From: Methylotenera oryzisoli
Lineage (GTDB): Bacteria > Pseudomonadota > Gammaproteobacteria > Burkholderiales > Methylophilaceae
Direction of reading: 5' to 3'
Length of the DNA: 64,000 bases
Assembly: GCA_945881735.1 (NCBI GenBank)
Contig: CAMCVF010000004.1
Location: 62,001 to 126,000 of the forward strand
Shown piece by piece: positions 1-64,000 of this stretch; position 1 is the stretch's first letter, and the number at the start of each line of letters is the position of its first letter. A program made the position numbers and the translations under genes. The notes under the pieces were generated by a model. That model was not told the DNA's origin and did not search any database. It saw only the letters and a program-made list of their open reading frames with translations.

Positions 1-500
1 ATATTAATAAATGGAGCAATAACCTAATGGCGCGCCAGTTGCTATTAACGCTGTCTGCAGAAAAGCAAGATTTGCCCGTAACAGGGGCCAAAGGCGCTGC
101 TGTCATTAAAGATTGGCTCAATACCAAAAAGATCAATGCGTCGGAGCTGGTGATTGAAAACGGCTCAGGTTTATCGCGCATAGAACGCATCAGCAGCGCA
201 AATTTGGGCAAAATGTTAGTAAGCGCTTACCATAGCCCTGTTATGCCAGAGCTGATTGCATCATTGCCCATTTTAGGTTTGGATGGCACCACCAAAATGC
301 GTCTAAAAGATAGCTTAAGTGCAGGGCGGGTACATATTAAAACAGGATCAATAGATGGCATTAGTGCAATTGCCGGATACATATTGGACGCGCAAAATAA
401 ACGCTATGTTGTTGTCATGATGGTTAATCATGCGAATGCCGCTGCCAGCAAAATAGCGCAAGATAGCTTGATAGAATGGTTCTATAAACAGGCACATTAA
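1..500 (+). CDS. dacB: D-alanyl-D-alanine carboxypeptidase/endopeptidase (PBP4, family S13), 3' part only
   Basis: Penicillin-binding protein 4, a periplasmic peptidase that trims or opens peptidoglycan cross-links. The reading frame is open from base 3 and begins before the window. The residues ahead of the first ATG (base 27) read INKWSNN, the S13 SxN active-site motif, so base 27 is an internal Met and not the start. The KTG box is present in HIKTGSIDG, about residue 112 of the visible part. The protein ends normally at 500. The catalytic SxxK motif lies outside the window. Family assignment is firm from the two motifs and their spacing. Confidence 0.9.
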   Translation, partial: INKWSNNLMARQLLLTLSAEKQDLPVTGAKGAAVIKDWLNTKKINASELVIENGSGLSRIERISSANLGKMLVSAYHSPVMPELIASLPILGLDGTTKMRLKDSLSAGRVHIKTGSIDGISAIAGYILDAQNKRYVVVMMVNHANAAASKIAQDSLIEWFYKQAH

Positions 501-550
501 CTTACAAAACTTAAGACCCATCAGCGCCTAGGTTTGTAATAGCAGATGGA

Positions 551-936
551 ATCAAATTTTATAATGGCATTTTACGCCACAAAATGTTGCAAACATTCAA
601 GCTTTGAAAGAAGAAACTTTCGCATTAACCTCGGGCAGTCTTACATTTGTCGCAGAAGCAGCCGTTCTTGACACGTCTCCAAGCCTCTTTAAAAGGGACA
701 AAGCTTTAAATTAATTGGCGATTCATTTCGGCGGGTCTGAGCTATTTTTTAACTAGGATAATGCAATTAATTCGTTTTCAATTGCCGATTAAGATATAAC
801 TGGTGTTGAAGATGGTATTGGCGGCGGTATAAGCAACTCTAGAGCTTAAAGTGATGGCTTAAGCGAAGTGCCAGTTCCAGCAGTTGCATGGCTGTTAGGT
901 TCAGCATTGCGTTTAAACAATACATTCATTCATTAA
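551..936 (+). pseudogene. decayed exported-protein gene with a VPVPA-type C-terminal tag
   Basis: No intact gene lies between 501 and 1122, but the plus strand keeps coding debris. Around 575-710 one frame reads as plausible protein (..ALTSGSLTFVAEA..) before a stop. Around 730-936 another stretch, interrupted by several in-frame stops, ends in EVPVPAVAWLLGSAL, closely matching the tag VPLPAAGWLFGSAL of the intact gene at 1123-1803. A strong terminator follows directly. I read this as one or two broken genes of the same sorted exported class. The boundaries are approximate. Confidence 0.6.
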
Positions 937-938
937 TT

Positions 939-971
939 AAAAAAGTGACGGCGAAAGCCGCCACTTTTTTA
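939..971 (+). terminator. rho-independent terminator after the decayed tagged gene
   Basis: A 12-base stem with one mismatch (aaaagtgacggc / gccgccactttt) closes on a gaaa loop and ends in a T run. It is built like the terminator at 1834-1867, which follows the intact relative of this remnant. Confidence 0.8.
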
Positions 972-1122
972 TGTTTAAAATTTTCTGTTTAAGAAAATGA
1001 GAATGTCTATTTTTAATGTTGCTTCATAAGACCTGAATGGGCTATTGTTAAAAAGAGTGAACGTTGGAATAATTTACTATGATAATTAGATAATTTAATG
1101 TCTTAGAATTGTAAGAGTTAAT

Positions 1123-1803
1123 ATGTTTAAAAGTATTTTAAAACACGCAATTGTGTTGCAGTTAGCTTTAGGTTCTGCTGCAGCTTTCGCAACTACTTAT
1201 ACATTTACACAATTTACAAGCAATGGCTCTCCGTCTGTTGAATCGCAGCTGATTGCTGACGTTACTCAATCAGGTTCAAATGTATTATTTACCTTTACAA
1301 ACACTTCAGTCATCGCATCATCTATTACTGATGTTTATTTCGATTATGGTAGTACTAGTTTTTTCGCTAATGGAAATGCTGGTATTAGTAATAATATTTT
1401 AGGTTTAGCCGGCGAGTCTTCTGGAGTAAATTTCAGTGATGGTGCAAGACCTCACAACTTACCATCTGGTAATACAATAGGATTTAGTTCTGATGCAGCT
1501 GGTGATTCAAATCGCCCTTCATCTAAAAATGGCGTGAACACATCTTCTGAGTTTGTAGCATTTTTAGGTACAACTCTCACGGGCATAACTTTTGGTGATG
1601 TAATTGCAGGTCTAGATACTGGTGCTTTTCGTTTGGGTCTTCATGTACAAAAAATAAATTACGGTACTGATGATAATGATGATGATGATGGTACTAGTGA
1701 ATCATTCGTTAACAATCCTAGAGCAGTGCCGCTTCCAGCTGCTGGTTGGTTATTTGGTTCAGCATTAGTTGGTTTAATGGGCTTACATCGTAGAAAGCTA
1801 TAA
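1123..1803 (+). CDS. exported protein with VPLPA-type C-terminal sorting tag
   Basis: A 226-residue secreted protein of unknown function. It has a cleavable signal peptide (residues 1-23, ending AAAFA), a Ser/Thr/Asn/Gly-rich low-cysteine body, and an acidic run of Asp residues near 186-191. The C-terminus is a sorting tag: VPLPAAGWLFGSAL, a hydrophobic helix and then a basic HRRK end. Such tags (VPLPA/PEP-CTERM class) are known to be handled by an exosortase/archaeosortase, usually in exopolysaccharide-forming bacteria; no sortase gene is in this window. A decayed relative lies just upstream and a terminator just downstream, so it is probably monocistronic. Confidence 0.8.
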   Translation: MFKSILKHAIVLQLALGSAAAFATTYTFTQFTSNGSPSVESQLIADVTQSGSNVLFTFTNTSVIASSITDVYFDYGSTSFFANGNAGISNNILGLAGESSGVNFSDGARPHNLPSGNTIGFSSDAAGDSNRPSSKNGVNTSSEFVAFLGTTLTGITFGDVIAGLDTGAFRLGLHVQKINYGTDDNDDDDGTSESFVNNPRAVPLPAAGWLFGSALVGLMGLHRRKL

Positions 1804-1833
1804 TTAACGCTTAAACCTTAATTTAAGTTCTAC

Positions 1834-1867
1834 AAAAAGGTGATGGTGAAAACCATCACCTTTTTTT
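1834..1867 (+). terminator. rho-independent terminator
   Basis: Perfect 14-base stem (aaaaaggtgatggt pairing with accatcacctttttt) with a gaaa loop and a 3' T run, 30 bases after the stop of the VPLPA-tagged gene. Confidence 0.9.
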
Positions 1868-1948
1868 ATGGTCTTTAAAAGTATATTTGATGTATCAAAA
1901 CTAAATTAAAAGTATGATATTAGATTGTAGATTAGGGAGTTAAAATTG

Positions 1949-2407
1949 ATGACCAAAAGGTTTTATGTAAGTGCATTAACATTATTATTGATAACAATAT
2001 CTGGCTGCCAAGCCGAATCTAACCCATCACCACAGGAAAAACCAGCAATGACAGCAGCAATTACCGAATTACAAAAAATTGACACTCAAGTGGGCACAGG
2101 CCGTGAGGCAGAGCCAGGCTTTAATGTTACCGTGCATTACACAGGTTGGTTGTATGACGAAGCCGCAGAAGGCAAAAAAGGCAAAAAGTTTGATAGTAGT
2201 GTTGACAGAAAAGAGCCATTTAATTTCTTTTTAGGCGGCGGTCAAGTAATTCAAGGTTGGGATGAAGGTTTTGCCGGCATGAAAATTGGCGGAAAACGCA
2301 CCCTGATTATTCCATCTGAAATGGGTTATGGTGCACGTGGTGCGGGTGGTGCGATTCCGCCAAATGCTACACTAGTTTTCGACGTAGAACTCCTAGACGT
2401 GAAATAA
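1949..2407 (+). CDS. FKBP-type peptidyl-prolyl cis-trans isomerase, lipoprotein
   Basis: A prolyl isomerase that assists protein folding in the cell envelope. The signal sequence ends in the lipobox ITISGC near residue 20, so the mature protein should be lipid-anchored. The FKBP fold follows from about residue 45, with the hallmark segments VTVHYTGWL, FDSSVDR, VIQGWDEGF, MGYGARG and IPPNATLVFDVELL. It is a single-domain form. The ATG at 1949 sits 9 bases after AGGGAG; the TTG at 1946 is too close to that site to be preferred. It is a single gene between a terminator and a non-coding stretch. Confidence 0.9.
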   Translation: MTKRFYVSALTLLLITISGCQAESNPSPQEKPAMTAAITELQKIDTQVGTGREAEPGFNVTVHYTGWLYDEAAEGKKGKKFDSSVDRKEPFNFFLGGGQVIQGWDEGFAGMKIGGKRTLIIPSEMGYGARGAGGAIPPNATLVFDVELLDVK

Positions 2408-2564
2408 AAATCATCTCTTGGGCGCATTGCTTCGTTGCGCGGTACTCACTTCCTCTATGGACTATATGACCTATCTCGTCGCTGAGTTTCGTGCGCCTTG
2501 CACTGCATCCAAAAATTTTGATTTTTTGATTTGACAGCGTTTAAAAATATAGTTGGAATAAATC
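2408..2564 (+). repeat. candidate interspersed non-coding repeat
   Basis: This gap has a character unlike its surroundings: gcgca..tgcgc around a ttgcttcgt loop (about 2420-2440), a 'ggtactcacttcctc' stretch, a second GC-rich patch ending gcgccttgcactgcatcc, and then AT-rich sequence. It carries no ORF of note. The layout resembles intergenic repeats scattered in some betaproteobacterial genomes, but only one copy is visible here, so the call is tentative. Confidence 0.3.
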
Positions 2565-2987
2565 GTGAAAGTAAGAATTAAATGGGTTGAAGACGTCAGT
2601 TTCGTGGGTGAATCGGAAACTGGGCATGCAGTTGTGTTAGATGGAGCGCCAGAAAATGGCGGCCGCAACATTGGTATGCGCCCAATGGAAATGTTGTTAA
2701 TTGGTATGGGGGCTTGCACTTCGTTTGATGTGGTCACCATACTTAAAAAAGCGCGTCAGCCGATTGTGGATTGCGTGGCGGAAATTGATGCAACACGCGC
2801 CGATGAGGTACCAAAAGTGTTTACCAAAATTAATGTGCATTTTGTGATTACAGGCAATAATTTGAATGTAACGCAAGTAGAGCGCGCAGTTAAATTATCG
2901 GCAGAAAAATATTGTTCAGCATCCATTATGTTGGCAAAATCAGTTGAAATTACACATGACTTTGTGATTAATGAGGTTGTTGAATAA
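2565..2987 (+). CDS. OsmC/Ohr family protein
   Basis: A small thiol-dependent peroxidase-like protein. The OsmC fold is recognisable, with the two family cysteines in the expected places: Cys51 in GACTSFDV and Cys117 in EKYCSAS. Closest in type to the YhfA-like subgroup of OsmC proteins rather than to Ohr. It starts with GTG, with a weak GGA ribosome-binding site. Its stop overlaps the next ATG by one base (TAATG), so it is translationally coupled to the VOC gene behind it. The exact substrate cannot be read from sequence. Confidence 0.85.
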   Translation: MKVRIKWVEDVSFVGESETGHAVVLDGAPENGGRNIGMRPMEMLLIGMGACTSFDVVTILKKARQPIVDCVAEIDATRADEVPKVFTKINVHFVITGNNLNVTQVERAVKLSAEKYCSASIMLAKSVEITHDFVINEVVE

Positions 2988-3418
2988 TGCAAATCGATTT
3001 TCCAACAGAAACCCATATTAATGTAGCTAAGCCAGCAGGTATGGTGGGTATACGCCATGTAGCATTGTTTATTAAAGAGCTAGAAAAGGCCGTCGATTTT
3101 TATACGCGTATTATGGGTATGAAGATTGAATGGCAACCAGATCCTGACAATGTGTACTTAACTAATGTTGGTGATGTGTTTGCACTGCACCGTGTTGATT
3201 ACTTACCGCAAGCACAACAACGCTTAGACCATATTGGATTTGTGCTAAAAACGCCGCAGGATGTGGATAATTGGCATGCTTATTTTGTGGAAAACGGCGT
3301 AAAAATTACAGAGACTCCCAAAACGCATAGAGATGGTTCGCATGGTTTTTATTGTTTAGATTCAGTAGGGCATTTGTTGGAGCTGATATATCACCCGCCC
3401 ATTTCTGACCGGATTTAG
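2987..3418 (+). CDS. VOC (glyoxalase/dioxygenase) superfamily protein
   Basis: A 143-residue single-module member of the vicinal-oxygen-chelate superfamily, whose paired beta-alpha-beta-beta-beta units bind a metal. The fold starts at about residue 22 (GIRHVALFIKELEKAVDFYTRIMGM); candidate metal ligands are His25, the His in RLDHIGF and Glu in HLLELIYHPP. It is coupled to the OsmC gene by a one-base overlap, suggesting a shared role in handling reactive small molecules, but the substrate is unknown. It ends 13 bases before the convergent DUF2322 gene. Confidence 0.8.
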   Translation: MQIDFPTETHINVAKPAGMVGIRHVALFIKELEKAVDFYTRIMGMKIEWQPDPDNVYLTNVGDVFALHRVDYLPQAQQRLDHIGFVLKTPQDVDNWHAYFVENGVKITETPKTHRDGSHGFYCLDSVGHLLELIYHPPISDRI

Positions 3419-3431
3419 TGTGGATCGAGTG

Positions 3432-3749
3432 CTATTGCGATACGATTTTTACATCCAAAGGCTCTTCATTTTCTAGTACATTCAACAAGCGGTCTACATT
3501 TGGATGTTTGCCAGGGCAGTTCTCAGCGTCTTCGGTGTGTTCTGCAAACAAGGCTAGGCCTTCCACAGCGGCATCCAGCGTAATGGCACCAAACATTTTA
3601 TACAAATAATTAAACACTTTAAGCGAGCCTTGGCTGCCTGGTTTGTTTTCAATCACTCCAGCAGGCTTGCCATTTTCAAAAAACAATTCAATTCTTTTAA
3701 CGTCGTCAACGCTGTCTAAAGTTTGTAGCACGTCACTGAATTTTTGCAT
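3432..3749 (-). CDS. DUF2322 family protein
   Basis: A 105-residue soluble acidic protein without a signal or membrane segment. It resembles the small DUF2322 family found mainly in betaproteobacteria (the opening MQKFSDVLQTLDSVDDVKRI and the FENGKPAGVIENKPGS segment); no function is known for that family. AGGA lies 8 bases before the ATG. It is the first of a minus-strand block, read away from coq7, which lies 50 bases downstream. The family name is from memory and should be confirmed by a profile search. Confidence 0.7.
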   Translation of the reverse strand: MQKFSDVLQTLDSVDDVKRIELFFENGKPAGVIENKPGSQGSLKVFNYLYKMFGAITLDAAVEGLALFAEHTEDAENCPGKHPNVDRLLNVLENEEPLDVKIVSQ

Positions 3750-3802
3750 TTCAATTGTCCTATTGGTTACATGTTTAATGACGTCAAGATATGCATAAAA
3801 AG

Positions 3803-4426
3803 CTATACATAATAAGCCGTTGAAGTCATTATTTTTGAAGCGACTTTCATGCCAGCTTTAACAGGCTCTGGTAAATCACTTGCACCTAACTCTTTGGCCT
3901 GTTCGGCATGCGCAGTTTCGTCTTGCTGCATTTGGCTAATAATCGTACGCGTTTTAATATCGGTTTCACTTAGTTTGTTTAAATGGCTTTGCAAGTGGCT
4001 TGCCACTTGCCGTTCCGTTTCGGCTAAAAAGCCTAAATTCCACTTGTCATCCAGCGCACCAGCCGTCGCGCCCAGTGTAAAACTGCCCAAATACCATACA
4101 GGATTTAGCCAGCTTTTGCGGCCACCTAGCTCATTGATACGCGCTTCACACCACGCCAAATGATCAATCTCCTCTTCAGCAGCTCTTTGCAGGCTTTTTA
4201 CAATTTGCGGGTTATGTGAAGTAAGTGCTTGGCCGCTGTACAACGCCTGCGCGCACACTTCCCCAACATGATTAATACGCATTAATGCAGCGGCTTGTTT
4301 CTTTTCGATTTCTGTCAATGGCAACTCTTCAATATCCGCATCAGGGCGCTGTCTGCCAGTGTTGGCTTCCGCAAAAACGGTGCGCAAACCTGTATCAAAA
4401 GTGGTAATTAGTTTATCAATAAACAT
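3803..4426 (-). CDS. coq7: demethoxyubiquinone hydroxylase Coq7 (di-iron monooxygenase)
   Basis: Catalyses the penultimate hydroxylation of ubiquinone synthesis (2-polyprenyl-3-methyl-6-methoxy-1,4-benzoquinone to the 5-hydroxy form) at the inner membrane. The di-iron ligands are visible: Glu56 in INHVGE, the EEEIDH box (84-89), and later the E..H pairs around FLAETERQVASHLQSH and QQDETAHAEQA. At 207 residues it is full length. Its presence instead of, or beside, a UbiF-type enzyme is common in betaproteobacteria. AGGA precedes the ATG. It sits between glcF and DUF2322 on the same strand. Confidence 0.95.
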   Translation of the reverse strand: MFIDKLITTFDTGLRTVFAEANTGRQRPDADIEELPLTEIEKKQAAALMRINHVGEVCAQALYSGQALTSHNPQIVKSLQRAAEEEIDHLAWCEARINELGGRKSWLNPVWYLGSFTLGATAGALDDKWNLGFLAETERQVASHLQSHLNKLSETDIKTRTIISQMQQDETAHAEQAKELGASDLPEPVKAGMKVASKIMTSTAYYV

Positions 4427-4433
4427 TATATTC

Positions 4434-5627
4434 CTAATTAATTATTCCAGTATAACCCAATTGTGTGGCAATGATTGTCACAGGATGCACAACCTTGACC
4501 GCTTTATTTTGAGAGCGCAAACCTGCGGCCAGATGCAATGCGCAACCCACGTTGCTAGTAGCTAGTAGCAACGATTTGCTTTTATCAATAGCAGTTATTT
4601 TGTCTTTTAAGAGTGCGTCTGCCATATCGGCTTGCGTTAGCATGTATGCACCCGCGCCACCACAACATTGTGCATTATCACTTAAGTTTTGCACATTGGC
4701 GGATGGTATTTTTTTAAGTAAAGTCATCACGGCAGTATGTGATTTTTGTACATTCCTTAAAGTGCAAGGCTCATGTATTGCAATATCATTGGCAAGTGGC
4801 ATCAACGCTACATCTTGCCAATCGCACTGTAATAAAAAGGCACTAATTTCTTGTATCGGCATATCAGTGTAATCGCGTAGGCCAGCCCCACAGCCGCTTG
4901 CTACCGTAATGACAAGGTTAGCTTTATTAAATGCTGCGTTATTTTTTTCGATATAGTCTTTTGCAAGCGTGCTGTTACCTTGTTGTCTTGCTAGCCCGCC
5001 ACAACAAGCTTGAGCTTTAGGTACATGCACATCGTAACCTAAACGATTTAGTACAAATACGCTGGCGCGCAGCGTGTCTGTGTCAAACGTATTGCTAATA
5101 CAGCCTAAAAATAAACTGACATCGCCTTTTTTGTTTTGCCGTGTTGCGTATAGCTCAAGCCAGTTTTGCTGAGCAGGTAATTTTGGTAATAACGCGATTG
5201 GTTTTTTAAGACTAGGTACCAATACGCTCACAATTTTTAATAAACCTAATTGCTGTATTAGCTTTAAGGATTGCGCAGCAAAGCGCATCAATAAAGGGTT
5301 TTGAATAAAAATATTCGTCAATCGATTGCTCATACTAATCGGTTTGGCAATTGCCGCGCGGGCGCTATCGATTAAGCCGCCATAGCTAACGCCATTTGGA
5401 CAAGCGGTTTCACAATTACGGCAGCTTAAGCAGCTATTAATGTGTTGTTGATAACGCTTATTGGCAGGCAGAATATCACGCGCTACGGCACTGATTAATT
5501 GAATGCGACCGCGTGGCGAATCCGCCTCTGAGCCAGTTTTGTGGTAGGTAGGGCAGTACGGCAAACATAAGCCGCAAGCCACACAGCGGTCAGCTTCGGC
5601 AATTATTTGTAGAGTATTTAAAGACAT
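4434..5627 (-). CDS. glcF: glycolate oxidase iron-sulfur subunit (GlcF-like)
   Basis: The Fe-S electron-transfer subunit of a glycolate/D-lactate dehydrogenase-type complex. Two N-terminal ferredoxin motifs are present (CVACGLCLPYCP and CLSCRNCETACP), followed by two CCG domains (QACCGGLA and QCCGGAGA). At 397 residues it matches GlcF in length. I start it at the ATG at 5627 (MSLNT..); an upstream TTG at 5645 would add six unlikely residues. No glcD or glcE gene is adjacent, so its FAD partner must be elsewhere; the large oxidoreductase at 39533 is a separate self-contained enzyme. Only 7 bases separate it from coq7. Confidence 0.85.
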   Translation of the reverse strand: MSLNTLQIIAEADRCVACGLCLPYCPTYHKTGSEADSPRGRIQLISAVARDILPANKRYQQHINSCLSCRNCETACPNGVSYGGLIDSARAAIAKPISMSNRLTNIFIQNPLLMRFAAQSLKLIQQLGLLKIVSVLVPSLKKPIALLPKLPAQQNWLELYATRQNKKGDVSLFLGCISNTFDTDTLRASVFVLNRLGYDVHVPKAQACCGGLARQQGNSTLAKDYIEKNNAAFNKANLVITVASGCGAGLRDYTDMPIQEISAFLLQCDWQDVALMPLANDIAIHEPCTLRNVQKSHTAVMTLLKKIPSANVQNLSDNAQCCGGAGAYMLTQADMADALLKDKITAIDKSKSLLLATSNVGCALHLAAGLRSQNKAVKVVHPVTIIATQLGYTGIIN

Positions 5628-5711
5628 GCAAACATCATAAAACAAAGCCCTGTTTTAAGCGATGGCATTTGCATGACATTTTGGCCTAAAACAGGGCATT
5701 ATATTAAAAAC

Positions 5712-7175
5712 TTATTTTTTAATATCGGCAGGTTTTGTTTCTGTCGGTTTAGCTTCAGCAGGTAAAGTTTCAACTGCTTTTACTTCAGGTGTTTTTTGCA
5801 CAGGCAAACCTTTTAGTACGTTCATGGCTTGCACAAACTGGAAATCGTCTTTGCTTGCTGGTTCAATCGGGCCTTTTTGCTCTGCAAATTTCTTCTCGGC
5901 CAGTGCGGCTTTAGCGGCGGCATCTTTCGCTTCGTCTACCACTCTTGCAGGCGCTTCAGCATCTTTAGGATTCGATATATGCTTGGCTAAATCGGCTTCG
6001 CGTATATTGTATGATTGGTCAAAACCATCTTCTACAATAATGTCTGGCACAATACCTTTGGCTTGGATAGAGCGGCCTTTAGGTGTGAAATAACGCGCAG
6101 TTGTTAACTTAATAGCGCTACCGTTGTTCATTGGTAAAATCGTTTGCACAGAGCCTTTGCCAAAACTTTGTGTTCCCAAAATAGTAGCTCGTTTATGGTC
6201 TTGCAAGGCCCCTGCCACAATTTCAGATGCTGATGCTGAGCCATTGTTAATAAGCACTACAATCGGTGTAGTTTTGTAATCAGCCGCTTCATCTTTTAAA
6301 TAATCCGATTTACCACGACGCGCGTAATCTAATGGCACTGAGTTTAAACGCATTTTAGCGTCTGCTGTGCGGCCTTCTGTGTACACCACTAACTCATTTT
6401 TAGGTAAGAAAGCAGCCGACACACCAACGGCCGCATCTAATAAACCACCAGGGTTATTGCGCAAATCGAGTACCAAGCCTTTGAACGGGCCTTTGTTTTG
6501 CTCATGCAAGCTTTTTAATGCTTTTGCTAAATCTTCACCGGTATGTTCTTGAAACTGTGTAATGCGCAAATAACCATAACCAGGCTCAATAAATTTATTT
6601 TTAACGCTTTGCGATTTAATAATAGCGCGTGATAATTTAAAGGTTAGTGGCTTGGTCTCGCCTTTACGTAATACGGTTAACAAAATATCGGTATCAGGCT
6701 TGCCGCGCATTTTTTTTACCGCGTCGTTTAAGCTTAAGCCGCGCACTTGTGTGTCATCTAGTTTAGAAATTAAATCGCCACTCTTTAAACCCGCTTTATA
6801 TGCTGGGCTGTCTTCAATTGGGGTGACTACTTTAACCAAGCCATCTTCCATGGCCACTTCAATACCTAGGCCACCAAATTCGCCTTGTGTGCCAGCTTGC
6901 AGGTCTTTGTAACCGTCGGCATCCATAAAAGTAGAATGAGGGTCTAGGCCAGCTAACATTCCAGTTAATGCTTCGTTGATGAGCTTTTTGTCTTCAACTG
7001 GCTCAACATAATCACTTTTTACTTTGCCAAATACTTCGGCAAATACGCGTAAATCGTCCAGTGGTAATTGCGATAGGCTGGTTTTTTCGGCCAATGCCGA
7101 AAAGTTTAGGCTTATGAGTACACCGACTAAGACGCCAGAGCCGACTAAGCCCATTTTTTCAAAAGAAGAACGCAT
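5712..7175 (-). CDS. ctpA: S41 family C-terminal processing peptidase
   Basis: A periplasmic serine protease that trims C-termini of envelope proteins. Order of parts: a signal/anchor (residues 1-30), a PDZ domain (about 90-170; GGLGIEV..DSPAYKAGLKSGDLI) and the S41 catalytic domain with LDLRNNPGG, the Ser/Lys dyad Ser315 (NGSASASE) and Lys340 (SFGKGS), 25 residues apart as in known CtpA/Prc enzymes. A Lys/Ala/Glu/Pro-rich tail follows. The ATG at 7175 has AAAAGG upstream and is preferred over the TTG at 7190. Divergent from the SelW-like gene. Confidence 0.93.
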   Translation of the reverse strand: MRSSFEKMGLVGSGVLVGVLISLNFSALAEKTSLSQLPLDDLRVFAEVFGKVKSDYVEPVEDKKLINEALTGMLAGLDPHSTFMDADGYKDLQAGTQGEFGGLGIEVAMEDGLVKVVTPIEDSPAYKAGLKSGDLISKLDDTQVRGLSLNDAVKKMRGKPDTDILLTVLRKGETKPLTFKLSRAIIKSQSVKNKFIEPGYGYLRITQFQEHTGEDLAKALKSLHEQNKGPFKGLVLDLRNNPGGLLDAAVGVSAAFLPKNELVVYTEGRTADAKMRLNSVPLDYARRGKSDYLKDEAADYKTTPIVVLINNGSASASEIVAGALQDHKRATILGTQSFGKGSVQTILPMNNGSAIKLTTARYFTPKGRSIQAKGIVPDIIVEDGFDQSYNIREADLAKHISNPKDAEAPARVVDEAKDAAAKAALAEKKFAEQKGPIEPASKDDFQFVQAMNVLKGLPVQKTPEVKAVETLPAEAKPTETKPADIKK

Positions 7176-7344
7176 GCAAACCCTTTTCAATAAAATAATT
7201 TGGTATTACGCCGCAAATTTAAGCGCGTACGAATACTCATAACAGTTAGCTATGAGCTTACAATAAAACAATAGGTTCATTTTGCGCTATTTCAAGTCAA
7301 TTGAATAGCTTAAAACAATATTTTACCGAAAGACGAACGCTTAA

Positions 7345-7641
7345 ATGTTAATCACAAGTAGCAAAAATAAACATATTGTTAATATTGAATATTGCACGCA
7401 ATGCCGCTGGTTGCTTCGCGCTGCTTGGATGGCGCAAGAGTTATTAACAACTTTTGAAGATGAACTAAAAGCGGTTAGTTTGCAGCCGGGTACTGGCGGC
7501 GTTTTTGAGGTGCGTTTAAACGGTACGGTGTTATTTAATCGCAAGGATCATGGCCGTTTTCCAGAATCAAAAGAATTAAAGCAATTGATTCGCGATGTGA
7601 TTGATCCTGCGCGTGATTTGGGCCATAGCGATAAAAAATAA
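7345..7641 (+). CDS. SelT/SelW/SelH-family (Rdx) thioredoxin-like protein, Cys form
   Basis: A 98-residue thioredoxin-fold protein related to selenoprotein W. The redox motif CTQC (Cys17-Cys20, in EYCTQCRW) has cysteine where selenoproteins carry selenocysteine. The later segments PGTGGVFEVRLNG and DHGRFPESKELKQLIRD match the family. The role is unproven; relatives are thought to act on thiols. No strong Shine-Dalgarno is seen before the ATG. It lies divergently from ctpA, and a 170-base non-coding gap follows it. Confidence 0.85.
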   Translation: MLITSSKNKHIVNIEYCTQCRWLLRAAWMAQELLTTFEDELKAVSLQPGTGGVFEVRLNGTVLFNRKDHGRFPESKELKQLIRDVIDPARDLGHSDKK

Positions 7642-7814
7642 TCCATTCAGTCTGCTCTATTCACAATGTGTTTGCCTTTTTCTAAATGTACTTGATAGTG
7701 ACAATGCGAACTATTTGCAATACTGCAAGGCCTTTTTATTTGAGTTAATATGCGTCCAGCTGAGTAGAACAGCAACATTTATTACTCAAATATAATCAAT
7801 TTAGGAGAATGAAA

Positions 7815-8276
7815 ATGTCAGATAATCATGGTGTTGATACGCCCATTACCAGAGCGCTTAATACTATTTTAGAGCTGGAGCTGGCGGGTGTAGTGCGTTA
7901 TACGCATTATGCGTTGATGGTGTTTGGCTACAACCGTATTCCCATTGTTTCTTGGTTACGCAGCCAAGCAGCTGAGTCTCTGACACACGCTGATAAAGCA
8001 GGCGAGCTTATTACACACTTAGGCGGGCACCCCTCGTTGTCGATTGGCCCATTGCTAGAAACGCACAATCACGATATTGGTGATATTTTGCGCGAATCAA
8101 TGGCGCACGAGAAGTTGGCACTAAACGCTTACAGAGCACTTCTCAAGTTGGTTGAGGGCGAATCGGTGATGCTGGAAGAATACGCGCGTGAGATGATTTA
8201 TCAAGAAGAACTACATTCTGGCGAAGTCGATAAAATGCTTCGCAAACCAGGTGAGATTGCTAAATTTCACGAATAA
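7815..8276 (+). CDS. ferritin-like/bacterioferritin family protein
   Basis: A four-helix ferritin-like protein of 153 residues. Carboxylate and histidine ligand positions typical of the fold are visible: ELELAGVVRYTHY (helix A, E..YxxH), AAESLTHADKAGE (helix B, E..H), SMAHEKLALNAY (helix C) and EEMIYQEELHSGEVD-like E..EE.H (helix D). It may store iron or act as a Dps/bacterioferritin-type protectant. AGGAGA lies 7 bases before the ATG at 7815; the ATG at 7809 is too close to it. A strong terminator follows. Confidence 0.85.
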   Translation: MSDNHGVDTPITRALNTILELELAGVVRYTHYALMVFGYNRIPIVSWLRSQAAESLTHADKAGELITHLGGHPSLSIGPLLETHNHDIGDILRESMAHEKLALNAYRALLKLVEGESVMLEEYAREMIYQEELHSGEVDKMLRKPGEIAKFHE

Positions 8277-8296
8277 TTTGCATCCGATTCAGATTT

Positions 8297-8324
8297 AAAA
8301 AAAGCGGCCTAGGCCGCTTTTTTT
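8297..8324. terminator. bidirectional rho-independent terminator
   Basis: Perfect inverted repeat aaaaaaagcggcct / aggccgcttttttt with A and T runs on either side. It lies between the convergent ferritin-like and NlpC/P60 genes and can serve both. Confidence 0.9.
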
Positions 8325-8360
8325 GTCTACAAGTAATGGTAGTTGTTGATGCCATAGTTG

Positions 8361-8915
8361 TTATTTGGCAGACTTTTCGATTTCTCTATCTAGCCGTTGG
8401 GCGCCATTAAAGCGGCTTGCCCAATAACCATTATTCATACTTTCTACACGCACTGCTTCGCCAGAGCTGGGGGCATGAATAAATTTGTTATCACCCATAT
8501 AAATACCCACATGCGAAAACGCCGATTTCATGGTGTCAAAAAACACCAGATCACCGGGTTGAAGTTCTTGTTTTTTGACGGTTTTACCAATTTGCGCAAT
8601 AGCACGCGCGGTGGGTGGTAAGGTTAGGTTGGTTGCTTGACTAAACACGTAACGCACAAAGCCGCTGCAATCAAAACCTGTTTCTGGGCTTTTCCCGCCG
8701 TATTTATATTTAATACCAGTTAGGCTGAGTGCGTTAATGAGCACTTCTTGCGCCCGCGTCTGCCAGTTTGTGTTTTCGATTTGATTGCCAGCCGTTTCGT
8801 TCTCACCAATGTTATGCATCGCAACACCAGCGGCATTTTCTAAAAACGATTCTGCAGCAGCAGTGTTTAAACAGATGCTTAGAAAAACCATTAAGGATGA
8901 TATTAAAAACTTCAT
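8361..8915 (-). CDS. NlpC/P60 family cell-wall hydrolase (C40 peptidase)
   Basis: A secreted cysteine peptidase that cleaves peptidoglycan stem peptides. It has a signal peptide (1-21, ending NTAAA), a short linker and an NlpC/P60 domain from about residue 53. The catalytic triad is visible: Cys83 in FDCSGFV, His in FSHVGIYMG and His in KFIHAPSSG. No SH3 or LysM module is attached. At 184 residues it has the size of the simple Spr/NlpC group. It converges with the ferritin-like gene. Confidence 0.92.
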   Translation of the reverse strand: MKFLISSLMVFLSICLNTAAAESFLENAAGVAMHNIGENETAGNQIENTNWQTRAQEVLINALSLTGIKYKYGGKSPETGFDCSGFVRYVFSQATNLTLPPTARAIAQIGKTVKKQELQPGDLVFFDTMKSAFSHVGIYMGDNKFIHAPSSGEAVRVESMNNGYWASRFNGAQRLDREIEKSAK

Positions 8916-9035
8916 GCAGTATTTTTTAGGTTGTTAAATCTCTTTTTTAAAAACTAAAGCCTACTTTAAATTCGCAAAATTATCTATAAATCATGCTTTT
9001 TACACTAAAATAGGCTTGTTAGATTCAAGTACTTA

Positions 9036-9332
9036 CTAAGCCATGGCGTCTTTAATCAAGCCAACAATAGGCAGTAAAATACCTATACCTATACCTACAC
9101 CTACACCTACACCTACACCTACACCTACACCTGCCACTTCCGCGATGATCGATATCTGCTACAACTGTTGCAGCACCCACACCAAACATGGCCAGCAACT
9201 GGGCATTTAAACCACTACTTAAATAACCGACAAGTGAGCTACCTTAAGATACCTAAGCTGAGATTTTTATGTAAACCGCCTGCAATGTTGTCGCCTACCA
9301 CTAATTTGTTGAATTACAAAACCTAAATTCAT
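9036..9332 (-). pseudogene. frameshifted small glycine-rich protein gene
   Basis: Read on the minus strand, a coding-like sequence runs from an ATG at 9332 (MNLGFVIQQIS) through three reading-frame changes to a TAG at 9036. The pieces are GDNIAGGLHKNLSLG, SSLVGYLSSGLNAQLLAMFG plus VGAATVVAD, and finally IIAEVAGVGV.. ending LLPIVGLIKDAMA. Each step shifts by one base, consistent with small indels. The last piece contains a hexamer repeat encoding alternating Gly-Val/Gly-Ile. I do not recognise the family. It is either a pseudogene or a target of assembly error. Confidence 0.5.
9081..9134. repeat. hexanucleotide tandem repeat (acctac/acctat)n
   Basis: Two acctat units are followed by six acctac units and a partial acctgc. 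On the minus strand this encodes a Gly-Val/Gly-Ile dipeptide run inside the remnant at 9036-9332. Changes in copy number would keep the frame (6 bases per unit). Confidence 0.9.
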
Positions 9333-9405
9333 ACATCATACTTAGAAATAGAACAGAAATGAAATTTGCATTCCTAGCAGGCTATAGGGTTTATGACAAG
9401 CGTTC

Positions 9406-9440
9406 AAAAAAAATGCCATATTCTGTAAAGAATATGGCAT
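9406..9440 (-). terminator. rho-independent terminator of the PEP-CTERM gene
   Basis: On the minus strand, atgccatattct pairs with agaatatggcat around a short loop and is followed by eight Ts. It lies 82 bases after the stop of the PEP-CTERM gene. The spacer from 8916 to 9522 otherwise holds only the remnant and the repeat described above. Confidence 0.88.
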
Positions 9441-9522
9441 CAATTCAAGGATTTATTATTCACTAATAGATTAAATAATAATCAATGGTTTATATAATTG
9501 ACTTGAAAGTAAATTTCCTTAA

Positions 9523-10419
9523 CTATACTTTTTTACTTTTGCGACGTGATGCGGCGCCAATAAAACCTAAACCTGCAACAAGCATGGCGTAGGTTTCTGG
9601 CTCGGGAATTGGTGCCAGAGTGGTAGCGCCGATCAGTTCCCTGTTGCCAACAACATTTGTGATACTGGGCGTGGTAGTGAAGTTATAGTTACCGGTTGTA
9701 GCCTCAAGCTGAAAACTATTCACCGATACGTTGTTTTGGGCAAAAACGACTGCATAGAACGTCTGTTCAACGCCTGCGAGCAAGTTGTAGGTAGACGTGT
9801 TGAATGAAACGCTGTAAGCATCATAGCTCGTAGTTGCAAGATCGGTCTCAGTGGTCGACGGTAGGATTGATACATCTGCAAGTTCGTCACCGAAGTAGAA
9901 CGAAGCAAGTTGCGGGACGGTTGCGCCAAATATAGTTTGAGTGAAACTAAAATCTCCAAATGCTGACAATTCAAACGACAGGGTAGTATCGATAGACGAC
10001 AGGACGCTACCGGACAGCGTTATGTATTTATCGCCGGACTTGTTGCCCCCAGTTGACGTCACGCCTAAACCAAGGGTGTCGTAATTGTAAGTGTTTACGT
10101 CAAATGTCGTTGTAGTCGTAGGAGTCCGGTAGTTGTACTGCAATCCAGACGTAGTCTCTGTTGGAGCGGTAAATACTTCACTGCTCAGAGCATTAGTGAT
10201 CGTAGTGTTGATATTGAGCGGTTGGCTACTAACGGCGTTCTTTACAATTAATGGATCTGATGTCGTAACTGTTCCCGTTCCCAAATTGACAGCGTTTGAT
10301 TGAACACCAGAAACAGATAATATGGGTGTATCAGGAATAGCATTAGCAATGCCTGCAAATAATGATAATGCGGCAGCAACCACAACACCATTTTTATTTT
10401 GTAACTTAAAACCGTTCAT
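9523..10419 (-). CDS. PEP-CTERM sorting domain protein
   Basis: A 298-residue exported protein with a canonical PEP-CTERM tag. The signal peptide covers residues 1-28 (ending GIANA). The body is rich in Thr, Ser, Asn and Val, has no cysteine and looks like an extended beta structure. The tag begins PIPEPETYAMLVAG, followed by a hydrophobic helix and the basic end RRKSKK. GGAGA lies 6 bases before the ATG at 10419, which rules out an upstream TTG start. The tag is known to be cut by an exosortase; function otherwise unknown. Codons are typical of the window. Confidence 0.88.
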   Translation of the reverse strand: MNGFKLQNKNGVVVAAALSLFAGIANAIPDTPILSVSGVQSNAVNLGTGTVTTSDPLIVKNAVSSQPLNINTTITNALSSEVFTAPTETTSGLQYNYRTPTTTTTFDVNTYNYDTLGLGVTSTGGNKSGDKYITLSGSVLSSIDTTLSFELSAFGDFSFTQTIFGATVPQLASFYFGDELADVSILPSTTETDLATTSYDAYSVSFNTSTYNLLAGVEQTFYAVVFAQNNVSVNSFQLEATTGNYNFTTTPSITNVVGNRELIGATTLAPIPEPETYAMLVAGLGFIGAASRRKSKKV

Positions 10420-10908
10420 TCTGATTCTCCAAAGTAAATAAAATTTTACCAAACTTAATTTGTTAAATTGGTAAAAAAATCATTTAAAATTTAAACTTCT
10501 TAAGAAAATAAATATTAAAAAATAAATATTTAAATTTTTAATGCAGTGATTCTAAGGTGCGAGTTTGGGTTTAAATGATCGTAACAACTAAACATACCTA
10601 AAACTTCAATTAGATAAATCATATGTACTTTTCATGACATAGTAATTTATTGCTCTATAAATTTTTATAGTCTTAAAGGACTAGTATTTAGTGCTTTTTA
10701 TGACAACACTCTCATTTAAAAATTAAAAAACTAAATTTGCCATGCCATGGGTTTAAAATGTGAGTTTGCGTATAAAATTATCCCAACATTTAATCAATCC
10801 TAAAACATACTTCAGTAATTTTAACACTATATTTTGTCTGCATTACATGATGATTAACCCTTTTATAGATTTATCTAGTCCATTAGGGCTACGAAGTAAT
10901 GCTTTTTA
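10420..10908. other. AT-rich non-coding spacer with a diverged direct repeat
   Basis: This spacer lies between two divergently read genes and holds no ORF of note. It contains two related segments about 200 bases apart, 10557-10604 and 10758-10806, sharing the cores gagtttg.gt, atc..aaca and cctaaaac (about three quarters identical by eye). It should also contain the promoters of the PEP-CTERM gene and dinG, but I see no strong consensus match. Confidence 0.45.
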
Positions 10909-12837
10909 ATGTCGTTACTGGCTGACTTTTTTTCATCTAATGGTCAGTTAGCAAAGTCCATTGCCGGCTTTAGTGAGCGTCGACAGCAGCTAGAAATGGC
11001 TTTAGCGATTGAAGCGGCCATAAAAGATAACAAGCAATTGGTTGCAGAGGCTGGCACAGGCACGGGTAAAACATTTGCTTACCTGGTGCCTGCCCTGCTA
11101 TCGGGCGGCAAGGTGATTATCTCCACTGGCACCAAAACCCTGCAAGACCAGCTATTTAACCGTGATTTGCCAAATGTGCGGGATGCCCTAAAAGTGCCTG
11201 TAACGGTTGCTATGCTAAAAGGCCGCTCAAATTATGTGTGCCACTATCATTTAGAGGCCGCCACGCAAAGTGGCCGCTTCGCCAGCCGCGAAGACGCTAA
11301 ATATGTGCACTTAATCAAAAACTTTGTTGAAAACAGCAAAACGGGCGATAAAGCCGAATTGGTTGATGTGCCCGAAAACGCTACGATTTGGCTTAATGTG
11401 ACCAGCACGCGTGACAACTGTTTAGGCCAAGATTGCAATTTCTATAAAGAATGCTTTGTGATGGAAGCGCGCAAAAAAGCCCTGGCGGCGGATGTGGTGG
11501 TGGTAAATCATCATTTGTTTTTTGCTGATGTGATGCTGCGCGATGAAGGCGTGGCTGAGCTGCTACCTAGTGCCAATACCGTTATATTTGATGAGGCGCA
11601 TCAGTTGCCAGAAGTGGCGGGTTTATTTTTTGGTGAAGATATTTCGACTAGCCAATTAATTGAGCTTTGCCGCGATAGCGCCACGGCGCATTTAACGCTG
11701 GCGAAAGATTGTGTAGCGCTGGGTGAAAGCATTCCTAAGCTTGAAAAAGCCTGCAAAGATTTTAGGTTGGTGTTTCAGTTTGAAGGCTCGCGCATGCCAG
11801 TTCAAAAAGCCTTAGCGCTCAAGAGTTTTGAGTCGGCTTTTGGCGATATGCAGGCCATGCTAATAGATTTGAATAAAGTATTAGAAAGCCAAGCCGCGCG
11901 GGACCCTATGCTGGAAAAGTGTTGGCAGCGTGGTGAGGCGTTAAGTGCGCAATTAGGCAATTGGATTAAAGCCGAAAATGTCAACTTAGTGCGCTGGGTA
12001 GAGGTGTTTACACAATCGGTGCAATTGCACGCCACGCCACTCAGCGTGGCAGATGGGTTTAGCAAACAATTAAACGCTCAGCCGCGCGCTTGGATTTTCA
12101 CATCGGCAACGCTTGCGGTGAAGAGTGATTTTAGTCATTACATAACACAAATGGGTTTGCATGCTGCTGAAACAGGATTTTGGGAAAGCCCGTTTGATTA
12201 TGGCAATCAAGCCCTGTTATATGCCCCGCCCAATATGCCAGATCCCAATAATAGCGCGTACGCTGCCGCTGTAGCCGCAGTCAGTTTGCCTGTTATTCAA
12301 GCCAGCAAAGGCCGCGCGTTTGTATTGTGCACATCGCTAAAAGCCATGCGCGAAGTACATGCCTTACTAAAAGATGCCTTTGCAAGTGTAGGCATGGAAT
12401 ATCCTTTGTTAATGCAAGGCGAAAGTACTCGCACCGAATTATTAGACCGATTTCGCACGCAGGGTAACGCCGTATTAGTCGGCAGCCATAGCTTTTGGGA
12501 GGGTGTAGATGTGCGCGGCGAGGCACTTTCCGTCGTCATCATCGATAAATTGCCGTTTGCCCCACCAGATGACCCCGTGCTTTCTGCACGCATTGATAAA
12601 ATGAATCAAGAAGGCAAAAATGCCTTTATGGAATACCAATTACCCTATTCTGTAATTACCTTAAAACAAGGCGCTGGTCGATTGATTCGTGATGAAACAG
12701 ATAGGGGGGTGCTGGTAATTTGTGACCCACGCTTAATTACTAAACCTTATGGCAAAAACATTTGGCAAAGCTTGCCGCCGTTTACGCGCACTAAGGAATT
12801 GGTGGATGTTGAGGCGTTTTTTGCCAGCGCGTTATAA
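10909..12837 (+). CDS. dinG: ATP-dependent helicase, DinG/YoaA family (XPD-like, Fe-S)
   Basis: A superfamily 2 DNA helicase of the XPD type that unwinds 5'-3' and deals with blocked forks, R-loops or damage. Visible parts are Walker A AEAGTGTGKT (residues 46-55), four Fe-S cysteines (near 111, 170, 175 and 181: NYVCHY, DNCLGQDC, KECF), the DEAH box (near 227) and C-terminal motifs SHSFWEGVDVRGE and QGAGRLIRDETDRG. Its 642 residues fit the shorter YoaA subgroup better than E. coli DinG. First of a long plus-strand run; arfB starts 6 bases after it. Confidence 0.92.
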   Translation: MSLLADFFSSNGQLAKSIAGFSERRQQLEMALAIEAAIKDNKQLVAEAGTGTGKTFAYLVPALLSGGKVIISTGTKTLQDQLFNRDLPNVRDALKVPVTVAMLKGRSNYVCHYHLEAATQSGRFASREDAKYVHLIKNFVENSKTGDKAELVDVPENATIWLNVTSTRDNCLGQDCNFYKECFVMEARKKALAADVVVVNHHLFFADVMLRDEGVAELLPSANTVIFDEAHQLPEVAGLFFGEDISTSQLIELCRDSATAHLTLAKDCVALGESIPKLEKACKDFRLVFQFEGSRMPVQKALALKSFESAFGDMQAMLIDLNKVLESQAARDPMLEKCWQRGEALSAQLGNWIKAENVNLVRWVEVFTQSVQLHATPLSVADGFSKQLNAQPRAWIFTSATLAVKSDFSHYITQMGLHAAETGFWESPFDYGNQALLYAPPNMPDPNNSAYAAAVAAVSLPVIQASKGRAFVLCTSLKAMREVHALLKDAFASVGMEYPLLMQGESTRTELLDRFRTQGNAVLVGSHSFWEGVDVRGEALSVVIIDKLPFAPPDDPVLSARIDKMNQEGKNAFMEYQLPYSVITLKQGAGRLIRDETDRGVLVICDPRLITKPYGKNIWQSLPPFTRTKELVDVEAFFASAL

Positions 12838-12843
12838 ATAGAT

Positions 12844-13242
12844 ATGATTGAGATAGCAGAGTCTGAATATGAATTAACGGCTATCCGCGCCCAAGGCGCA
12901 GGTGGGCAGAATGTGAATAAGGTTTCTAGCGCGGTTCATCTGCGATTTGATATTGTAGGCAGCAATTTGAGTGATTGGCTGAAACAAAAGTTACTTCATA
13001 GCAAAGATAATCGCATTACCGATGAGGGTGTGCTGATATTAAAAGCACAGCAATACCGTACGCAAGAGGCTAATAAAAAAGATGCCATCAAGCGTCTGTA
13101 TAAAATTGTGAATGAGGCCAACCAAGTTAAACCAACGCGCTACGCCACCCGGCCTAGCTATGGTTCTAAGCAGCGCCGATTAGAAAGTAAAAGTCAGCGT
13201 GGGCAAGTGAAGCAATTGCGCGGTAAAATAGCCGCTGATTAA
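12844..13242 (+). CDS. arfB: alternative ribosome-rescue factor ArfB (peptidyl-tRNA hydrolase)
   Basis: Releases nascent chains from ribosomes stalled on mRNAs lacking a stop codon. The catalytic GGQ motif is present in AQGAGGQNVNKVSSAVHLRF (GGQ at about 20-22), and the basic C-terminal tail (RRLESKSQRGQVKQLRGK) that enters the empty mRNA channel is intact. At 132 residues it is close to E. coli YaeJ in size. Too short for a class I release factor, which would also have codon-reading domains. It lies between dinG and tsaB with short gaps, probably one transcript. Confidence 0.92.
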   Translation: MIEIAESEYELTAIRAQGAGGQNVNKVSSAVHLRFDIVGSNLSDWLKQKLLHSKDNRITDEGVLILKAQQYRTQEANKKDAIKRLYKIVNEANQVKPTRYATRPSYGSKQRRLESKSQRGQVKQLRGKIAAD

Positions 13243-13256
13243 TCATTTAACACGGC

Positions 13257-13958
13257 ATGAATTTACTGGCGCTGGACACCTCTACCGAATATTTATCGCT
13301 GGCATTAAAGCTTGGCGACAACATATTTACGCATTATCAAGCCGCTGGCTCAGCATCGTCGCAATTGGTATTACCGCAAATTCAGATTTTGTTGGATAGC
13401 GCCAATATTAAGCTCGGCGACTTAGATGGTATTGCTTTTGGCGCAGGGCCAGGTGCCTTTACGGGGGTGCGAATTGCAAGCGGCGTGGCGCAAGGGCTGG
13501 GTTATGGTGCGAATTTACCAGTTGTTGGCATCAATACTTTAACCGCAGTAGCTGAAGAAAGTGGCCAAGACAAAGTGGTTGTTTGTTTGGATGCGCGCAT
13601 GGGTGAGATTTACCATGCCGCTTTAATCAAAGAAAACGGCGTTTGGCTTGAAATATCGGAAACCAAAGTATGCAAACCACAAGTGTCGCCTGTGTTAGAA
13701 AGTAAGGATTGGGTTGGCGCAGGAGGTGGTTGGGCGGCGTATAAAGAAGTATTAATGCAAATTTATTCCAATCATTTAAGCCAATCGGTAAACAATGTTT
13801 TGCCAGATATAACACCGACTGCTGAAGCGATTTTGCGTTTAGCGCAGCCCGTTTTTGAAGCGGGGCAGGCTAAGCCCGCAATGCATGCTATGCCTATTTA
13901 TATACGTAATCGCGTGGCATTAACCACCTTAGAGCGCGAACAAGGCTTGCGATTATGA
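13257..13958 (+). CDS. tsaB: tRNA threonylcarbamoyladenosine synthesis protein TsaB
   Basis: A partner of TsaD in making t6A37 in tRNAs that read ANN codons. The ASKHA-type N-terminus LLALDTSTEYLSLAL and the segments GPGAFTGVRIASGVAQGL and VCLDARMGEIYHA are typical. At 233 residues it is full length. Its last bases overlap the rimI start (ATGA), a conserved tsaB-rimI arrangement in proteobacteria. TsaD, TsaC and TsaE are not in this window. Confidence 0.94.
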   Translation: MNLLALDTSTEYLSLALKLGDNIFTHYQAAGSASSQLVLPQIQILLDSANIKLGDLDGIAFGAGPGAFTGVRIASGVAQGLGYGANLPVVGINTLTAVAEESGQDKVVVCLDARMGEIYHAALIKENGVWLEISETKVCKPQVSPVLESKDWVGAGGGWAAYKEVLMQIYSNHLSQSVNNVLPDITPTAEAILRLAQPVFEAGQAKPAMHAMPIYIRNRVALTTLEREQGLRL

Positions 13959-14416
13959 GCTCCGTATTAAAGCAGGCGTATCAATTACGGCCTATGCAAA
14001 TGGCTGATTTAGATGCCGTGATGGCGATTGAGCCAACGATTTACTCACATCCCTGGACGCGCGGCAATTTTAGCGATTCTCTGAATTCGGGCTACAGTGC
14101 TTGGGTGCTAGAAGCGAATCAAACAATCATTGGGTATGCTTTATTGATGATGATATTAGATGAAGCTCATCTGCTCAATTTAAGTGTGGCGAAAGACCAG
14201 CAAAAACAAGGTTTAGGCCGATATCTACTGGAACATATGCTGCAAATTGCTAAAAATCACAAAGCGGCCAATATGTTTTTAGAGGTGCGACCTAGTAATA
14301 TTTCGGCTATCGCTTTGTACGAAAGTATGGGTTTTTGCGAAATGGCAGTGCGCCGCGGTTATTATCCCGCACCTAATGGCCGAGAAGATGCGTTATTGAT
14401 GGGGTTGGCGCTTTGA
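13955..14416 (+). CDS. rimI: ribosomal protein S18 alanine N-acetyltransferase RimI
   Basis: A GNAT acetyltransferase that modifies the N-terminal Ala of ribosomal protein S18. The acetyl-CoA loop is visible in VAKDQQKQGLGRYLLEHML (R/Q-x-x-G-x-G/A type), followed by FLEVRPSNISAIALYESMGF, a RimI signature, and RRGYYPAPNGREDALLM. It overlaps tsaB by four bases and its stop (TGA) lies just before the start of the next gene, so the three genes are probably translated as a coupled set. Confidence 0.93.
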   Translation: MSSVLKQAYQLRPMQMADLDAVMAIEPTIYSHPWTRGNFSDSLNSGYSAWVLEANQTIIGYALLMMILDEAHLLNLSVAKDQQKQGLGRYLLEHMLQIAKNHKAANMFLEVRPSNISAIALYESMGFCEMAVRRGYYPAPNGREDALLMGLAL

Positions 14417-14418
14417 CT

Positions 14419-15012
14419 ATGTTGCGTGAAAACGCTTATAAAATGACACGTGAAGACGTGTTGCGTGAATTAGAGCTGCTACCAGTTTGGACACTACGCG
14501 CGCCGTTACCACAAAAATCAATTATTGAACCAACGCCGTTAAACGTTGAAACAGCACAGACTGTTTTGGGTGTGCCAGCCAGGCCAAATATTATTGAAAA
14601 AGACATAATTGAAACGCCTCAGGCCGTCTCTAATCCAGCAATAATCATCACATCAAGCGATAAAAAATGGACATTTGTCTTGCCAAATGAGCTAACTGGG
14701 CAAGCGGCTGATTTGTTTAATAATATTTTACGCGCGCTTAGCATCAACAAAACGCAACCTAGTCAAGCCCAAGATTTAATGCAAGATATTGCTGGTTTAA
14801 ATGTTGGTGTAGTTGTAGCAGTAGGCGAAAAAATAGCGCAGCAACTGCTCGCTAGCACTCAACCGTTGGAAATTTTACGCGGTAAAATGCATGATACGAA
14901 TGGCTTGCAAGTAGTGGCAACTTACCATCCAGATGATTTATTGCTGCATTTACCTAATAAAGCTAAAACGTGGGATGATTTGTGCATGGCAATAGATGCA
15001 ATAAGCCGCTAA
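14419..15012 (+). CDS. degenerate uracil-DNA glycosylase-like protein
   Basis: A 197-residue soluble protein. Its C-terminal third matches the end of family 4 uracil-DNA glycosylases: GEKIAQQLL, LRGKMH and ATYHPDDLLLHLPNKAKTWDDL. However, the N-terminal GEAPG-type motif and the cysteines that hold the 4Fe-4S cluster are missing; the only cysteine is near the C-terminus. The usual tsaB-rimI-UDG gene order in betaproteobacteria supports descent from that enzyme. It probably no longer acts as a glycosylase. ATG at 14419 preferred over TTG at 14413. Confidence 0.7.
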   Translation: MLRENAYKMTREDVLRELELLPVWTLRAPLPQKSIIEPTPLNVETAQTVLGVPARPNIIEKDIIETPQAVSNPAIIITSSDKKWTFVLPNELTGQAADLFNNILRALSINKTQPSQAQDLMQDIAGLNVGVVVAVGEKIAQQLLASTQPLEILRGKMHDTNGLQVVATYHPDDLLLHLPNKAKTWDDLCMAIDAISR

Positions 15013-15082
15013 TCGCAGATACTTGAAAATAAGTGTCTTAAGCCCAATTTTAAATGAGATGATGATTTTTAAGGAGTTTGAA

Positions 15083-15682
15083 ATGCGTACTTTTTGGCAT
15101 AAATTTTTATTACTGGCGTTGGCTTTTAGCTTATCAAGCTGCGGCTACAATGCTTTTCAAAGCTTAGACGAAGAAGCAAAAGCCAGTTGGGCAGAAGTGT
15201 TAAACCAATATCAGCGCCGTGCAGACTTGGTGCCTAATTTGGTTGAAACCGTAAAAGGCTATGCCGCGCATGAGCAAGAGGTACTGACCGATGTGGCGAA
15301 TGCGCGCTCAAAAGTGGGTAGCATGCAAGTCACACCTGAATTGTTAAACGACCCAGAAGCGTTTGCTAAATTTCAGGCCGCGCAAGGTCAGCTAACAGGT
15401 GCTTTATCGCGCTTAATGGTGGTGGCTGAGAATTATCCCAATCTAAAAGCAGACCAAGGCTTTAGGGATTTGCAAGCGCAATTAGAAGGCACAGAAAACC
15501 GCGTAACGGTTGCGCGTAATCGCTATATCAACACCATTAAAGAATACAACGTGGCGGTGCGTAGCTTTCCAAATAATCTAACTGCCATGATGTTTGGCTA
15601 CAAAACTAAACCAAGCTTTACCGTAGAAAACGAAAAAGCGATTGCGCTGACGCCAAAGGTAGATTTTGGCAATAAAGAATAA
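15083..15682 (+). CDS. lemA: LemA family protein, lipoprotein
   Basis: A membrane-attached, mostly helical protein of unknown exact function. The N-terminus MRTFWHKFLLLALAFSLSSC is a lipoprotein signal with Cys20 as the anchor. The LemA core follows (YNAFQSLDEEAKASWAEV, QYQRRADLVPNLVETVKGYAAHE, NRYINTIKEYNVAVRSFPN). AAGGAG lies 8 bases before the ATG at 15083; an upstream ATG at 15023 has no such site and would bury the signal peptide. It begins a lemA-TPM-TPM operon, a set often seen together. Confidence 0.92.
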   Translation: MRTFWHKFLLLALAFSLSSCGYNAFQSLDEEAKASWAEVLNQYQRRADLVPNLVETVKGYAAHEQEVLTDVANARSKVGSMQVTPELLNDPEAFAKFQAAQGQLTGALSRLMVVAENYPNLKADQGFRDLQAQLEGTENRVTVARNRYINTIKEYNVAVRSFPNNLTAMMFGYKTKPSFTVENEKAIALTPKVDFGNKE

Positions 15683-15702
15683 TTTAAGATATTTGCTTAA
15701 AC

Positions 15703-16560
15703 GTGTTTTTTAAATTAAAAGCGAGCTTGTATGCGTTAGGTGTGATGTTTTTATTGGCATCCAACATGGCGCATGCAGAGCTTGTTGCCATCCCGGAGCT
15801 TAAGTCACGCGTCACCGACCTAACCCAAACCCTATCATCCGATCAGCAAGCACAGTTGGATACAAAATTAGCCGCCTTTGAGCAACAAAAAGGCAGCCAA
15901 ATAGCGATTCTTATATTGCCCACCACGCAACCTGAAGATATCGCTCAGTATTCTATCCGTGTGGTAGAAAAATGGAAAATCGGGCGCGAAAAAGTTGACG
16001 ATGGTATTTTAGTTTTAGTAGCCAAAGAAGACCGAAAAGTACGCATAGAAGTGGGCTACGGTTTAGAAGGTGCCATTCCCGATTTAACTGCTAAGCGCGT
16101 TATTAATGAATTTATTTCGCCTCAATTTAAGCAGGGTAATTTTTATGGCGGCCTAGATGCGGGTATAGATAAGCTGATGGGATTGATTAGCGGTGAGGCT
16201 TTGCCCGAAACCAAAGCCAATTCTACTGGTGGTAATGCTATCGAAAGTTTATTGCCTATTTTATTGTTTGGCGGGCTAATTTCAGGCTTAGTTTTGCGCG
16301 GTATTTTAGGTAATTTTGCAGGCAGTGCGGTCAATGGCGGCTTAATTGGTGCTGCCGTTTGGTTGTTGGGGTTGGCATTGGGTGCGGCTGTTATTTTTGC
16401 GATTGTGGCCTTCTTTTTTACCATGATGATGGGCGGCCGTGTCATGGGTGTTTATGGCGGCGGCGTTCCTATGGGTGGTGGTTGGGGCGGTGGTGGATCG
16501 AGTAGCTGGAGCGGCGGCGGCGGTGGGTTTGGCGGCGGCGGCGCTTCGGGCGATTGGTAA
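15703..16560 (+). CDS. TPM domain protein (YgcG family)
   Basis: An exported protein with a signal peptide (residues 1-25, ending NMAHA), a periplasmic TPM domain (about 30-160: LSSDQQAQLDTKLAAFEQQKGSQIAILILP.., VGYGLEGAIPD) and two membrane segments (about 185-203 and 215-250), ending in a Gly/Ser-rich tail (GGGFGGGGASGDW). TPM domains are linked to photosystem or membrane-protein maintenance in other systems; bacterial function is unclear. The start is GTG at 15703; a later ATG would destroy the signal. Second gene of the lemA set. Confidence 0.88.
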   Translation: MFFKLKASLYALGVMFLLASNMAHAELVAIPELKSRVTDLTQTLSSDQQAQLDTKLAAFEQQKGSQIAILILPTTQPEDIAQYSIRVVEKWKIGREKVDDGILVLVAKEDRKVRIEVGYGLEGAIPDLTAKRVINEFISPQFKQGNFYGGLDAGIDKLMGLISGEALPETKANSTGGNAIESLLPILLFGGLISGLVLRGILGNFAGSAVNGGLIGAAVWLLGLALGAAVIFAIVAFFFTMMMGGRVMGVYGGGVPMGGGWGGGGSSSWSGGGGGFGGGGASGDW

Positions 16561-16581
16561 AATATTGAATCGATATATATT

Positions 16582-17103
16582 ATGAAACGTCGACATAACG
16601 TCATTCGCTTTTTAAAGCACTTATTCAGCTCAGTTTTGCCTGTTAGTTGGCAAGTGCATCAACATTTTTCGGATAGCGCCTTAAAACGCATCGAAAAAGC
16701 GATTCAATTAAGCGAGCAAGCGCATGCAGGCGAAATCCGATTTGTAGTGGAAGCTTGCTTGCACCCAATGGAAATACTCTGCAAAAAAACACCTAAAAGT
16801 CGCGCGTTAGAGTTATTTAGCCGCTTTAATGTTTGGGATACAGCGCAAAATAATGGTGTGCTGATTTATTTGTTATTAGCCGATAGAGACGTTGAAATTT
16901 TGGCCGATCGTGGCATTCATCAGCATGTGGGTAACGATGGATGGGATACTATTTGTCATGCCATGGAACTTGAATTTAGGCGCGGAAATTTTGAAGTAGG
17001 CGTCTTGCAGGGGTTGGGTGAAATTAGTCATATGTTACAAAAGCATTACCCTGCTGGCTCTGATAAAAGCAATGAGCTACCTAATAAGCCGATTATCCTC
17101 TAA
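16582..17103 (+). CDS. TPM domain protein, short form without signal peptide
   Basis: A 173-residue partner of the preceding TPM protein. It lacks a signal peptide and clear membrane segments. The TPM core runs from about residue 28: FSDSALKRIEKAIQLSEQ, HAGEIRFVVEACL, DTAQNNGVLIYLLLADRDVEILADRGI, then GNDGWDTICHAMELEFRRGNFEVGVLQGL. Third gene in the lemA set. Its 3' end overlaps the start of the next gene by 32 bases. Confidence 0.87.
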   Translation: MKRRHNVIRFLKHLFSSVLPVSWQVHQHFSDSALKRIEKAIQLSEQAHAGEIRFVVEACLHPMEILCKKTPKSRALELFSRFNVWDTAQNNGVLIYLLLADRDVEILADRGIHQHVGNDGWDTICHAMELEFRRGNFEVGVLQGLGEISHMLQKHYPAGSDKSNELPNKPIIL

Positions 17104-17722
17104 ATTTTGCATTGGTTTTTTAACGTTTTTGTTTGCGTTAAATGCCAAGGCTGATTTGTCTGATATGTCACGCATTTTTCGCCAAACGCCCAATTTAGCT
17201 GCTTTTGAAGTATGCTATGGTGGTGGTTGTACCGAAGTTAAGAGGTTGTCATTAACTAATGAAGAATGGCAAAAAGTCAGCGCTATCTTTGATAAAGCAG
17301 TTATTAACGCTGCACAAGAGCGTCAGTTAATCGGCAAAGCTATTGCCCAGCTAGAAACCATTGTGGGTGAAAAAATCGGTACAACAAACGATTTAGCGGG
17401 TACCTTTTATGATGGCCCCTTATCTGGCCAGCAAGATTGTAATGACGAATCGATTAATTCAACAACCTATATGCGCTTGATGCATCTAGCGGGTTTACTT
17501 AAATGGCACCAAATTGAAGATACTCGCACGCGGAATTTCTTTTTCAACGGTTGGCCACATTCAAGCGCGGTGATTCGCGACATCAGCACGAATACGCAAT
17601 TCGCAGTGGATAGCTGGTTTTATGATAATGGCGTGCCACCTGTGATTGTTCCATTGAAAGAATGGAAAGCAGGCTACCGACCAGCTGATACGCCAATCGA
17701 CCATCCTAGGCCTAAAAATTAA
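17072..17722 (+). CDS. exported protein of unknown function
   Basis: A 216-residue protein with a signal peptide (about 1-27, ending NAKA). I choose the ATG at 17072 because it starts right at the signal peptide (MSYLISRLSSKF..); an ATG at 17018 would add 18 residues and increase the overlap with the TPM gene. The mature part has four cysteines, including CYGGGC and QQDC, and an FFFNGWPHSSAVIRD segment near an AVDSWFYDNG motif. I do not recognise the family. Overlap with the TPM gene suggests co-translation with the lemA-TPM set. Confidence 0.7.
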   Translation: MSYLISRLSSKFCIGFLTFLFALNAKADLSDMSRIFRQTPNLAAFEVCYGGGCTEVKRLSLTNEEWQKVSAIFDKAVINAAQERQLIGKAIAQLETIVGEKIGTTNDLAGTFYDGPLSGQQDCNDESINSTTYMRLMHLAGLLKWHQIEDTRTRNFFFNGWPHSSAVIRDISTNTQFAVDSWFYDNGVPPVIVPLKEWKAGYRPADTPIDHPRPKN

Positions 17723-17805
17723 ACAAGCTGCAAAATAAGTCCTTACTGACTTAAACCGTTTTTAACGTTAAAATTCGGTTTCAATTTTTATTTGTTTAGA
17801 TTCCC

Positions 17806-19524
17806 ATGCGCGCATCCCAATTTTTTATCGCCACCCAAAAAGAAGCCCCATCCGATGCTGAATTAATCAGCCATAAACTAATGGTGCGCGCGGGCTTAAT
17901 TAAAAAGCTGGGTAGCGGCCTATATAGCTGGATGCCGCTGGGCTTACGTGTGCTGCGCAAGGTAGAAAATATTGTGCGCGACGAAATGAATAAAGCAGGT
18001 GCATTAGAGCTATTGATGCCAGCCGTGCAGCCAAAAGAGTTATGGGATGAAACAGGCCGCTGGGCTGTATTTGGGCCACAAATGCTTAAAATAAAAGACC
18101 GCCATGAGCGCGATTTTTGTTTTGGGCCTACGCATGAGGAGGTGATTACCGATATTGCGCGCCGCGAAATTAGTAGCTACAAACAATTACCGCTTAATTT
18201 TTATCAGATTCAAACCAAATTCCGTGATGAGATCCGCCCTCGTTTTGGTGTGATGCGCGCACGCGAATTTATGATGAAAGATGCGTATTCGTTCCATACC
18301 AATTTTGAATCGTTGACGAATACATATGCCGTTATGCATCAAGCCTACAGCAATATATTTACACGTTTAGGGCTAAAGTTTCGTGCGGTAAAAGCCGACT
18401 CTGGTGCTATCGGCGGTGATGGTTCGCAAGAGTTTCATGTGCTGGCAGATAGCGGCGAAGATGCGCTGGCTTACTGTGAAAATTCGGATTATGCCGCTAA
18501 TGTCGAATTAGCTGAAGCCTTGCCAGTAGCAAATGCTAGAGCCATGGCTAGTAAAGCAATGGCTGAAGTTGAAACGCCAAAGCAAACCACTTGTGACGAT
18601 GTGGCAAAACTATTGGGTATTAGCGTTCAGTGCACGGTTAAATCGATTGCCTTAATGGTTAAAATAGAAGAATCTGAACAGTTTTATCTGGCTTTATTAC
18701 GTGGCGACCATAGCTTAAATGAGGTGAAAACGGGTAAAGCGTTAGGTGGGTTTAGATTTGCCACGGAAGAGGAAATCCGTAGCAACTTGAATTGCCCACC
18801 TGGCTTTATCGGCCCTGTGAATGTAGGTAGCAATGTGGCAGTGATTGCTGATAAAACAGTGGCGAATATGAGCGATTTTGTATGCGGTGCAAATAAGCCT
18901 AAATATCATTTAAGCGGCGTTAATTTTGGTCGAGATTTGCCAGAGCCGAGCTTAGTCGCCGATATTCGTAACGTAGTAGATGGCGATACCAGCCCAGATG
19001 GAAAAGGTACTTTAAGCTTGTGCCGCGGTATCGAAGTTGGTCATATTTTCCAGCTACGTACTAAATATGCTCATGCCATGAATGCAACATATTTAGATGA
19101 AAACGGTCAATCACAGGTGATGGAAATGGGCTGCTACGGCATCGGCGTATCGCGCATTGTTGGCGCAGCAATCGAGCAAGGCAATGACGAAAAAGGCATT
19201 ATTTTTCCATTAAGTATGGCACCGTTTGCCGTTGTTATCTGCCCAATTGGCATGGATAAAAGCGAATTAGTAAAAAATGCCGCCAATCAACTATATGCCG
19301 ATTGCGTAAAAGTGGGCATTGATGTGTTATTGGATGACAGAGGTGAACGCCCAGGTGTGATGTTTGCCGAAAGTGATTTAATCGGTATTTCGCATCGAAT
19401 TGTGATTGGCGATCGTGGCTTGGCTGAAGGTAAGGTGGAGTATAAATCACGCAGTCTTGGTGAGGCGCAGAACATTGCCATGGAGAATGTTGTGAATCAT
19501 TTGAGCGGTTTATTAAACGGTTAA
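17806..19524 (+). CDS. proS: prolyl-tRNA synthetase
   Basis: Class II aminoacyl-tRNA synthetase charging tRNA-Pro in the cytoplasm. It is the long bacterial form (572 residues) with the editing insertion between motifs 2 and 3. Visible landmarks are [20 protein letters not shown], motif 1 around [13 protein letters not shown], motif 2 [21 protein letters not shown], and motif 3 [18 protein letters not shown]. The C-terminal anticodon-binding domain is intact. The lytic transglycosylase gene starts 5 bases downstream. Confidence 0.97.
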
Positions 19525-19529
19525 TTAAT

Positions 19530-20141
19530 ATGTTTAAGAGTCTATTTCTTGCTTTTTTGTTGGGCGCTAGCTTTTTAAGCGCCACATCAATTTGCTTTGC
19601 TGGCAATCAGCGCGAAGAGCCGCTTTCCAACTCGGTTAAAACGTTGATGCAGAAATCCATTAGTGATTTAGGTTCGCCCAAAGTAATTTTCGCCAGACAA
19701 GAAGAAGGCAATGCTTGGCTAGCGGATATGTCGCAACGATTGCAAAAGCGCATGCCTGATCAATCCTACAGAGAGGATTTTTTACGTTCTGTGCATTATG
19801 AAGCCACCCGCGCAGGCCTAGATCCGCAATTGGTTTTAGGTTTGATTCAAGTAGAAAGTGGATTTAAAAAGTACGCTTTTTCTAGCGTAGGTGCGCGCGG
19901 TTATATGCAGGTGATGCCATTTTGGGTCAACAGCATTGGTAATCCTGAACATAATCTATTTCATTTACGCCTAAATCTGCGCTACGGCTGCACCATATTG
20001 CGCCATTATTTAGATATAGAGGGCGGTGATTTATTCCGTGCACTAGGTCGTTACAATGGTAGTTTAGGTCGGCCGCAGTATCCCAATTTAGTGGTAAGTG
20101 CATGGAAAAAGCACTGGCAGTATCCGCTCAATAAGCTTTAA
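19530..20141 (+). CDS. lytic transglycosylase (SLT domain)
   Basis: A secreted muramidase that cleaves glycan strands with formation of 1,6-anhydro ends. It has a signal peptide (1-24, ending SICFA) and an SLT domain from about residue 80, with catalytic Glu in IQVESGF and the conserved segments SSVGARGYMQVMPFW and NLFHLRLNLRYGCTILRHYL. At 203 residues it has no LysM or other add-on. Close coupling to proS (5 bases) is probably only operon packing. Confidence 0.92.
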   Translation: MFKSLFLAFLLGASFLSATSICFAGNQREEPLSNSVKTLMQKSISDLGSPKVIFARQEEGNAWLADMSQRLQKRMPDQSYREDFLRSVHYEATRAGLDPQLVLGLIQVESGFKKYAFSSVGARGYMQVMPFWVNSIGNPEHNLFHLRLNLRYGCTILRHYLDIEGGDLFRALGRYNGSLGRPQYPNLVVSAWKKHWQYPLNKL

Positions 20142-20247
20142 TTTTTCCATCTGCAAACCCTTCAGTCTCTTGCAAAAACACATCAAAATCTAGCAGTTGT
20201 CCGCCGCGGCAAATAAAAAACTTGGCAAAATGACATAAATAAGACTA

Positions 20248-20261
20248 GACTAGGCCTAGTC
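20248..20261. promoter_or_regulatory. 14-base perfect palindrome, possible operator
   Basis: gactaggcctagtc reads the same on both strands and is preceded by an extra gacta. It lies 147 bases upstream of the DUF1097 gene in an otherwise gene-free gap (20142-20407). It lacks a T run, so it is not a terminator; a dimeric repressor site is possible. Confidence 0.3.
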
Positions 20262-20407
20262 AAAAAGATTGGGGCTGGTTAAAAGCGTCGTCATATTGTC
20301 ACTGTTCTTGTTTTAACGCTTTGTTACAAGCCGCTAAATTAATTGGCTGTAATACTCAAAAACATTATTTTTATAAGAGTTTTATCTTTTAATTTTGGGA
20401 GAAAAGT

Positions 20408-20911
20408 ATGTCGAAGTTAACAGCATTGGCAGTGAGTATCGCAGTTTTAGGTGGAGTTTGGACATTTCTAGCGTTAAATCCGTTAGCAGGCGCAACATTG
20501 GTATGGGTTGGTTTTATAGCATGGGGCTGCTACTTCCATTCAGGAGCTGATTCTGCTGCACTGCAAAAAACCATCGCCGGTATGAGCTACGGTGCAGTAA
20601 TTGCTGGTATTGCTTTGTACCTAGTCAGTTCTGGTCTGTTGGGTGGTTTAGGTGCTTTGGCCGCGCCAATCATTATTGCCGTTACAGTATTTGCTTTGGT
20701 AATTGTAGCTGGTGCCAATTTGCTTTCTGTGGTGCCAGCCAATGTATATGGTTATGCGGCAACAGCAGGCTTGGCTTTAACTGCAGGGACGGCAGGCAAT
20801 GCAACCATGATAAACTTAACTAATCCTGTATTGCTAGTGATTATTTCGGTTGTACTTGGTGCATTATTTGGCATGGCTTCTGGCAAATTGGCCGGTGCAA
20901 TTGGCAAATAG
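20408..20911 (+). CDS. DUF1097 family membrane protein
   Basis: A 167-residue inner-membrane protein with about five to six hydrophobic segments, rich in Gly and Ala, resembling the DUF1097/YcdZ family of small membrane proteins of unknown transport role. Features include the early WTFLALNPLAGATLVWVGFIAWGCYF segment and the C-terminal GALFGMASGKLAGAIGK. GGGAGAAAA lies before the ATG. It has a long upstream gap of its own and a terminator behind it, so it is monocistronic. Confidence 0.8.
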   Translation: MSKLTALAVSIAVLGGVWTFLALNPLAGATLVWVGFIAWGCYFHSGADSAALQKTIAGMSYGAVIAGIALYLVSSGLLGGLGALAAPIIIAVTVFALVIVAGANLLSVVPANVYGYAATAGLALTAGTAGNATMINLTNPVLLVIISVVLGALFGMASGKLAGAIGK

Positions 20912-20937
20912 TTAAAGACTAGAAATTAAATAGTAGA

Positions 20938-20970
20938 TAAAAAAACCGCATTTTGAATGCGGTTTTTTTA
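20938..20970. terminator. bidirectional rho-independent terminator
   Basis: Stem aaaccgcatt / aatgcggttt with A and T runs on the two sides, between the convergent DUF1097 gene and the exported-protein gene. Confidence 0.9.
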
Positions 20971-20981
20971 TTTTAAAACAA

Positions 20982-21863
20982 TTACTTAACGACTTTAAAT
21001 CCATAATATGTGCCGAATTCACCTTCGGTTTCGTAATACACAAATAACATATCGTTTGCGTAACCCAAGCCATTAAAATGATTTTGCGAGCGTAATGTCA
21101 TGCCTTTAGGCAATTCACTTTTGGCAATAAATTTTCCTGTTAGGTCAAATATCAAAGCGGCCTTATGATCCACATCCAGCAATACCAGCTCTTCACCTTT
21201 AATGCCAGTATAAGCAATATAGTGGTCGCTAATATCGTCATGCAATACAGCCGCTTTGACAAAATCTAGCGTAATTTCACCAATTTTTTCGCGTTGTTTT
21301 GGATCTACGATAAACACTTTGTTGCCGCGCTCTTGTTTAGCAAAGTAGCGATTATTTTCAGCGTCATAACTTGGCATAGTGGCAGAATCACCAAACGCAG
21401 GGTTAAACAAAAACAATTCATTAGAGCTGTCTTTTATTTCGCCATTTTCAGCGACATCAAGGGCATAGATGCCTGTGTTAGGCGAAAAGCCAACATCACT
21501 AGAAACATTGAAGGTAACAGTTTCTAATTTGGCAGAGTTTGGATTGTAATAAATAGAGCGATTATCATAACCAGGCTTTGCGGAATTTACATACTTACCA
21601 GTGTCGTCATAGGCATGAATCTGCGATTTTGATACAGCGGCTTCATACTCAGTCGCCAAAGGTGCCAAACCGCCATCTGCAATGTAGTAATGTTTTAAAA
21701 AGGGGATATAGGCCACAGTCATTGGGCGTGAAGTTGGTTTTTTTGTTAAAGCTATTTTTATACCAATGCTGGCTGTGGGTAGCACCTCTGCGGTAGCTAT
21801 ATTTATTGTGGCTAGGCCAGATAAAACTAGGCTGATAATCAATAATTGTTTAATGAGTTGCAT
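20982..21863 (-). CDS. exported protein of unknown function, beta-propeller-like
   Basis: A 293-residue protein with a clear signal peptide (1-25, ending NIATA). The body lacks cysteines and has repeated short strands with aromatic and Asp/Gly turns (for example KHYYIADGGL, NRYFAKQERGNKVFIVDP, DHYIAYTGIKGEELVLLDVD, AALIFDLTGKFIAKSELPKG). This looks like a beta-propeller or strand-rich periplasmic domain, but I do not recognise the family. It is monocistronic, between a terminator and queA on the same strand, with a 94-base gap. Confidence 0.7.
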   Translation of the reverse strand: MQLIKQLLIISLVLSGLATINIATAEVLPTASIGIKIALTKKPTSRPMTVAYIPFLKHYYIADGGLAPLATEYEAAVSKSQIHAYDDTGKYVNSAKPGYDNRSIYYNPNSAKLETVTFNVSSDVGFSPNTGIYALDVAENGEIKDSSNELFLFNPAFGDSATMPSYDAENNRYFAKQERGNKVFIVDPKQREKIGEITLDFVKAAVLHDDISDHYIAYTGIKGEELVLLDVDHKAALIFDLTGKFIAKSELPKGMTLRSQNHFNGLGYANDMLFVYYETEGEFGTYYGFKVVK

Positions 21864-21957
21864 AAGTTAATAGTGCTTTCTTGTTAAAACGAACTTGTAA
21901 GTAACGAACCGTTTAGTCTATGTGTTGACAATTCTAGTTCAAACCAATTAATACCCT

Positions 21958-23019
21958 CTAATTAGTTAAAGATTTGGATTTTTCAATAAACATCGCATCG
22001 CCATAACTAAAAAAACGGTATTTTTTATCTACTGCGTGCGTGTAGGCTTTCTTAATCACATCAAATCCTGCAAAAGCCGAGACTAACATCAGCAAAGTGC
22101 TTTTCGGCAAATGAAAGTTAGTCAGCAGTTTATCAACAATTTTAAAATCAAAGCCAGGCGAAATAAAAATAGAAGTTTCAGCGCTACCTGCTTTTAAAAT
22201 TGAATTATTTTTTTCATCATTCAATGCTTCCTGAGCGGCGCTTTCTAATGCGCGCAAGCTGGTAGTGCCAACGGCTATCACATTATTGCCTGCTTGCTTG
22301 GTGGCTTCAAGCAAGGCAACTGTTTCAGAAGTGATGTGGTAAATCTCACTGTGCATTTTGTGATCTTTAATATTATCTACGCGCACAGGTTGAAATGTGC
22401 CTGCCCCAACATGTAAAGTTACGTAGGCAATGTTTACTCCTTTTGCTTTTAGTGCATTTAATACTGTTTCATCAAAATGCAGGCCAGCTGTAGGTGCGGC
22501 CACAGCGCCCGCATGCTTAGCATATACAGTTTGATAGCGCTCATCATCTTGCGCGACTGCATCGTGAGTGATATAGGGCGGTAAGGGTAGTGCGCCATAG
22601 CGCTCTAGCAACTCTAAAACAGGCATTTCGCCTAAAAAATGAACATGGAACAAATCATCATGGCGAGCAAGCACTTTGGCATCAAATGCATTTGCTAGGC
22701 GAAGCATATTGCTGGCTTTGGGCGCACGCGAAGCACGAATGTGCGCTAGCACGTGATGGTCATCCAGTACACGTTCTACTAATACCTCTACTTGCCCGCC
22801 AGTGCCTTTTGTACCAAATAATCGCGCCTTAATCACGCGGGTGTCATTAAAAACCAGCAAATCGCCTGCGGATAGAAAGTGCGGAAAGTCCACAAACAGT
22901 TTATCTTCTAAAACATCAGATTGGCTGCTTACATATAGTAAATTACTGGCGCTGCGACTGCTTGTGGGGTACTGTGCAATTAGAGTCTCAGGTAGATAAA
23001 AGTCAAAATCTTGGGTTCG
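21958..23019 (-). CDS. queA: S-adenosylmethionine:tRNA ribosyltransferase-isomerase QueA
   Basis: Transfers and rearranges ribose from SAM to preQ1 in tRNA, making epoxyqueuosine at position 34. The start is set to the ATG at 23019 ([19 protein letters not shown]), matching the family N-terminus; the ATG at 23067 adds 16 residues with no support. Signatures are [39 protein letters not shown] and [18 protein letters not shown]. Its pathway partner tgt lies 32 kb away in this window instead of next door. Divergent from tRNA-Leu. Confidence 0.95.
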
Positions 23020-23067
23020 CATTACAGAAAAACTTGTTATAATATTAAAGTTGACATTATACCTCAT

Positions 23068-23154
23068 GCCGGGATGGCGGAATTGGTAGACGCACGGGAC
23101 TCAAAATCCCGCGTTGGCGACAACGTGGGGGTTCGATTCCCCCTCCCGGCACCA
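23068..23154 (+). tRNA. tRNA-Leu (anticodon CAA)
   Basis: An 87-base class II tRNA with long variable arm. The acceptor stem gccggga pairs with tcccggc, followed by A and an encoded CCA. The D arm is ggcggaattggtagacgc, and the anticodon stem gggac/atccc holds ctcaaaa with CAA. The T arm is gggggttcgattccccc. A tataat at 23037-23042 could be its -10 box. It reads UUG codons. Confidence 0.97.
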
Positions 23155-23308
23155 AATCGAAATAAAGCCTATAAGTTTTAAGTCGGTTAGGCTTTTCTTG
23201 AAATGCTCAATGAGGTGTGCTAAATTAATTGAACTTGTAACAAGTTGTAACAGTCCTTATCAATTGTTAGAACTTTAAGGCTTAGGTTATAAAATTTCCT
23301 AAACAATT

Positions 23309-23785
23309 ATGCTATCTATAATGGACTGTAAAATCGTTGCAAGGCCTAATAATTCACTTTCGCCAGAAAATAGCTTAAAGCTAATGGTGGTTCTTGCGAT
23401 TATTGCATTTGTTGTGGCGTTAGGATTCACGCATATTGGTGCTTGGCTAGTTTTGCCATTTGCTGGTCTTGAGTTGGCCGCTTTTGCATATGCTTTTTAT
23501 TATATCTACAGGCACTCAAACGACTATGAGAGTATTGCGATAGAAGATGACAAAATAATAGTAGAAAAAAGAAATTTTAAAGAAACAAGCACTACAGAGT
23601 TTCAGCGATATTGGACTCAGGTGCAAGTACGTGATGTGGCTTATAATAAAGGTTTAATTAGTAAAAACGGGCTCTTTATAAGCTCGCGTGGTAAAGAAGT
23701 GGAGTTTGGTAAGTATTTTATAGACGATGAGCAGCGAATAACCTTAGCGCGCGAGCTCAAACAAAAATTACAAAGTATTCATTAG
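23309..23785 (+). CDS. DUF2244 family membrane protein
   Basis: A 158-residue protein with two membrane helices (about 25-45 and 50-70) and a C-terminal cytoplasmic domain (ESIAIEDDKIIVEKRNF.., LISKNGLFISSRGKEVEFGKYF). This matches DUF2244, a family commonly found directly upstream of cytochrome oxidase genes, as here, 30 bases before coxB. An accessory role in oxidase biogenesis is an inference from position only. An in-frame ATG at 23321 is an alternative start. Confidence 0.8.
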   Translation: MLSIMDCKIVARPNNSLSPENSLKLMVVLAIIAFVVALGFTHIGAWLVLPFAGLELAAFAYAFYYIYRHSNDYESIAIEDDKIIVEKRNFKETSTTEFQRYWTQVQVRDVAYNKGLISKNGLFISSRGKEVEFGKYFIDDEQRITLARELKQKLQSIH

Positions 23786-23815
23786 TTTATTTATTAATAA
23801 GTCTTGGAGCGGTTT

Positions 23816-24982
23816 ATGCAAGTTTTTAAAAAAATTGGGCTAGGTTTTGCAGCAATGCTTGCATCGCTCAATGCTTTTGCAGATTACAGTTGGAATTTCC
23901 CAGAGCCAGTTACCCCAATGGCCTTAGATACATTGCATGTGCATAATAAGTTTATGCTGATCACGATGGTTATCTTTGTGGTTGTGTTGGCTATCATGAT
24001 TTATTCAATTTTTGCGCATCGTAAAAACAAAGGTTACAAAGCGGTAGCAGATAAAGCTCCATCAACTGCCGTAGAAATTTTTTGGGTCTTGGTGCCGTTT
24101 TTTATCTTGTTGCTCATTGACTTTGTGATTATGGGCATTCCAGCTTATCACAGTGTGGTGATGATGGAAGATACGCGCGACAAAGCGACCATGGTCATTA
24201 AAGTAACTGGTTCACAATGGCGCTGGCAGTATGAGTATTTAGATGGTGAAGCACAAGGTATCAAGTTTGTTAGTAATTTAACGACAACTGATGATCAGCA
24301 AAAAAATCTAGCTGAAAAAAGCGAAAACTATTTATTAGAAGTTGATAATCACCTAGTGTTACCAGTGGGTGAAAAAGTACGTATTCTAATGACGTCTTCT
24401 GATGTATTACATAACTGGTGGGTACCTCAATTTGGTTCATCTCGCGTTGCAGTTCCTGGATTTATTCGTGAAACATGGGTGCAAGTAGATAAAGCCGGAA
24501 CCTACCGCGGTCAGTGTAAAGAGCTTTGTGGTAAAGGCCATGGCTACATGCCAGTAGTCGTAGATGCCTTACCGATGGAGGAATACAAAGTTTGGGTTGC
24601 GGCTAAAAAAGCTGAAATTGAAAAAGCAGGTGAAATTAAAGAAATGACTAAAGAAGACTTAGTCGCCCAAGGTAAAGGTGTTTACGAGAAAAACTGTGCC
24701 GTTTGTCACCAAGTAAATGGTGCAGGTTTGCCACCAGCATTCCCTGCAATGACTGGCAGTAAGATTGCCCTTGGTCCAGTTTTTGGTGCTGATGGTAAGT
24801 ACCTTAAAGATGGGCACTTAGATCGTTTGCTTAACGGTAAAGGCGTAATGCCATCATGGAAGGCAACTTTAAATGATACTGAAATTGCGGCGGTAATTAC
24901 TTATGAGCGTCAAGCGCTTGGTAATGCGGCAACAGTTGATCCAATTGTGCAGCCGGCGCAAGTTAAAGCGGCGCGTCAATAG
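23816..24982 (+). CDS. coxB: cytochrome c oxidase subunit II with fused cytochrome c domain
   Basis: Subunit II of an aa3-type heme-copper oxidase; it accepts electrons at the CuA centre. It has a signal peptide, two membrane helices (about 40-60 and 80-100) and the CuA domain with GQCKELCGKGHGYM (Cys ligands near 234-238). A C-terminal class I cytochrome c follows (CAVCH near residue 294, Met ligand near VMPSW), giving 388 residues in all. GGAG precedes the ATG at 23816; a TTG at 23804 is less likely. First structural gene of the oxidase operon. Confidence 0.95.
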   Translation: MQVFKKIGLGFAAMLASLNAFADYSWNFPEPVTPMALDTLHVHNKFMLITMVIFVVVLAIMIYSIFAHRKNKGYKAVADKAPSTAVEIFWVLVPFFILLLIDFVIMGIPAYHSVVMMEDTRDKATMVIKVTGSQWRWQYEYLDGEAQGIKFVSNLTTTDDQQKNLAEKSENYLLEVDNHLVLPVGEKVRILMTSSDVLHNWWVPQFGSSRVAVPGFIRETWVQVDKAGTYRGQCKELCGKGHGYMPVVVDALPMEEYKVWVAAKKAEIEKAGEIKEMTKEDLVAQGKGVYEKNCAVCHQVNGAGLPPAFPAMTGSKIALGPVFGADGKYLKDGHLDRLLNGKGVMPSWKATLNDTEIAAVITYERQALGNAATVDPIVQPAQVKAARQ

Positions 24983-25030
24983 TCTATTTTTTGATTTATT
25001 TGTTAAAATTAAGGTAATTAGGAGAGAGCT

Positions 25031-26623
25031 ATGAGTGCAACAACGGTAGCACATGATGACGTACATCATGATCATCCGACGGGAATTATGCGTTGGCTGA
25101 CAACAACTAATCATAAAGATATTGGTACGATGTATTTGACCTTTTCTTTGGTGATGTTTTTAGTGGGTGGTGCAATGGTTTTAGGCATTCGTGCCGAATT
25201 GTTCCAGCCAGGTTTGCAGTTGATGAACCCTGATTTTTATAATCAATTAATCGGCGTACATGCATTGATTATGATTTTTGCGGCACTTATGCCGGCTGCT
25301 ACTGGTTTTGCAAACTGGATGATTCCACTACAAATCGGTGCGCCAGACATGGCCTTACCACGTTTGAATAACTGGGGTTTCTGGTTATTGCCACCTTCAG
25401 CAATTCTATTAACATTGCCATTTACGCTTGCATTATTTGGTATTGGCGATGGCGCCATTGCTACTGGTTGGACATTCTATCCGCCGCTTTCAGTGCAAGG
25501 TGGTATTGGTGTTGACTTTGCTATCTTCGCCGTTCACTTGTTAGGCGTTTCTTCAGTAATGGGTTCAATTAACATTATTGTTACGTTGTTTAATATGCGC
25601 GCTCCTGGCATGACGTTAATGAAAATGCCAATGTTCGCATGGGGCTGGTTAATTACCGCTTTCTTGTTAGTGGCAACTATTCCAGTTTTAGCTGGTGCCG
25701 TAACAATGTTGTTAACAGACCGTCATTTTGGCACGCATTTCTTTGATGCTGCTGGTGGTGGTGACCCAATTATGTTCCAACACTTATTTTGGTTCTTCGG
25801 TCATCCAGAAGTGTATATTTTGTTATTACCAGTTTGGGGTTTCATTCCACAAATTCTACAAACATTCTCACGCAAACCAATGTATGGCTACAAAGCGCAA
25901 GTTTATTCATTGTGGGCGATTGGTGCTTTAGCAGTGGTTGTTTGGGCGCATCACTTCTTTACAGCTGGTATGCCGGTGCCAGCATTGCTTTACTTTATGT
26001 ATAGCACCATGGCTATTTCACTGCCTTTAGCAGTGTTATTTTTCTGCTGGATTAAAACCATGTGGAAAGGCTCAATGACATTTGAAACACCAATGTTATT
26101 TGCAGTGGGTTGGATTATTTTATTCGGTATTGGTGGTTTAACTGGTTTAGTTTTAGCTGACGTTGCTGCTGATGCGCAATACCATAACAGCTATTTTGTT
26201 GTAGCGCATTTCCACTACACATTATTTGCTGGCGGTATCATGGGTATTATGGCTGGTGTATATTACTGGTTACCAAAAATGACAGGTAATATGTACGACG
26301 AGAATTTAGGTAAGTTGCATTTTTGGTTGACTGCAATTTCATTTAACCTAACATTTATTCCACAATTCTTTGTTGGTTTAGCTGGGATGCCACGCCGTAT
26401 TCCAGACTACGCGTTGCAATTTGCTGAATTCAATATGATTTCAACTATCTCAGCATTTGCTCTTGGACTATCACAATTATTGTTTGTATACATCATCATT
26501 AAATGTGTAAAAGGCGGTAAAAAAGCAACTGATAAAGTATGGGAAGGCTCAGAAGGCTTGGAGTGGACGCTCCCATCACCACCTCCTTACCATAGCTTCA
26601 CAGAGCAACCAGTTATTAAATAA
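25031..26623 (+). CDS. coxA: cytochrome c oxidase subunit I
   Basis: Catalytic subunit with about 12 membrane helices, binding heme a and the heme a3-CuB site. The key residues are visible: the His ligand in GVHALIMIF, FFGHPEVYILLLPVWG (CuB His and the cross-linked Tyr), VWAHHFF (CuB His pair) and FVVAHFHYTLFAGG (heme His ligands). At 530 residues it is full length. AGGAGAG gives a strong ribosome-binding site. It is followed by a terminator-like hairpin, so the structural genes may be made in excess of the assembly genes. Confidence 0.97.
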   Translation: MSATTVAHDDVHHDHPTGIMRWLTTTNHKDIGTMYLTFSLVMFLVGGAMVLGIRAELFQPGLQLMNPDFYNQLIGVHALIMIFAALMPAATGFANWMIPLQIGAPDMALPRLNNWGFWLLPPSAILLTLPFTLALFGIGDGAIATGWTFYPPLSVQGGIGVDFAIFAVHLLGVSSVMGSINIIVTLFNMRAPGMTLMKMPMFAWGWLITAFLLVATIPVLAGAVTMLLTDRHFGTHFFDAAGGGDPIMFQHLFWFFGHPEVYILLLPVWGFIPQILQTFSRKPMYGYKAQVYSLWAIGALAVVVWAHHFFTAGMPVPALLYFMYSTMAISLPLAVLFFCWIKTMWKGSMTFETPMLFAVGWIILFGIGGLTGLVLADVAADAQYHNSYFVVAHFHYTLFAGGIMGIMAGVYYWLPKMTGNMYDENLGKLHFWLTAISFNLTFIPQFFVGLAGMPRRIPDYALQFAEFNMISTISAFALGLSQLLFVYIIIKCVKGGKKATDKVWEGSEGLEWTLPSPPPYHSFTEQPVIK

Positions 26624-26632
26624 TGACTATCC

Positions 26633-26661
26633 GAAAAGCCCAAGTCACGCTTGGGCTTTTC
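26633..26661 (+). terminator. intra-operon terminator after coxA
   Basis: Stem gaaaagcccaag / cttgggcttttc around a short loop, 10 bases after the coxA stop and 24 bases before the next small gene. The T run is short (four Ts and then ctattc), so read-through is likely. Confidence 0.7.
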
Positions 26662-26684
26662 TATTCAAAGAAAGTATTTGGTCG

Positions 26685-26798
26685 ATGGAAAATCAAGAAT
26701 CGGCAAGACGTAGTAAAAGCAAAAAAATAGCATTAATATTTGGTGCTTTAGCGCTTGTGTGGTACGTAGTATCGATGTTCACAATATGGAACCTGTAA
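26685..26798 (+). CDS. cytochrome oxidase small assembly protein (37 residues)
   Basis: A very short gene between coxA and ctaG. It encodes a basic N-terminus (ARRSKSKK) followed by a single membrane helix (IALIFGALALVWYVVSMF). Peptides of this type and position are known in betaproteobacterial oxidase operons and are annotated as small assembly proteins. Its end overlaps the ctaG ATG by 13 bases, which supports translation and coupling. It is too short for most gene finders. Confidence 0.75.
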   Translation: MENQESARRSKSKKIALIFGALALVWYVVSMFTIWNL

Positions 26799-27358
26799 AT
26801 AACCCGGATTCGCTCAAGCCAAAAACAAAAACTGAGCTTGATAATGCCAATACTAAATTGGCAAAAAAAATGGTGTGGGTAGCGGCAGGTTCCTTGTTAT
26901 TTGCTTTTGCATTAGTACCTTTGTACGATGTTTTGTGTAGTATTACTGGATTAAATGGTAAGACCGATAATGCCGCATCAACACTAACAAAAGCAAAAGT
27001 AGATAACAGCCGAAATGTAACCGTACAATTCACATCGGCAGTAATGCCAGGTTTAGGCTGGAATTTTTACCCTAAACAAGCCAGTATTACTTTGCACCCG
27101 GGAAAAATTGAAACGGTGTTATTTGAAGCAAAAAATATAACGAGTCAGGTAGTCGTTGGGCAAGCAATTCCAAGTGTTAGCCCGGGAATTGCATCCGTAT
27201 ATTTAAAAAAAGTAGAATGCTTTTGCTTTGTTAATCAAAGTTTAAAGCCGGGTGAAACAAAGGTAATGCCGCTGAGGTTTTTTATAGACCCTGCATTACC
27301 AAAAGATGTCAGTGAAATGACATTGTCGTACTCATTTTTTGAGGCGACAAAGAAATAA
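26786..27358 (+). CDS. ctaG: cytochrome c oxidase copper-insertion protein CtaG/Cox11
   Basis: Delivers copper to the CuB site of subunit I. One membrane anchor (about residues 30-50: MVWVAAGSLLFAFALVPLYDVLC) is followed by a periplasmic immunoglobulin-like domain with the copper motif CFCF (in VECFCFVNQ). I take the ATG at 26786 as start (MEPVNNP..); GTG at 26759 would lie inside the small upstream gene. At 190 residues it is typical. Part of the coxBA-ctaG-coxC order. Confidence 0.94.
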   Translation: MEPVNNPDSLKPKTKTELDNANTKLAKKMVWVAAGSLLFAFALVPLYDVLCSITGLNGKTDNAASTLTKAKVDNSRNVTVQFTSAVMPGLGWNFYPKQASITLHPGKIETVLFEAKNITSQVVVGQAIPSVSPGIASVYLKKVECFCFVNQSLKPGETKVMPLRFFIDPALPKDVSEMTLSYSFFEATKK

Positions 27359-27469
27359 ACCAGTTTTGTATCATCAATTCAAAGATTAAAAAGAGAGCCT
27401 GTATCGCCTGAAAAGTGATACGGAGTTATAATTAAATAATTAAAAATTTAGATGCTTGGGAGTAAGCGA

Positions 27470-28351
27470 ATGGCAACACATTCAGAAAATCAATATTATG
27501 TACCGCATGGCAGCATATATCCCTCAATATTGTCAGTAGGTTTGCTGTCACTTGCTTCAGGTTTCATTTTTAATATGAATGACCTGCATTTTGGTAAGTG
27601 GATGATGTATTTGGGCGCTGCCATTATCATCGCGATGACATTTAAATGGATGGGTTCAGTAATTACTGAAAGCATTACAGGCCAATACAAAAGCTGGGAA
27701 GATAAATCTTTCCGTATTGGTATGATTGTATTTATCTGCTCTGAAGTGGCATTCTTTGCGGCATTTTTTGGTGCTTTGTTCTACATGCGCGTATTGTCAG
27801 TGCCGGATTTGGCGGGTTACGACGCTGATATTACTCCTTACAAAGACTTCTTAAGCTCATGGCCTTCATTAGGTCCTGGTGGGAAAGTATTAGGTACGGA
27901 ATATGTACCACCTGCTGACTTTAAGCCTATGCACTGGAATGGTTTACCATTAATTAACACCATTTTATTACTTAGCTCTGGCGCAACCATTACTTGGGCA
28001 CATTGGGGTTTGATCAAAAACAAACGTAATGAATTAGTGATTGGTATGGCATTAACTGTTTTATTAGGTATAACCTTCTTGGCTTGCCAAGCAATGGAAT
28101 ACCATGAAGCTTATACCGAAATGGGTTTAACTTTAGGTAGTGGTGCTTATGGTGCAACATTCTTTATGTTGACTGGTTTCCACGGTTTTCATGTATTGCT
28201 TGGTACAACCATGTTGATTGTTATCTTAATCCGGTGCATGAAAGGTCACTTTACGCCAGAACATCACTTTGGTTTTGAGGGTGTTGCTTGGTACTGGCAC
28301 TTTGTTGATGTGGTTTGGTTGGGCTTGTTTATATTCGTATATATGCTGTAA
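27470..28351 (+). CDS. coxC: cytochrome c oxidase subunit III
   Basis: A membrane subunit with about seven helices that stabilises the oxidase and is linked to oxygen entry. Signatures are YYVPHGSIYPSI at the start, FICSEVAFFAAFFGALFY, ACQAMEYHEAY, TGFHGFHVLLG and WYWHFVDVVWLGLF. The ATG at 27470 has TGGGAG 9 bases upstream and is preferred over the ATG at 27452. At 293 residues it is full length. A strong bidirectional terminator follows. Confidence 0.95.
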   Translation: MATHSENQYYVPHGSIYPSILSVGLLSLASGFIFNMNDLHFGKWMMYLGAAIIIAMTFKWMGSVITESITGQYKSWEDKSFRIGMIVFICSEVAFFAAFFGALFYMRVLSVPDLAGYDADITPYKDFLSSWPSLGPGGKVLGTEYVPPADFKPMHWNGLPLINTILLLSSGATITWAHWGLIKNKRNELVIGMALTVLLGITFLACQAMEYHEAYTEMGLTLGSGAYGATFFMLTGFHGFHVLLGTTMLIVILIRCMKGHFTPEHHFGFEGVAWYWHFVDVVWLGLFIFVYML

Positions 28352-28362
28352 TTTGACATAAT

Positions 28363-28398
28363 AAAAAGGGCGATGCATTGGATGCATCGCCCTTTTTA
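28363..28398. terminator. bidirectional rho-independent terminator
   Basis: Stem aaaaagggcgatgca / tgcatcgccctttttat with an ttgga loop, between coxC and the convergent DUF2909 gene. Confidence 0.92.
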
Positions 28399-28415
28399 TT
28401 TGAATCATTTAAACC

Positions 28416-28616
28416 TTAAAGTGCGTGGCCTAATTTGCCAAAATAAGCGGCAATGATTAATGCAATAAAAAGTACAACTGAAAGACCAATACGCATCGTA
28501 AGCGCTTTAACGGTGCGATCGCTACCCGATTTATCTTTGTTCAAGAAAAATAAAGCTGAAAATAAACTACCCAAAATAACAATTAAAACCAATACAACTG
28601 CAATTTTTATAAACAT
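28416..28616 (-). CDS. DUF2909 twin-transmembrane protein
   Basis: A 66-residue protein with two membrane helices (MFIKIAVVLVLIVILGSLFSALFF and IGLSVVLFIALIIAAYF) joined by a charged loop (NKDKSGSDRTVKALTMR). This matches the small twin-transmembrane DUF2909 family, which is regularly found between the oxidase subunit III and SURF1 genes on the opposite strand, as here. A role in oxidase assembly is only suggested by position. The ATG at 28616 is preferred over a TTG at 28628. Confidence 0.8.
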   Translation of the reverse strand: MFIKIAVVLVLIVILGSLFSALFFLNKDKSGSDRTVKALTMRIGLSVVLFIALIIAAYFGKLGHAL

Positions 28617-28666
28617 TAATTTGTCCAATGAAGTAAAAAAATAATTATGCGACTGGTCTAGTATAA

Positions 28667-29410
28667 ATGCAATTTAGATTTCTGAATGTAGAGTTTAAGC
28701 CAACATTGCTTGGTACGCTAATTACGTTTATCTGTATTCCAACTTTTATCAAATTGGGTTATTGGCAATACGATAAAGCGGTTTTAAAGCAAAAGATACA
28801 AGCTAATTTTGAGCAAAAAAATGCATCTCAAACTCCGAACTTATATGACTATTTACATAATTCAGAGAGTTTAGAGTTTAAAAAAATTCAGGTTAATGGT
28901 GAGTATGATACTCACTATCAAATACTGATTGATAATAAAGTGGAAAAGAGCTTGGCCGGTTTCCATGTGATTACCCCGCTAAAAATTCAACATTCTGATA
29001 CCTATGTTTTGGTGAATCGCGGCTGGATTCAAGGTAGCAAAGCGCGGACTGATATTCCTGTTTTTGATACTCCAGCAGGTGTGTTAAAAGTAAAAGGCAT
29101 GGCTTGGTTGCCGACCAAAAAAATATTTACTTTAGAAGAGAAAACAGTACTGTCAGTTGCAAATGTTCCTTGGCAATTGGTATGGCAGAATTTAGATATG
29201 AATAAGTTTTTGCAAGTGGCACCAATCAAAATTTTACCAGTAATTATAAAGCTGGATAATGATAGTACAGCAGGTGGCTTTGTGCGCAATTGGGAAATGT
29301 CGGCTGACCGCATAGTGACGCACATGGGTTATGCTTATCAGTGGTTTGGATTTGCATTTGCGGCGCTGATAATCTATCTGTATTTAAGTATTAAGAAATT
29401 AATTAAGTAA
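28667..29410 (+). CDS. SURF1 family cytochrome oxidase assembly protein
   Basis: A factor aiding heme a insertion into subunit I. Two membrane helices flank a periplasmic domain: the N-terminal one around residues 14-30 (LGTLITFICIPTFIKLGYWQ, the usual R/KLGxWQ motif), and the C-terminal one at about 222-243 (YAYQWFGFAFAALIIYLYL, the GYAxQWFxFA signature). The middle holds VNRGWIQGSK (VNRGW box). At 247 residues it is normal. It starts a second assembly cluster, ahead of the Sco-like gene, ctaA and ctaB. Confidence 0.92.
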   Translation: MQFRFLNVEFKPTLLGTLITFICIPTFIKLGYWQYDKAVLKQKIQANFEQKNASQTPNLYDYLHNSESLEFKKIQVNGEYDTHYQILIDNKVEKSLAGFHVITPLKIQHSDTYVLVNRGWIQGSKARTDIPVFDTPAGVLKVKGMAWLPTKKIFTLEEKTVLSVANVPWQLVWQNLDMNKFLQVAPIKILPVIIKLDNDSTAGGFVRNWEMSADRIVTHMGYAYQWFGFAFAALIIYLYLSIKKLIK

Positions 29411-29440
29411 TTAAGATTTGTTGAAAAGGTGAAGGATTTT

Positions 29441-30052
29441 ATGCAAACAGAGCAAACAAGTGCGACTTATCAAGGTAATCAGCGCAAAGGACGCGCCGTT
29501 TTTTTGATGATGCTGACGTTTTTTGTGGTGCCGATTATTGCGGTAGTGTTGATGTTTGAGTATGACTTTAAACCAACAGGCACAAGCCGTGGTGAATTAA
29601 TGGTACCACCAAGATTAATTGAAACAACGGCAACTTTAAAAAATAGTGATGGTCAAGATAATAGCCGTTTTTGGAGTGAAAGGTGGACTATGATCTATTT
29701 GACAGAAGTGTGTGAGGCAGACTGCATGGCTAAGCTGAGAGATATGCGCCAAATTCATGTGTCAATGTACAAAGACATTCCGCGCACGCAGCGAGTGCTG
29801 GTGACTACTGTGCAAGATGTTGCTGCGATTAAAAAAGATTTTCCTGATTTGAATATTATTAATCAACCAACTGCCGACATTAACGCGCTTAGTAAGCAGT
29901 TTAACGTGGCAGATGAAGTCGCTATGCAATCTAACAGGCTGTATTTTGTTGATCCACTTGGTCACATCATGATGAGCTATCCTTCCAGTACAGAGGCGGC
30001 GGATATACGTAAAGATTTAGCAAGGTTACTAAGATACTCTTGGGCGGCATAG
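29441..30052 (+). CDS. Sco-like membrane-anchored thioredoxin-fold protein
   Basis: A 203-residue protein with one N-terminal membrane anchor (about 22-42) and a periplasmic domain of the Sco1/thioredoxin type: ERWTMIYLTEVCEADCMAKLRDMRQIH, QRVLVTT and NRLYFVDPLGHIMMSYP. The metal/redox site would be the C-x3-C in CEADC. It sits between SURF1 and ctaA, a position occupied by such proteins in many betaproteobacteria, and likely helps copper delivery or thiol reduction for CuA. GAAGGA precedes the ATG at 29441. Confidence 0.82.
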   Translation: MQTEQTSATYQGNQRKGRAVFLMMLTFFVVPIIAVVLMFEYDFKPTGTSRGELMVPPRLIETTATLKNSDGQDNSRFWSERWTMIYLTEVCEADCMAKLRDMRQIHVSMYKDIPRTQRVLVTTVQDVAAIKKDFPDLNIINQPTADINALSKQFNVADEVAMQSNRLYFVDPLGHIMMSYPSSTEAADIRKDLARLLRYSWAA

Positions 30053-30053
30053 T

Positions 30054-31058
30054 ATGTTGTTTAAACGTTTAGCAATGTTGGGCGCGGTAATGGCGTTATG
30101 TGTGGTAGTTTTAGGCGCCTACGTGCGTTTAACAGATGCTGGCTTAGGTTGCCCTGATTGGCCAGGTTGCTATGGTACACTCACTGTGCCAGAAAGCGAA
30201 GCCGCTATTCAAAAAGCGCAAACTATTTATCCGGATAGTATTGTAGAAACAGGAAAAGCTTGGCGTGAAATGCTGCATCGCTATTTGGCGGGTACTTTAG
30301 GCTTGGTTGTACTAACTTTATTTATATTAGCTTGGAAAAAAGGACGCCAGTACCAACAGCAAATCAAAGTCTCCCCCTGGCTCACTAGCGCCTTATTAGC
30401 CATTATTATGTTTCAAGCCGCATTGGGCATGTGGACAGTAACCTTGTTGCTTAAGCCTGTTATAGTCAGTGCGCATTTACTAGGCGGCATGACCACCTTG
30501 GGTTTATTAACCTGGATTGCACACCGAAACTGGGGTCAATACTCATCAAGCATTGTGCAAAGCCGCGGCTCTAGGAATTTAATTCGCTTTGCATTAGTGG
30601 TTTTATTGATGCAGATATTCTTAGGCGGTTGGACAAGTACTAATTATGCCGCGTTAGCTTGTACCGATTTTCCTACCTGTCATGGCGAATGGATACCTGA
30701 TATGGATTTTAAAGACGCTTTTCATATGGTGCGCGAATTAGGGCAAAGCGCAGATGGCGGGAATTTATCGCTGGCATCATTAACAGCCATTCAATGGACA
30801 CACCGCATTGGCGCTATCATTACTTTGATTTATTTGGTTTTTTTAGCATTAAATAGTTTAAAATACGCGCAATTAAAAAACCTAAGCGTGCTACTAATTG
30901 CTGTGCTATTTGCGCAAATCAGCCTTGGCATTGCAAATTTAGTGTTGCATTTACCTCTGGTGTTGGCTGTGGGGCATAATCTGGGGGCTGCTTTATTGGT
31001 GATTATCCTAGTGATTTTTAATTCAAAAATCACTGGAAACAAACTCAATCGCTCATAA
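30054..31058 (+). CDS. ctaA: heme A synthase
   Basis: Oxidises the C8 methyl of heme O to a formyl group, giving heme A. An eight-helix membrane protein (COX15/CtaA family) of 334 residues. Landmarks are VRLTDAGLGCPDWPGCYG near the N-terminus, EMLHRYLAGTLGL (heme His), the ACTDFPTCHGEW loop with a cysteine pair, and QWTHRIGAIIT (heme His). It starts one base after the stop of the Sco-like gene and is followed by ctaB. Confidence 0.95.
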   Translation: MLFKRLAMLGAVMALCVVVLGAYVRLTDAGLGCPDWPGCYGTLTVPESEAAIQKAQTIYPDSIVETGKAWREMLHRYLAGTLGLVVLTLFILAWKKGRQYQQQIKVSPWLTSALLAIIMFQAALGMWTVTLLLKPVIVSAHLLGGMTTLGLLTWIAHRNWGQYSSSIVQSRGSRNLIRFALVVLLMQIFLGGWTSTNYAALACTDFPTCHGEWIPDMDFKDAFHMVRELGQSADGGNLSLASLTAIQWTHRIGAIITLIYLVFLALNSLKYAQLKNLSVLLIAVLFAQISLGIANLVLHLPLVLAVGHNLGAALLVIILVIFNSKITGNKLNRS

Positions 31059-31098
31059 GCGCTTGCAACCATATTAAATGAAATAAAGTGAGTATGAA

Positions 31099-32010
31099 TT
31101 GAGTCAGAAATCAAATGTAAACACAGCAGATCACTTGAACACTTTTGTAGCGAGTTTTAAGAATTTTTACACCCTGTGCAAGCCACGCGTCACCATGTTA
31201 ATTGTGTTTACCGCCATTATTGGTATGTTTTTGGCAACTCCTGGTATGGTACCTTGGCCGCTTTTATTAGCGACCACCGTTGGCATTGCTTTTGCTTCTG
31301 GTGCAGCCGCCGCCTTTAATTGTTTAATTGAGCATAAAATTGATGCCATGATGGCCCGAACACGGGGTAGACCATTGCCTACAGGCCAAGTTTCACACGC
31401 AGAAACAATGGTTTTTGCCACACTTTTAGGTGGCTCTGGCTTATTAATTTTATATCTATTTGTAAACCCACTAACCATGTGGCTAACATTTGCCACTTTT
31501 GTAGGTTATGCCGTTATTTATACCATATTTTTAAAGCCTGCAACGCCAATGAATATCGTGATTGGTGGCGCATCTGGCGCCATGCCGCCGATATTAGGTT
31601 GGGCGGCAGTTAATAATGCTGTTTCGCCAGAATCCTTAATTATGTTTTTAATTATTTTTGCTTGGACGCCGCCGCATTTTTGGGCGCTTGCTTTGTATAG
31701 ACGGGAAGAATATGCCAAAGTAGGTATGCCAATGTTGCCTGTAACGCATGGTGAAGCATTTACGCTATTGCATATTTTGCTATACACCGTGATTTTGGTA
31801 GTGGTCTCAATCATGCCATACGGGCTAGGTATGAGCGGTTTAATTTACTTGGTTTCAACGATTTTATTAAATGCCGTATTTTTATGGTATGTGATTAGTT
31901 TATATAGAAAATATTCAGATGATCTAGCAAAATCCACTTTTAAATATTCTATATTATATTTAACGCTGATTTTTGCTGCGCTATTAGTGGATCACTACTG
32001 GAAATTATAA
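31099..32010 (+). CDS. ctaB: protoheme IX farnesyltransferase (heme O synthase)
   Basis: Adds a farnesyl group to protoheme to make heme O, the substrate of CtaA. UbiA-family membrane protein with about eight helices. The prenyl-diphosphate-binding motif is [26 protein letters not shown], and the second region is [16 protein letters not shown]. At 303 residues it is full length. The start appears to be TTG at 31099 with only a weak ribosome-binding site; no better in-frame start lies upstream. Last gene of the oxidase assembly cluster. Confidence 0.94.
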
Positions 32011-32021
32011 AACTAATGTCT

Positions 32022-32098
32022 TGGTGCGCCCGGCGGGAGTTGAACCCACGACCTTTGGCTTCGGAAACCAACACTCTATCCAGCTGAGCTACGGGCGC
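32022..32098 (-). tRNA. tRNA-Arg (anticodon CCG)
   Basis: A 77-base tRNA on the minus strand. Acceptor stem gcgcccg pairs with cgggcgc, followed by A and an encoded CCA. The D arm is agctcagctggatagagt, the anticodon loop ttccgaa carries CCG, and the T arm is gtgggttcaactcccgc-like. It reads CGG codons. It stands alone on the strand opposite ctaB. Confidence 0.97.
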
Positions 32099-32289
32099 TT
32101 GTAATGTCGCATTATAACAAAGCATGTGCTATTAAGATATTTCGACTTAGGTGAGTATGTGATTTAGCATTAGTTTTAAAGTTTTATGTGCAATCTAGGA
32201 TTCCATGCTTTTAACCTTGATGGCGAGTAGGTATAATTGAAATCGCAAAATTTTAATTAAATTATTTAAATATTTAGGAATTAATAGCA

Positions 32290-32832
32290 ATGAGCAAGAA
32301 AGATGATAGTTATTCAGGTTCTAGTTTCTGGCAATTAATTATTGCTATCCCAGGCACAATTTTAGCATTTACCTTGTTAATTTCACTATTAGCTTATTTT
32401 TTTGGTAAGACTGAAGTGCCTACAACGCCATCCCCAACGCCTGAAGAAGTTTCTGCTAAGGTAGAAGAAGCGATTAAGCCAGTTGCTGTTGTTGAAGTAG
32501 CTGCCGCAAGCACAGGCCCACATGTGGATAAAAGCGGTGAAGAGGTCACCAAAAATGTGTGTGCTATGTGCCACGCGGCAGGTTTAATGCAAGCACCAAC
32601 CATCGGTAATAAAGAACAATGGGCACCGCGCATTGCGCAAGGCTACGAAACATTGGTAAAACATGCTATTGAAGGAATTCGCAATATGCCAGCACGTGGC
32701 GGTAACCCCGATTTAACAGATGGCGAAATAGCTAACGCCGTTGCGCATATGGCTAATGCATCTGGTGCAAGCTTTACACCACCAGCACCTGCAGAAATAG
32801 CGCCAGCTGCTGAACCAGTACCGGCGAGTTAA
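32290..32832 (+). CDS. membrane-anchored cytochrome c5-type protein
   Basis: A periplasmic monoheme cytochrome held by one N-terminal membrane helix (about residues 15-40). After a Pro/Glu/Val-rich linker comes a class I heme domain: CAMCH near residue 95 and the Met ligand in IRNMPARGGNPDLTD, typical of the cytochrome c5 group. A Pro/Ala-rich tail follows. It lies just after the oxidase cluster and may pass electrons to coxB. AGGAA precedes the ATG; a terminator follows. Confidence 0.9.
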   Translation: MSKKDDSYSGSSFWQLIIAIPGTILAFTLLISLLAYFFGKTEVPTTPSPTPEEVSAKVEEAIKPVAVVEVAAASTGPHVDKSGEEVTKNVCAMCHAAGLMQAPTIGNKEQWAPRIAQGYETLVKHAIEGIRNMPARGGNPDLTDGEIANAVAHMANASGASFTPPAPAEIAPAAEPVPAS

Positions 32833-32853
32833 TCGACTAAAAATCATATAAAT

Positions 32854-32885
32854 AAAGCCGCTAACTTTTATTAGCGGCTTTTTTG
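32854..32885 (+). terminator. rho-independent terminator
   Basis: Stem aaagccgctaa / ttagcggcttt with a six-base loop and a T run, 22 bases after the c5 cytochrome stop and 15 bases before the apaH start. Confidence 0.9.
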
Positions 32886-32899
32886 TTTATAAAACCTAT

Positions 32900-33736
32900 A
32901 TGGCAACTTACGCAATTGGTGATATTCAGGGCTGTTACCACGCATTTAGGGCGCTGCTAACGTGCTTGTCGTTTAACCCACTGCATGATCAACTACGATT
33001 GGTTGGCGATTTAATTAATCGCGGTAACGGCTCGCTTGAAGTGTTGCGCTGGTGCTATCAACATCAGTCATCAATTAAAGTGGTATTGGGCAATCACGAT
33101 TTACACGCGCTTGCGGTGGCGCATCATCTTAAAAAAGCCCATAAAAGTGATACCTTGCAAGCAATTATGGATGCCGCTGATGTCGTTGATTTACTGACTT
33201 GGCTACGTCACCAGCCGCTGATGATTGTCGATATGGATGATAATCAAATGCGTTATGCCGCAGTGCACGCAGGCTTATTGCCACAATGGTCTATCAATTC
33301 GGCGTTAGCTTATTCGCAAGAAGTAGAGCGCGCATTGCAGGCGCACGATTATCAACTTTTTCTGGCTAATATGTATGGCGACCAGCCAGCTAATTGGCAA
33401 GATGATCTAATTGGAGTTGATCGACTTAAAGTAATTACCAACGCCATGACGCGCATGCGTGTGTGCAAAGCTGATGGTGAAATGGAATTTGCGTTCAAAG
33501 GACAGTTGCAAGATGTGCCTGCCGATTACATGCCTTGGTTTAATGCACCAAATCGGCATTCACAAAATACCCGAATATATTGCGGGCATTGGTCTGCGCT
33601 GGGTTTTAGTCAACGTAATAATGTAACTAGCCTTGATACAGGCTGTTTATGGGGTGGACAGTTGAGTGCCATTTGCATTGAAACGGGTGCTATTACACAG
33701 GTGCAGCACGATACAAGAGATACGCCTTTAAGCTAA
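32900..33736 (+). CDS. apaH: symmetrical bis(5'-nucleosyl)-tetraphosphatase
   Basis: Hydrolyses Ap4A to two ADP and so limits dinucleoside alarmones and Np4 RNA caps. The metallophosphatase motifs are all visible: IGDIQGCY (residues 6-13), LVGDLINRG, VLGNHDLH, VHAGLLPQW and YCGHW. At 278 residues it is full length. Its end overlaps the convergent acyltransferase gene by nine bases. Confidence 0.96.
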   Translation: MATYAIGDIQGCYHAFRALLTCLSFNPLHDQLRLVGDLINRGNGSLEVLRWCYQHQSSIKVVLGNHDLHALAVAHHLKKAHKSDTLQAIMDAADVVDLLTWLRHQPLMIVDMDDNQMRYAAVHAGLLPQWSINSALAYSQEVERALQAHDYQLFLANMYGDQPANWQDDLIGVDRLKVITNAMTRMRVCKADGEMEFAFKGQLQDVPADYMPWFNAPNRHSQNTRIYCGHWSALGFSQRNNVTSLDTGCLWGGQLSAICIETGAITQVQHDTRDTPLS

Positions 33737-34474
33737 TTTAGCCACAATGGCGTCATACGCGGCTTGTGTTAAATCATGTCTATCTTTGCCTGAAGTTTTA
33801 ATTGGGCTTAAAAAATGTAATTCTACAAGTGCGTTTTTTTGCTTTATTACTTCAAGCATCGACTCAATCAATACTGTTTCGCCCGCGTAAGCCATATTCG
33901 TGTTGATGCTACCATCTTTGTTTACATAACGAATTGCCACCGGCCAAATGACGCTATTGGCGGAAATCGCGGCCTGTAATACGCTGCTTTTAAACGGCAA
34001 AACTTGCTTGCCATCTGTTGTTGTACCTTCTGGAAAAAAACATAAATTATCGCCTGCTATTAAGCTGGCAGCGGTGATATTAACGATTTTGGCCGCTTCT
34101 TGTTTTTTGCTTCTATCAATAAATAAAGTATTAGCTTTTGCAACCAAATAGCCAAATATAGGCCAGCTTCTAATTTCAGCTTTGGCAATAAAGCGCAACG
34201 CTATTTTACTGTTTAGCGCATGAATATCTGACCATGATATGTGATTCGCCACAAACATCACACCTCTTGTGCTGCTTGGAGGCAGATTGCCAAAAGTGAC
34301 TACTTTGATGTGAAAAGCGCGCAATAATCCAGCACACCACCATTTAATGATCGCCGCTTTTTTATTTTTATTAATAAAAGATAAAAAAACTGAGGCAATT
34401 ATTAATCCAACAATGGTGTGAAGGAAAACATGCGCAATGCGGTAAATTTGAGCGATTAAGCTGGTTTGATGCAA
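33728..34474 (-). CDS. lysophospholipid acyltransferase (PlsC/OlsA-like)
   Basis: An inner-membrane acyltransferase that esterifies a lyso-lipid. The PlsC motifs are present: NHISWSD (catalytic HxxxxD, near residue 79), FIDRSKK and FPEGTTTDG. Paired with the OlsB-like gene directly upstream, its most likely role is the second step of ornithine-lipid synthesis (OlsA). The reading frame continues from that gene with only one TAA between them; the start given is the TTG next to the stop, since no in-frame ATG occurs until residue 74. No ribosome-binding site is seen. Confidence 0.8.
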   Translation of the reverse strand: MHQTSLIAQIYRIAHVFLHTIVGLIIASVFLSFINKNKKAAIIKWWCAGLLRAFHIKVVTFGNLPPSSTRGVMFVANHISWSDIHALNSKIALRFIAKAEIRSWPIFGYLVAKANTLFIDRSKKQEAAKIVNITAASLIAGDNLCFFPEGTTTDGKQVLPFKSSVLQAAISANSVIWPVAIRYVNKDGSINTNMAYAGETVLIESMLEVIKQKNALVELHFLSPIKTSGKDRHDLTQAAYDAIVAKLA

Positions 34475-35272
34475 TTATTTTAAGAAATGCGAAGCATATC
34501 GTCCGTTAATTTTTGATAACGGTAACATTACCAGCATATCGGCTGTATTGAAATGGGCATCCCACGCTGGTTCGCCACAAATATAAGCGCCTAGTCTTAG
34601 ATAGCCCTTAATAAGGGGCGGGCAGATCACTTGCACATCTTGATTTAGCGCGTGAATTGGCAAGGCTATGCGCGGAAAAACGCGGTATTCAGGCGGTGAT
34701 AGGTAATCTTCTTTAAGTTTATTGTACAAACTAGCCGCCATATGGCCGCCATCGTTAATTGGAACGCTTCCGCAACCAATCATATATTCATAGTTATGCG
34801 TTTGCATATATTTGGCTAAACCGGCCCAAAGCATGGCAATGGTGCCCCCGTTGCGATAATTTTGATGCACGCAAGCGCGGCCGACTTCTACCGTGCTTTT
34901 AAATAAGTGGGATAAGCGTGTTAAATCAAATTCGCCTGCAGAATAATAGCCTCCTGCTTCGTTAGCTTTTTCCGGACTTAAAATTCGGTAAGTGCCAACC
35001 ACTTGATTAGTCGTTGTTTCGCGCACTAGTAAGTGCTCACAAAATTCGTCAAAACCATCTACGTCTAATCCGCCGCGACCAGTTAAATGGGCGCCCATTT
35101 CTTCTGCAAATACTTTATAGCGCAAGCGTTGTGCTTCAGCTACTTCGGCGGGGTTGCGCGCCAAACTAATGCTAACGCCTCTTGGCTGATTGTTTAGCTG
35201 GTTGCTTGTCTGATTGCTAGTTTGGTTAATAGCTTGTTGGTCCTGTTGCTGAGCATTTTTATTATCAAACAT
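34475..35272 (-). CDS. olsB: GNAT-type N-acyltransferase (OlsB-like, ornithine lipid synthesis)
   Basis: Transfers a 3-hydroxy fatty acid from ACP to ornithine in the known OlsB pathway. It is a GNAT-fold protein of the hemolysin-like group: RLRYKVFAEEMGAH, DEFCEHLLVRE, VVGTYRIL, VEVGRACVHQNYRNGGTIAMLWAGL and MIGCGSVP. The first 30 residues are a Gln/Asn/Thr-rich low-complexity stretch absent from most relatives (QTSNQTSNQLNNQ). GGAGAG precedes the ATG. OlsB identity is from family resemblance plus the OlsA-like neighbour; ornithine itself cannot be inferred from the sequence. Confidence 0.8.
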   Translation of the reverse strand: MFDNKNAQQQDQQAINQTSNQTSNQLNNQPRGVSISLARNPAEVAEAQRLRYKVFAEEMGAHLTGRGGLDVDGFDEFCEHLLVRETTTNQVVGTYRILSPEKANEAGGYYSAGEFDLTRLSHLFKSTVEVGRACVHQNYRNGGTIAMLWAGLAKYMQTHNYEYMIGCGSVPINDGGHMAASLYNKLKEDYLSPPEYRVFPRIALPIHALNQDVQVICPPLIKGYLRLGAYICGEPAWDAHFNTADMLVMLPLSKINGRYASHFLK

Positions 35273-35415
35273 TAAATCTCTCCGATATTTCAGAAGATTT
35301 TATGTGCTGAATATGAATTATTGATGAAAATTAAATGACTAAATGATGACAGAAAAATGAAGGTATTACATTAATTGTCTACATTAAAGACTTAGATTTA
35401 GTAGTCTAGACTTTT

Positions 35416-35868
35416 TTAATGAGTAATACGTGAGGTATCAGAATTTTCAATAAGACGCACTTTGTCACCAGGATTAAATTGTTCATCGGCCTCTTGAACA
35501 ATTGCAATCATGGCGCCGCCATCTAATTTAACAGTAATTTCTATGGCATCTTTGCGGGTAAGCCCTTCTTCTGCCGCTGAGCCTGCTAGCCCTCCTACAA
35601 CTGCGCCAATTACAGCTCCAATAGCGCTACCACGACCACTGCCAACAGAACTCCCAGCGATGCCGCCAACAGCGCCACCCGCGATAGTGCCAACAGGAGA
35701 TTTAGTGCCTTCTAATCTAACCGTGCGCACACTTTCGACAACGCCAGTTCTAACTGTTTGTACTTTTCTGGCATCTTCTCGTTTATAAACACTGCCAGAA
35801 TTAGAGCTGGCGCATGCTACCGTTAATAAGGCTAAAAAAACAATCATTAATAATTTTGAGCTGTTCAT
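35416..35868 (-). CDS. glycine-zipper outer-membrane lipoprotein (SlyB-like)
   Basis: A 150-residue lipoprotein: signal MNSSKLLMIVFLALLTVAC with Cys19 as lipid anchor. A glycine-zipper membrane hairpin follows (about 60-100: GTIAGGAVGGIAGSSVGSGRG, then AIGAVIGAVVGGLAGS), and then a beta-rich end (AIEITVKLDGG, PGDKVRLIEN). This is the SlyB/Pcp layout; SlyB-type proteins are linked to outer-membrane stress. AGGAA precedes the ATG. It is monocistronic. Confidence 0.88.
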   Translation of the reverse strand: MNSSKLLMIVFLALLTVACASSNSGSVYKREDARKVQTVRTGVVESVRTVRLEGTKSPVGTIAGGAVGGIAGSSVGSGRGSAIGAVIGAVVGGLAGSAAEEGLTRKDAIEITVKLDGGAMIAIVQEADEQFNPGDKVRLIENSDTSRITH

Positions 35869-35909
35869 TATTTAATTCCTTTATTAAGTTAACTGCAATT
35901 CTTTGAATA

Positions 35910-36893
35910 TCAATTCAATTGGCTAGCAGCTACTTTCGTTTGTAAAGCCGCCTGCTCAGCCGAAACTTCGGAGATTAGGGCTTGCGCATAAAAATTTTCA
36001 ATTTCTATACGGCTTGGATTATGATTTTGGCCGCCACGGCTAGCAATTTTAATGGCTCCCATGGTTGAGGCTAATCGACCACAAGTCACCCAATCCCAGC
36101 CGTTAGCAATGCCATATAACAAGCCAGCGCGATAAGCATCTCCGCAACCAGTTGGGTCTACAATCTTTTCTGCCTTAACGCATGGAATCTCAAAACGTTG
36201 ACCATCCGCATAAATATGTGAGCCACTGCCGCCTAATGTAACAATCAGCGCTTTAACCTTTTTAGCCAGCTCTTCCAAAGTTAAGCCAGTTTTGTCTTGT
36301 AGCACTTGCGCTTCGTAATCGTTAACGGCTAAATAAGTCGCCATCTCAATAAAATAAAGTAAATCTTCGCCGTTAAACATCGGCAAGCCTTGACCAGGGT
36401 CAAACATAAAAGGAATGCCTGCCTCAAAACATTCTTTGGCGTGCTGAAACATGCCATCGCGGCCATCTGGCGCAATAATCGCCAATGACACTTCTTTAAC
36501 GTCTTTCACGCTATTTTGGTGCGATTCTACCATCGCGCCTGGGTGAAAAGCGGTAATCTGATTATCATCAATATCGGTAGTAATAAAAGCCTGTGCGGTA
36601 AAGCTGCCATCAATTTGCTTGATGTGTGTTCTATTAAGCTTATTTTTATTGAGCCAACTGGTGTAATTGCCAAAGTCTTCGCCAACGGTTGCCATAATCA
36701 ATGGCTTACCTTCTAGTAGTTGCAAGTTATAAGCAATATTGCCCGCCGTACCGCCAAATTCACGGCGCATTTCTGGCACGTAAAACGCAACACTTAGTTT
36801 GTGAATTTTGTCGGGCAGAATGTGATTTTTAAATTGATCTTGAAACACCATAATAGTGTCGAAGGCGAGTGAGCCACAAATAAGCGTTTGCAT
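35910..36893 (-). CDS. PfkB family carbohydrate/nucleoside kinase
   Basis: A cytoplasmic ribokinase-fold sugar or nucleoside kinase. The N-terminal signature GGTAGNIAYNLQLLEG (about 46-61) and the C-terminal DPTGCGDAYRAGLLYG with its anion-hole and catalytic Asp are intact. Overall form resembles the adenosine kinase/ribokinase branch, but the substrate cannot be told from sequence. At 327 residues it is normal. Divided from the TetR gene upstream by about 110 bases, same strand. Confidence 0.85.
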   Translation of the reverse strand: MQTLICGSLAFDTIMVFQDQFKNHILPDKIHKLSVAFYVPEMRREFGGTAGNIAYNLQLLEGKPLIMATVGEDFGNYTSWLNKNKLNRTHIKQIDGSFTAQAFITTDIDDNQITAFHPGAMVESHQNSVKDVKEVSLAIIAPDGRDGMFQHAKECFEAGIPFMFDPGQGLPMFNGEDLLYFIEMATYLAVNDYEAQVLQDKTGLTLEELAKKVKALIVTLGGSGSHIYADGQRFEIPCVKAEKIVDPTGCGDAYRAGLLYGIANGWDWVTCGRLASTMGAIKIASRGGQNHNPSRIEIENFYAQALISEVSAEQAALQTKVAASQLN

Positions 36894-37004
36894 AATAATA
36901 CCTATATTTTAAAACGATATTATCTTAGCGTAAACCTAAGCTAGGCAAGCAATGTTTTGGAGAAATATAATTATAAGTAATTACTTGTCACAATTGCTTA
37001 AAGA

Positions 37005-37571
37005 CTAGGACTGTTTAATCGCACTATCGATTAAGATTTTGACCGCTTTTTTGGCGTATTTAATCGCGCCAGAGCCGCGCTTCATCTGCTCTGCTTGCGC
37101 AGCGCCTTCAAATAATAATGACAGTTGCAAGGCAAGACCATCCGCATCTTTGACTTTTGCGTCCGTTGCTAGCTTACTAATAAATTGTCTGAATTCACGT
37201 GATTGCTGAGATGATAATTTGTGAATAGCGTTTTCTTCATTGGGAAACTCGGTCGACGCTTTAATAAAACCCACCCCGATAAACGCGGAAGAATTAACCC
37301 ACTCCTCAATATAGTCAAATAAATGCTGAATTTTATCGGTAGGTTTTTTGGTATTTGCGTTGAGTTTTTCTTCTAACCAGCTTAGAAAATCCTGATGGCT
37401 CTTTTGCAATACTGCAATAATTAACTGCTCTTTAGTATTGAAATACTTATAAAGCGTCATTTTGGTGGTGCCAGCAACAGCCACAATGGTATCCACTCCA
37501 GTCGAATTGATACCTCTGGAATGAAATAAATCGGTTGCGACCAATAAAATTTTGTCTTTTAACAAGCTCAT
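37005..37571 (-). CDS. TetR/AcrR family transcriptional regulator
   Basis: A one-component repressor-type regulator. The N-terminal helix-turn-helix is visible (ILLVATDLFHSRGINSTGVDTIVAVAGTTKMTLYKYFNTKEQLI, residues 8-52), followed by an all-helical ligand-binding domain (to 188). No obvious transporter or efflux target lies next to it; the gene upstream on this strand is the broken one at 37959. A 260-base AT-rich stretch without genes (37572-37830) lies behind its start and may hold its operator. Confidence 0.88.
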   Translation of the reverse strand: MSLLKDKILLVATDLFHSRGINSTGVDTIVAVAGTTKMTLYKYFNTKEQLIIAVLQKSHQDFLSWLEEKLNANTKKPTDKIQHLFDYIEEWVNSSAFIGVGFIKASTEFPNEENAIHKLSSQQSREFRQFISKLATDAKVKDADGLALQLSLLFEGAAQAEQMKRGSGAIKYAKKAVKILIDSAIKQS

Positions 37572-37830
37572 AAAAATGTGTATAGCATGAGATTAATTAG
37601 CTCTGTAAAATATACTTATGTGTAATAATATTTTAATAAATTGATTTTATATTTTACATAAGTAACTAATATAATTGAAAATATTTATTTACCTATAATT
37701 TAATTTGATTTTAATATATACAGTTATGTATATTAATTTATTTAGCTAATTTAATTCGTAGTAACAAATGAATCAGTTAAAAAATGCAGCAATTTAAGCA
37801 GCGGCGGTATTATCAAGTGTATGAGCTTCT

Positions 37831-37926
37831 ATGACAAAAGATAAAGCAGCCAATTTTAGTGATTTAGATAATTTGAAAAAATTACTGAGTAATTTAGATG
37901 GTTGTTTTAAAAAGCTGGGATACTAA
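37831..37926 (+). CDS. possible 31-residue small protein
   Basis: A short open frame in the 387-base gap between the TetR gene and the broken gene: ATG, then a Lys/Asp/Leu-rich amphipathic helix (FSDLDNLKKLLSNLDGCFKKLG), TAA. No clear ribosome-binding site is seen and no family is recognised. It may be chance or a gene remnant. The rest of 37572-37958 is AT-rich and appears empty. Confidence 0.2.
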   Translation: MTKDKAANFSDLDNLKKLLSNLDGCFKKLGY

Positions 37927-37958
37927 TACAGGACGTGCCTAGCTTTTTTGCAATTGCT

Positions 37959-38423
37959 TTAATTGGTTGAGTTTGCCATTAGCATGGGTGTGAAGTTGCA
38001 TCGCAACATGTCTAACATTGTATGAACTAATTTTTGATCTTGTATATTAGTTGAAGTTTGACCAGATACAATATTCTCAAAGTACACTTTTTTGTAAGAA
38101 TCAGGTACCTGTAATGCCTCAACCAGCTGGCAATTAACTTTGCGCATTTGATTAATCTGCGTAATCAGTGCAGTGGTTTCTTCTGGGGTGGCAATCAAAC
38201 TAAAATCAGTTGTTTCTTTGATGGGTTTAATATAAGCCGCCTGCGTCACAGTGTCTGTATCATATTGATGATTAACAACTTGCAGTGTATTGAATAATGG
38301 CTGACCATCTTGCTCAAGTGCTCTTAGTTGTTTCTGTAATACAGGCGCATCTAACCAATCTTCTTAAATATCAAATAAGCTTAAAAGCCTTACGCTAGGT
38401 GTTGTGCTCGATTTTTTAAGCAT
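37959..38423 (-). pseudogene. unknown protein gene interrupted by a TAA at codon 20
   Basis: Starting at an ATG at 38423 the minus strand reads MLKKSSTTPSVRLLSLFDI, then TAA (38364-38366), then continues in the same frame as EDWLDAPVLQKQLRALEQDG and on to a normal stop at 37959, about 154 codons in all. The part after the stop is uniformly protein-like with no further stop. A shorter product from a GTG at 38249 is possible (96 residues). I do not recognise the family. The best reading is a nonsense-mutated gene or a sequencing error. Confidence 0.6.
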
Positions 38424-38491
38424 ATGGATGAGTCAATCCGATTGCAGAAAGTATGTATCTAAACTATTCATTCTTGGCCTTATCTATTCAA

Positions 38492-38902
38492 CTAGAACGG
38501 CTTTACAACCACTAAGATAATCACAGCAAATAATATGAACACAGGCGCTTCGTTAAACCAGCGATACCATACATGGCTGTGGGAATTCTTACCTGCTTTA
38601 AAAGCGCGCATCAATTTGCCGCAATATAGATGATAGCCAATTAAGCCTGCAACCAAAAGCAGCTTGGCATGCAGCCAGCCACCAGTAATGCCATAACCCA
38701 TCCACAACCATAGTCCAAATACTAAAGCTAATAATGAAAGTGGCAACATAAAGCGATACAACTTGTGTTCCATTAAGCTTAAGCGCTCTTGTGTAGCTGC
38801 ATCCGTTACCATGGCATGGTTCACGAATAAACGTGGCAAATAAAACAAGCCTGCAAACCAGCTTGTGACAAAAATAATGTGTAATGCTTTAACCCAAAGC
38901 AT
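38492..38902 (-). CDS. hemJ: HemJ/CopD-like protoporphyrinogen oxidase
   Basis: A four-helix membrane protein of 136 residues. The opening MLWVKALHIIFVTSWFAGLFYLPRLF, with His8 and the F/YLPRLFVNH segment, is the signature of HemJ (UPF0093), the protoporphyrinogen IX oxidase of many bacteria without HemY/HemG. GGWLHAKLLLV carries a second His and Lys. It overlaps the TlpA-like gene by one base (TAATG), so the two are co-translated. Supply of heme fits the oxidase-rich context. Confidence 0.85.
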   Translation of the reverse strand: MLWVKALHIIFVTSWFAGLFYLPRLFVNHAMVTDAATQERLSLMEHKLYRFMLPLSLLALVFGLWLWMGYGITGGWLHAKLLLVAGLIGYHLYCGKLMRAFKAGKNSHSHVWYRWFNEAPVFILFAVIILVVVKPF

Positions 38903-39399
38903 TATTTAGCCAGCTCACTATTCAATAATTGGTGCAATTTAGCAAAATCTAATTCGCCAATAGTGCGCTGCAAGCGATTACCTTTTTTATCAAAAATAAA
39001 AGCAGTGGGTGTTAAATTGATGCCACCAAATGCTTGGGTCACCACCGAAAACCCATCATGCATCACAGGGAATGGTAGGGCTTTTTGTTTTGTGTAATTA
39101 AGTACTTGTGCAGGCGGATCATAAGGCATTGCCACGGATATGATTTCAAAACCTTTTGATTTGTAGTTGTTGTATGTGTTAATTAAATCAGGCATTTCTT
39201 TAATGCAGCCAGGGCAATCGGTTGCCCAAAAATTGATCAACACCACTTTGCCTTTCAAATCAGCCATTCTGATTTTCTTACCTTCAATGGTAGTGAAGGT
39301 AATTTCAGGCGCTTGTGATTTATTGCTTAGGCTAAAGCCTAAAAATACCAGTAAAGCCAAAATGGCGATTGGAATCAATAATTTTTTAACCGTAGACAT
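38902..39399 (-). CDS. TlpA-like membrane-anchored thiol-disulfide oxidoreductase
   Basis: A thioredoxin-fold protein tethered by one N-terminal helix (residues 6-24) and facing the periplasm. The redox site is Cys62-Pro-Gly-Cys65 (NFWATDCPGCIKEMPDL). GINLTPTAFIFDKKGN contains the conserved cis-Pro region. It is of the TlpA/ResA type, which reduces cytochrome c or oxidase thiols. It is translationally coupled to hemJ behind it. Confidence 0.9.
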   Translation of the reverse strand: MSTVKKLLIPIAILALLVFLGFSLSNKSQAPEITFTTIEGKKIRMADLKGKVVLINFWATDCPGCIKEMPDLINTYNNYKSKGFEIISVAMPYDPPAQVLNYTKQKALPFPVMHDGFSVVTQAFGGINLTPTAFIFDKKGNRLQRTIGELDFAKLHQLLNSELAK

Positions 39400-39532
39400 G
39401 AACTTATTTTACCGCTTTTTAGTGAAATATTAGAATGAAATAAACGCAATAACCATAGAACGCATGCAGTTATTTGCATGTCTACAGCATGTTATAATCT
39501 TTAATTAAATTTAGTTTAAATTCAAAACTTAA

Positions 39533-42500
39533 ATGAACGCACCTATACCTGCCAAAATCTTGCAAAATGAACCAGCACCAGCTGCTGCACGTTTGCGTGA
39601 AATCCCTTATAACTACACCTCATTTTCGGATCGCGAAATTGTCATTCGTTTTTTAGGTGAAGAGATTTGGGATATCTTAAATGAGCTGCGCGGAGAGCGT
39701 AAAACCGGCCGCAGCGCGCGCATGTTGTTTGAAGTGCTGGGCGATTTATGGGTGGTGAGCCGCAACCCGTATCTGCAAGATGACTTATTGGATAATCCGA
39801 AACGCCGTAAAGCCTTGATTGATGCGCTTTACCATCGCATTAAAGCCATTGATGAGCGTAATGTAAACGGTAATAACAGTGGCAATGAAAAAGTAGAAAA
39901 ATTGGTTGTCGCTGCTACAAATGCGGTTGAAAAATTTGATGAAGACTTTCGTCAAACCTATGACTTACGCAAAAAAGCATTAGCGAAATACAGCAAAATC
40001 ACGCGCAAAGATAACATTCAGTTTGATGGCTTAGCGCGTGTTTCACACGTAACAGATGCTACCGACTGGCGCGTGGAATATCCATTCGTAGTACTTAACC
40101 CTGATACAGAAATCGAAATTGCCGCTTTGGTTAAAGCCAGTATTGAGCTGGGTTTAACGGTGATTCCGCGCGGAGGCGGAACAGGTTATACAGGTGGCGC
40201 AATCCCGTTAACACCATTGTCTGTGGTAATTAATACCGAAAAATTAGACCGCCACACCGGCGTGCAGATGCGTACATTGCCAGGGGTTGCGCGCCAAGTG
40301 GCCACCATTGAGTGTGGTGCAGGCGTTGTCACACGCCGCGCAATGGAAGCGGCAACTGAAGCAGGCTTAGAGTTTGCCTGCGACCCAACATCTGCCGACG
40401 CTAGCTGTATTGGCGGCAACGTAGCTGTGAATGCAGGCGGTAAAAAAGCTGTGCTGTGGGGCACTGCGCTGGATAATTTGGCTTCATACCGCATGGTAAC
40501 GCCAGATGCGACATGGATTGAAGTGGAGCGCTTAGACCATAACCTGGGCAAAATCCACGATATTGCCATGGCGCGCTTCAAAATCAGCCGTTTTGATATT
40601 GATATGAAAACGCAGTTGGGCGAACCCGAGATTATTAGCATCCCTGGCCCCAGTTTTAGAAAAGTAGGTTTAGGTAAAGATGTAACAGACAAGTTTTTAA
40701 GCGGCTTGCCGGGTATTCAAAAAGAGGGTTGCGATGGCTTGATTACCAGCGCCACCTTTATTTTGCACCGTATGCCTAAATATGTGCGCACTATTGCTTT
40801 GGAGTTTTTTGGCAATGTGTCTCACGCTGTGCCTGCCATCGTTGAGATTAAAGACTATCTGGATTCGACTGCCAAGCACACGCCAGCCGTAATCATGGCT
40901 GGCTTAGAGCATATGGATGAGCGTTATATCAAAGCGGTTGGCTATGCTACTAAAGCGGCGCGTCAGCAGCGCCCGAAAATGGTATTGATTGCCGATATTG
41001 CCTCTGACGATGAAAACGCAGTGGGTGAAGTCGCGTCTGCCATGGTGCGTATGTGTAACGCCAAAAACGGTGAAGGTTTTATTGCTGTTTCAGCTGAAGC
41101 GCGCAAAAAATTCTGGTTAGATCGCGCGCGAACAGCCGCCATTGCCAAGCACACCAATGCTTTTAAAATCAATGAAGACGTTGTGATTCCATTGCCTAAA
41201 CTAGGCGACTATTCAGATGGTATCGAGCGTATTAATATTGAGCTTTCAATTGATAATAAGCTCAAATTAGTGGATGCCTTAGAAGCGTTTATGCAGACCG
41301 AGTTACCACTGCAAGCCGATGAAGATGGCAATGCCGATGCAGAAATGGTGCACTCTAAGCAGTTAATTGCATTGCAATTATTACGTGATTTACGCGCGAA
41401 ATGGCGCTTGATTCTCAATACGCTAGATGAGCCAGTGGGCGTATTGGGAGAGCTTGGTAAACCACATACGCAATACGAAAATGTGTTCCGTGCGGTGCAA
41501 TCTTACGATTTGCGTATCTCTTGGAAGCGCGAACTGAAGCGCCCAATGGCAGAGATTTTTGCTGGCCGCGAATACCAAAAAATCTTGACGCGTTTTGATG
41601 AAATCCACAAAGCTGTGCTTAAAAGTCGCGTCTTTATTGCCTTGCATATGCATGCGGGTGACGGAAACGTGCACACTAATATTCCTGTTAATTCTGACGA
41701 TTACGGCATGATGAAACAAGCGCATGATGCGGTGGACCGCGTAATGGCGTTGGCTAAAGGCTTAAACGGTGTGATTTCTGGTGAGCATGGTATTGGCATT
41801 ACCAAAATGGAATATCTGGATCAAGCCACCATTGATAATTTTACAGCTTACAAAAATAAAGTGGACCCAAATGGCCACTTTAACAAAGGCAAGTTATTGG
41901 CAGGCTCTGGGCTTGAGAACGCCTACACCCCAAGCTTTGGCTTGCTGGAACAAGAATCTATCATCATGGAGCAATCCGCTATTGGCGAAATTGCCGATGA
42001 TATTAGCGATTGTTTACGTTGCGGTAAGTGCAAGCCTGTGTGTACTACGCATGTGCCGCGTGCCAATTTGTTGTATAGTCCGCGTAATAAGATTTTAGGT
42101 ACGTCATTATTGATTGAAGCGTTCTTGTATGAAGAACAAACACGGCGTGGTATTTCACTTAAACACTTTGATGAATTTAATGATGTAGCTGACCATTGCA
42201 CGGTTTGCCATAAATGCTTGAATCCATGCCCTGTGGATATCGATTTTGGTGATGTTTCGATCAAAATGCGTAACTTTTTGCGCGAACAAGGTAAAAAGCA
42301 ATTTAATCCTGGTACTGCCGCGGGTATGCTGTTTTTAAACGCCAAAGACCCAGCCACCATTAAATTTTTACGCACTACAATGATAGGCTGGGGTTTCAAA
42401 GCACAGAATATTGCGCATACGCTGTCGAAAAAATTTGGCCTGCTTAAAGATAAATTGCGTCCACCAGCCACTGTTGGCAAACCAGAGATAAAAGCGCAAG

Positions 42501-43420
42501 TGATTCACTTTATCAATAGGCCAATGCCCAGAAAAATGCAGTCTAAGACATCACGCGCCATGTTGGGTGTAGAAGACAGTAATATGATTCCTGTGATACG
42601 CAACCCGCTTAAAGTGACAGAAGAATCGGAAGCGGTGTTTTATTTTCCTGGTTGCGGTTCAGAACGTTTATTTTCAAATGTTGGTTTAGCCACACAAGCG
42701 ATGTTGTATGAAGTTGGTGCAATCACCGTATTGCCGCCGGGTTATTTGTGTTGTGGCTACCCGCAAACATCCAGTGGTAATCACGATAAAGGCCAAGAAA
42801 TTACCGCCGACAATCGCGTGTTATTCCATCGTGTCGCGAACACATTAAATTATCTGGATATCAAGACAGTTATCGTTTCTTGCGGTACCTGTATGGATCA
42901 GCTGCAAAAATACGAATTTGAGAAGATATTCCCAGGTTGCAGATTGTTGGATATTCACGAATATCTGATGGAAAAAGACATGCGCTTGCAAACGGTAACG
43001 GGTACGCGTTATATGTATCATGACCCTTGCCACAGCCCAATGAAAACCTATAAGCCAATGGAAGTGACCAATAAGCTAATGGGTCAAGAAGTGCAATTAA
43101 ACGACCGTTGCTGCGGTGAAAGCGGTACCTTTGCGGCTGCGCGACCTGATATTGCCACGCAAGTTAAATTCCGCAAGCAAGAAGAGCTGGAAAAAGGCAT
43201 GCATAAAATGGGCTTAACTGTTGGTAAGCCTGAAGAAAATGTCAAAATTTTAACTAGCTGCCCAAGCTGCCTGCAAGGCCTAGCGCGCTATGGTGACGAT
43301 ACGGGTATTGAAGCGGATTACATTGTGGTTGAAATGGCAAAACATATTCTGGGTGAAAACTGGATGGAAGAATATGTTGAGCGGGTGAATAACGGCGGGA
43401 TTGAGAAAGTGTTATTGTAA
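39533..43420 (+). CDS. large FAD-linked oxidoreductase with Fe-S and CCG domains (DUF3683 type)
   Basis: A 1295-residue fused dehydrogenase that combines what GlcD and GlcF do separately. Order: an N-terminal DUF3683-like region (about 20-150), the FAD-binding PCMH domain (about 183-390, [18 protein letters not shown]), the FAD-oxidase C-terminal domain to about 800 ([25 protein letters not shown]), two 4Fe-4S motifs ([11 protein letters not shown] near 827 and [12 protein letters not shown] near 888), then CCG domains (CCGYPQTS near 1073, CCGESG near 1193). D-lactate or a similar 2-hydroxyacid is a likely substrate, unproven. It is monocistronic. Confidence 0.88.
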
Positions 43421-43632
43421 ATTTGGTAAGTAGGTTGAGAAAATTGGCTTGTTTGCTTGCCCTTTCTCAAATTATCGATGATCGCCTTGCAATCCTTTTT
43501 TTGCAAATCTGTGGTTTTAATCCATCAAAATGCAAAGTAGCAGGCCGTGTAATCCCAAAGCTTACTAAGTCTTATGGTGTTTAAGTCTCAAGTGCATATT
43601 TAAGCGCCAAATTTTTCTAGTAAAATCATGCC

Positions 43633-45570
43633 ATGAAAAAATTTTACGCAACAATTACTCTGTTGCTATTTTTTTGCCAAATGCAGGCAATACAGGCCGC
43701 TACGCTTGTGGGTTGGGCAGAGATGTCTATGCACACTTACGCGCAGGGGCCAACGGCTGGGCAGTTTAACGTTAGTGCTGATGTCTCTAGTAACAAGCAG
43801 GTGGTGCAAGGTTTTTCGGCAGTTTTGCAATCGAGTGCCGAAAACAATTTTTATTTTTTGACTGATAATGGTTTTGGTGAAAAGAGTAATTCAGCCGATG
43901 CATTGCTTAGGCTGTATGAAGTGCATGTTGTCTTTAATGACTCCAGTACTAAAAAAGATGCCGTCACGCCGCTGCGTTTTATCAATATCAAAGATTCTGA
44001 TAAAAAGTTAACTTTTAAAATACAAGCCGATTATAGCCATTATTATGATGTGCCGCGTAATCCTATTGTTGATATCGATATTAGCGAAAACAGATGGTTA
44101 ACAGGTGCGGATATTGACCCAGAATCAGTGCGCATCGATAAAAATGGATATTTGTGGCTGGGCGATGAGTTTGGGCCATTTTTACTTAAGATAGATTCAA
44201 CTGGAAAGGTGTTGCGGTCAGAAATACCGTTGCCAGACGTCACATCGCCAGACAATCCAAATATCATTAACCTTAAGCCAAATTTGCCTTCTAGTGGCGG
44301 TTTTGAAGGCATGGCGATTAATCCGTCTGGTGATTTGTTGTACCCAATGCTTGAGGCGAAGGTAGAAGGTGATGCTGAAAAGACCTTAAGAATTTATCAG
44401 TTTGATGTCAATGCCGAGCGATACACCGATGTGATTTTTCACTATAGGTTAGATGCGCAAGCAAGCAATATTGGTGATTTTATTGCAGTTAATGACCATG
44501 AGTTTTTGGTGCTAGAGCGAAATGCAGCCACAAAATTAGAAGATAAACCATTTAAAAAAGTCTACTTGATTGATATTAATCAGATTGATGACAAGCAGTT
44601 TGTGCAAAAGCGTGAGTTGGTTGATTTAATGCAGTTGCAAGACCCGAATGATTTAAATAAAGATGGTCAATTGACTTATGCATTTGCGTATTCGCATATT
44701 GAAAACTTATTGATTCTGGACAAAAGTACTTTGATGCTTGCTAACGATAATAACTATGCTGGGCGTACTTATTTTATTAAAATTAAAATGGATAACGACT
44801 TGAATTTTTCCAGCTTTAATCAACCCAGTCTTAATAAAAGCGACTGGATAGAGAGTAAACCACAGCCATTTGGATTTAATTTTGGTGACCATAGTTTTTT
44901 TGGGTGGATGACAGTATTGCTTTACTTTGTAGCCAGTATGCGAACAGGCTACAAGTCTAAATTAACCATAAGAGATAAAGAAAGTTGCTATTTTTGGTTG
45001 AGTTTAACCGCTTTATTAGTATTTTTTGGCTTAAACAAGCAGCTAGATTTACAGTCAGATTTAACCGATTGGTTACGTACTTTGTCAAAAGCACATGGCT
45101 GGTACGATCAGCGCAGAGGAGTTCAGCTATTATTTATATCAGTAATGGGGTTGGCTATTCCAATCTTGCTTATTTCTTTGCGATTATTTTTGTACCACTC
45201 ATGGCAGCATTATAAAATAACTTGGGTGGGCATTGTGTTGCTGTCGATTTTTGTCATGGTGCGGGCGGCATCGTTTCATCATGTTGATCTTATTTTTTAC
45301 CAAACCATTGGCAGTATTCGCTATTATCAACTATTAGAAATGCTGGCAATTAGCTTAATTATTGTAGGCACTTTTTTTGAGAATAAAAAAATCCTTCCAA
45401 CGATTAAATCAAAAATGGATGCAAATAATATTGTGTATATTAAAGCGAAAGGCGATTTGGTCAATTGCCCCAGTTGTGGCAAAAAGCCCTTGGCAGAAAC
45501 CAAACATGGTCGTGTATTCAAGTGCAAATCTTGCCGACATATTTACGAAACTCGTGTTTCAGACGATTAA
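43633..45570 (+). CDS. phytase-like esterase domain fused to a five-helix membrane module and a zinc ribbon
   Basis: A 645-residue protein with three parts. Residues 1-22 are a signal peptide. Residues about 50-395 form a periplasmic 'esterase-like activity of phytase' beta-propeller (NFYFLTDNGFGEK, DIDPESVRIDKNGYLWLGDEFGPFLLKID, GGFEGMAINPSGDLLYPMLEA, FLVLERNA). Five membrane helices follow from about 416 to 590, with NKQLDLQ and GWYDQRRGVQLLFI between them. The C-terminal cytoplasmic end carries a zinc ribbon: Cys612, 615, 631, 634. Positive-inside residues support this topology. The substrate is unknown. pyrD follows after 19 bases. Confidence 0.8.
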   Translation: MKKFYATITLLLFFCQMQAIQAATLVGWAEMSMHTYAQGPTAGQFNVSADVSSNKQVVQGFSAVLQSSAENNFYFLTDNGFGEKSNSADALLRLYEVHVVFNDSSTKKDAVTPLRFINIKDSDKKLTFKIQADYSHYYDVPRNPIVDIDISENRWLTGADIDPESVRIDKNGYLWLGDEFGPFLLKIDSTGKVLRSEIPLPDVTSPDNPNIINLKPNLPSSGGFEGMAINPSGDLLYPMLEAKVEGDAEKTLRIYQFDVNAERYTDVIFHYRLDAQASNIGDFIAVNDHEFLVLERNAATKLEDKPFKKVYLIDINQIDDKQFVQKRELVDLMQLQDPNDLNKDGQLTYAFAYSHIENLLILDKSTLMLANDNNYAGRTYFIKIKMDNDLNFSSFNQPSLNKSDWIESKPQPFGFNFGDHSFFGWMTVLLYFVASMRTGYKSKLTIRDKESCYFWLSLTALLVFFGLNKQLDLQSDLTDWLRTLSKAHGWYDQRRGVQLLFISVMGLAIPILLISLRLFLYHSWQHYKITWVGIVLLSIFVMVRAASFHHVDLIFYQTIGSIRYYQLLEMLAISLIIVGTFFENKKILPTIKSKMDANNIVYIKAKGDLVNCPSCGKKPLAETKHGRVFKCKSCRHIYETRVSDD

Positions 45571-45589
45571 ATATTTCAGCCTAATTTAA

Positions 45590-46618
45590 GTGATTAACAT
45601 TGTGAATTTATACCCGCTTGCAAAACCATTTTTATTTCAATTAGATGCTGAAAAAGCGCATGACATCACGCTGAAAAGTTTGAAATGGGCTGAAAAATTA
45701 GGTGCCTTAAATGTGTATCCTAAGCCGCCTGTTTGTGCGCCACGCCAAATCATGGGAATTACTTTTCCTAATTCGGTAGGCTTAGCGGCGGGCTTAGATA
45801 AAAATGGCGCTGTGATTGACGGCATTGCTAAGCTGGGATTTGGCTTTATTGAAATAGGCACGGTAACGCCACGTGCTCAACCTGGTAATGCTAAGCCGCG
45901 CTTGTTTAGAGTTAAAGAAGCGCAAGGCATTATTAACCGCTTTGGTTTTAATAATTTGGGCGTGGATAATCTGGTTGAGAATGTAAAAACAGCGCAGTAT
46001 AAGGGCGTGCTTGGCATTAATATTGGCAAAAACTTTGATACACCCATTGAAAACGCGACTGATGATTATTTAATTGGCATGCGTAAAGTGTATGCCTATG
46101 CGAGCTATATCACGGTGAATATTTCTTCCCCAAACACTAAAAATTTACGTGCCTTGCAAGAGAAAGAAGCTTTATCCAGTTTGTTAGCCAACCTAAAGCT
46201 AGAGCAAATTAAATTAGCACAGCAACATGGTAAATATGTGCCAATTACATTAAAAATTGCACCCGATTTAACGCAAGACCAAGTGACTGAAATTGCTGAT
46301 TTACTTATGCAGCATCAAATAGATGGCGTGATTGCAACCAACACTACTTTAAGCCGTGACGCGATAAAAGGAATGCAAAATAGTGAAGAAACTGGAGGCT
46401 TATCCGGTACGCCAGTGCGCAATCAATCTACTATCGTTATTCAACAGCTTTCAAACCAGTTGCAAGGTGCGCTACCAATTATAGGCGTTGGCGGCATTTT
46501 GAGTGGCGCAGACGCGGTTGAAAAAGTTGCTTCTGGTGCTAGTTTAATACAGATTTACAGCGGCTTAATATATAAAGGCCCTGAGTTGGTTCACGATATT
46601 TGCAAAATTTTAAGATAG
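45590..46618 (+). CDS. pyrD: dihydroorotate dehydrogenase (quinone), class 2
   Basis: Oxidises dihydroorotate to orotate in pyrimidine synthesis, passing electrons to ubiquinone at the inner membrane. The membrane-binding N-terminal helices ([22 protein letters not shown]) mark class 2. The catalytic loop [12 protein letters not shown] with its Ser and the FMN motifs [31 protein letters not shown] and [27 protein letters not shown] are all present. The start is GTG, either 45590 or 45602. At 342 residues it is full length. Confidence 0.95.
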
Positions 46619-46631
46619 TGTTTGTTTTGCA

Positions 46632-47243
46632 ATGAGTTTTCATACTCTATACTCTTACCGCCGCTGCCCTTACGCGATGCGGGCGCGCATGGCGCTTAAA
46701 TATGCAGGCATTGCGCTTGAAATTCGTGAAATAGAATTAAAAAACAAGCCTGCTCATATGATTAAAGTGTCACCTAAAGCAACAGTGCCGGTGCTGGTTT
46801 TGTCCGATGGCACAGTGCTAGAACAAAGTTTGGAAATTATGTTTTGGGCTTTGCAGCAGCAGGATAAAGATGATTGGCTGATTGCCGATAGTGAATTAAC
46901 ACAGCAGCTGATCGCTGAAAATGACATTATTTTTAAGCAGGCCTTAGATAAGTACAAATATGCAATTCGTTTTCCTGAGCAGTCGGCAGAAGTGTACAGG
47001 AAGCAAGGTGAGGTATTTTTACAGAGGCTGGAAATTTTACTGATTCAGTCGCAATATTTATTGAGCAGTCAAATCAGCTTAGCCGATATCGCTATTTTTC
47101 CCTTTATTCGCCAGTTTTCAGGCGTAGATACGATTTGGTTTGAAGCTGCGCCATATCCAAAATTAAAGATTTGGTTAAAGACGTTGATTGAATCTGAATT
47201 ATTTACCAACATCATGCAAAAGCAGCCAGCTTACATTGCGTAA
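46632..47243 (+). CDS. glutathione S-transferase family protein
   Basis: A 203-residue soluble protein with an N-terminal thioredoxin-like domain (YSYRRCPYAMRARMALKYAGI, with Cys12 in a CPYA motif) and an all-helical C-terminal domain (HDIxxL replaced by ISLADIAIFPFIRQF, the GST N-cap box). The cysteine in place of Ser/Tyr suggests a glutaredoxin-like or glutathionyl-lyase branch. The segment VSPKATVPVLVLSDGTVLEQSLEI is the conserved glutathione-binding PVL..G..L.ES region. It follows pyrD by 13 bases. Confidence 0.88.
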   Translation: MSFHTLYSYRRCPYAMRARMALKYAGIALEIREIELKNKPAHMIKVSPKATVPVLVLSDGTVLEQSLEIMFWALQQQDKDDWLIADSELTQQLIAENDIIFKQALDKYKYAIRFPEQSAEVYRKQGEVFLQRLEILLIQSQYLLSSQISLADIAIFPFIRQFSGVDTIWFEAAPYPKLKIWLKTLIESELFTNIMQKQPAYIA

Positions 47244-47271
47244 ACAGGCTGCTTTATATGCGCGTTTTAAA

Positions 47272-49551
47272 CTATTCCGCTGTGGCTAACGAGTGCACTG
47301 ATGCATGTTTGTCTTGTGAAAAAACCAGTTTAACTTGGTCTTTATCATCAATATCCACATGCACTCCACCACCGTTTGCCAATTTGCCAAACAGTAATTC
47401 ATCGGCCAAGGCTTTACGAATCGTGTCTTGAATCAAACGCGCCATCGGGCGCGCACCCATTTGTGGGTCAAAACCTTTTTTGCCTAAATAAGCTTTTAAT
47501 TCATCACTAAACGTTACATCCACTTTTTTCTCATGTAATTGGTCTTCTAATTGCATCAAGAATTTATCCACCACGCGGATGATAATATCTTGCGTCAAGC
47601 TACCGAATGAAACAGTAGCATCTAAACGATTGCGGAATTCTGGTGAGAATAAGCGTTTAATATCGGCCGCTTCATCACCCGCTTCTTTAGAGTTGGTGAA
47701 ACCAATGCTGGATTTTGATAAGTTCTCAGCACCTGCGTTGGTGGTCATGATGATCGTCACGTTGCGGAAATCTGCTTTACGGCCATTATTGTCAGTCAAG
47801 GTACCATGATCCATCACTTGCAACAAAATATTGAAAATATCCGAATGCGCTTTTTCAATCTCATCCAATAACAACACACTGTAAGGCTGTTTGGTAATCG
47901 CTTCGGTCATCAAACCGCCTTGCTCAAACCCTACATATCCAGGGGGCGCGCCAATTAAGCGTGAAACTGCATGGCGTTCCATATATTCACTCATATCAAA
48001 GCGAATCAATTCAACGCCCATAATGTAGGCCAATTGCTTGGCAACTTCCGTTTTACCCACACCAGTAGGGCCGCTAAATAAGAAGCTACCGATTGGCTTG
48101 TTATTGGCACCTAAGCCACTGCGCGCCATTTTAACGGCGGATGTCAACGCTTCAATGGCTTTGTCTTGACCAAATACTACTGCTTTTAAATCGCGCTCTA
48201 ATGTTTTAAGCGCATTGCGGTCATCGCTTGAGATATTTTTAGGTGGAATGCGCGCAATTTTAGCCACAATATCTTCAATCTCTTTATTGCCAATGACTTT
48301 TTTCTGTTTATTTTTAGGCAAGATGCGTTGCGCTGCACCAGCTTCATCAATCACATCAATCGCTTTATCAGGTAAATGGCGGTCATTAATGTATTTAGCT
48401 GCAAGCTCTGCAGCCGTGGTTAATGCACTGGAACTATATTTCACATGATGATGCTCTTCAAAACGTGATTTTAGGCCCTTTAAAATCTCAATGGTTTCGG
48501 CAATACTTGGCTCTACCACATCCACTTTTTGAAAGCGGCGAGATAGAGCATGGTCTTTTTCAAAAATACCGCGATATTCTTGATAAGTCGTTGCGCCAAT
48601 GCATTTAAGCGTACCGTTTGATAGAGCGGGTTTTAATAAGTTAGACGCGTCCAAAGTACCGCCACTGGCTGAGCCTGCGCCAATTAAGGTATGGATTTCA
48701 TCAATAAATAAGATCGCCTCTGGCTTTTCGGCAAGCTGCTTCATCACTGCTTTTAAGCGTTGCTCAAAATCGCCACGGTATTTGGTGCCAGCCAACAATG
48801 CGCCCATATCCAATGAGTAAACCGTTGCATTGGCCAATACTTCTGGAATTTCTTTTTCCACAATACGACGTGCTAAACCTTCAGCGATTGCCGTTTTACC
48901 AACACCCGCTTCGCCCACCAATAGTGGGTTATTTTTGCGGCGGCGGCATAATGTTTGAATCACGCGCTCAATTTCTGGTCCACGACCAATCAGCGGGTCA
49001 ATTTTGCCTGTTAAAACTTGCGCATTTAAATTAAGTGTAAAGTTTTCTAACGCGCCATTTGGTGCAGCTTCGGCTTCAGATTCGGTTTCAGCACCTTCCG
49101 GTTTTGCATCACCTTCTGGAACTTTAGCAACGCCGTGTGAAATAAAATTCACCACATCTAGGCGAGTAATACCTTGTTGATGCAAGAAAAACACAGCGTG
49201 AGAATCTTTTTCGCCAAAAATAGCCACCAGCACATTAGCGCCAGTCACTTCTTTTTTGCCACTAGATTGAACATGCAACATGGCGCGCTGTATGACGCGC
49301 TGAAAGCCTAAAGTTGGTTGTGTATCAACCTCTTCGGTACCGCTTACGGTAGGTGTGTGTTCTTCAATATAATGATTAAGCTCGGTACGGAGTACCTCAA
49401 ACTTAGCTCCACAAGCGCGTAATACTTCTGCCGCCGTTGGGTTATCAATCATCGCCAATAGCAAATGCTCAACCGTAATGAGCTCATGACGCTTTTGTCT
49501 TGCGTCCATAAATGCCATGTGCAAACTGACTTCAAGTTCTTGCGCGATCAT
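47272..49551 (-). CDS. clpA: ATP-dependent Clp protease ATP-binding subunit ClpA
   Basis: The unfoldase partner of ClpP in the cytoplasm. It has an N-terminal double-helix repeat domain (1-145), then two AAA+ modules: Walker A GEAGVGKT and Walker B ILFIDEIH in D1, and GPTGVGKT with [11 protein letters not shown] in D2. At 759 residues it is the ClpA length, without the ClpB middle coiled coil. The adaptor gene clpS lies 93 bases upstream on the same strand, the usual pair. Confidence 0.97.
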
Positions 49552-49644
49552 TTTGTACCAACTTTCATTTACTGTTTACATTTACTTCCAGCATCTGCTG
49601 GTACTTTTTTGGCCAACCAAAGCTGGATTTTAAATAGCGCCGGC

Positions 49645-49956
49645 TTAGGCTGGCTCTGTTACGCACTGCAAAGGATGCTGCGATTCTTTAGCATGCATTA
49701 ACACTTGTTTCATTTTGGTTTTCGCGATGTCTTGCGGGTAAACACCACACACCCCCATTCCCTCAGTGTGAACTTTGAGCATAATTTGCGTTGCTTGTTC
49801 ACGACTTTTGTTAAAAAAACGTTCAATAGTCTCTATAACAAACTCCATTGGTGTGTAGTCATCATTTAACAATAACACTTTAAACATCGCGGGTAACTTA
49901 GGTTTAACCACGTTGGGTTTAATTGCTAGGTCTTGATTTGGGGTTATATTAGCCAT
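49645..49956 (-). CDS. clpS: ATP-dependent Clp protease adaptor ClpS
   Basis: Delivers N-degron substrates to ClpAP. The core is intact: [58 protein letters not shown], with the D-D-x-T-P-M-E-F-V motif that binds hydrophobic N-termini. At 103 residues it is full length. It stands directly upstream of clpA; the 93-base gap leaves room for a separate clpA promoter. Confidence 0.96.
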
Positions 49957-50074
49957 TTGCTGCTTTGTAAAAAGTCTTATTTTGTTAAATACTTAATTGT
50001 ATTTTGAGCCGACTACAAAAAATTTCAAGCCTAATTTGAGTAGGGCTATTTATTTGATGTGAATTAGAGATGAT

Positions 50075-51346
50075 TTAAGGGAATATTTTGACGCTTTTAA
50101 CGATTCTATCTTGGGTTTGCATAATTTCAATCGTATGATTGTTGATTCTAAAGCTGGTACTTGGTTCTGGAATATCTTCAAAATGTTCAAGAATCAAACC
50201 ATTTAGCGTTCGTGGGCCATCAAGTGGAAAGTTAAGATTGAGTTTTTTGTTTAAATCGCGCAGTGCGCTACTGCCATCCACTAGCCAGCTACCATCACTT
50301 TCTTTGCGATAGCTCCCAACGCGACTGGGTGATTGCGTTGTAAAGTCGCCAATCACTTCTTCTAAAATATCCTCTAGCGTGACTAGGCCTTTAAATTCCC
50401 CATACTCATCGACTACCAAAGCAATGCGCTCTTGGTGTTCTTGAAACTGTTGAATTTGTGTATAAAGCGGTGTACCAGACGGCACAAAATATGGCTCGCT
50501 GATAATATCGCGCAAAGCTTCTTTGCTAATTTCGGCATCTTGCTGATAACTGCGTAGTTGGTTAATTACTTTGCGCACATGGATAATGCCGAAAATTTCT
50601 TCATTATCGCCTTCGCGCGCAGGCAAGCGGGTGTGATGGCTGTTTGAAATGCGCTGTAAAATATCGTCAATTGGCGCGTCAAAATCAATTACTTCAACTT
50701 GCGTATGCGCAGTCATTACGTCATCGACGGAAATTTTCTCTAGGTCAAACAAGTTAAGCAAAATGGTACGGTGCTTTTTCGGCATAAAGTGGCCTGCATC
50801 CGTCACTATACTGCGTAACTCATCCATCGTTAGCGATTGTGTATTCTCGCTAAAATTAATGTTTACCCTGAATAATTTAAGTAGGCCTTCAACAAATAAA
50901 TTGATAAACCAAACGGCTGGGTAAAGTATTTTTAGTATTGGATAAAGCACATAGCTAGACAAAATGCCTAGTTTTTCTGGGTAGGCGGCGGCAATGACTT
51001 TTGGTGTAATTTCACCAAACACCAAAATCGCAAAAGTAACTAATAAGGTGCCAATCATCAGCACCCACTCGCCTTCACCAAAAAGCTCTACGGTGATGAC
51101 GGTCACTAATGTCGCTGATGCTGCGTTGGAAAAGTTATTGCACAGCAAAATAACGCCAAGTAATTTATCGGTTTTAGATAAAAGCGAGCTGGCTAAGCGC
51201 GCGCCTCGATTACCTTCTTTAACCAAATGCCTTAACCGATAACGGTTAAGCGACATTAAGCTTGTTTCAGCGATTGAGAAAAATGCAGCAATTAGAAGCA
51301 GAAAGGCTAAGATGCCTAACTGTAGTAAAATCGGAATATTATCCAA
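50075..51346 (-). CDS. CNNM/CorC-type membrane transporter (DUF21, CBS, CorC_HlyC)
   Basis: A probable magnesium/cobalt efflux or sensor protein of the inner membrane. Four N-terminal helices form the DUF21 domain (AAFFSIAETSLMSLNRYRLRHL near 20-42). Two CBS domains follow (about 200-330: VDDVMTAHTQVEVIDF and VVDEYGEFKGLVTLEDILEEVIGD), and then a CorC_HlyC domain. At 423 residues it is full length. The start appears to be TTG at 51346 (MDNIPILLQ); no ATG upstream fits. Confidence 0.9.
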   Translation of the reverse strand: MDNIPILLQLGILAFLLLIAAFFSIAETSLMSLNRYRLRHLVKEGNRGARLASSLLSKTDKLLGVILLCNNFSNAASATLVTVITVELFGEGEWVLMIGTLLVTFAILVFGEITPKVIAAAYPEKLGILSSYVLYPILKILYPAVWFINLFVEGLLKLFRVNINFSENTQSLTMDELRSIVTDAGHFMPKKHRTILLNLFDLEKISVDDVMTAHTQVEVIDFDAPIDDILQRISNSHHTRLPAREGDNEEIFGIIHVRKVINQLRSYQQDAEISKEALRDIISEPYFVPSGTPLYTQIQQFQEHQERIALVVDEYGEFKGLVTLEDILEEVIGDFTTQSPSRVGSYRKESDGSWLVDGSSALRDLNKKLNLNFPLDGPRTLNGLILEHFEDIPEPSTSFRINNHTIEIMQTQDRIVKSVKIFP

Positions 51347-51439
51347 GTAGTGTTAAACCTAAAATAAAGAAGTACGCAGTGTACCTGTTTATTTATTTAA
51401 TAATCAAGTAGTTAAGTTATTAATTTTTGTGTTTTACAG

Positions 51440-52399
51440 TTAAGAAATTGCTTCCGTGGCATTGTTTGCGTCTTTTTTGTCAGACTCTTTCTTTTCAACA
51501 TCGCCAATTAAATTGGCGCGATTAACACCTAGCCACATTGCGATTGGGCAAGCAACCAATACAGAAGAATAGATGCCAAATAAAATGCCAATAGTGAGTG
51601 CCAGGGCAAAGTTATGCAATACTTCGCCGCCGAATAGTAGCATAGAGCCAACCATGGTTTGTGTCATCAAATGCGTAATCACGGTACGCGACATGGTGCG
51701 GGTGATGGCGTTATCAATGACTTGTACTACCGAAGCTTTCCGCATTTTGCGGAAGTTTTCGCGTACTCGGTCAAACACCACAACCGATTCATTCACTGAG
51801 TAGCCCAATACCGCCAAAATAGCCGCCAGTACCGTTAAGTTAAATTCCCATTGAAAGAAGGCAAAAAAGCCTAAAATAATCACCACGTCGTGCATATTGG
51901 CAATAATCGCGGCAACCGCAAAACGCCATTCAAAACGGATTGCTAAGTAAGCCATAATGCCAGCACAAACCAACAGTAATGCCAGGCCACCACTTTCGTA
52001 TAGCTCATCACCAACCTGTGAGCCAACCGATTCTACGCGTCGCACTTCAGCAGTTGAATCGGCCTCTTTTAAGGCCTTTGTGACTGTTTCAGATAGCTGG
52101 GCAATCGACATTTCTTTTTTAAGTGGCAAGCGAATCAGTAAATCATGGCTGGTACCAAAGTTTTGTACGGTAGCATCTTTTAATCCAATAGAATCAACCG
52201 CTTTACGAATACTGTCGATATTGGCACTTTGCGGATAATTTACTTCCATTACAGTGCCGCCAGTAAAGTCAACACCGTAATTTAGCCCTTTGCTGGCAAG
52301 AAAAAAAACAGCCAAAATAAAGGTAATGAGCGAGATGGCTGTGGTTAAACGGCCGTAGCTCATAAAAGGGATATCGTTCTTAATTCTAAATAATTCCAT
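51440..52399 (-). CDS. secF: protein translocase subunit SecF
   Basis: Part of SecDF-YajC, which uses the proton gradient to pull proteins through SecYEG. It has six membrane helices with a periplasmic domain after the first. Signatures are GLNYGVDFTGGTVMEV and VLGYSVNESVVVFDRVREN (the conserved proton-path region). At 319 residues it is normal. It lies 28 bases after secD on the same strand, in the conserved tgt-yajC-secD-secF order. Confidence 0.96.
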   Translation of the reverse strand: MELFRIKNDIPFMSYGRLTTAISLITFILAVFFLASKGLNYGVDFTGGTVMEVNYPQSANIDSIRKAVDSIGLKDATVQNFGTSHDLLIRLPLKKEMSIAQLSETVTKALKEADSTAEVRRVESVGSQVGDELYESGGLALLLVCAGIMAYLAIRFEWRFAVAAIIANMHDVVIILGFFAFFQWEFNLTVLAAILAVLGYSVNESVVVFDRVRENFRKMRKASVVQVIDNAITRTMSRTVITHLMTQTMVGSMLLFGGEVLHNFALALTIGILFGIYSSVLVACPIAMWLGVNRANLIGDVEKKESDKKDANNATEAIS

Positions 52400-52427
52400 A
52401 ATCTACTCTATCTAAAAAAAGCAGCTA

Positions 52428-54272
52428 TTAAGCTTTAAAAATTTGACCAATTGAAAGGCTGGTGATTTTGCGGCGATAGCCATAAATAACGTTCACAATC
52501 GCGCGAGAAACTAAAACAGCACTAAACATTGAGGTTAGAATGCCTAAAACATGCACTACAGCAAAGCCTTTAATCGGGCCGGTACCAAACATAAATAGCG
52601 CTAAACCAGCAATTAATGTCGTCACGTTAGAGTCTAAAATGGTGTCGAAAGCTTTATCATAACCCGCATGTATACTAGCTTGTGGCGTGTTGCCATTACG
52701 AAGTTCCTCACGGATACGCTCATTAATAAGCACGTTGGCATCAATCGCCATCCCCAACGCCAGCGCAATCGCTGCTAAACCAGGTAAGGTTAAGGTAGCT
52801 TGCAACATAGAAAGAATCGCTACTAGTAATAATAGGTTAATGCCCAGTGCCAACACTGAAACACCACCAAATACCATGTAGTAAATCATCATCATCACCG
52901 CAATCGCCGCAAAGCCCCAAAGGGTTGAGTGCACGCCGCGTTTAATATTCTCTTCACCCATGCTTGGCCCAACGGTGCGCTCTTCAATAATTTCCATAGG
53001 CGCGGCCAACGCACCAGCACGTAACAGCAGTGCGATATCAGTGGCTTCTTGCGTATTATCCATACCAGAAATCTGCACTCGACCGCCGCCAATTTCCTCG
53101 TTAATCACTGGTGCGGTAATTACTTCGGTATTGCCTTTTTCAATCAGCAAAATCGCCATGCGTTTGCCCACGTTATCGCGCGTCACATTTTTAAAGATGC
53201 CAGCACCGCGGCCATCTAGAGTTACGTTAACAATTGAGCCGCCTGTTTGGTTGTTAACACCCGGACCAGCATCGGTAATACGGTCGCCTGTTAAAACCAC
53301 ATTTTTCTTCACTAAGATGGGGTTACCATCGCGATCTCTATACATTTCATCGCCAAATGGCACTTGGCCTTTTTCTGCAGCTTCAAGAGTTGCTAAGTCT
53401 TTTTTCTCTTCATCCACCATACGGATTTCAAGTGTAGCGGTGCGGCCTAAAATTTCTTTAGCTTTGGCAGTATCTTGCACGCCTGGCAACTGCACCACAA
53501 TCCGGTCAAAACCTTGTTGCTGAACAATAGGCTCGGCTACGCCCAGTTCATTAATACGGTTATGCAAGGTTTGCAAGTTTTGCTTAAGCGCAAACTCTTG
53601 AATTTTCTTTTTAGCGGCTTCACCAATGCTGGCTGTTAAAACAAATTCTTTGCCATCGGTTGAATCGTTAAAAGTTAGGTCGGGATAGTCTTTGCTTAGT
53701 ACTTTGCGTGCTGATTCTAATTCTTTGGTATCGCTAAAACGCACTTGAACGCTTTGGCCTTCGCGCGTAATTCCAAAGTAGTTCACTTTTTCTCGGCGCA
53801 GTGCGGTGCGAAAATCGCCCACATTACTTTCGGCTGATTTATCTAATGCCGCTTTCATGTCTACTTGTAATAAAAAGTGCACACCGCCACGCAAATCCAA
53901 GCCCAAGTACATAGGCTTTGCACCAATCCCTAAAAGCCAGTTTGGCGTTTGCGAAAGCAAATTCAGCGCTACTGTGTAGTCTTTTCCTAAATTAGCAATC
54001 AGCTTATCTTTAGCTTTGATTTGCGCTTCAGTGTCAGCAAAGCGTACTTTTACGCCGCTTGCATCTAAATAAATACCGTTAAAAGGGATGTTGGCTAATT
54101 TAAGCGTTGCTTCTACTTTGCTTAATAAAGCGGCATCTGCTTTCAGCGATGTTTTGGCTGGGCTTACCTGTACTGCAGGCGATTCACCGAAGAAATTAGG
54201 AATGGTGTATAGCAGCCCAATTAAAATAACAACGGCAATTAAAATGTATTTCCAGGTAGGGTAGCGGTTCAT
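52428..54272 (-). CDS. secD: protein translocase subunit SecD
   Basis: Larger half of SecDF. It has one N-terminal helix, the periplasmic P1 domain (residues about 30-430, including YLGLDLRGGVHFLLQVDM) and five more helices from about 455. The conserved transmembrane segment LALGMAIDANVLINERIREEL holds the Asp in the proton path. At 614 residues it is full length. It follows yajC after an 80-base gap. Confidence 0.96.
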   Translation of the reverse strand: MNRYPTWKYILIAVVILIGLLYTIPNFFGESPAVQVSPAKTSLKADAALLSKVEATLKLANIPFNGIYLDASGVKVRFADTEAQIKAKDKLIANLGKDYTVALNLLSQTPNWLLGIGAKPMYLGLDLRGGVHFLLQVDMKAALDKSAESNVGDFRTALRREKVNYFGITREGQSVQVRFSDTKELESARKVLSKDYPDLTFNDSTDGKEFVLTASIGEAAKKKIQEFALKQNLQTLHNRINELGVAEPIVQQQGFDRIVVQLPGVQDTAKAKEILGRTATLEIRMVDEEKKDLATLEAAEKGQVPFGDEMYRDRDGNPILVKKNVVLTGDRITDAGPGVNNQTGGSIVNVTLDGRGAGIFKNVTRDNVGKRMAILLIEKGNTEVITAPVINEEIGGGRVQISGMDNTQEATDIALLLRAGALAAPMEIIEERTVGPSMGEENIKRGVHSTLWGFAAIAVMMMIYYMVFGGVSVLALGINLLLLVAILSMLQATLTLPGLAAIALALGMAIDANVLINERIREELRNGNTPQASIHAGYDKAFDTILDSNVTTLIAGLALFMFGTGPIKGFAVVHVLGILTSMFSAVLVSRAIVNVIYGYRRKITSLSIGQIFKA

Positions 54273-54354
54273 AAATGCGGCTCAAAAATACTAAATTAGC
54301 AGATTAGATTTAGTAGTAAGTTACTGGTTTAAATGAGTTTTTAAAAAATAACGC

Positions 54355-54684
54355 TTAAATGGCTTTGATTGTGCCAGGCGGTAATAACGTTTGTACAGCG
54401 TGTTTTTGCACATTAACCGTTGTATTAGCTGCAATTTCAATGCTGATAAAATTGTCAGACACTTTAGTGATTTTTCCAATTACGCCACCGGTTGTTGCTA
54501 CTTCGTCACCTGCTTTAAGCGCGTCAATCATGGCCTTTTGCTGTTTAGCTTGTTTCATTTGCGGGCGAATCAGCATAAAGTAAAATAAAGCAAAAATGAC
54601 CAAAATCGGTAAAAAGCCTAATAAATCGCCACCTGCTTGGGCTGGAGCTGCGTAAGCGTTACTTATAAGTAGATTGTTTAACAT
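54355..54684 (-). CDS. yajC: preprotein translocase accessory subunit YajC
   Basis: A small single-helix membrane protein associated with SecDF. The helix is LLGFLPILVIFALFYFMLIRPQ (about 21-42) and the cytoplasmic end contains GDEVATTGGVIGKITKV, both typical. At 109 residues it is normal. Between tgt and secD. Confidence 0.95.
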   Translation of the reverse strand: MLNNLLISNAYAAPAQAGGDLLGFLPILVIFALFYFMLIRPQMKQAKQQKAMIDALKAGDEVATTGGVIGKITKVSDNFISIEIAANTTVNVQKHAVQTLLPPGTIKAI

Positions 54685-54736
54685 GCAAAAGTTCTTTCAA
54701 ATAATTTTTTAATTAGTCGATTTTAGCACAGACTGT

Positions 54737-55981
<1,245 letters not shown>

Positions 55982-56153
55982 TTAAGCATTAATTTTAAGT
56001 CGCGATACTATCATAAGCCGGCAGTTACACTAAATTGAGGCTGTAAATTCTAAGGTTAAATACCCTAATTATGAAATTTCACCATTCAAAACGAGCAAAA
56101 TAAGCGCTCTTTGCTATACTAAAGCAACATTAATATTACACAGGCTAATCATT

Positions 56154-56933
56154 ATGGCTGTTGTTAAACCACGTACCCCACGCAAACAAGTTGATACATT
56201 AAGAACGCGCGGCATTTATTTGCTACCAAATTTGTTTACTTCAGCAGCGCTATTTGCTGGCTTTTACGCGATTGTGCAAGCCATGAATAGTAATTTTGAG
56301 CAGTCTGCTATCGCCATTTTTATTGCCATGGTGATGGATGGTTTAGATGGCCGCGTAGCACGCATGACTAATACGCAAAGTGCATTTGGGGCAGAGTACG
56401 ATAGTTTGTCTGATATGGTTTCATTTGGCGTAGCGCCTGCCCTTATTATGTATGTTTGGGCATTAAAACCAATGGGTAAGTTAGGGTGGATTGCGGCTTT
56501 TATTTATTGTGCCTGTGCCGCTTTAAGATTGGCGCGTTTTAATACCAAGTTAGATGATGATCATCAAGATAAGCGCTATTTTCAAGGCTTACCTAGCCCA
56601 GCATCGGCAGCATTGTTGGCTGGTTTTGTTTGGGTTTCGTATGAATACAATATAGATGGTCGTGAAATATTTTTTGGCGCCATTCAAATTAAATGGCTGG
56701 CTTGGGGTTTAACAGTATTTGCCGCGGGCAGCATGGTCAGTGACCTTAAATTTTACTCAGGCAAAGATATTAATTTAAAAGAAAGCGTGCCTTTTATGGC
56801 AATTTTGGCTATTTTGATGGCATTTGTATTAGTTTCATACAGCCCACCAGAGGTGTTGTTTACTGTGGTATTGGTGTACGCACTGTCTGGATACTATATC
56901 TGGACGAAATCCAAATTAGGTACAAAAACATAA
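56154..56933 (+). CDS. pssA: CDP-diacylglycerol-serine O-phosphatidyltransferase
   Basis: Makes phosphatidylserine, the precursor of phosphatidylethanolamine. The CDP-alcohol phosphotransferase motif is complete in MDGLDGRVARMTNTQSAFG and the following EYDSLSD. About six to eight membrane helices, 259 residues. The first residues (MAVVKPRTPRKQVDTLRTRG) are basic and cytoplasmic. leuA follows after a 337-base gap with its own promoter. Confidence 0.94.
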   Translation: MAVVKPRTPRKQVDTLRTRGIYLLPNLFTSAALFAGFYAIVQAMNSNFEQSAIAIFIAMVMDGLDGRVARMTNTQSAFGAEYDSLSDMVSFGVAPALIMYVWALKPMGKLGWIAAFIYCACAALRLARFNTKLDDDHQDKRYFQGLPSPASAALLAGFVWVSYEYNIDGREIFFGAIQIKWLAWGLTVFAAGSMVSDLKFYSGKDINLKESVPFMAILAILMAFVLVSYSPPEVLFTVVLVYALSGYYIWTKSKLGTKT

Positions 56934-56976
56934 GCAGAAAAATACAAGTTTAATCTCTTCAATCGTGCTTAACTGC

Positions 56977-57005
56977 TTGAAAGCTAATTATTTAATCCCT
57001 ATAAT
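56977..57005 (+). promoter_or_regulatory. sigma-70 promoter of leuA
   Basis: TTGAAA (56977-56982) and TATAAT (57000-57005) are separated by exactly 17 bases, a near-ideal match. Transcription should begin at about 57011-57013, giving an unusually long leader of about 260 bases before leuA. Confidence 0.75.
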
Positions 57006-57010
57006 AGTAT

Positions 57011-57136
57011 ATGTTTAATACATTTATACTTTTGATAACACGACTTTACGCTAGCTTTTTACTAAGCCTAAATTTGTTAAAGCGCACTATTTGTGTGCTA
57101 CACCCATCTTCACTGCTGCGCGCCAGCGCACACTAA
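57011..57136 (+). CDS. possible leucine-rich leader peptide of leuA
   Basis: A 41-codon open frame with 11 leucines (MFNTFILLITRLYASFLLSL, then NLLKR..VLHPSSLLR), spread over CTT, TTG, TTA, CTA and CTG codons. It lies in the leuA leader, right at the predicted transcription start, so it would be translated without a leader or from a longer transcript. Within it, agcgcac (57081-57087), gtgtgct (57093-57099) and agcgcac (57125-57131) can pair in two alternative ways, as in attenuators. No U-run terminator is visible. The rest of 57137-57270 holds only a gctgg/ccagc hairpin. Confidence 0.4.
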   Translation: MFNTFILLITRLYASFLLSLNLLKRTICVLHPSSLLRASAH

Positions 57137-57270
57137 CTCACACCCAAAAAATTAAGTTTATACGCTTCTGGCTTTCTAGCTGGATAGTTAGAAGACCAGC
57201 AGGTAAAATTATTGCAATTGCATTTTGTGGCAATTTATAACGTTTGCCGCAACACTAGGAATATAAAACC

Positions 57271-58824
57271 ATGGAAACAGTGAATAATAAACAAAACCAG
57301 ATCATTATTTTTGATACCACCTTGCGCGATGGCGAACAAAGCCCGGGTGCGTCAATGACCAAAGAAGAAAAAATCCGTATCGCGCGCCAGCTTGAAAAAT
57401 TGGGTGTCAATGTGATTGAAGCGGGCTTTGCAGCCGCCAGCCCAGGCGATTTTGATGCGATTTCTGAAATTGCCAAAATCATCAAAAATTCAACCGTTTG
57501 CTCACTTGCGCGTGCCAGTGAAAATGACGTGCGCCGCGCGGGTGAGGCGATTAAGCATGCCGCTTCGGGTCGCATTCATACCTTTATTGCCACCAGCAAA
57601 ATCCACATGGAAAATAAATTGCGCATGACGGAAGACCAAGTGGTTGAGCGTGCCGTCCAAGCGGTTAAATGGGCATTGGAATATACATCTGATGTGGAAT
57701 TTTCAGCCGAAGATGCCGTACGTTCAGAGATTGATTTTTTAGTGCGCGTATTTGATGCCGTGATTGCAGCAGGCGCCAAAACTATCAATGTGCCTGATAC
57801 GGTAGGCTATTCAATTCCTGCGCCATGGGGTGAAACGATGGCAGCCTTGATTAAGCGTGTTAAAGACTCTCATAAGGTTGTCTGGAGTACGCATTGCCAT
57901 AACGATTTAGGCATGGCAGTAGCTAACTCTTTGGCAGCGGTGATGGGCGGTGCGCGCCAAGTAGAATGTACGATTAATGGCTTGGGTGAGCGCGCAGGTA
58001 ATGCCAGCTTAGAAGAAGTGGTAATGGCCTTGCGTACGCGAAAGGATATTTTCAAGCTTGAAACCAGCATTGACGCCACACAAATCGTACCAACTTCTAA
58101 ATTGGTTTCTACCATAACAGGTTACCCAGTGCAGCCGAATAAGGCGATTGTTGGCGCTAACGCTTTTGCGCACGAAAGCGGTATTCATCAAGATGGGGTT
58201 TTAAAGCACCGCGAAACCTATGAAATTATGCGCGCCGAAGATGTTGGCTGGAACACAAATAAATTAACCTTGGGTAAATTATCTGGCCGCAATGCGTTTA
58301 GAACGCGCTTAAAAGAGTTGGGCATTGAATTGGAAAGTGAAGATGCCATAAATGCTGCTTTTGCGCGTTTTAAAGATTTGGCCGATAAAAAATCAGAGAT
58401 TTTTGATGAAGATTTGCACGCCTTGGTTAGTGACGAATTTGTGCATGAAGCCTCTGAAAATTACAAATTGGTGTACTTGCAAGTGGCCTCAATTACAGGT
58501 GAGGTTCCGCATGCCATCATCACCTTATCGGATAATTGTGTTGAAAAAAGTGCTGAGGCCGATGGCGGCGGACCAGTAGATGCAACCTTTAAAGCGATTG
58601 AAAGCATGGTTAATAGTGGTGCAGAGCTGCAATTGTATTCTGTGAATAACATTACCAGTGGCACCGATGCGCAAGGCGAAGTAACAGTGCGTTTGGCATT
58701 AGGTGGGCGTATTGTTAACGGCCAAGGTGCTGATACCGATATTGTGGTAGCTTCAGCTAAGGCGTATTTGAATGGCTTAAATAAGTTGTATTCAAAAGAT
58801 GAGAAGATGAACCCGCAACTTTAA
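57271..58824 (+). CDS. leuA: 2-isopropylmalate synthase
   Basis: First committed step of leucine synthesis: acetyl-CoA plus 2-oxoisovalerate to 2-isopropylmalate. It has a TIM-barrel with [13 protein letters not shown] (15-27) and [15 protein letters not shown] metal-binding motifs, then [16 protein letters not shown], a linker, and the C-terminal LeuA allosteric domain with leucine-binding features (about 395-505). At 517 residues it is the long, feedback-regulated type. AGGA precedes the ATG. Upstream promoter and leader suggest regulation by leucine supply. Confidence 0.96.
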
Positions 58825-58892
58825 ATATTACTTCTTTACAATATCCAGCAGAAACAATTAAAGTCGATTTTAGTGGATAGCTAAACTAACCA

Positions 58893-59780
58893 ATGCCCTC
58901 TAAAAATCAAACCTTTCTTATTATCGCAGCACTTTTTTGCACCTATTTCATCTGGGGTTCAACTTACCTAGCAATAAAATTTGGAATTGAGAGTTTTCCG
59001 CCATTTTTAATGGGTGGCATACGTTTTACGGTAGCTGGTATTTTGTTGTATGTAGTGAAGCGCTTTTTGGGTGAGCCTAATCCAACTAGGCAACAATGGC
59101 TGGGTGCAACAATAGTGGGAATTTTATTGCCGGCAATGGGTAATGGCACGGTGTGCTATGTGCAGCAAACGGTTTCATCTGGCGTGGCGGCACTAGCCAT
59201 TGCTACAGTACCTATTTGGATGGCGATTTTTTCTTCATTCTGGGGGCATAAAATCAGAGGTCGTGAATGGTTGGGAGTTGCGATAGGTTTTGTGGGTATT
59301 GCCATGTTAAATTTTGGCGGTAGTTTGCATGGCCAGCTTTCTAGCGCATTTTTGTTGGTTTTTGCCGCGGCAACTTGGTCATTTGGATCGGTTTGGGGCA
59401 AATATTTAAGCATGCCTTCTGGTTTAATGGCACCAGCCTGCCAAATGTTAACAGGCGGTATTGCTTTGCTGATTTTTAGCACATTACAAGGTGAGCAATA
59501 TCCCAGCGCAATTAGTTTAAAATCGTGGGTTGCCATGCTATTTTTAATTGTATTAGGCTCGCTAGTTGCTTACAGCGCTTATCAATATTTGCTAAAAACA
59601 GTGCGACCATTGGTTGCAAGCAGTAATACCTTTGTTAACCCAATTGTGGCATTTGCCGTGGGTATTTGGCTGGCAAACGAGTATCTTACAACCATTGAAT
59701 ACGCCGCATTAGCCGTAATTTTGGTTGGGGTATTTTTAGTTCTCTCAGCAAGTGGTGATAACAAAGAAAAGCTTAGTTAA
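58893..59780 (+). CDS. DMT-superfamily (EamA/YedA-type) exporter
   Basis: A ten-helix inner-membrane transporter made of two EamA repeats (about 8-140 and 150-285). It begins with the YedA-like LFCTYFIWGSTYLAIKFGIESFPPFLMGGIRF. SSGVAALAIATVPIWMAIFS is the conserved end of repeat one. Substrate unknown; relatives export amino acids or metabolites. It follows leuA by 68 bases, so co-transcription is possible. Confidence 0.88.
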   Translation: MPSKNQTFLIIAALFCTYFIWGSTYLAIKFGIESFPPFLMGGIRFTVAGILLYVVKRFLGEPNPTRQQWLGATIVGILLPAMGNGTVCYVQQTVSSGVAALAIATVPIWMAIFSSFWGHKIRGREWLGVAIGFVGIAMLNFGGSLHGQLSSAFLLVFAAATWSFGSVWGKYLSMPSGLMAPACQMLTGGIALLIFSTLQGEQYPSAISLKSWVAMLFLIVLGSLVAYSAYQYLLKTVRPLVASSNTFVNPIVAFAVGIWLANEYLTTIEYAALAVILVGVFLVLSASGDNKEKLS

Positions 59781-59936
59781 CCAAAGCCGTCGTTGCCTCT
59801 TAAGCTGGAATCTAGGCAAGTTGCAACTTAACGAAGGGTAAAATAAGCTCATCAGGCTAGGCATTTACTCAGTCTTGATTCCTGCCCTAAGTAGGAATCA
59901 CATTATCAAAAACATTAATCTCAAAAGATTTTGAAT

Positions 59937-60605
59937 ATGAAGCAAAACTTAGCACTATTTGACTTAGATAACACTTTATTAGCAGGCGATTCTGACTATA
60001 ACTGGAGTTTGTTTTTAATTGATGAAGGGTTGTTGGATGCTAAAACGCATCACGATCGCAATGAGCAATTTTATTTGGATTACAAGAATGGAAATTTAGA
60101 TATTTTTGCTTTTTTGCAATTTCAATTACAACCACTAAGCCAACACAAGAAATCATTTTTAGATGAGTTGCATGTGAAATATATGCAAAAAGTGATTAAG
60201 CCAATGATGACGGATAAAGCGCAGGCATTAGTAAATGAGCACAAAGCAGCAGGCGATTTATGTGTGGTGATTACGGCTACTAACAGCTTTGTGACCAAGC
60301 CAATTGCAACGGCTTATGGAATTGAGCACTTGATTGGTACAGACCCTGAAATGTTGGATGGTCAATATACAGGAGGAGTGAGCGGTGTACCTAGCTTTCA
60401 AGAAGGTAAGGTAACGCGTATCAATCAATGGTTGGGCGCGCGTGGAAAAACTCTAATTGATTACGAAAAAAGTTATTTTTATTCCGATTCGCATAACGAT
60501 TTGCCATTGATGAAATTAGTGACAAACCCCGTAGCGGTTGATGCAGATTCCACTTTAACGGCGCATGCAAAGGCTAGTAACTGGCCGGCAATTAGTTTGC
60601 GCTAA
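59937..60605 (+). CDS. HAD-IB family phosphatase (SerB-like)
   Basis: A soluble 222-residue HAD phosphatase. Motif I is FDLDNTLLAGDSDY (nucleophile Asp near 9), motif II is VVITATNSFVT, and motif III/IV is SDSHNDLPLMKLVTNPVAVDAD. The helical cap between residues about 20 and 90 is of the SerB/HAD-IB type. The substrate could be phosphoserine or another small phosphate ester. The ATG at 59937 is preferred over TTG at 59931. Confidence 0.85.
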   Translation: MKQNLALFDLDNTLLAGDSDYNWSLFLIDEGLLDAKTHHDRNEQFYLDYKNGNLDIFAFLQFQLQPLSQHKKSFLDELHVKYMQKVIKPMMTDKAQALVNEHKAAGDLCVVITATNSFVTKPIATAYGIEHLIGTDPEMLDGQYTGGVSGVPSFQEGKVTRINQWLGARGKTLIDYEKSYFYSDSHNDLPLMKLVTNPVAVDADSTLTAHAKASNWPAISLR

Positions 60606-61013
60606 AGCTTTTTAATGCCTAATTTAGGGGCTTGTTTGCGTCATTAAGGCTGATTAGTCTAAGTTTTTTGTAAATTAAGCCTTTTTGAGGGCTAAAAACA
60701 TACTATTTTGCGCTGATGGTACTCGGATTGTGCGCTGAAGTGGATGATAGATGCGCCAGGCGATAAAAACTAGGTGTCAAGTTCGTCGATAGTGCAAATG
60801 GGTTTACAGGGACCCCCCCCGCCGATTTTGCGCATACTGTGTGAGAGCATTTAGCTGGACTGACCAATAAATTAGGGCGGCAGAAATTTTAAATTTGTTT
60901 TAAAAACAATTCCTTATCTGTGCATCTAACGGTTTTAAACAGAGTTGCTTTACCAGCTTTTAAACAATATATAGATAAGGCTAATAGCCTAAATGAGCAC
61001 AACAATTATTAAT
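60606..61013. other. non-coding spacer with a C8 run
   Basis: A 408-base gap between the HAD gene and the convergent ypjD gene. No ORF of substance or terminator of good quality is visible. It contains a run of eight Cs (60813-60820), an unusual feature for this AT-rich window and a possible point of sequence error or slippage. Confidence 0.5.
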
Positions 61014-61829
61014 TTAATTACCTAATAATACTTGCAAGATAAACTTGCTGCCTAAATAGGCTAGCATCAATAGCACAAAACCAATTAGGGTCCAGCGAAT
61101 GGCTTTAATGCCTCGCCAGCCATAGCGGTAGCGCCCATATAGTAACCAGCCGTAAATCACCCAAGAGGCGATTGAGAAGATTGTTTTGTGATTAAATTGC
61201 AGCGGTTTGCCAAAAATCTCTTCACTAAACAGCATGCCGCTTAATAGAGTTAAAGTCAGCAAAACAAAACCCAGCGTGATCACCTTAAATAACAAACCTT
61301 CCATCACCATTAATGGCGGAAAGTTAGGTAATTTAAATGGTGTAGGTTTGTTGTGTAGGCTGCGTTCTGCAATGGCCATTAATACGCCGTGCAAAGCGGC
61401 AAACGTAAATAAGCTATAAGCCAATATTGCAATGGCAATATGCGCCATAAACACGCCAGAGGCGGCTTCTGTTTGCGGCAGATAATGGTTTTTAATCTCA
61501 AAAGCGGGTAGCAGAACAAATATTGCAGCTGGTGGCAATACAAAGGCCTGTAAGCTGTGAAGCTGATGCTTTAAGTTAGCTAACCAATAAATCAGTGCGG
61601 TGAGCCAAAAAATCGCCGATAGTGCATAATAAAAGCCTAAGTTAATGTCGCCTATGGTGAAAATATCGCGATAAAGTAGCCAGCCATGCAGCATTAACCC
61701 TAATCCAATCATGGCAGAATGCAACTTAAGCGATTCGGCATTATTGCTTAATTTAGCGGTGCGCCAAAAGTCGGCGGCAACTGCAACATAAATAAAGCTA
61801 ACGACTAAGTAAGGAATAAAATGAACCAT
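61014..61829 (-). CDS. ypjD: cytochrome c assembly-type membrane protein (YpjD/CcsA-like)
   Basis: An eight-helix inner-membrane protein of the CcmC/CcsA heme-handling group. Conserved features are MLHGWLLYRDIF near the third helix, MAHIAIAILAYSLFTFAALHGVLM (WWD-group like region with His), FNHKTIFSIASWVIYGWLLYGRYRYGWRG. At 271 residues it matches YpjD/CorE-type proteins, which commonly sit divergently to ffh, as here. Whether it moves heme is unproven. Confidence 0.85.
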   Translation of the reverse strand: MVHFIPYLVVSFIYVAVAADFWRTAKLSNNAESLKLHSAMIGLGLMLHGWLLYRDIFTIGDINLGFYYALSAIFWLTALIYWLANLKHQLHSLQAFVLPPAAIFVLLPAFEIKNHYLPQTEAASGVFMAHIAIAILAYSLFTFAALHGVLMAIAERSLHNKPTPFKLPNFPPLMVMEGLLFKVITLGFVLLTLTLLSGMLFSEEIFGKPLQFNHKTIFSIASWVIYGWLLYGRYRYGWRGIKAIRWTLIGFVLLMLAYLGSKFILQVLLGN

Positions 61830-61945
61830 AACGAGATTATGGCAAAACTCCGCCCAGGTGCATAGTTAAGAGTTAAAGATTCGCGCCGCATGATGTAAAA
61901 TCGAGATAGATTTATTAGATCGTAAAATTCACTAGGTACTTAAAA

Positions 61946-63310
61946 ATGTTAGAAAACTTAACTGGCAGGCTGCAGGGCGTTATTAAAAATTTGCGCGGAC
62001 AAGCGCGCTTAACTGAAGACAATATCGCGGATGCCATGCGCGAAGTGCGTATGGCACTACTAGAAGCAGATGTTGCATTGCCTGTGGTAAAAGACTTTAT
62101 TACCAAAGTGAAAGAGCGCTCTCAGGGCAAAGAAGTGCTTGCTAGCCTCACACCAGGCCAAGCCGTGATTGAAGTGGTGAATGATGAATTAACAGCGCTA
62201 ATGGGTAAGGCTAATGTTGGTCTTAATTTAGCTGCTGTGCCGCCTGCCGTTATCCTCATGGCGGGTTTGCAAGGTTCTGGTAAAACAACTACCTCCGCCA
62301 AATTAGCCAAGCTATTAAAAGAACAAAAGAAAAAAGTACTGCTAGCAAGTGCCGATATTTACCGCCCTGCGGCGATTGCACAACTGCAAACATTAGCCAA
62401 GCAGCTAGATATAGACTGTTTTGACAGTAACGCTAATCAAAAGCCATTGGATATTGCAAATGACGCACTTATGTTTGCTAAAAAAGGTTATTACGAAGTA
62501 TTAATTTTCGATACGGCAGGACGTTTGGGCATTGACGAAGCAATGATGGTCGAAATTAAAGCACTGCATACTCAGCTTAACCCTGTAGAGACGCTTTTTG
62601 TAGTGGATGCTATGCAGGGCCAAGATGCGGTGAATACTGCTAAAGCATTTGGTGAAGCTCTGCCACTGACAGGCGTTGTGCTAACTAAGCTTGATGGCGA
62701 TGCGCGCGGAGGTGCAGCATTAAGTGTGCGACATGTAACAGGTCAGCCGATTAAGTTTATTGGCGTGAGCGAGAAAGTAGACGGATTAGAACCGTTTCAC
62801 CCAGACCGTATGGCAGGCCGCATATTGGGTATGGGTGATGTGCTGGGCTTGATTGAGCAAGCGCACAAAAATGTAGATTTAGCAGAAGCGCAAAAAGTCG
62901 CCGACAAAATAAAATCGGGTAGCAAATTCGATTTAGAAGATTTTAAATCGCAAATGATGCAAATGCGAAAAATGGGTGGCATGGGCGCCTTAATGGATAA
63001 AATGCCTGCGCAAATGGCCAGCATGGCAGCCAAAGTTAATAATGAAGATGCGGATAAGTCGCTGCGCCGCATAGAAGGCATTATCAATAGCATGACGCCT
63101 CTAGAGCGCAAAAAGCCCGAACTCATCAAAGCCACCCGCAAAAAGCGTATCGCCGCAGGTAGTGGTGTGCAAGTGCAAGAAGTGAATCGTTTATTAAAAC
63201 AATTTGAAGAAACGCAAAAAATGATGAAAATGTTTAGCAAAGGCGGCATGGCTAAAATGATGCGTGGTATGGGTGGTATGATGGGCGTTAAATTGCCGGG
63301 TATGCGTTAG
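61946..63310 (+). CDS. ffh: signal recognition particle protein Ffh (SRP54)
   Basis: GTPase that targets nascent membrane proteins to FtsY and the Sec machinery. It has an N domain (1-90), G domain with GLQGSGKTTTSAKLA, DTAGRLGIDE and TKLDGDARGGAALS, and a methionine-rich M domain (about 310-454; MMQMRKMGGMGALMDKM and MKMFSKGGMAKMM). At 454 residues it is full length. Divergent from ypjD. Confidence 0.97.
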   Translation: MLENLTGRLQGVIKNLRGQARLTEDNIADAMREVRMALLEADVALPVVKDFITKVKERSQGKEVLASLTPGQAVIEVVNDELTALMGKANVGLNLAAVPPAVILMAGLQGSGKTTTSAKLAKLLKEQKKKVLLASADIYRPAAIAQLQTLAKQLDIDCFDSNANQKPLDIANDALMFAKKGYYEVLIFDTAGRLGIDEAMMVEIKALHTQLNPVETLFVVDAMQGQDAVNTAKAFGEALPLTGVVLTKLDGDARGGAALSVRHVTGQPIKFIGVSEKVDGLEPFHPDRMAGRILGMGDVLGLIEQAHKNVDLAEAQKVADKIKSGSKFDLEDFKSQMMQMRKMGGMGALMDKMPAQMASMAAKVNNEDADKSLRRIEGIINSMTPLERKKPELIKATRKKRIAAGSGVQVQEVNRLLKQFEETQKMMKMFSKGGMAKMMRGMGGMMGVKLPGMR

Positions 63311-63444
63311 TCTTCACATAAAATGACATCATAAAAGTCGCCTAAAACAAAAAAGACAATTTTTAAAGTGCTAAGTAATAAAAAAGTTCAAAAAAGGCAT
63401 AGAAATAAATAACATAAAAAGTGAATATATTTAGCAGGTTGGCA

Positions 63445-63473
63445 TTGACCAATTGCTGAGTTTCTTGCATAAT
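63445..63473 (+). promoter_or_regulatory. sigma-70 promoter of tRNA-Lys
   Basis: TTGACC (63445-63450) and CATAAT (63468-63473) are 17 bases apart. The following tgcgccc is a GC-rich discriminator typical of stringently controlled stable-RNA promoters. The start should be near 63480, about 70 bases before the tRNA. Confidence 0.7.
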
Positions 63474-63550
63474 TGCGCCCTTTCGTTGGTGATGTAAATC
63501 AACTGAAAAAACCAGTAATAAGATTTTCCCATAAATAGCAACCAAAAAAT

Positions 63551-63626
63551 GGGGCGTTAGCTCAGCTGGTAGAGCAGCGGACTTTTAATCCGTTTGTCGT
63601 GGGTTCGATCCCCGCACGCCCTACCA
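63551..63626 (+). tRNA. tRNA-Lys (anticodon TTT)
   Basis: A 76-base tRNA. Acceptor stem ggggcgt pairs with acgccct (the end pair being G-U), followed by A and an encoded CCA. D arm agctcagctggtagagcag, anticodon loop cttttaa with TTT, T arm gtgggttcgatccccgc. It reads AAA and AAG. It lies next to an integrase fragment and is probably the attachment site of an element. Confidence 0.97.
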
Positions 63627-63631
63627 ATACC

Positions 63632-63661
63632 AGCGCGGCTTAACGGAAGTTAAGCCGCGCT
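63632..63661 (+). terminator. strong hairpin after tRNA-Lys
   Basis: Perfect 13-base stem agcgcggcttaac / gttaagccgcgct with a ggaa tetraloop, 5 bases after the tRNA. The T-rich 3' side (tatttattt) is weak but fits a terminator for the tRNA transcript. Confidence 0.75.
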
Positions 63662-63666
63662 ATTTA

Positions 63667-63697
63667 TTTCCGCAAATACCTTACTTTTCCGCAAATA
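63667..63697. repeat. two 12-base direct repeats near the integrase 3' end
   Basis: tttccgcaaata occurs at 63667-63678 and again at 63686-63697, 19 bases apart start to start, between the tRNA-Lys hairpin and the integrase stop. Direct repeats at such positions are typical of arm-type binding sites for tyrosine integrases. Confidence 0.5.
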
Positions 63698-63718
63698 GAC
63701 ATTTTTAGCTAATTTAGA

Positions 63719-64000
63719 CTATCTGGTTGGGCTTACTTTTTGCCCGCGACGCTGCCTAACATATTGCTCTGTCATAGCCATAGAGCTATGCCCTAATTGC
63801 AGTTGAGCATCACGCATCGTTTCACTTTCTGCCTTATCGCTCGCGGCTTTGGCTCTTAAATCTCTAAACTGAAAATGCTTAACATCTTTTGCTATTGCGG
63901 GGTTTTGTTTAATGGCTTTATCCCGTGCTTTATCGAATCTAAGTCTTAATGCATTTTGACTAATTGGCCTGCCTGTTTCGGTACATATCAATTGCGAAGT
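63719..64000 (-). CDS. tyrosine recombinase (phage-type integrase), C-terminal end only
   Basis: The last 90 or so residues of a site-specific integrase; the gene starts beyond the window. Visible catalytic landmarks are FQFRDLRAKAASD (Arg of the RHRY set, in place of the usual H-x-L-R box), LQLGHSSMAMTEQYVR (His and the nucleophile Tyr). It ends 92 bases from the 3' end of tRNA-Lys, reading towards it. This is the usual layout at one end of a prophage or genomic island integrated in a tRNA gene; the element itself lies to the right. Confidence 0.85.
   Translation of the reverse strand, partial: TSQLICTETGRPISQNALRLRFDKARDKAIKQNPAIAKDVKHFQFRDLRAKAASDKAESETMRDAQLQLGHSSMAMTEQYVRQRRGQKVSPTR

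Follow-up and report, generated by a model that had tools for sequence, protein, structure and literature searches.

Phosphate starvation induces proteins called phytase-like in Nodularia, where one table lists log2 changes of 5.53 and 3.82 in its first two columns (PMC9846622), and in a diatom, with a tabulated change of 7.4 (PMC7283521); neither account gives a Pfam accession for them. PhoX and Psip1 are exported beta-propeller phosphatases that need iron and calcium, and in the account of these enzymes the term 'phytase-like' denotes a separate domain that may accompany Psip1 (PMC11098088). PhoX and Psip1 are compared with the propeller described below by functional analogy only, not by alignment of their sequences.

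We analysed a 64,000-nucleotide stretch of the Methylotenera oryzisoli genome, referred to as the window, in which a single gene joins a Phytase-like propeller to a five-helix membrane module and a zinc ribbon. The features of this gene and of its two syntenic markers are as follows (motif sets A and B are defined below).

39533..43420, + strand: upstream syntenic marker, a DUF3683 / FAD oxidase / iron-sulphur protein
43633..45570, + strand: whole fusion gene, 645 amino acids, one unbroken frame; same fusion in genomes G003 and G486
43633..43701, + strand: signal-peptide-like N-terminus, approximately residues 1-23 (judged visually; the full-length model has a helix at 2-25)
43801..44757, + strand: Phytase-like propeller, residues 57-375 (PF13449, conserved residues and tree)
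44896..44973, + strand: predicted helix TM1, residues 422-447 (AlphaFold2 module model)
44989..45045, + strand: predicted helix TM2, residues 453-471 (AlphaFold2 module model)
45034..45054, + strand: NKQLDLQ motif, residues 468-474, set A (alignment of modules)
45097..45126, + strand: GWYDQRRGVQ motif, residues 489-498, with Y491, R494 and Q498 of set B
45103..45189, + strand: predicted helix TM3, residues 491-519 (AlphaFold2 module model)
45214..45270, + strand: predicted helix TM4, residues 528-546 (AlphaFold2 module model)
45262..45288, + strand: RAASFHHVD motif, residues 544-552, with S547, H549 and D552 of set B
45322..45378, + strand: predicted helix TM5, residues 564-582, with conserved E569 of set B (AlphaFold2 model and alignment)
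45460..45540, + strand: four-cysteine zinc ribbon, residues 610-636, predicted cytoplasmic (CxxC pairs and Pfam scan)
45590..46618, + strand: downstream syntenic marker, dihydroorotate dehydrogenase gene pyrD, 19 bases past the stop codon

In agreement with the initial annotation, the signal-peptide-like start, the propeller, the five predicted helices and the ribbon share one uninterrupted frame of 645 codons. The Pfam scan matched the protein to PF13449 (Phytase-like) with an E value of 9.6e-54 and 183.6 bits, against a cut-off of 27.6, and the match covers model positions 2-284 of 284. Judged by eye, the N-terminus resembles a Sec signal peptide, with hydrophobic residues at 8-26 followed by ..AIQAATLVG. 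Cysteines occur at positions 15, 452, 612, 615, 631 and 634, and the last four, which had been placed exactly, form the two CxxC knuckles C612/615 and C631/634 of the ribbon. The profile searches put no name to the other two parts: the best Pfam match of the ribbon (Zn_ribbon_IS1595, residues 610-636) reached 19.3 bits against a cut-off of 25.4, and no Pfam or NCBIfam model covers the module. PEP-CTERM was not among the eight Pfam families matched up to E 1, and the ribbon forms the C-terminal end. Sequence searches of the PDB with the whole protein and four fused proteins returned weak rows only.

The survey of fused and separate forms that had been proposed for this gene was carried out. In a search of 61 genomes, its own included, the same architecture was found in G003 (66% identity), and a search of 187 Methylophilaceae genomes added the same fusion in G486 (57%), where a run of Ns breaks the module and the remainder, ribbon included, resumes in another frame past the gap. 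G005 and G014 encode a diverged fused protein without the ribbon (38% and 36% identity), giving the fusion in 5 of the 187 genomes; other genomes have stand-alone modules at the same place. Compared with G003, dN is 0.20 for the propeller, for which dS is saturated, and 0.19 for the module, with a dS of 1.89. The ribbon is the least conserved part: it is 41% identical to its counterpart in G003, whereas propeller and module reach 69%. The initial annotation had asked whether a frameshift or an assembly join might have merged two adjoining genes. Such a merge has in its favour that the parts occur as separate genes in relatives, but the frame is continuous in G003 and also in G005 and G014, whose parts have diverged, and constraint acts on both sides of the join. 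These observations contradict the merge, which we consider exceedingly improbable. The fusion is real, as independent assemblies contain it at the corresponding locus.

The gene order in the window is DUF3683 FAD oxidase, fusion gene, pyrD, a glutathione transferase-like gene and clpA, and the slot between the oxidase and pyrD is the same wherever a contig spans both. At seven named loci (L045-L049, L051 and L052) a stand-alone module with ribbon occupies this slot alone. The slot of G003 (L044) holds a stand-alone copy followed by the fused copy, the oxidase lying past the contig end, and that of G005 and G014 (L054 and L053) a fused copy followed by a stand-alone one; L050 is the G486 record, with its ribbon past the assembly gap. 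Two further loci, L055 and L056, have the oxidase upstream and neither ribbon nor downstream pyrD. Among the best 80 of the 283 module loci described below, two CxxC pairs within the last 60 residues were found at ten, and pyrD is the next gene in all ten.

The five fused propellers group in a single clade (100/100) in a tree of 20 propellers, and this clade is nested within propellers from the same order. When 399 genomes of that order were searched, the six closest unfused propellers were 46-52% identical; five of them carry a PEP-CTERM tail, as judged by eye and confirmed for one by Pfam PF07589. The expectation that secreted phytase-like domains end after the propeller holds for the remaining one, the bare-ended propeller of G928, but not for these five. 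Because the fused clade is nested among PEP-CTERM propellers, the module appears to occupy the former place of the sorting tail. The window genome has two exosortases, both on other contigs, and a search of this genome gave no second PF13449 gene. Our literature search found no paper linking PF13449 or phytase-like proteins with PEP-CTERM. Elsewhere in the family, L012 and 11 other genomes have a Phytase-like propeller in two matching halves, in frames of 803-1001 residues; in L012, the one scanned of these split propellers, a GDPD domain lies between the halves.

The residues conserved across the 20 propellers, acidic ones included, are kept in the window; among the 65 columns where 18 or more of the 20 propellers share a letter, the window protein differs at a single one (S48). 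Together with the phosphate-starvation induction of proteins called phytase-like, this suggests that the propeller is probably a metal-dependent phosphomono- or diesterase. No Pho-box-like site was found before the fusion gene, where the best candidate mismatches at 6 of 14 letters; this weakens the case for plain phosphate scavenging. The five Pho-box-like matches in the window all lie elsewhere, and their number is not above chance (3.7 expected). On the minus strand at 33728-35272, olsB-like and olsA-like genes for ornithine lipid synthesis score 186.5 and 138.3 bits, below the equivalog cut-offs. Before the olsB-like gene, 8 kb from the fusion gene, positions 35335-35363 of the same strand contain TGTCAT-like repeats with an 11-base period that resemble a Pho box. 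Upstream of the orthologue in six relatives the best matches, taken at face value, have 2 to 4 of 14 letters wrong.

In the full-length AlphaFold2 model (mean pLDDT 60.0) the propeller, covered by three alignment rows, is modelled too poorly to show a beta-propeller fold. The module alone, modelled from 70 sequences, reached a mean pLDDT of 85.9 with five membrane-length helices. The module model contains an extra helix (473-488) between TM2 and TM3 and shows the ribbon as short strands. In a hydropathy scan with a 19-residue window, three of the five modelled helices passed the threshold. Across 70 aligned modules the predicted inside loops contain 2.4, 2.8 and 2.5 lysines plus arginines per sequence and the predicted outside loops 0.3, 1.5 and 1.5. 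This charge pattern agrees with the modelled topology, which is also the one proposed initially, with the propeller outside and the ribbon inside. This topology would place the conserved motifs towards the periplasm, with N468-Q474 closing TM2, Y491, R494 and Q498 opening TM3, R544-D552 closing TM4, and E569 within TM5. The window module keeps all 21 listed positions of the three motifs and E569; the invariance of NKQLDLQ in the 70-row alignment is partly due to selection, as this was the peptide used for scanning. Foldseek found no solved fold at E 0.001 or better (best 0.86), and the best VIA-align match, a taste receptor (Z 8.3, rmsd 4.7, 146 aligned), is in the range of helical bundles.

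The resemblance of the membrane module to a stand-alone family was borne out. Scanning with the most conserved peptide gave 293 candidate loci, 283 of which were confirmed. The best 80 of these 283 were analysed; they come from Pseudomonadota, Verrucomicrobiota, Planctomycetota, Chloroflexota, Myxococcota, Thermodesulfobacteriota and Calditrichota. The distribution is patchy, with the module in 4 of 369 genomes of a class sample and 5 of 398 of a phylum sample, the window's own being counted in both. The most frequent match to a membrane family was TMEM220, in 4 of 70 members. Six of 12 plasmid matches (NZ_CP116424.1, for example) are labelled isopropylmalate isomerase and other family members hypothetical. 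The gene next to the module at nine loci is one that we take to be leuC-like, and the isomerase label probably arose because such a gene is often adjacent; our literature search found no paper on misannotated isopropylmalate isomerase. For 25 loci 185 neighbours were listed, and a scan of 91 of them revealed no strongly recurring family: glycosyltransferase family 2 was the commonest (8 of 91), and aconitase was matched by two.

Several individual members are worth recording. The Ardenticatenaceae module L075:9971-11830 is extended at its C-terminus by some 400 residues that match no Pfam family at E 0.001. L184 (G1047) is a distant relative that keeps YxxRRxxQ, and L185 (G1012) another that keeps a YxxRRxxQ-like motif and the S...D pair; NKQLDLQ is absent from both, and both genomes have an exosortase. 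An apparent PAS-module fusion on two Sulfitobacter plasmid matches was rejected, the PAS protein overlapping on the opposite strand, and on visual inspection the apparent extensions at the N-termini of L063, L074, L105 and L114 were taken for shadow frames. What emerges is a widespread membrane family defined by motifs, model and co-occurrence and lacking a family model in the libraries searched.

Genomes with two copies of the module divide its motifs. We defined set A as N468, K469, Q470, D472 and Q474, and set B as Y491, R494, Q498, S547, H549, D552 and E569. Of 21 module-bearing Methylophilaceae genomes, 16 have one apparent copy and five (G003, G005, G008, G014 and G021) have two. For 10 of the 16 a profile search gave one copy each; for the other six, single-copy status comes from a one-sequence search that had missed the second copy of G008. 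That profile search, over 132 genomes of the family, found no further pair. H549 is kept in all 16 apparent single copies, one of which (G009) has an altered set A (D468 and P474). In all five two-copy genomes one copy has H549 of SFHHVD replaced, by I, E, N, N and Q; the Q of G021 is accompanied by an H two places on. The copies lacking H549 retain four of the five set A residues in G003 and all five in the other four genomes. Their partners in G005, G008, G014 and G021 have lost three or all five set A residues and keep 7 of 7 in set B; in G005 and G014 these partners are the fused copies, which have lost NKQLDLQ. Only half of this complementary pattern fits G003, where the fused partner is complete and the stand-alone copy degenerate. 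The pair of G008 lies at L039:6947-8235 and that of G021 (L014 and L028) on separate contigs outside the pyrD slot. As G005 and G014 share the fused clade, and G008 and G021 share a partner type, the complementary loss represents perhaps two or three independent events.

The division of residues suggests that the module works through cooperating half-sites that different chains may supply. Such a split between paralogs offers a direct test of which residues act together, rare for membrane proteins of this kind, and in our view the module family and its paired copies are a more interesting result than the fusion architecture itself.

Exosortase genes were found in 39 of 50 module genomes, against 32 of 200 sampled Pseudomonadota (own included); the 50 were chosen by hand from the 80 loci, with uneven sampling. 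Within Pseudomonadota alone the count was 33 of 42 module genomes, and by genus it was 18 of 24 against 26 of 109 with the window's own genus left out (Fisher p 4e-6, ignoring relatedness). In Methylophilaceae, 17 of 21 genomes with the module have an exosortase against 49 of 166 without it. Small genomes confound this comparison, and most members of genus g20 have an exosortase whether the module is present or absent. At 12 of the best 80 loci, exosortase or EpsI genes occur no more than about 10 kb away. Ten neighbour proteins from three exosortase-linked loci gave matches that include EpsI, exosortase and PEP-CTERM-type chain-length proteins, several of them below cut-offs. We treat the association of module and exosortase as a lead.

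We infer the following arrangement, to which as a whole we give about even chances. The product of the fusion gene would be an inner-membrane protein whose exported propeller, a phosphoesterase, is held at the periplasmic face by fusion to the five-helix module, with the zinc ribbon in the cytoplasm. The conserved polar residues of the module, NKQLDLQ on the one hand and Y-R-Q, S-H-D and E on the other, would gather at the periplasmic interface, where the two sets would probably combine into a single site, either inside one chain or across two. The fusion may have arisen once, in Methylophilaceae, when a gene for a PEP-CTERM-type propeller entered the slot ahead of pyrD and the resident module replaced the sorting tail as anchor. 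Some lineages, the window genome among them, would then have been left with the fused copy alone, while in others two copies divide the motif sets.

Other readings share much of this evidence. The module might be inactive in the fusion protein and merely retain the propeller at the membrane, standing in place of the PEP-CTERM tail; the two fused relatives that lost NKQLDLQ and the ribbon and kept the helical region would fit this. We regard it as quite unlikely, because the fusions of the window and G003 retain all listed motif residues, as does that of G486 where its sequence can be read, and set B is complete even in the diverged fusions. Alternatively, the module might itself be an enzyme whose substrate, a lipid-linked or exopolysaccharide precursor, is met on the periplasmic face, the propeller hydrolysing the phosphoester released. 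Clustering of the polar motifs on one membrane face, the exosortase or EpsI genes within 10 kb at 12 of those best 80 loci and the rank of glycosyltransferase family 2 among the neighbours speak for such a two-step reaction, which is possible but on balance unlikely: no fold or family match supports it, NKQLDLQ is gone from the fused copies of G005 and G014, the neighbours at the pyrD slot are unrelated housekeeping genes, and 11 of the 50 module genomes have no exosortase. A more specific speculation, equally unlikely in our estimate, makes the module an undescribed, dimeric membrane component linked to exosortase or exopolysaccharide systems, with half-sites NKQLDLQ and Y-R-Q/S-H-D/E contributed by opposite chains. 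The two-copy pairs would then be obligate heterodimers, and the window chain would unite both half-sites with a former PEP-CTERM substrate, a phosphoesterase.

The initial annotation suggested that the protein could sense or process a periplasmic substrate and signal through the membrane; sensing and signalling found no positive support. As a transmembrane sensor, the propeller would bind a periplasmic ligand and the helices would signal to the cytoplasmic ribbon, which would contact a partner. The predicted topology puts these parts in the right places, and all three fusions with complete motifs retain the ribbon (past the assembly gap in G486). However, the ribbon is already present on stand-alone modules at the slot that have no propeller, it is the least conserved part, two fused relatives do without it, and no signalling domain came to light on reading the module frames, of which two long ones were scanned with Pfam. 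We therefore consider the sensor improbable, and prefer a membrane-tethered, phosphoesterase-like domain.

Compared with known systems, each part of the fusion protein comes from a known or recurrent family, and the combination is a rare, lineage-specific architecture. Within the samples searched, relatives of either part elsewhere lack the full architecture, and within the limited terms searched the literature gave no report of a propeller-module fusion. Members of the stand-alone family have the helices and the motifs (NKQLDLQ, GWYxxRRxxQ and SFHHVD) of the window module, to which they are 23-46% identical among the rows aligned or listed, the closest fusions excepted; they have no propeller, and a ribbon was seen only in Methylophilaceae members at the pyrD slot. 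L012 has a propeller of the same Pfam family and differs from the window protein in its inserted GDPD domain and in that no five-helix module was seen. The PEP-CTERM PF13449 proteins of the same order, such as those of G041 and L005, share the conserved propeller residues; a short sorting tail ends five of the six nearest separate propellers, whereas the window protein continues into the five-helix module and the ribbon. In the window protein an exported domain is anchored permanently by many helices, at the position of the cleavable sorting tail found in its relatives.
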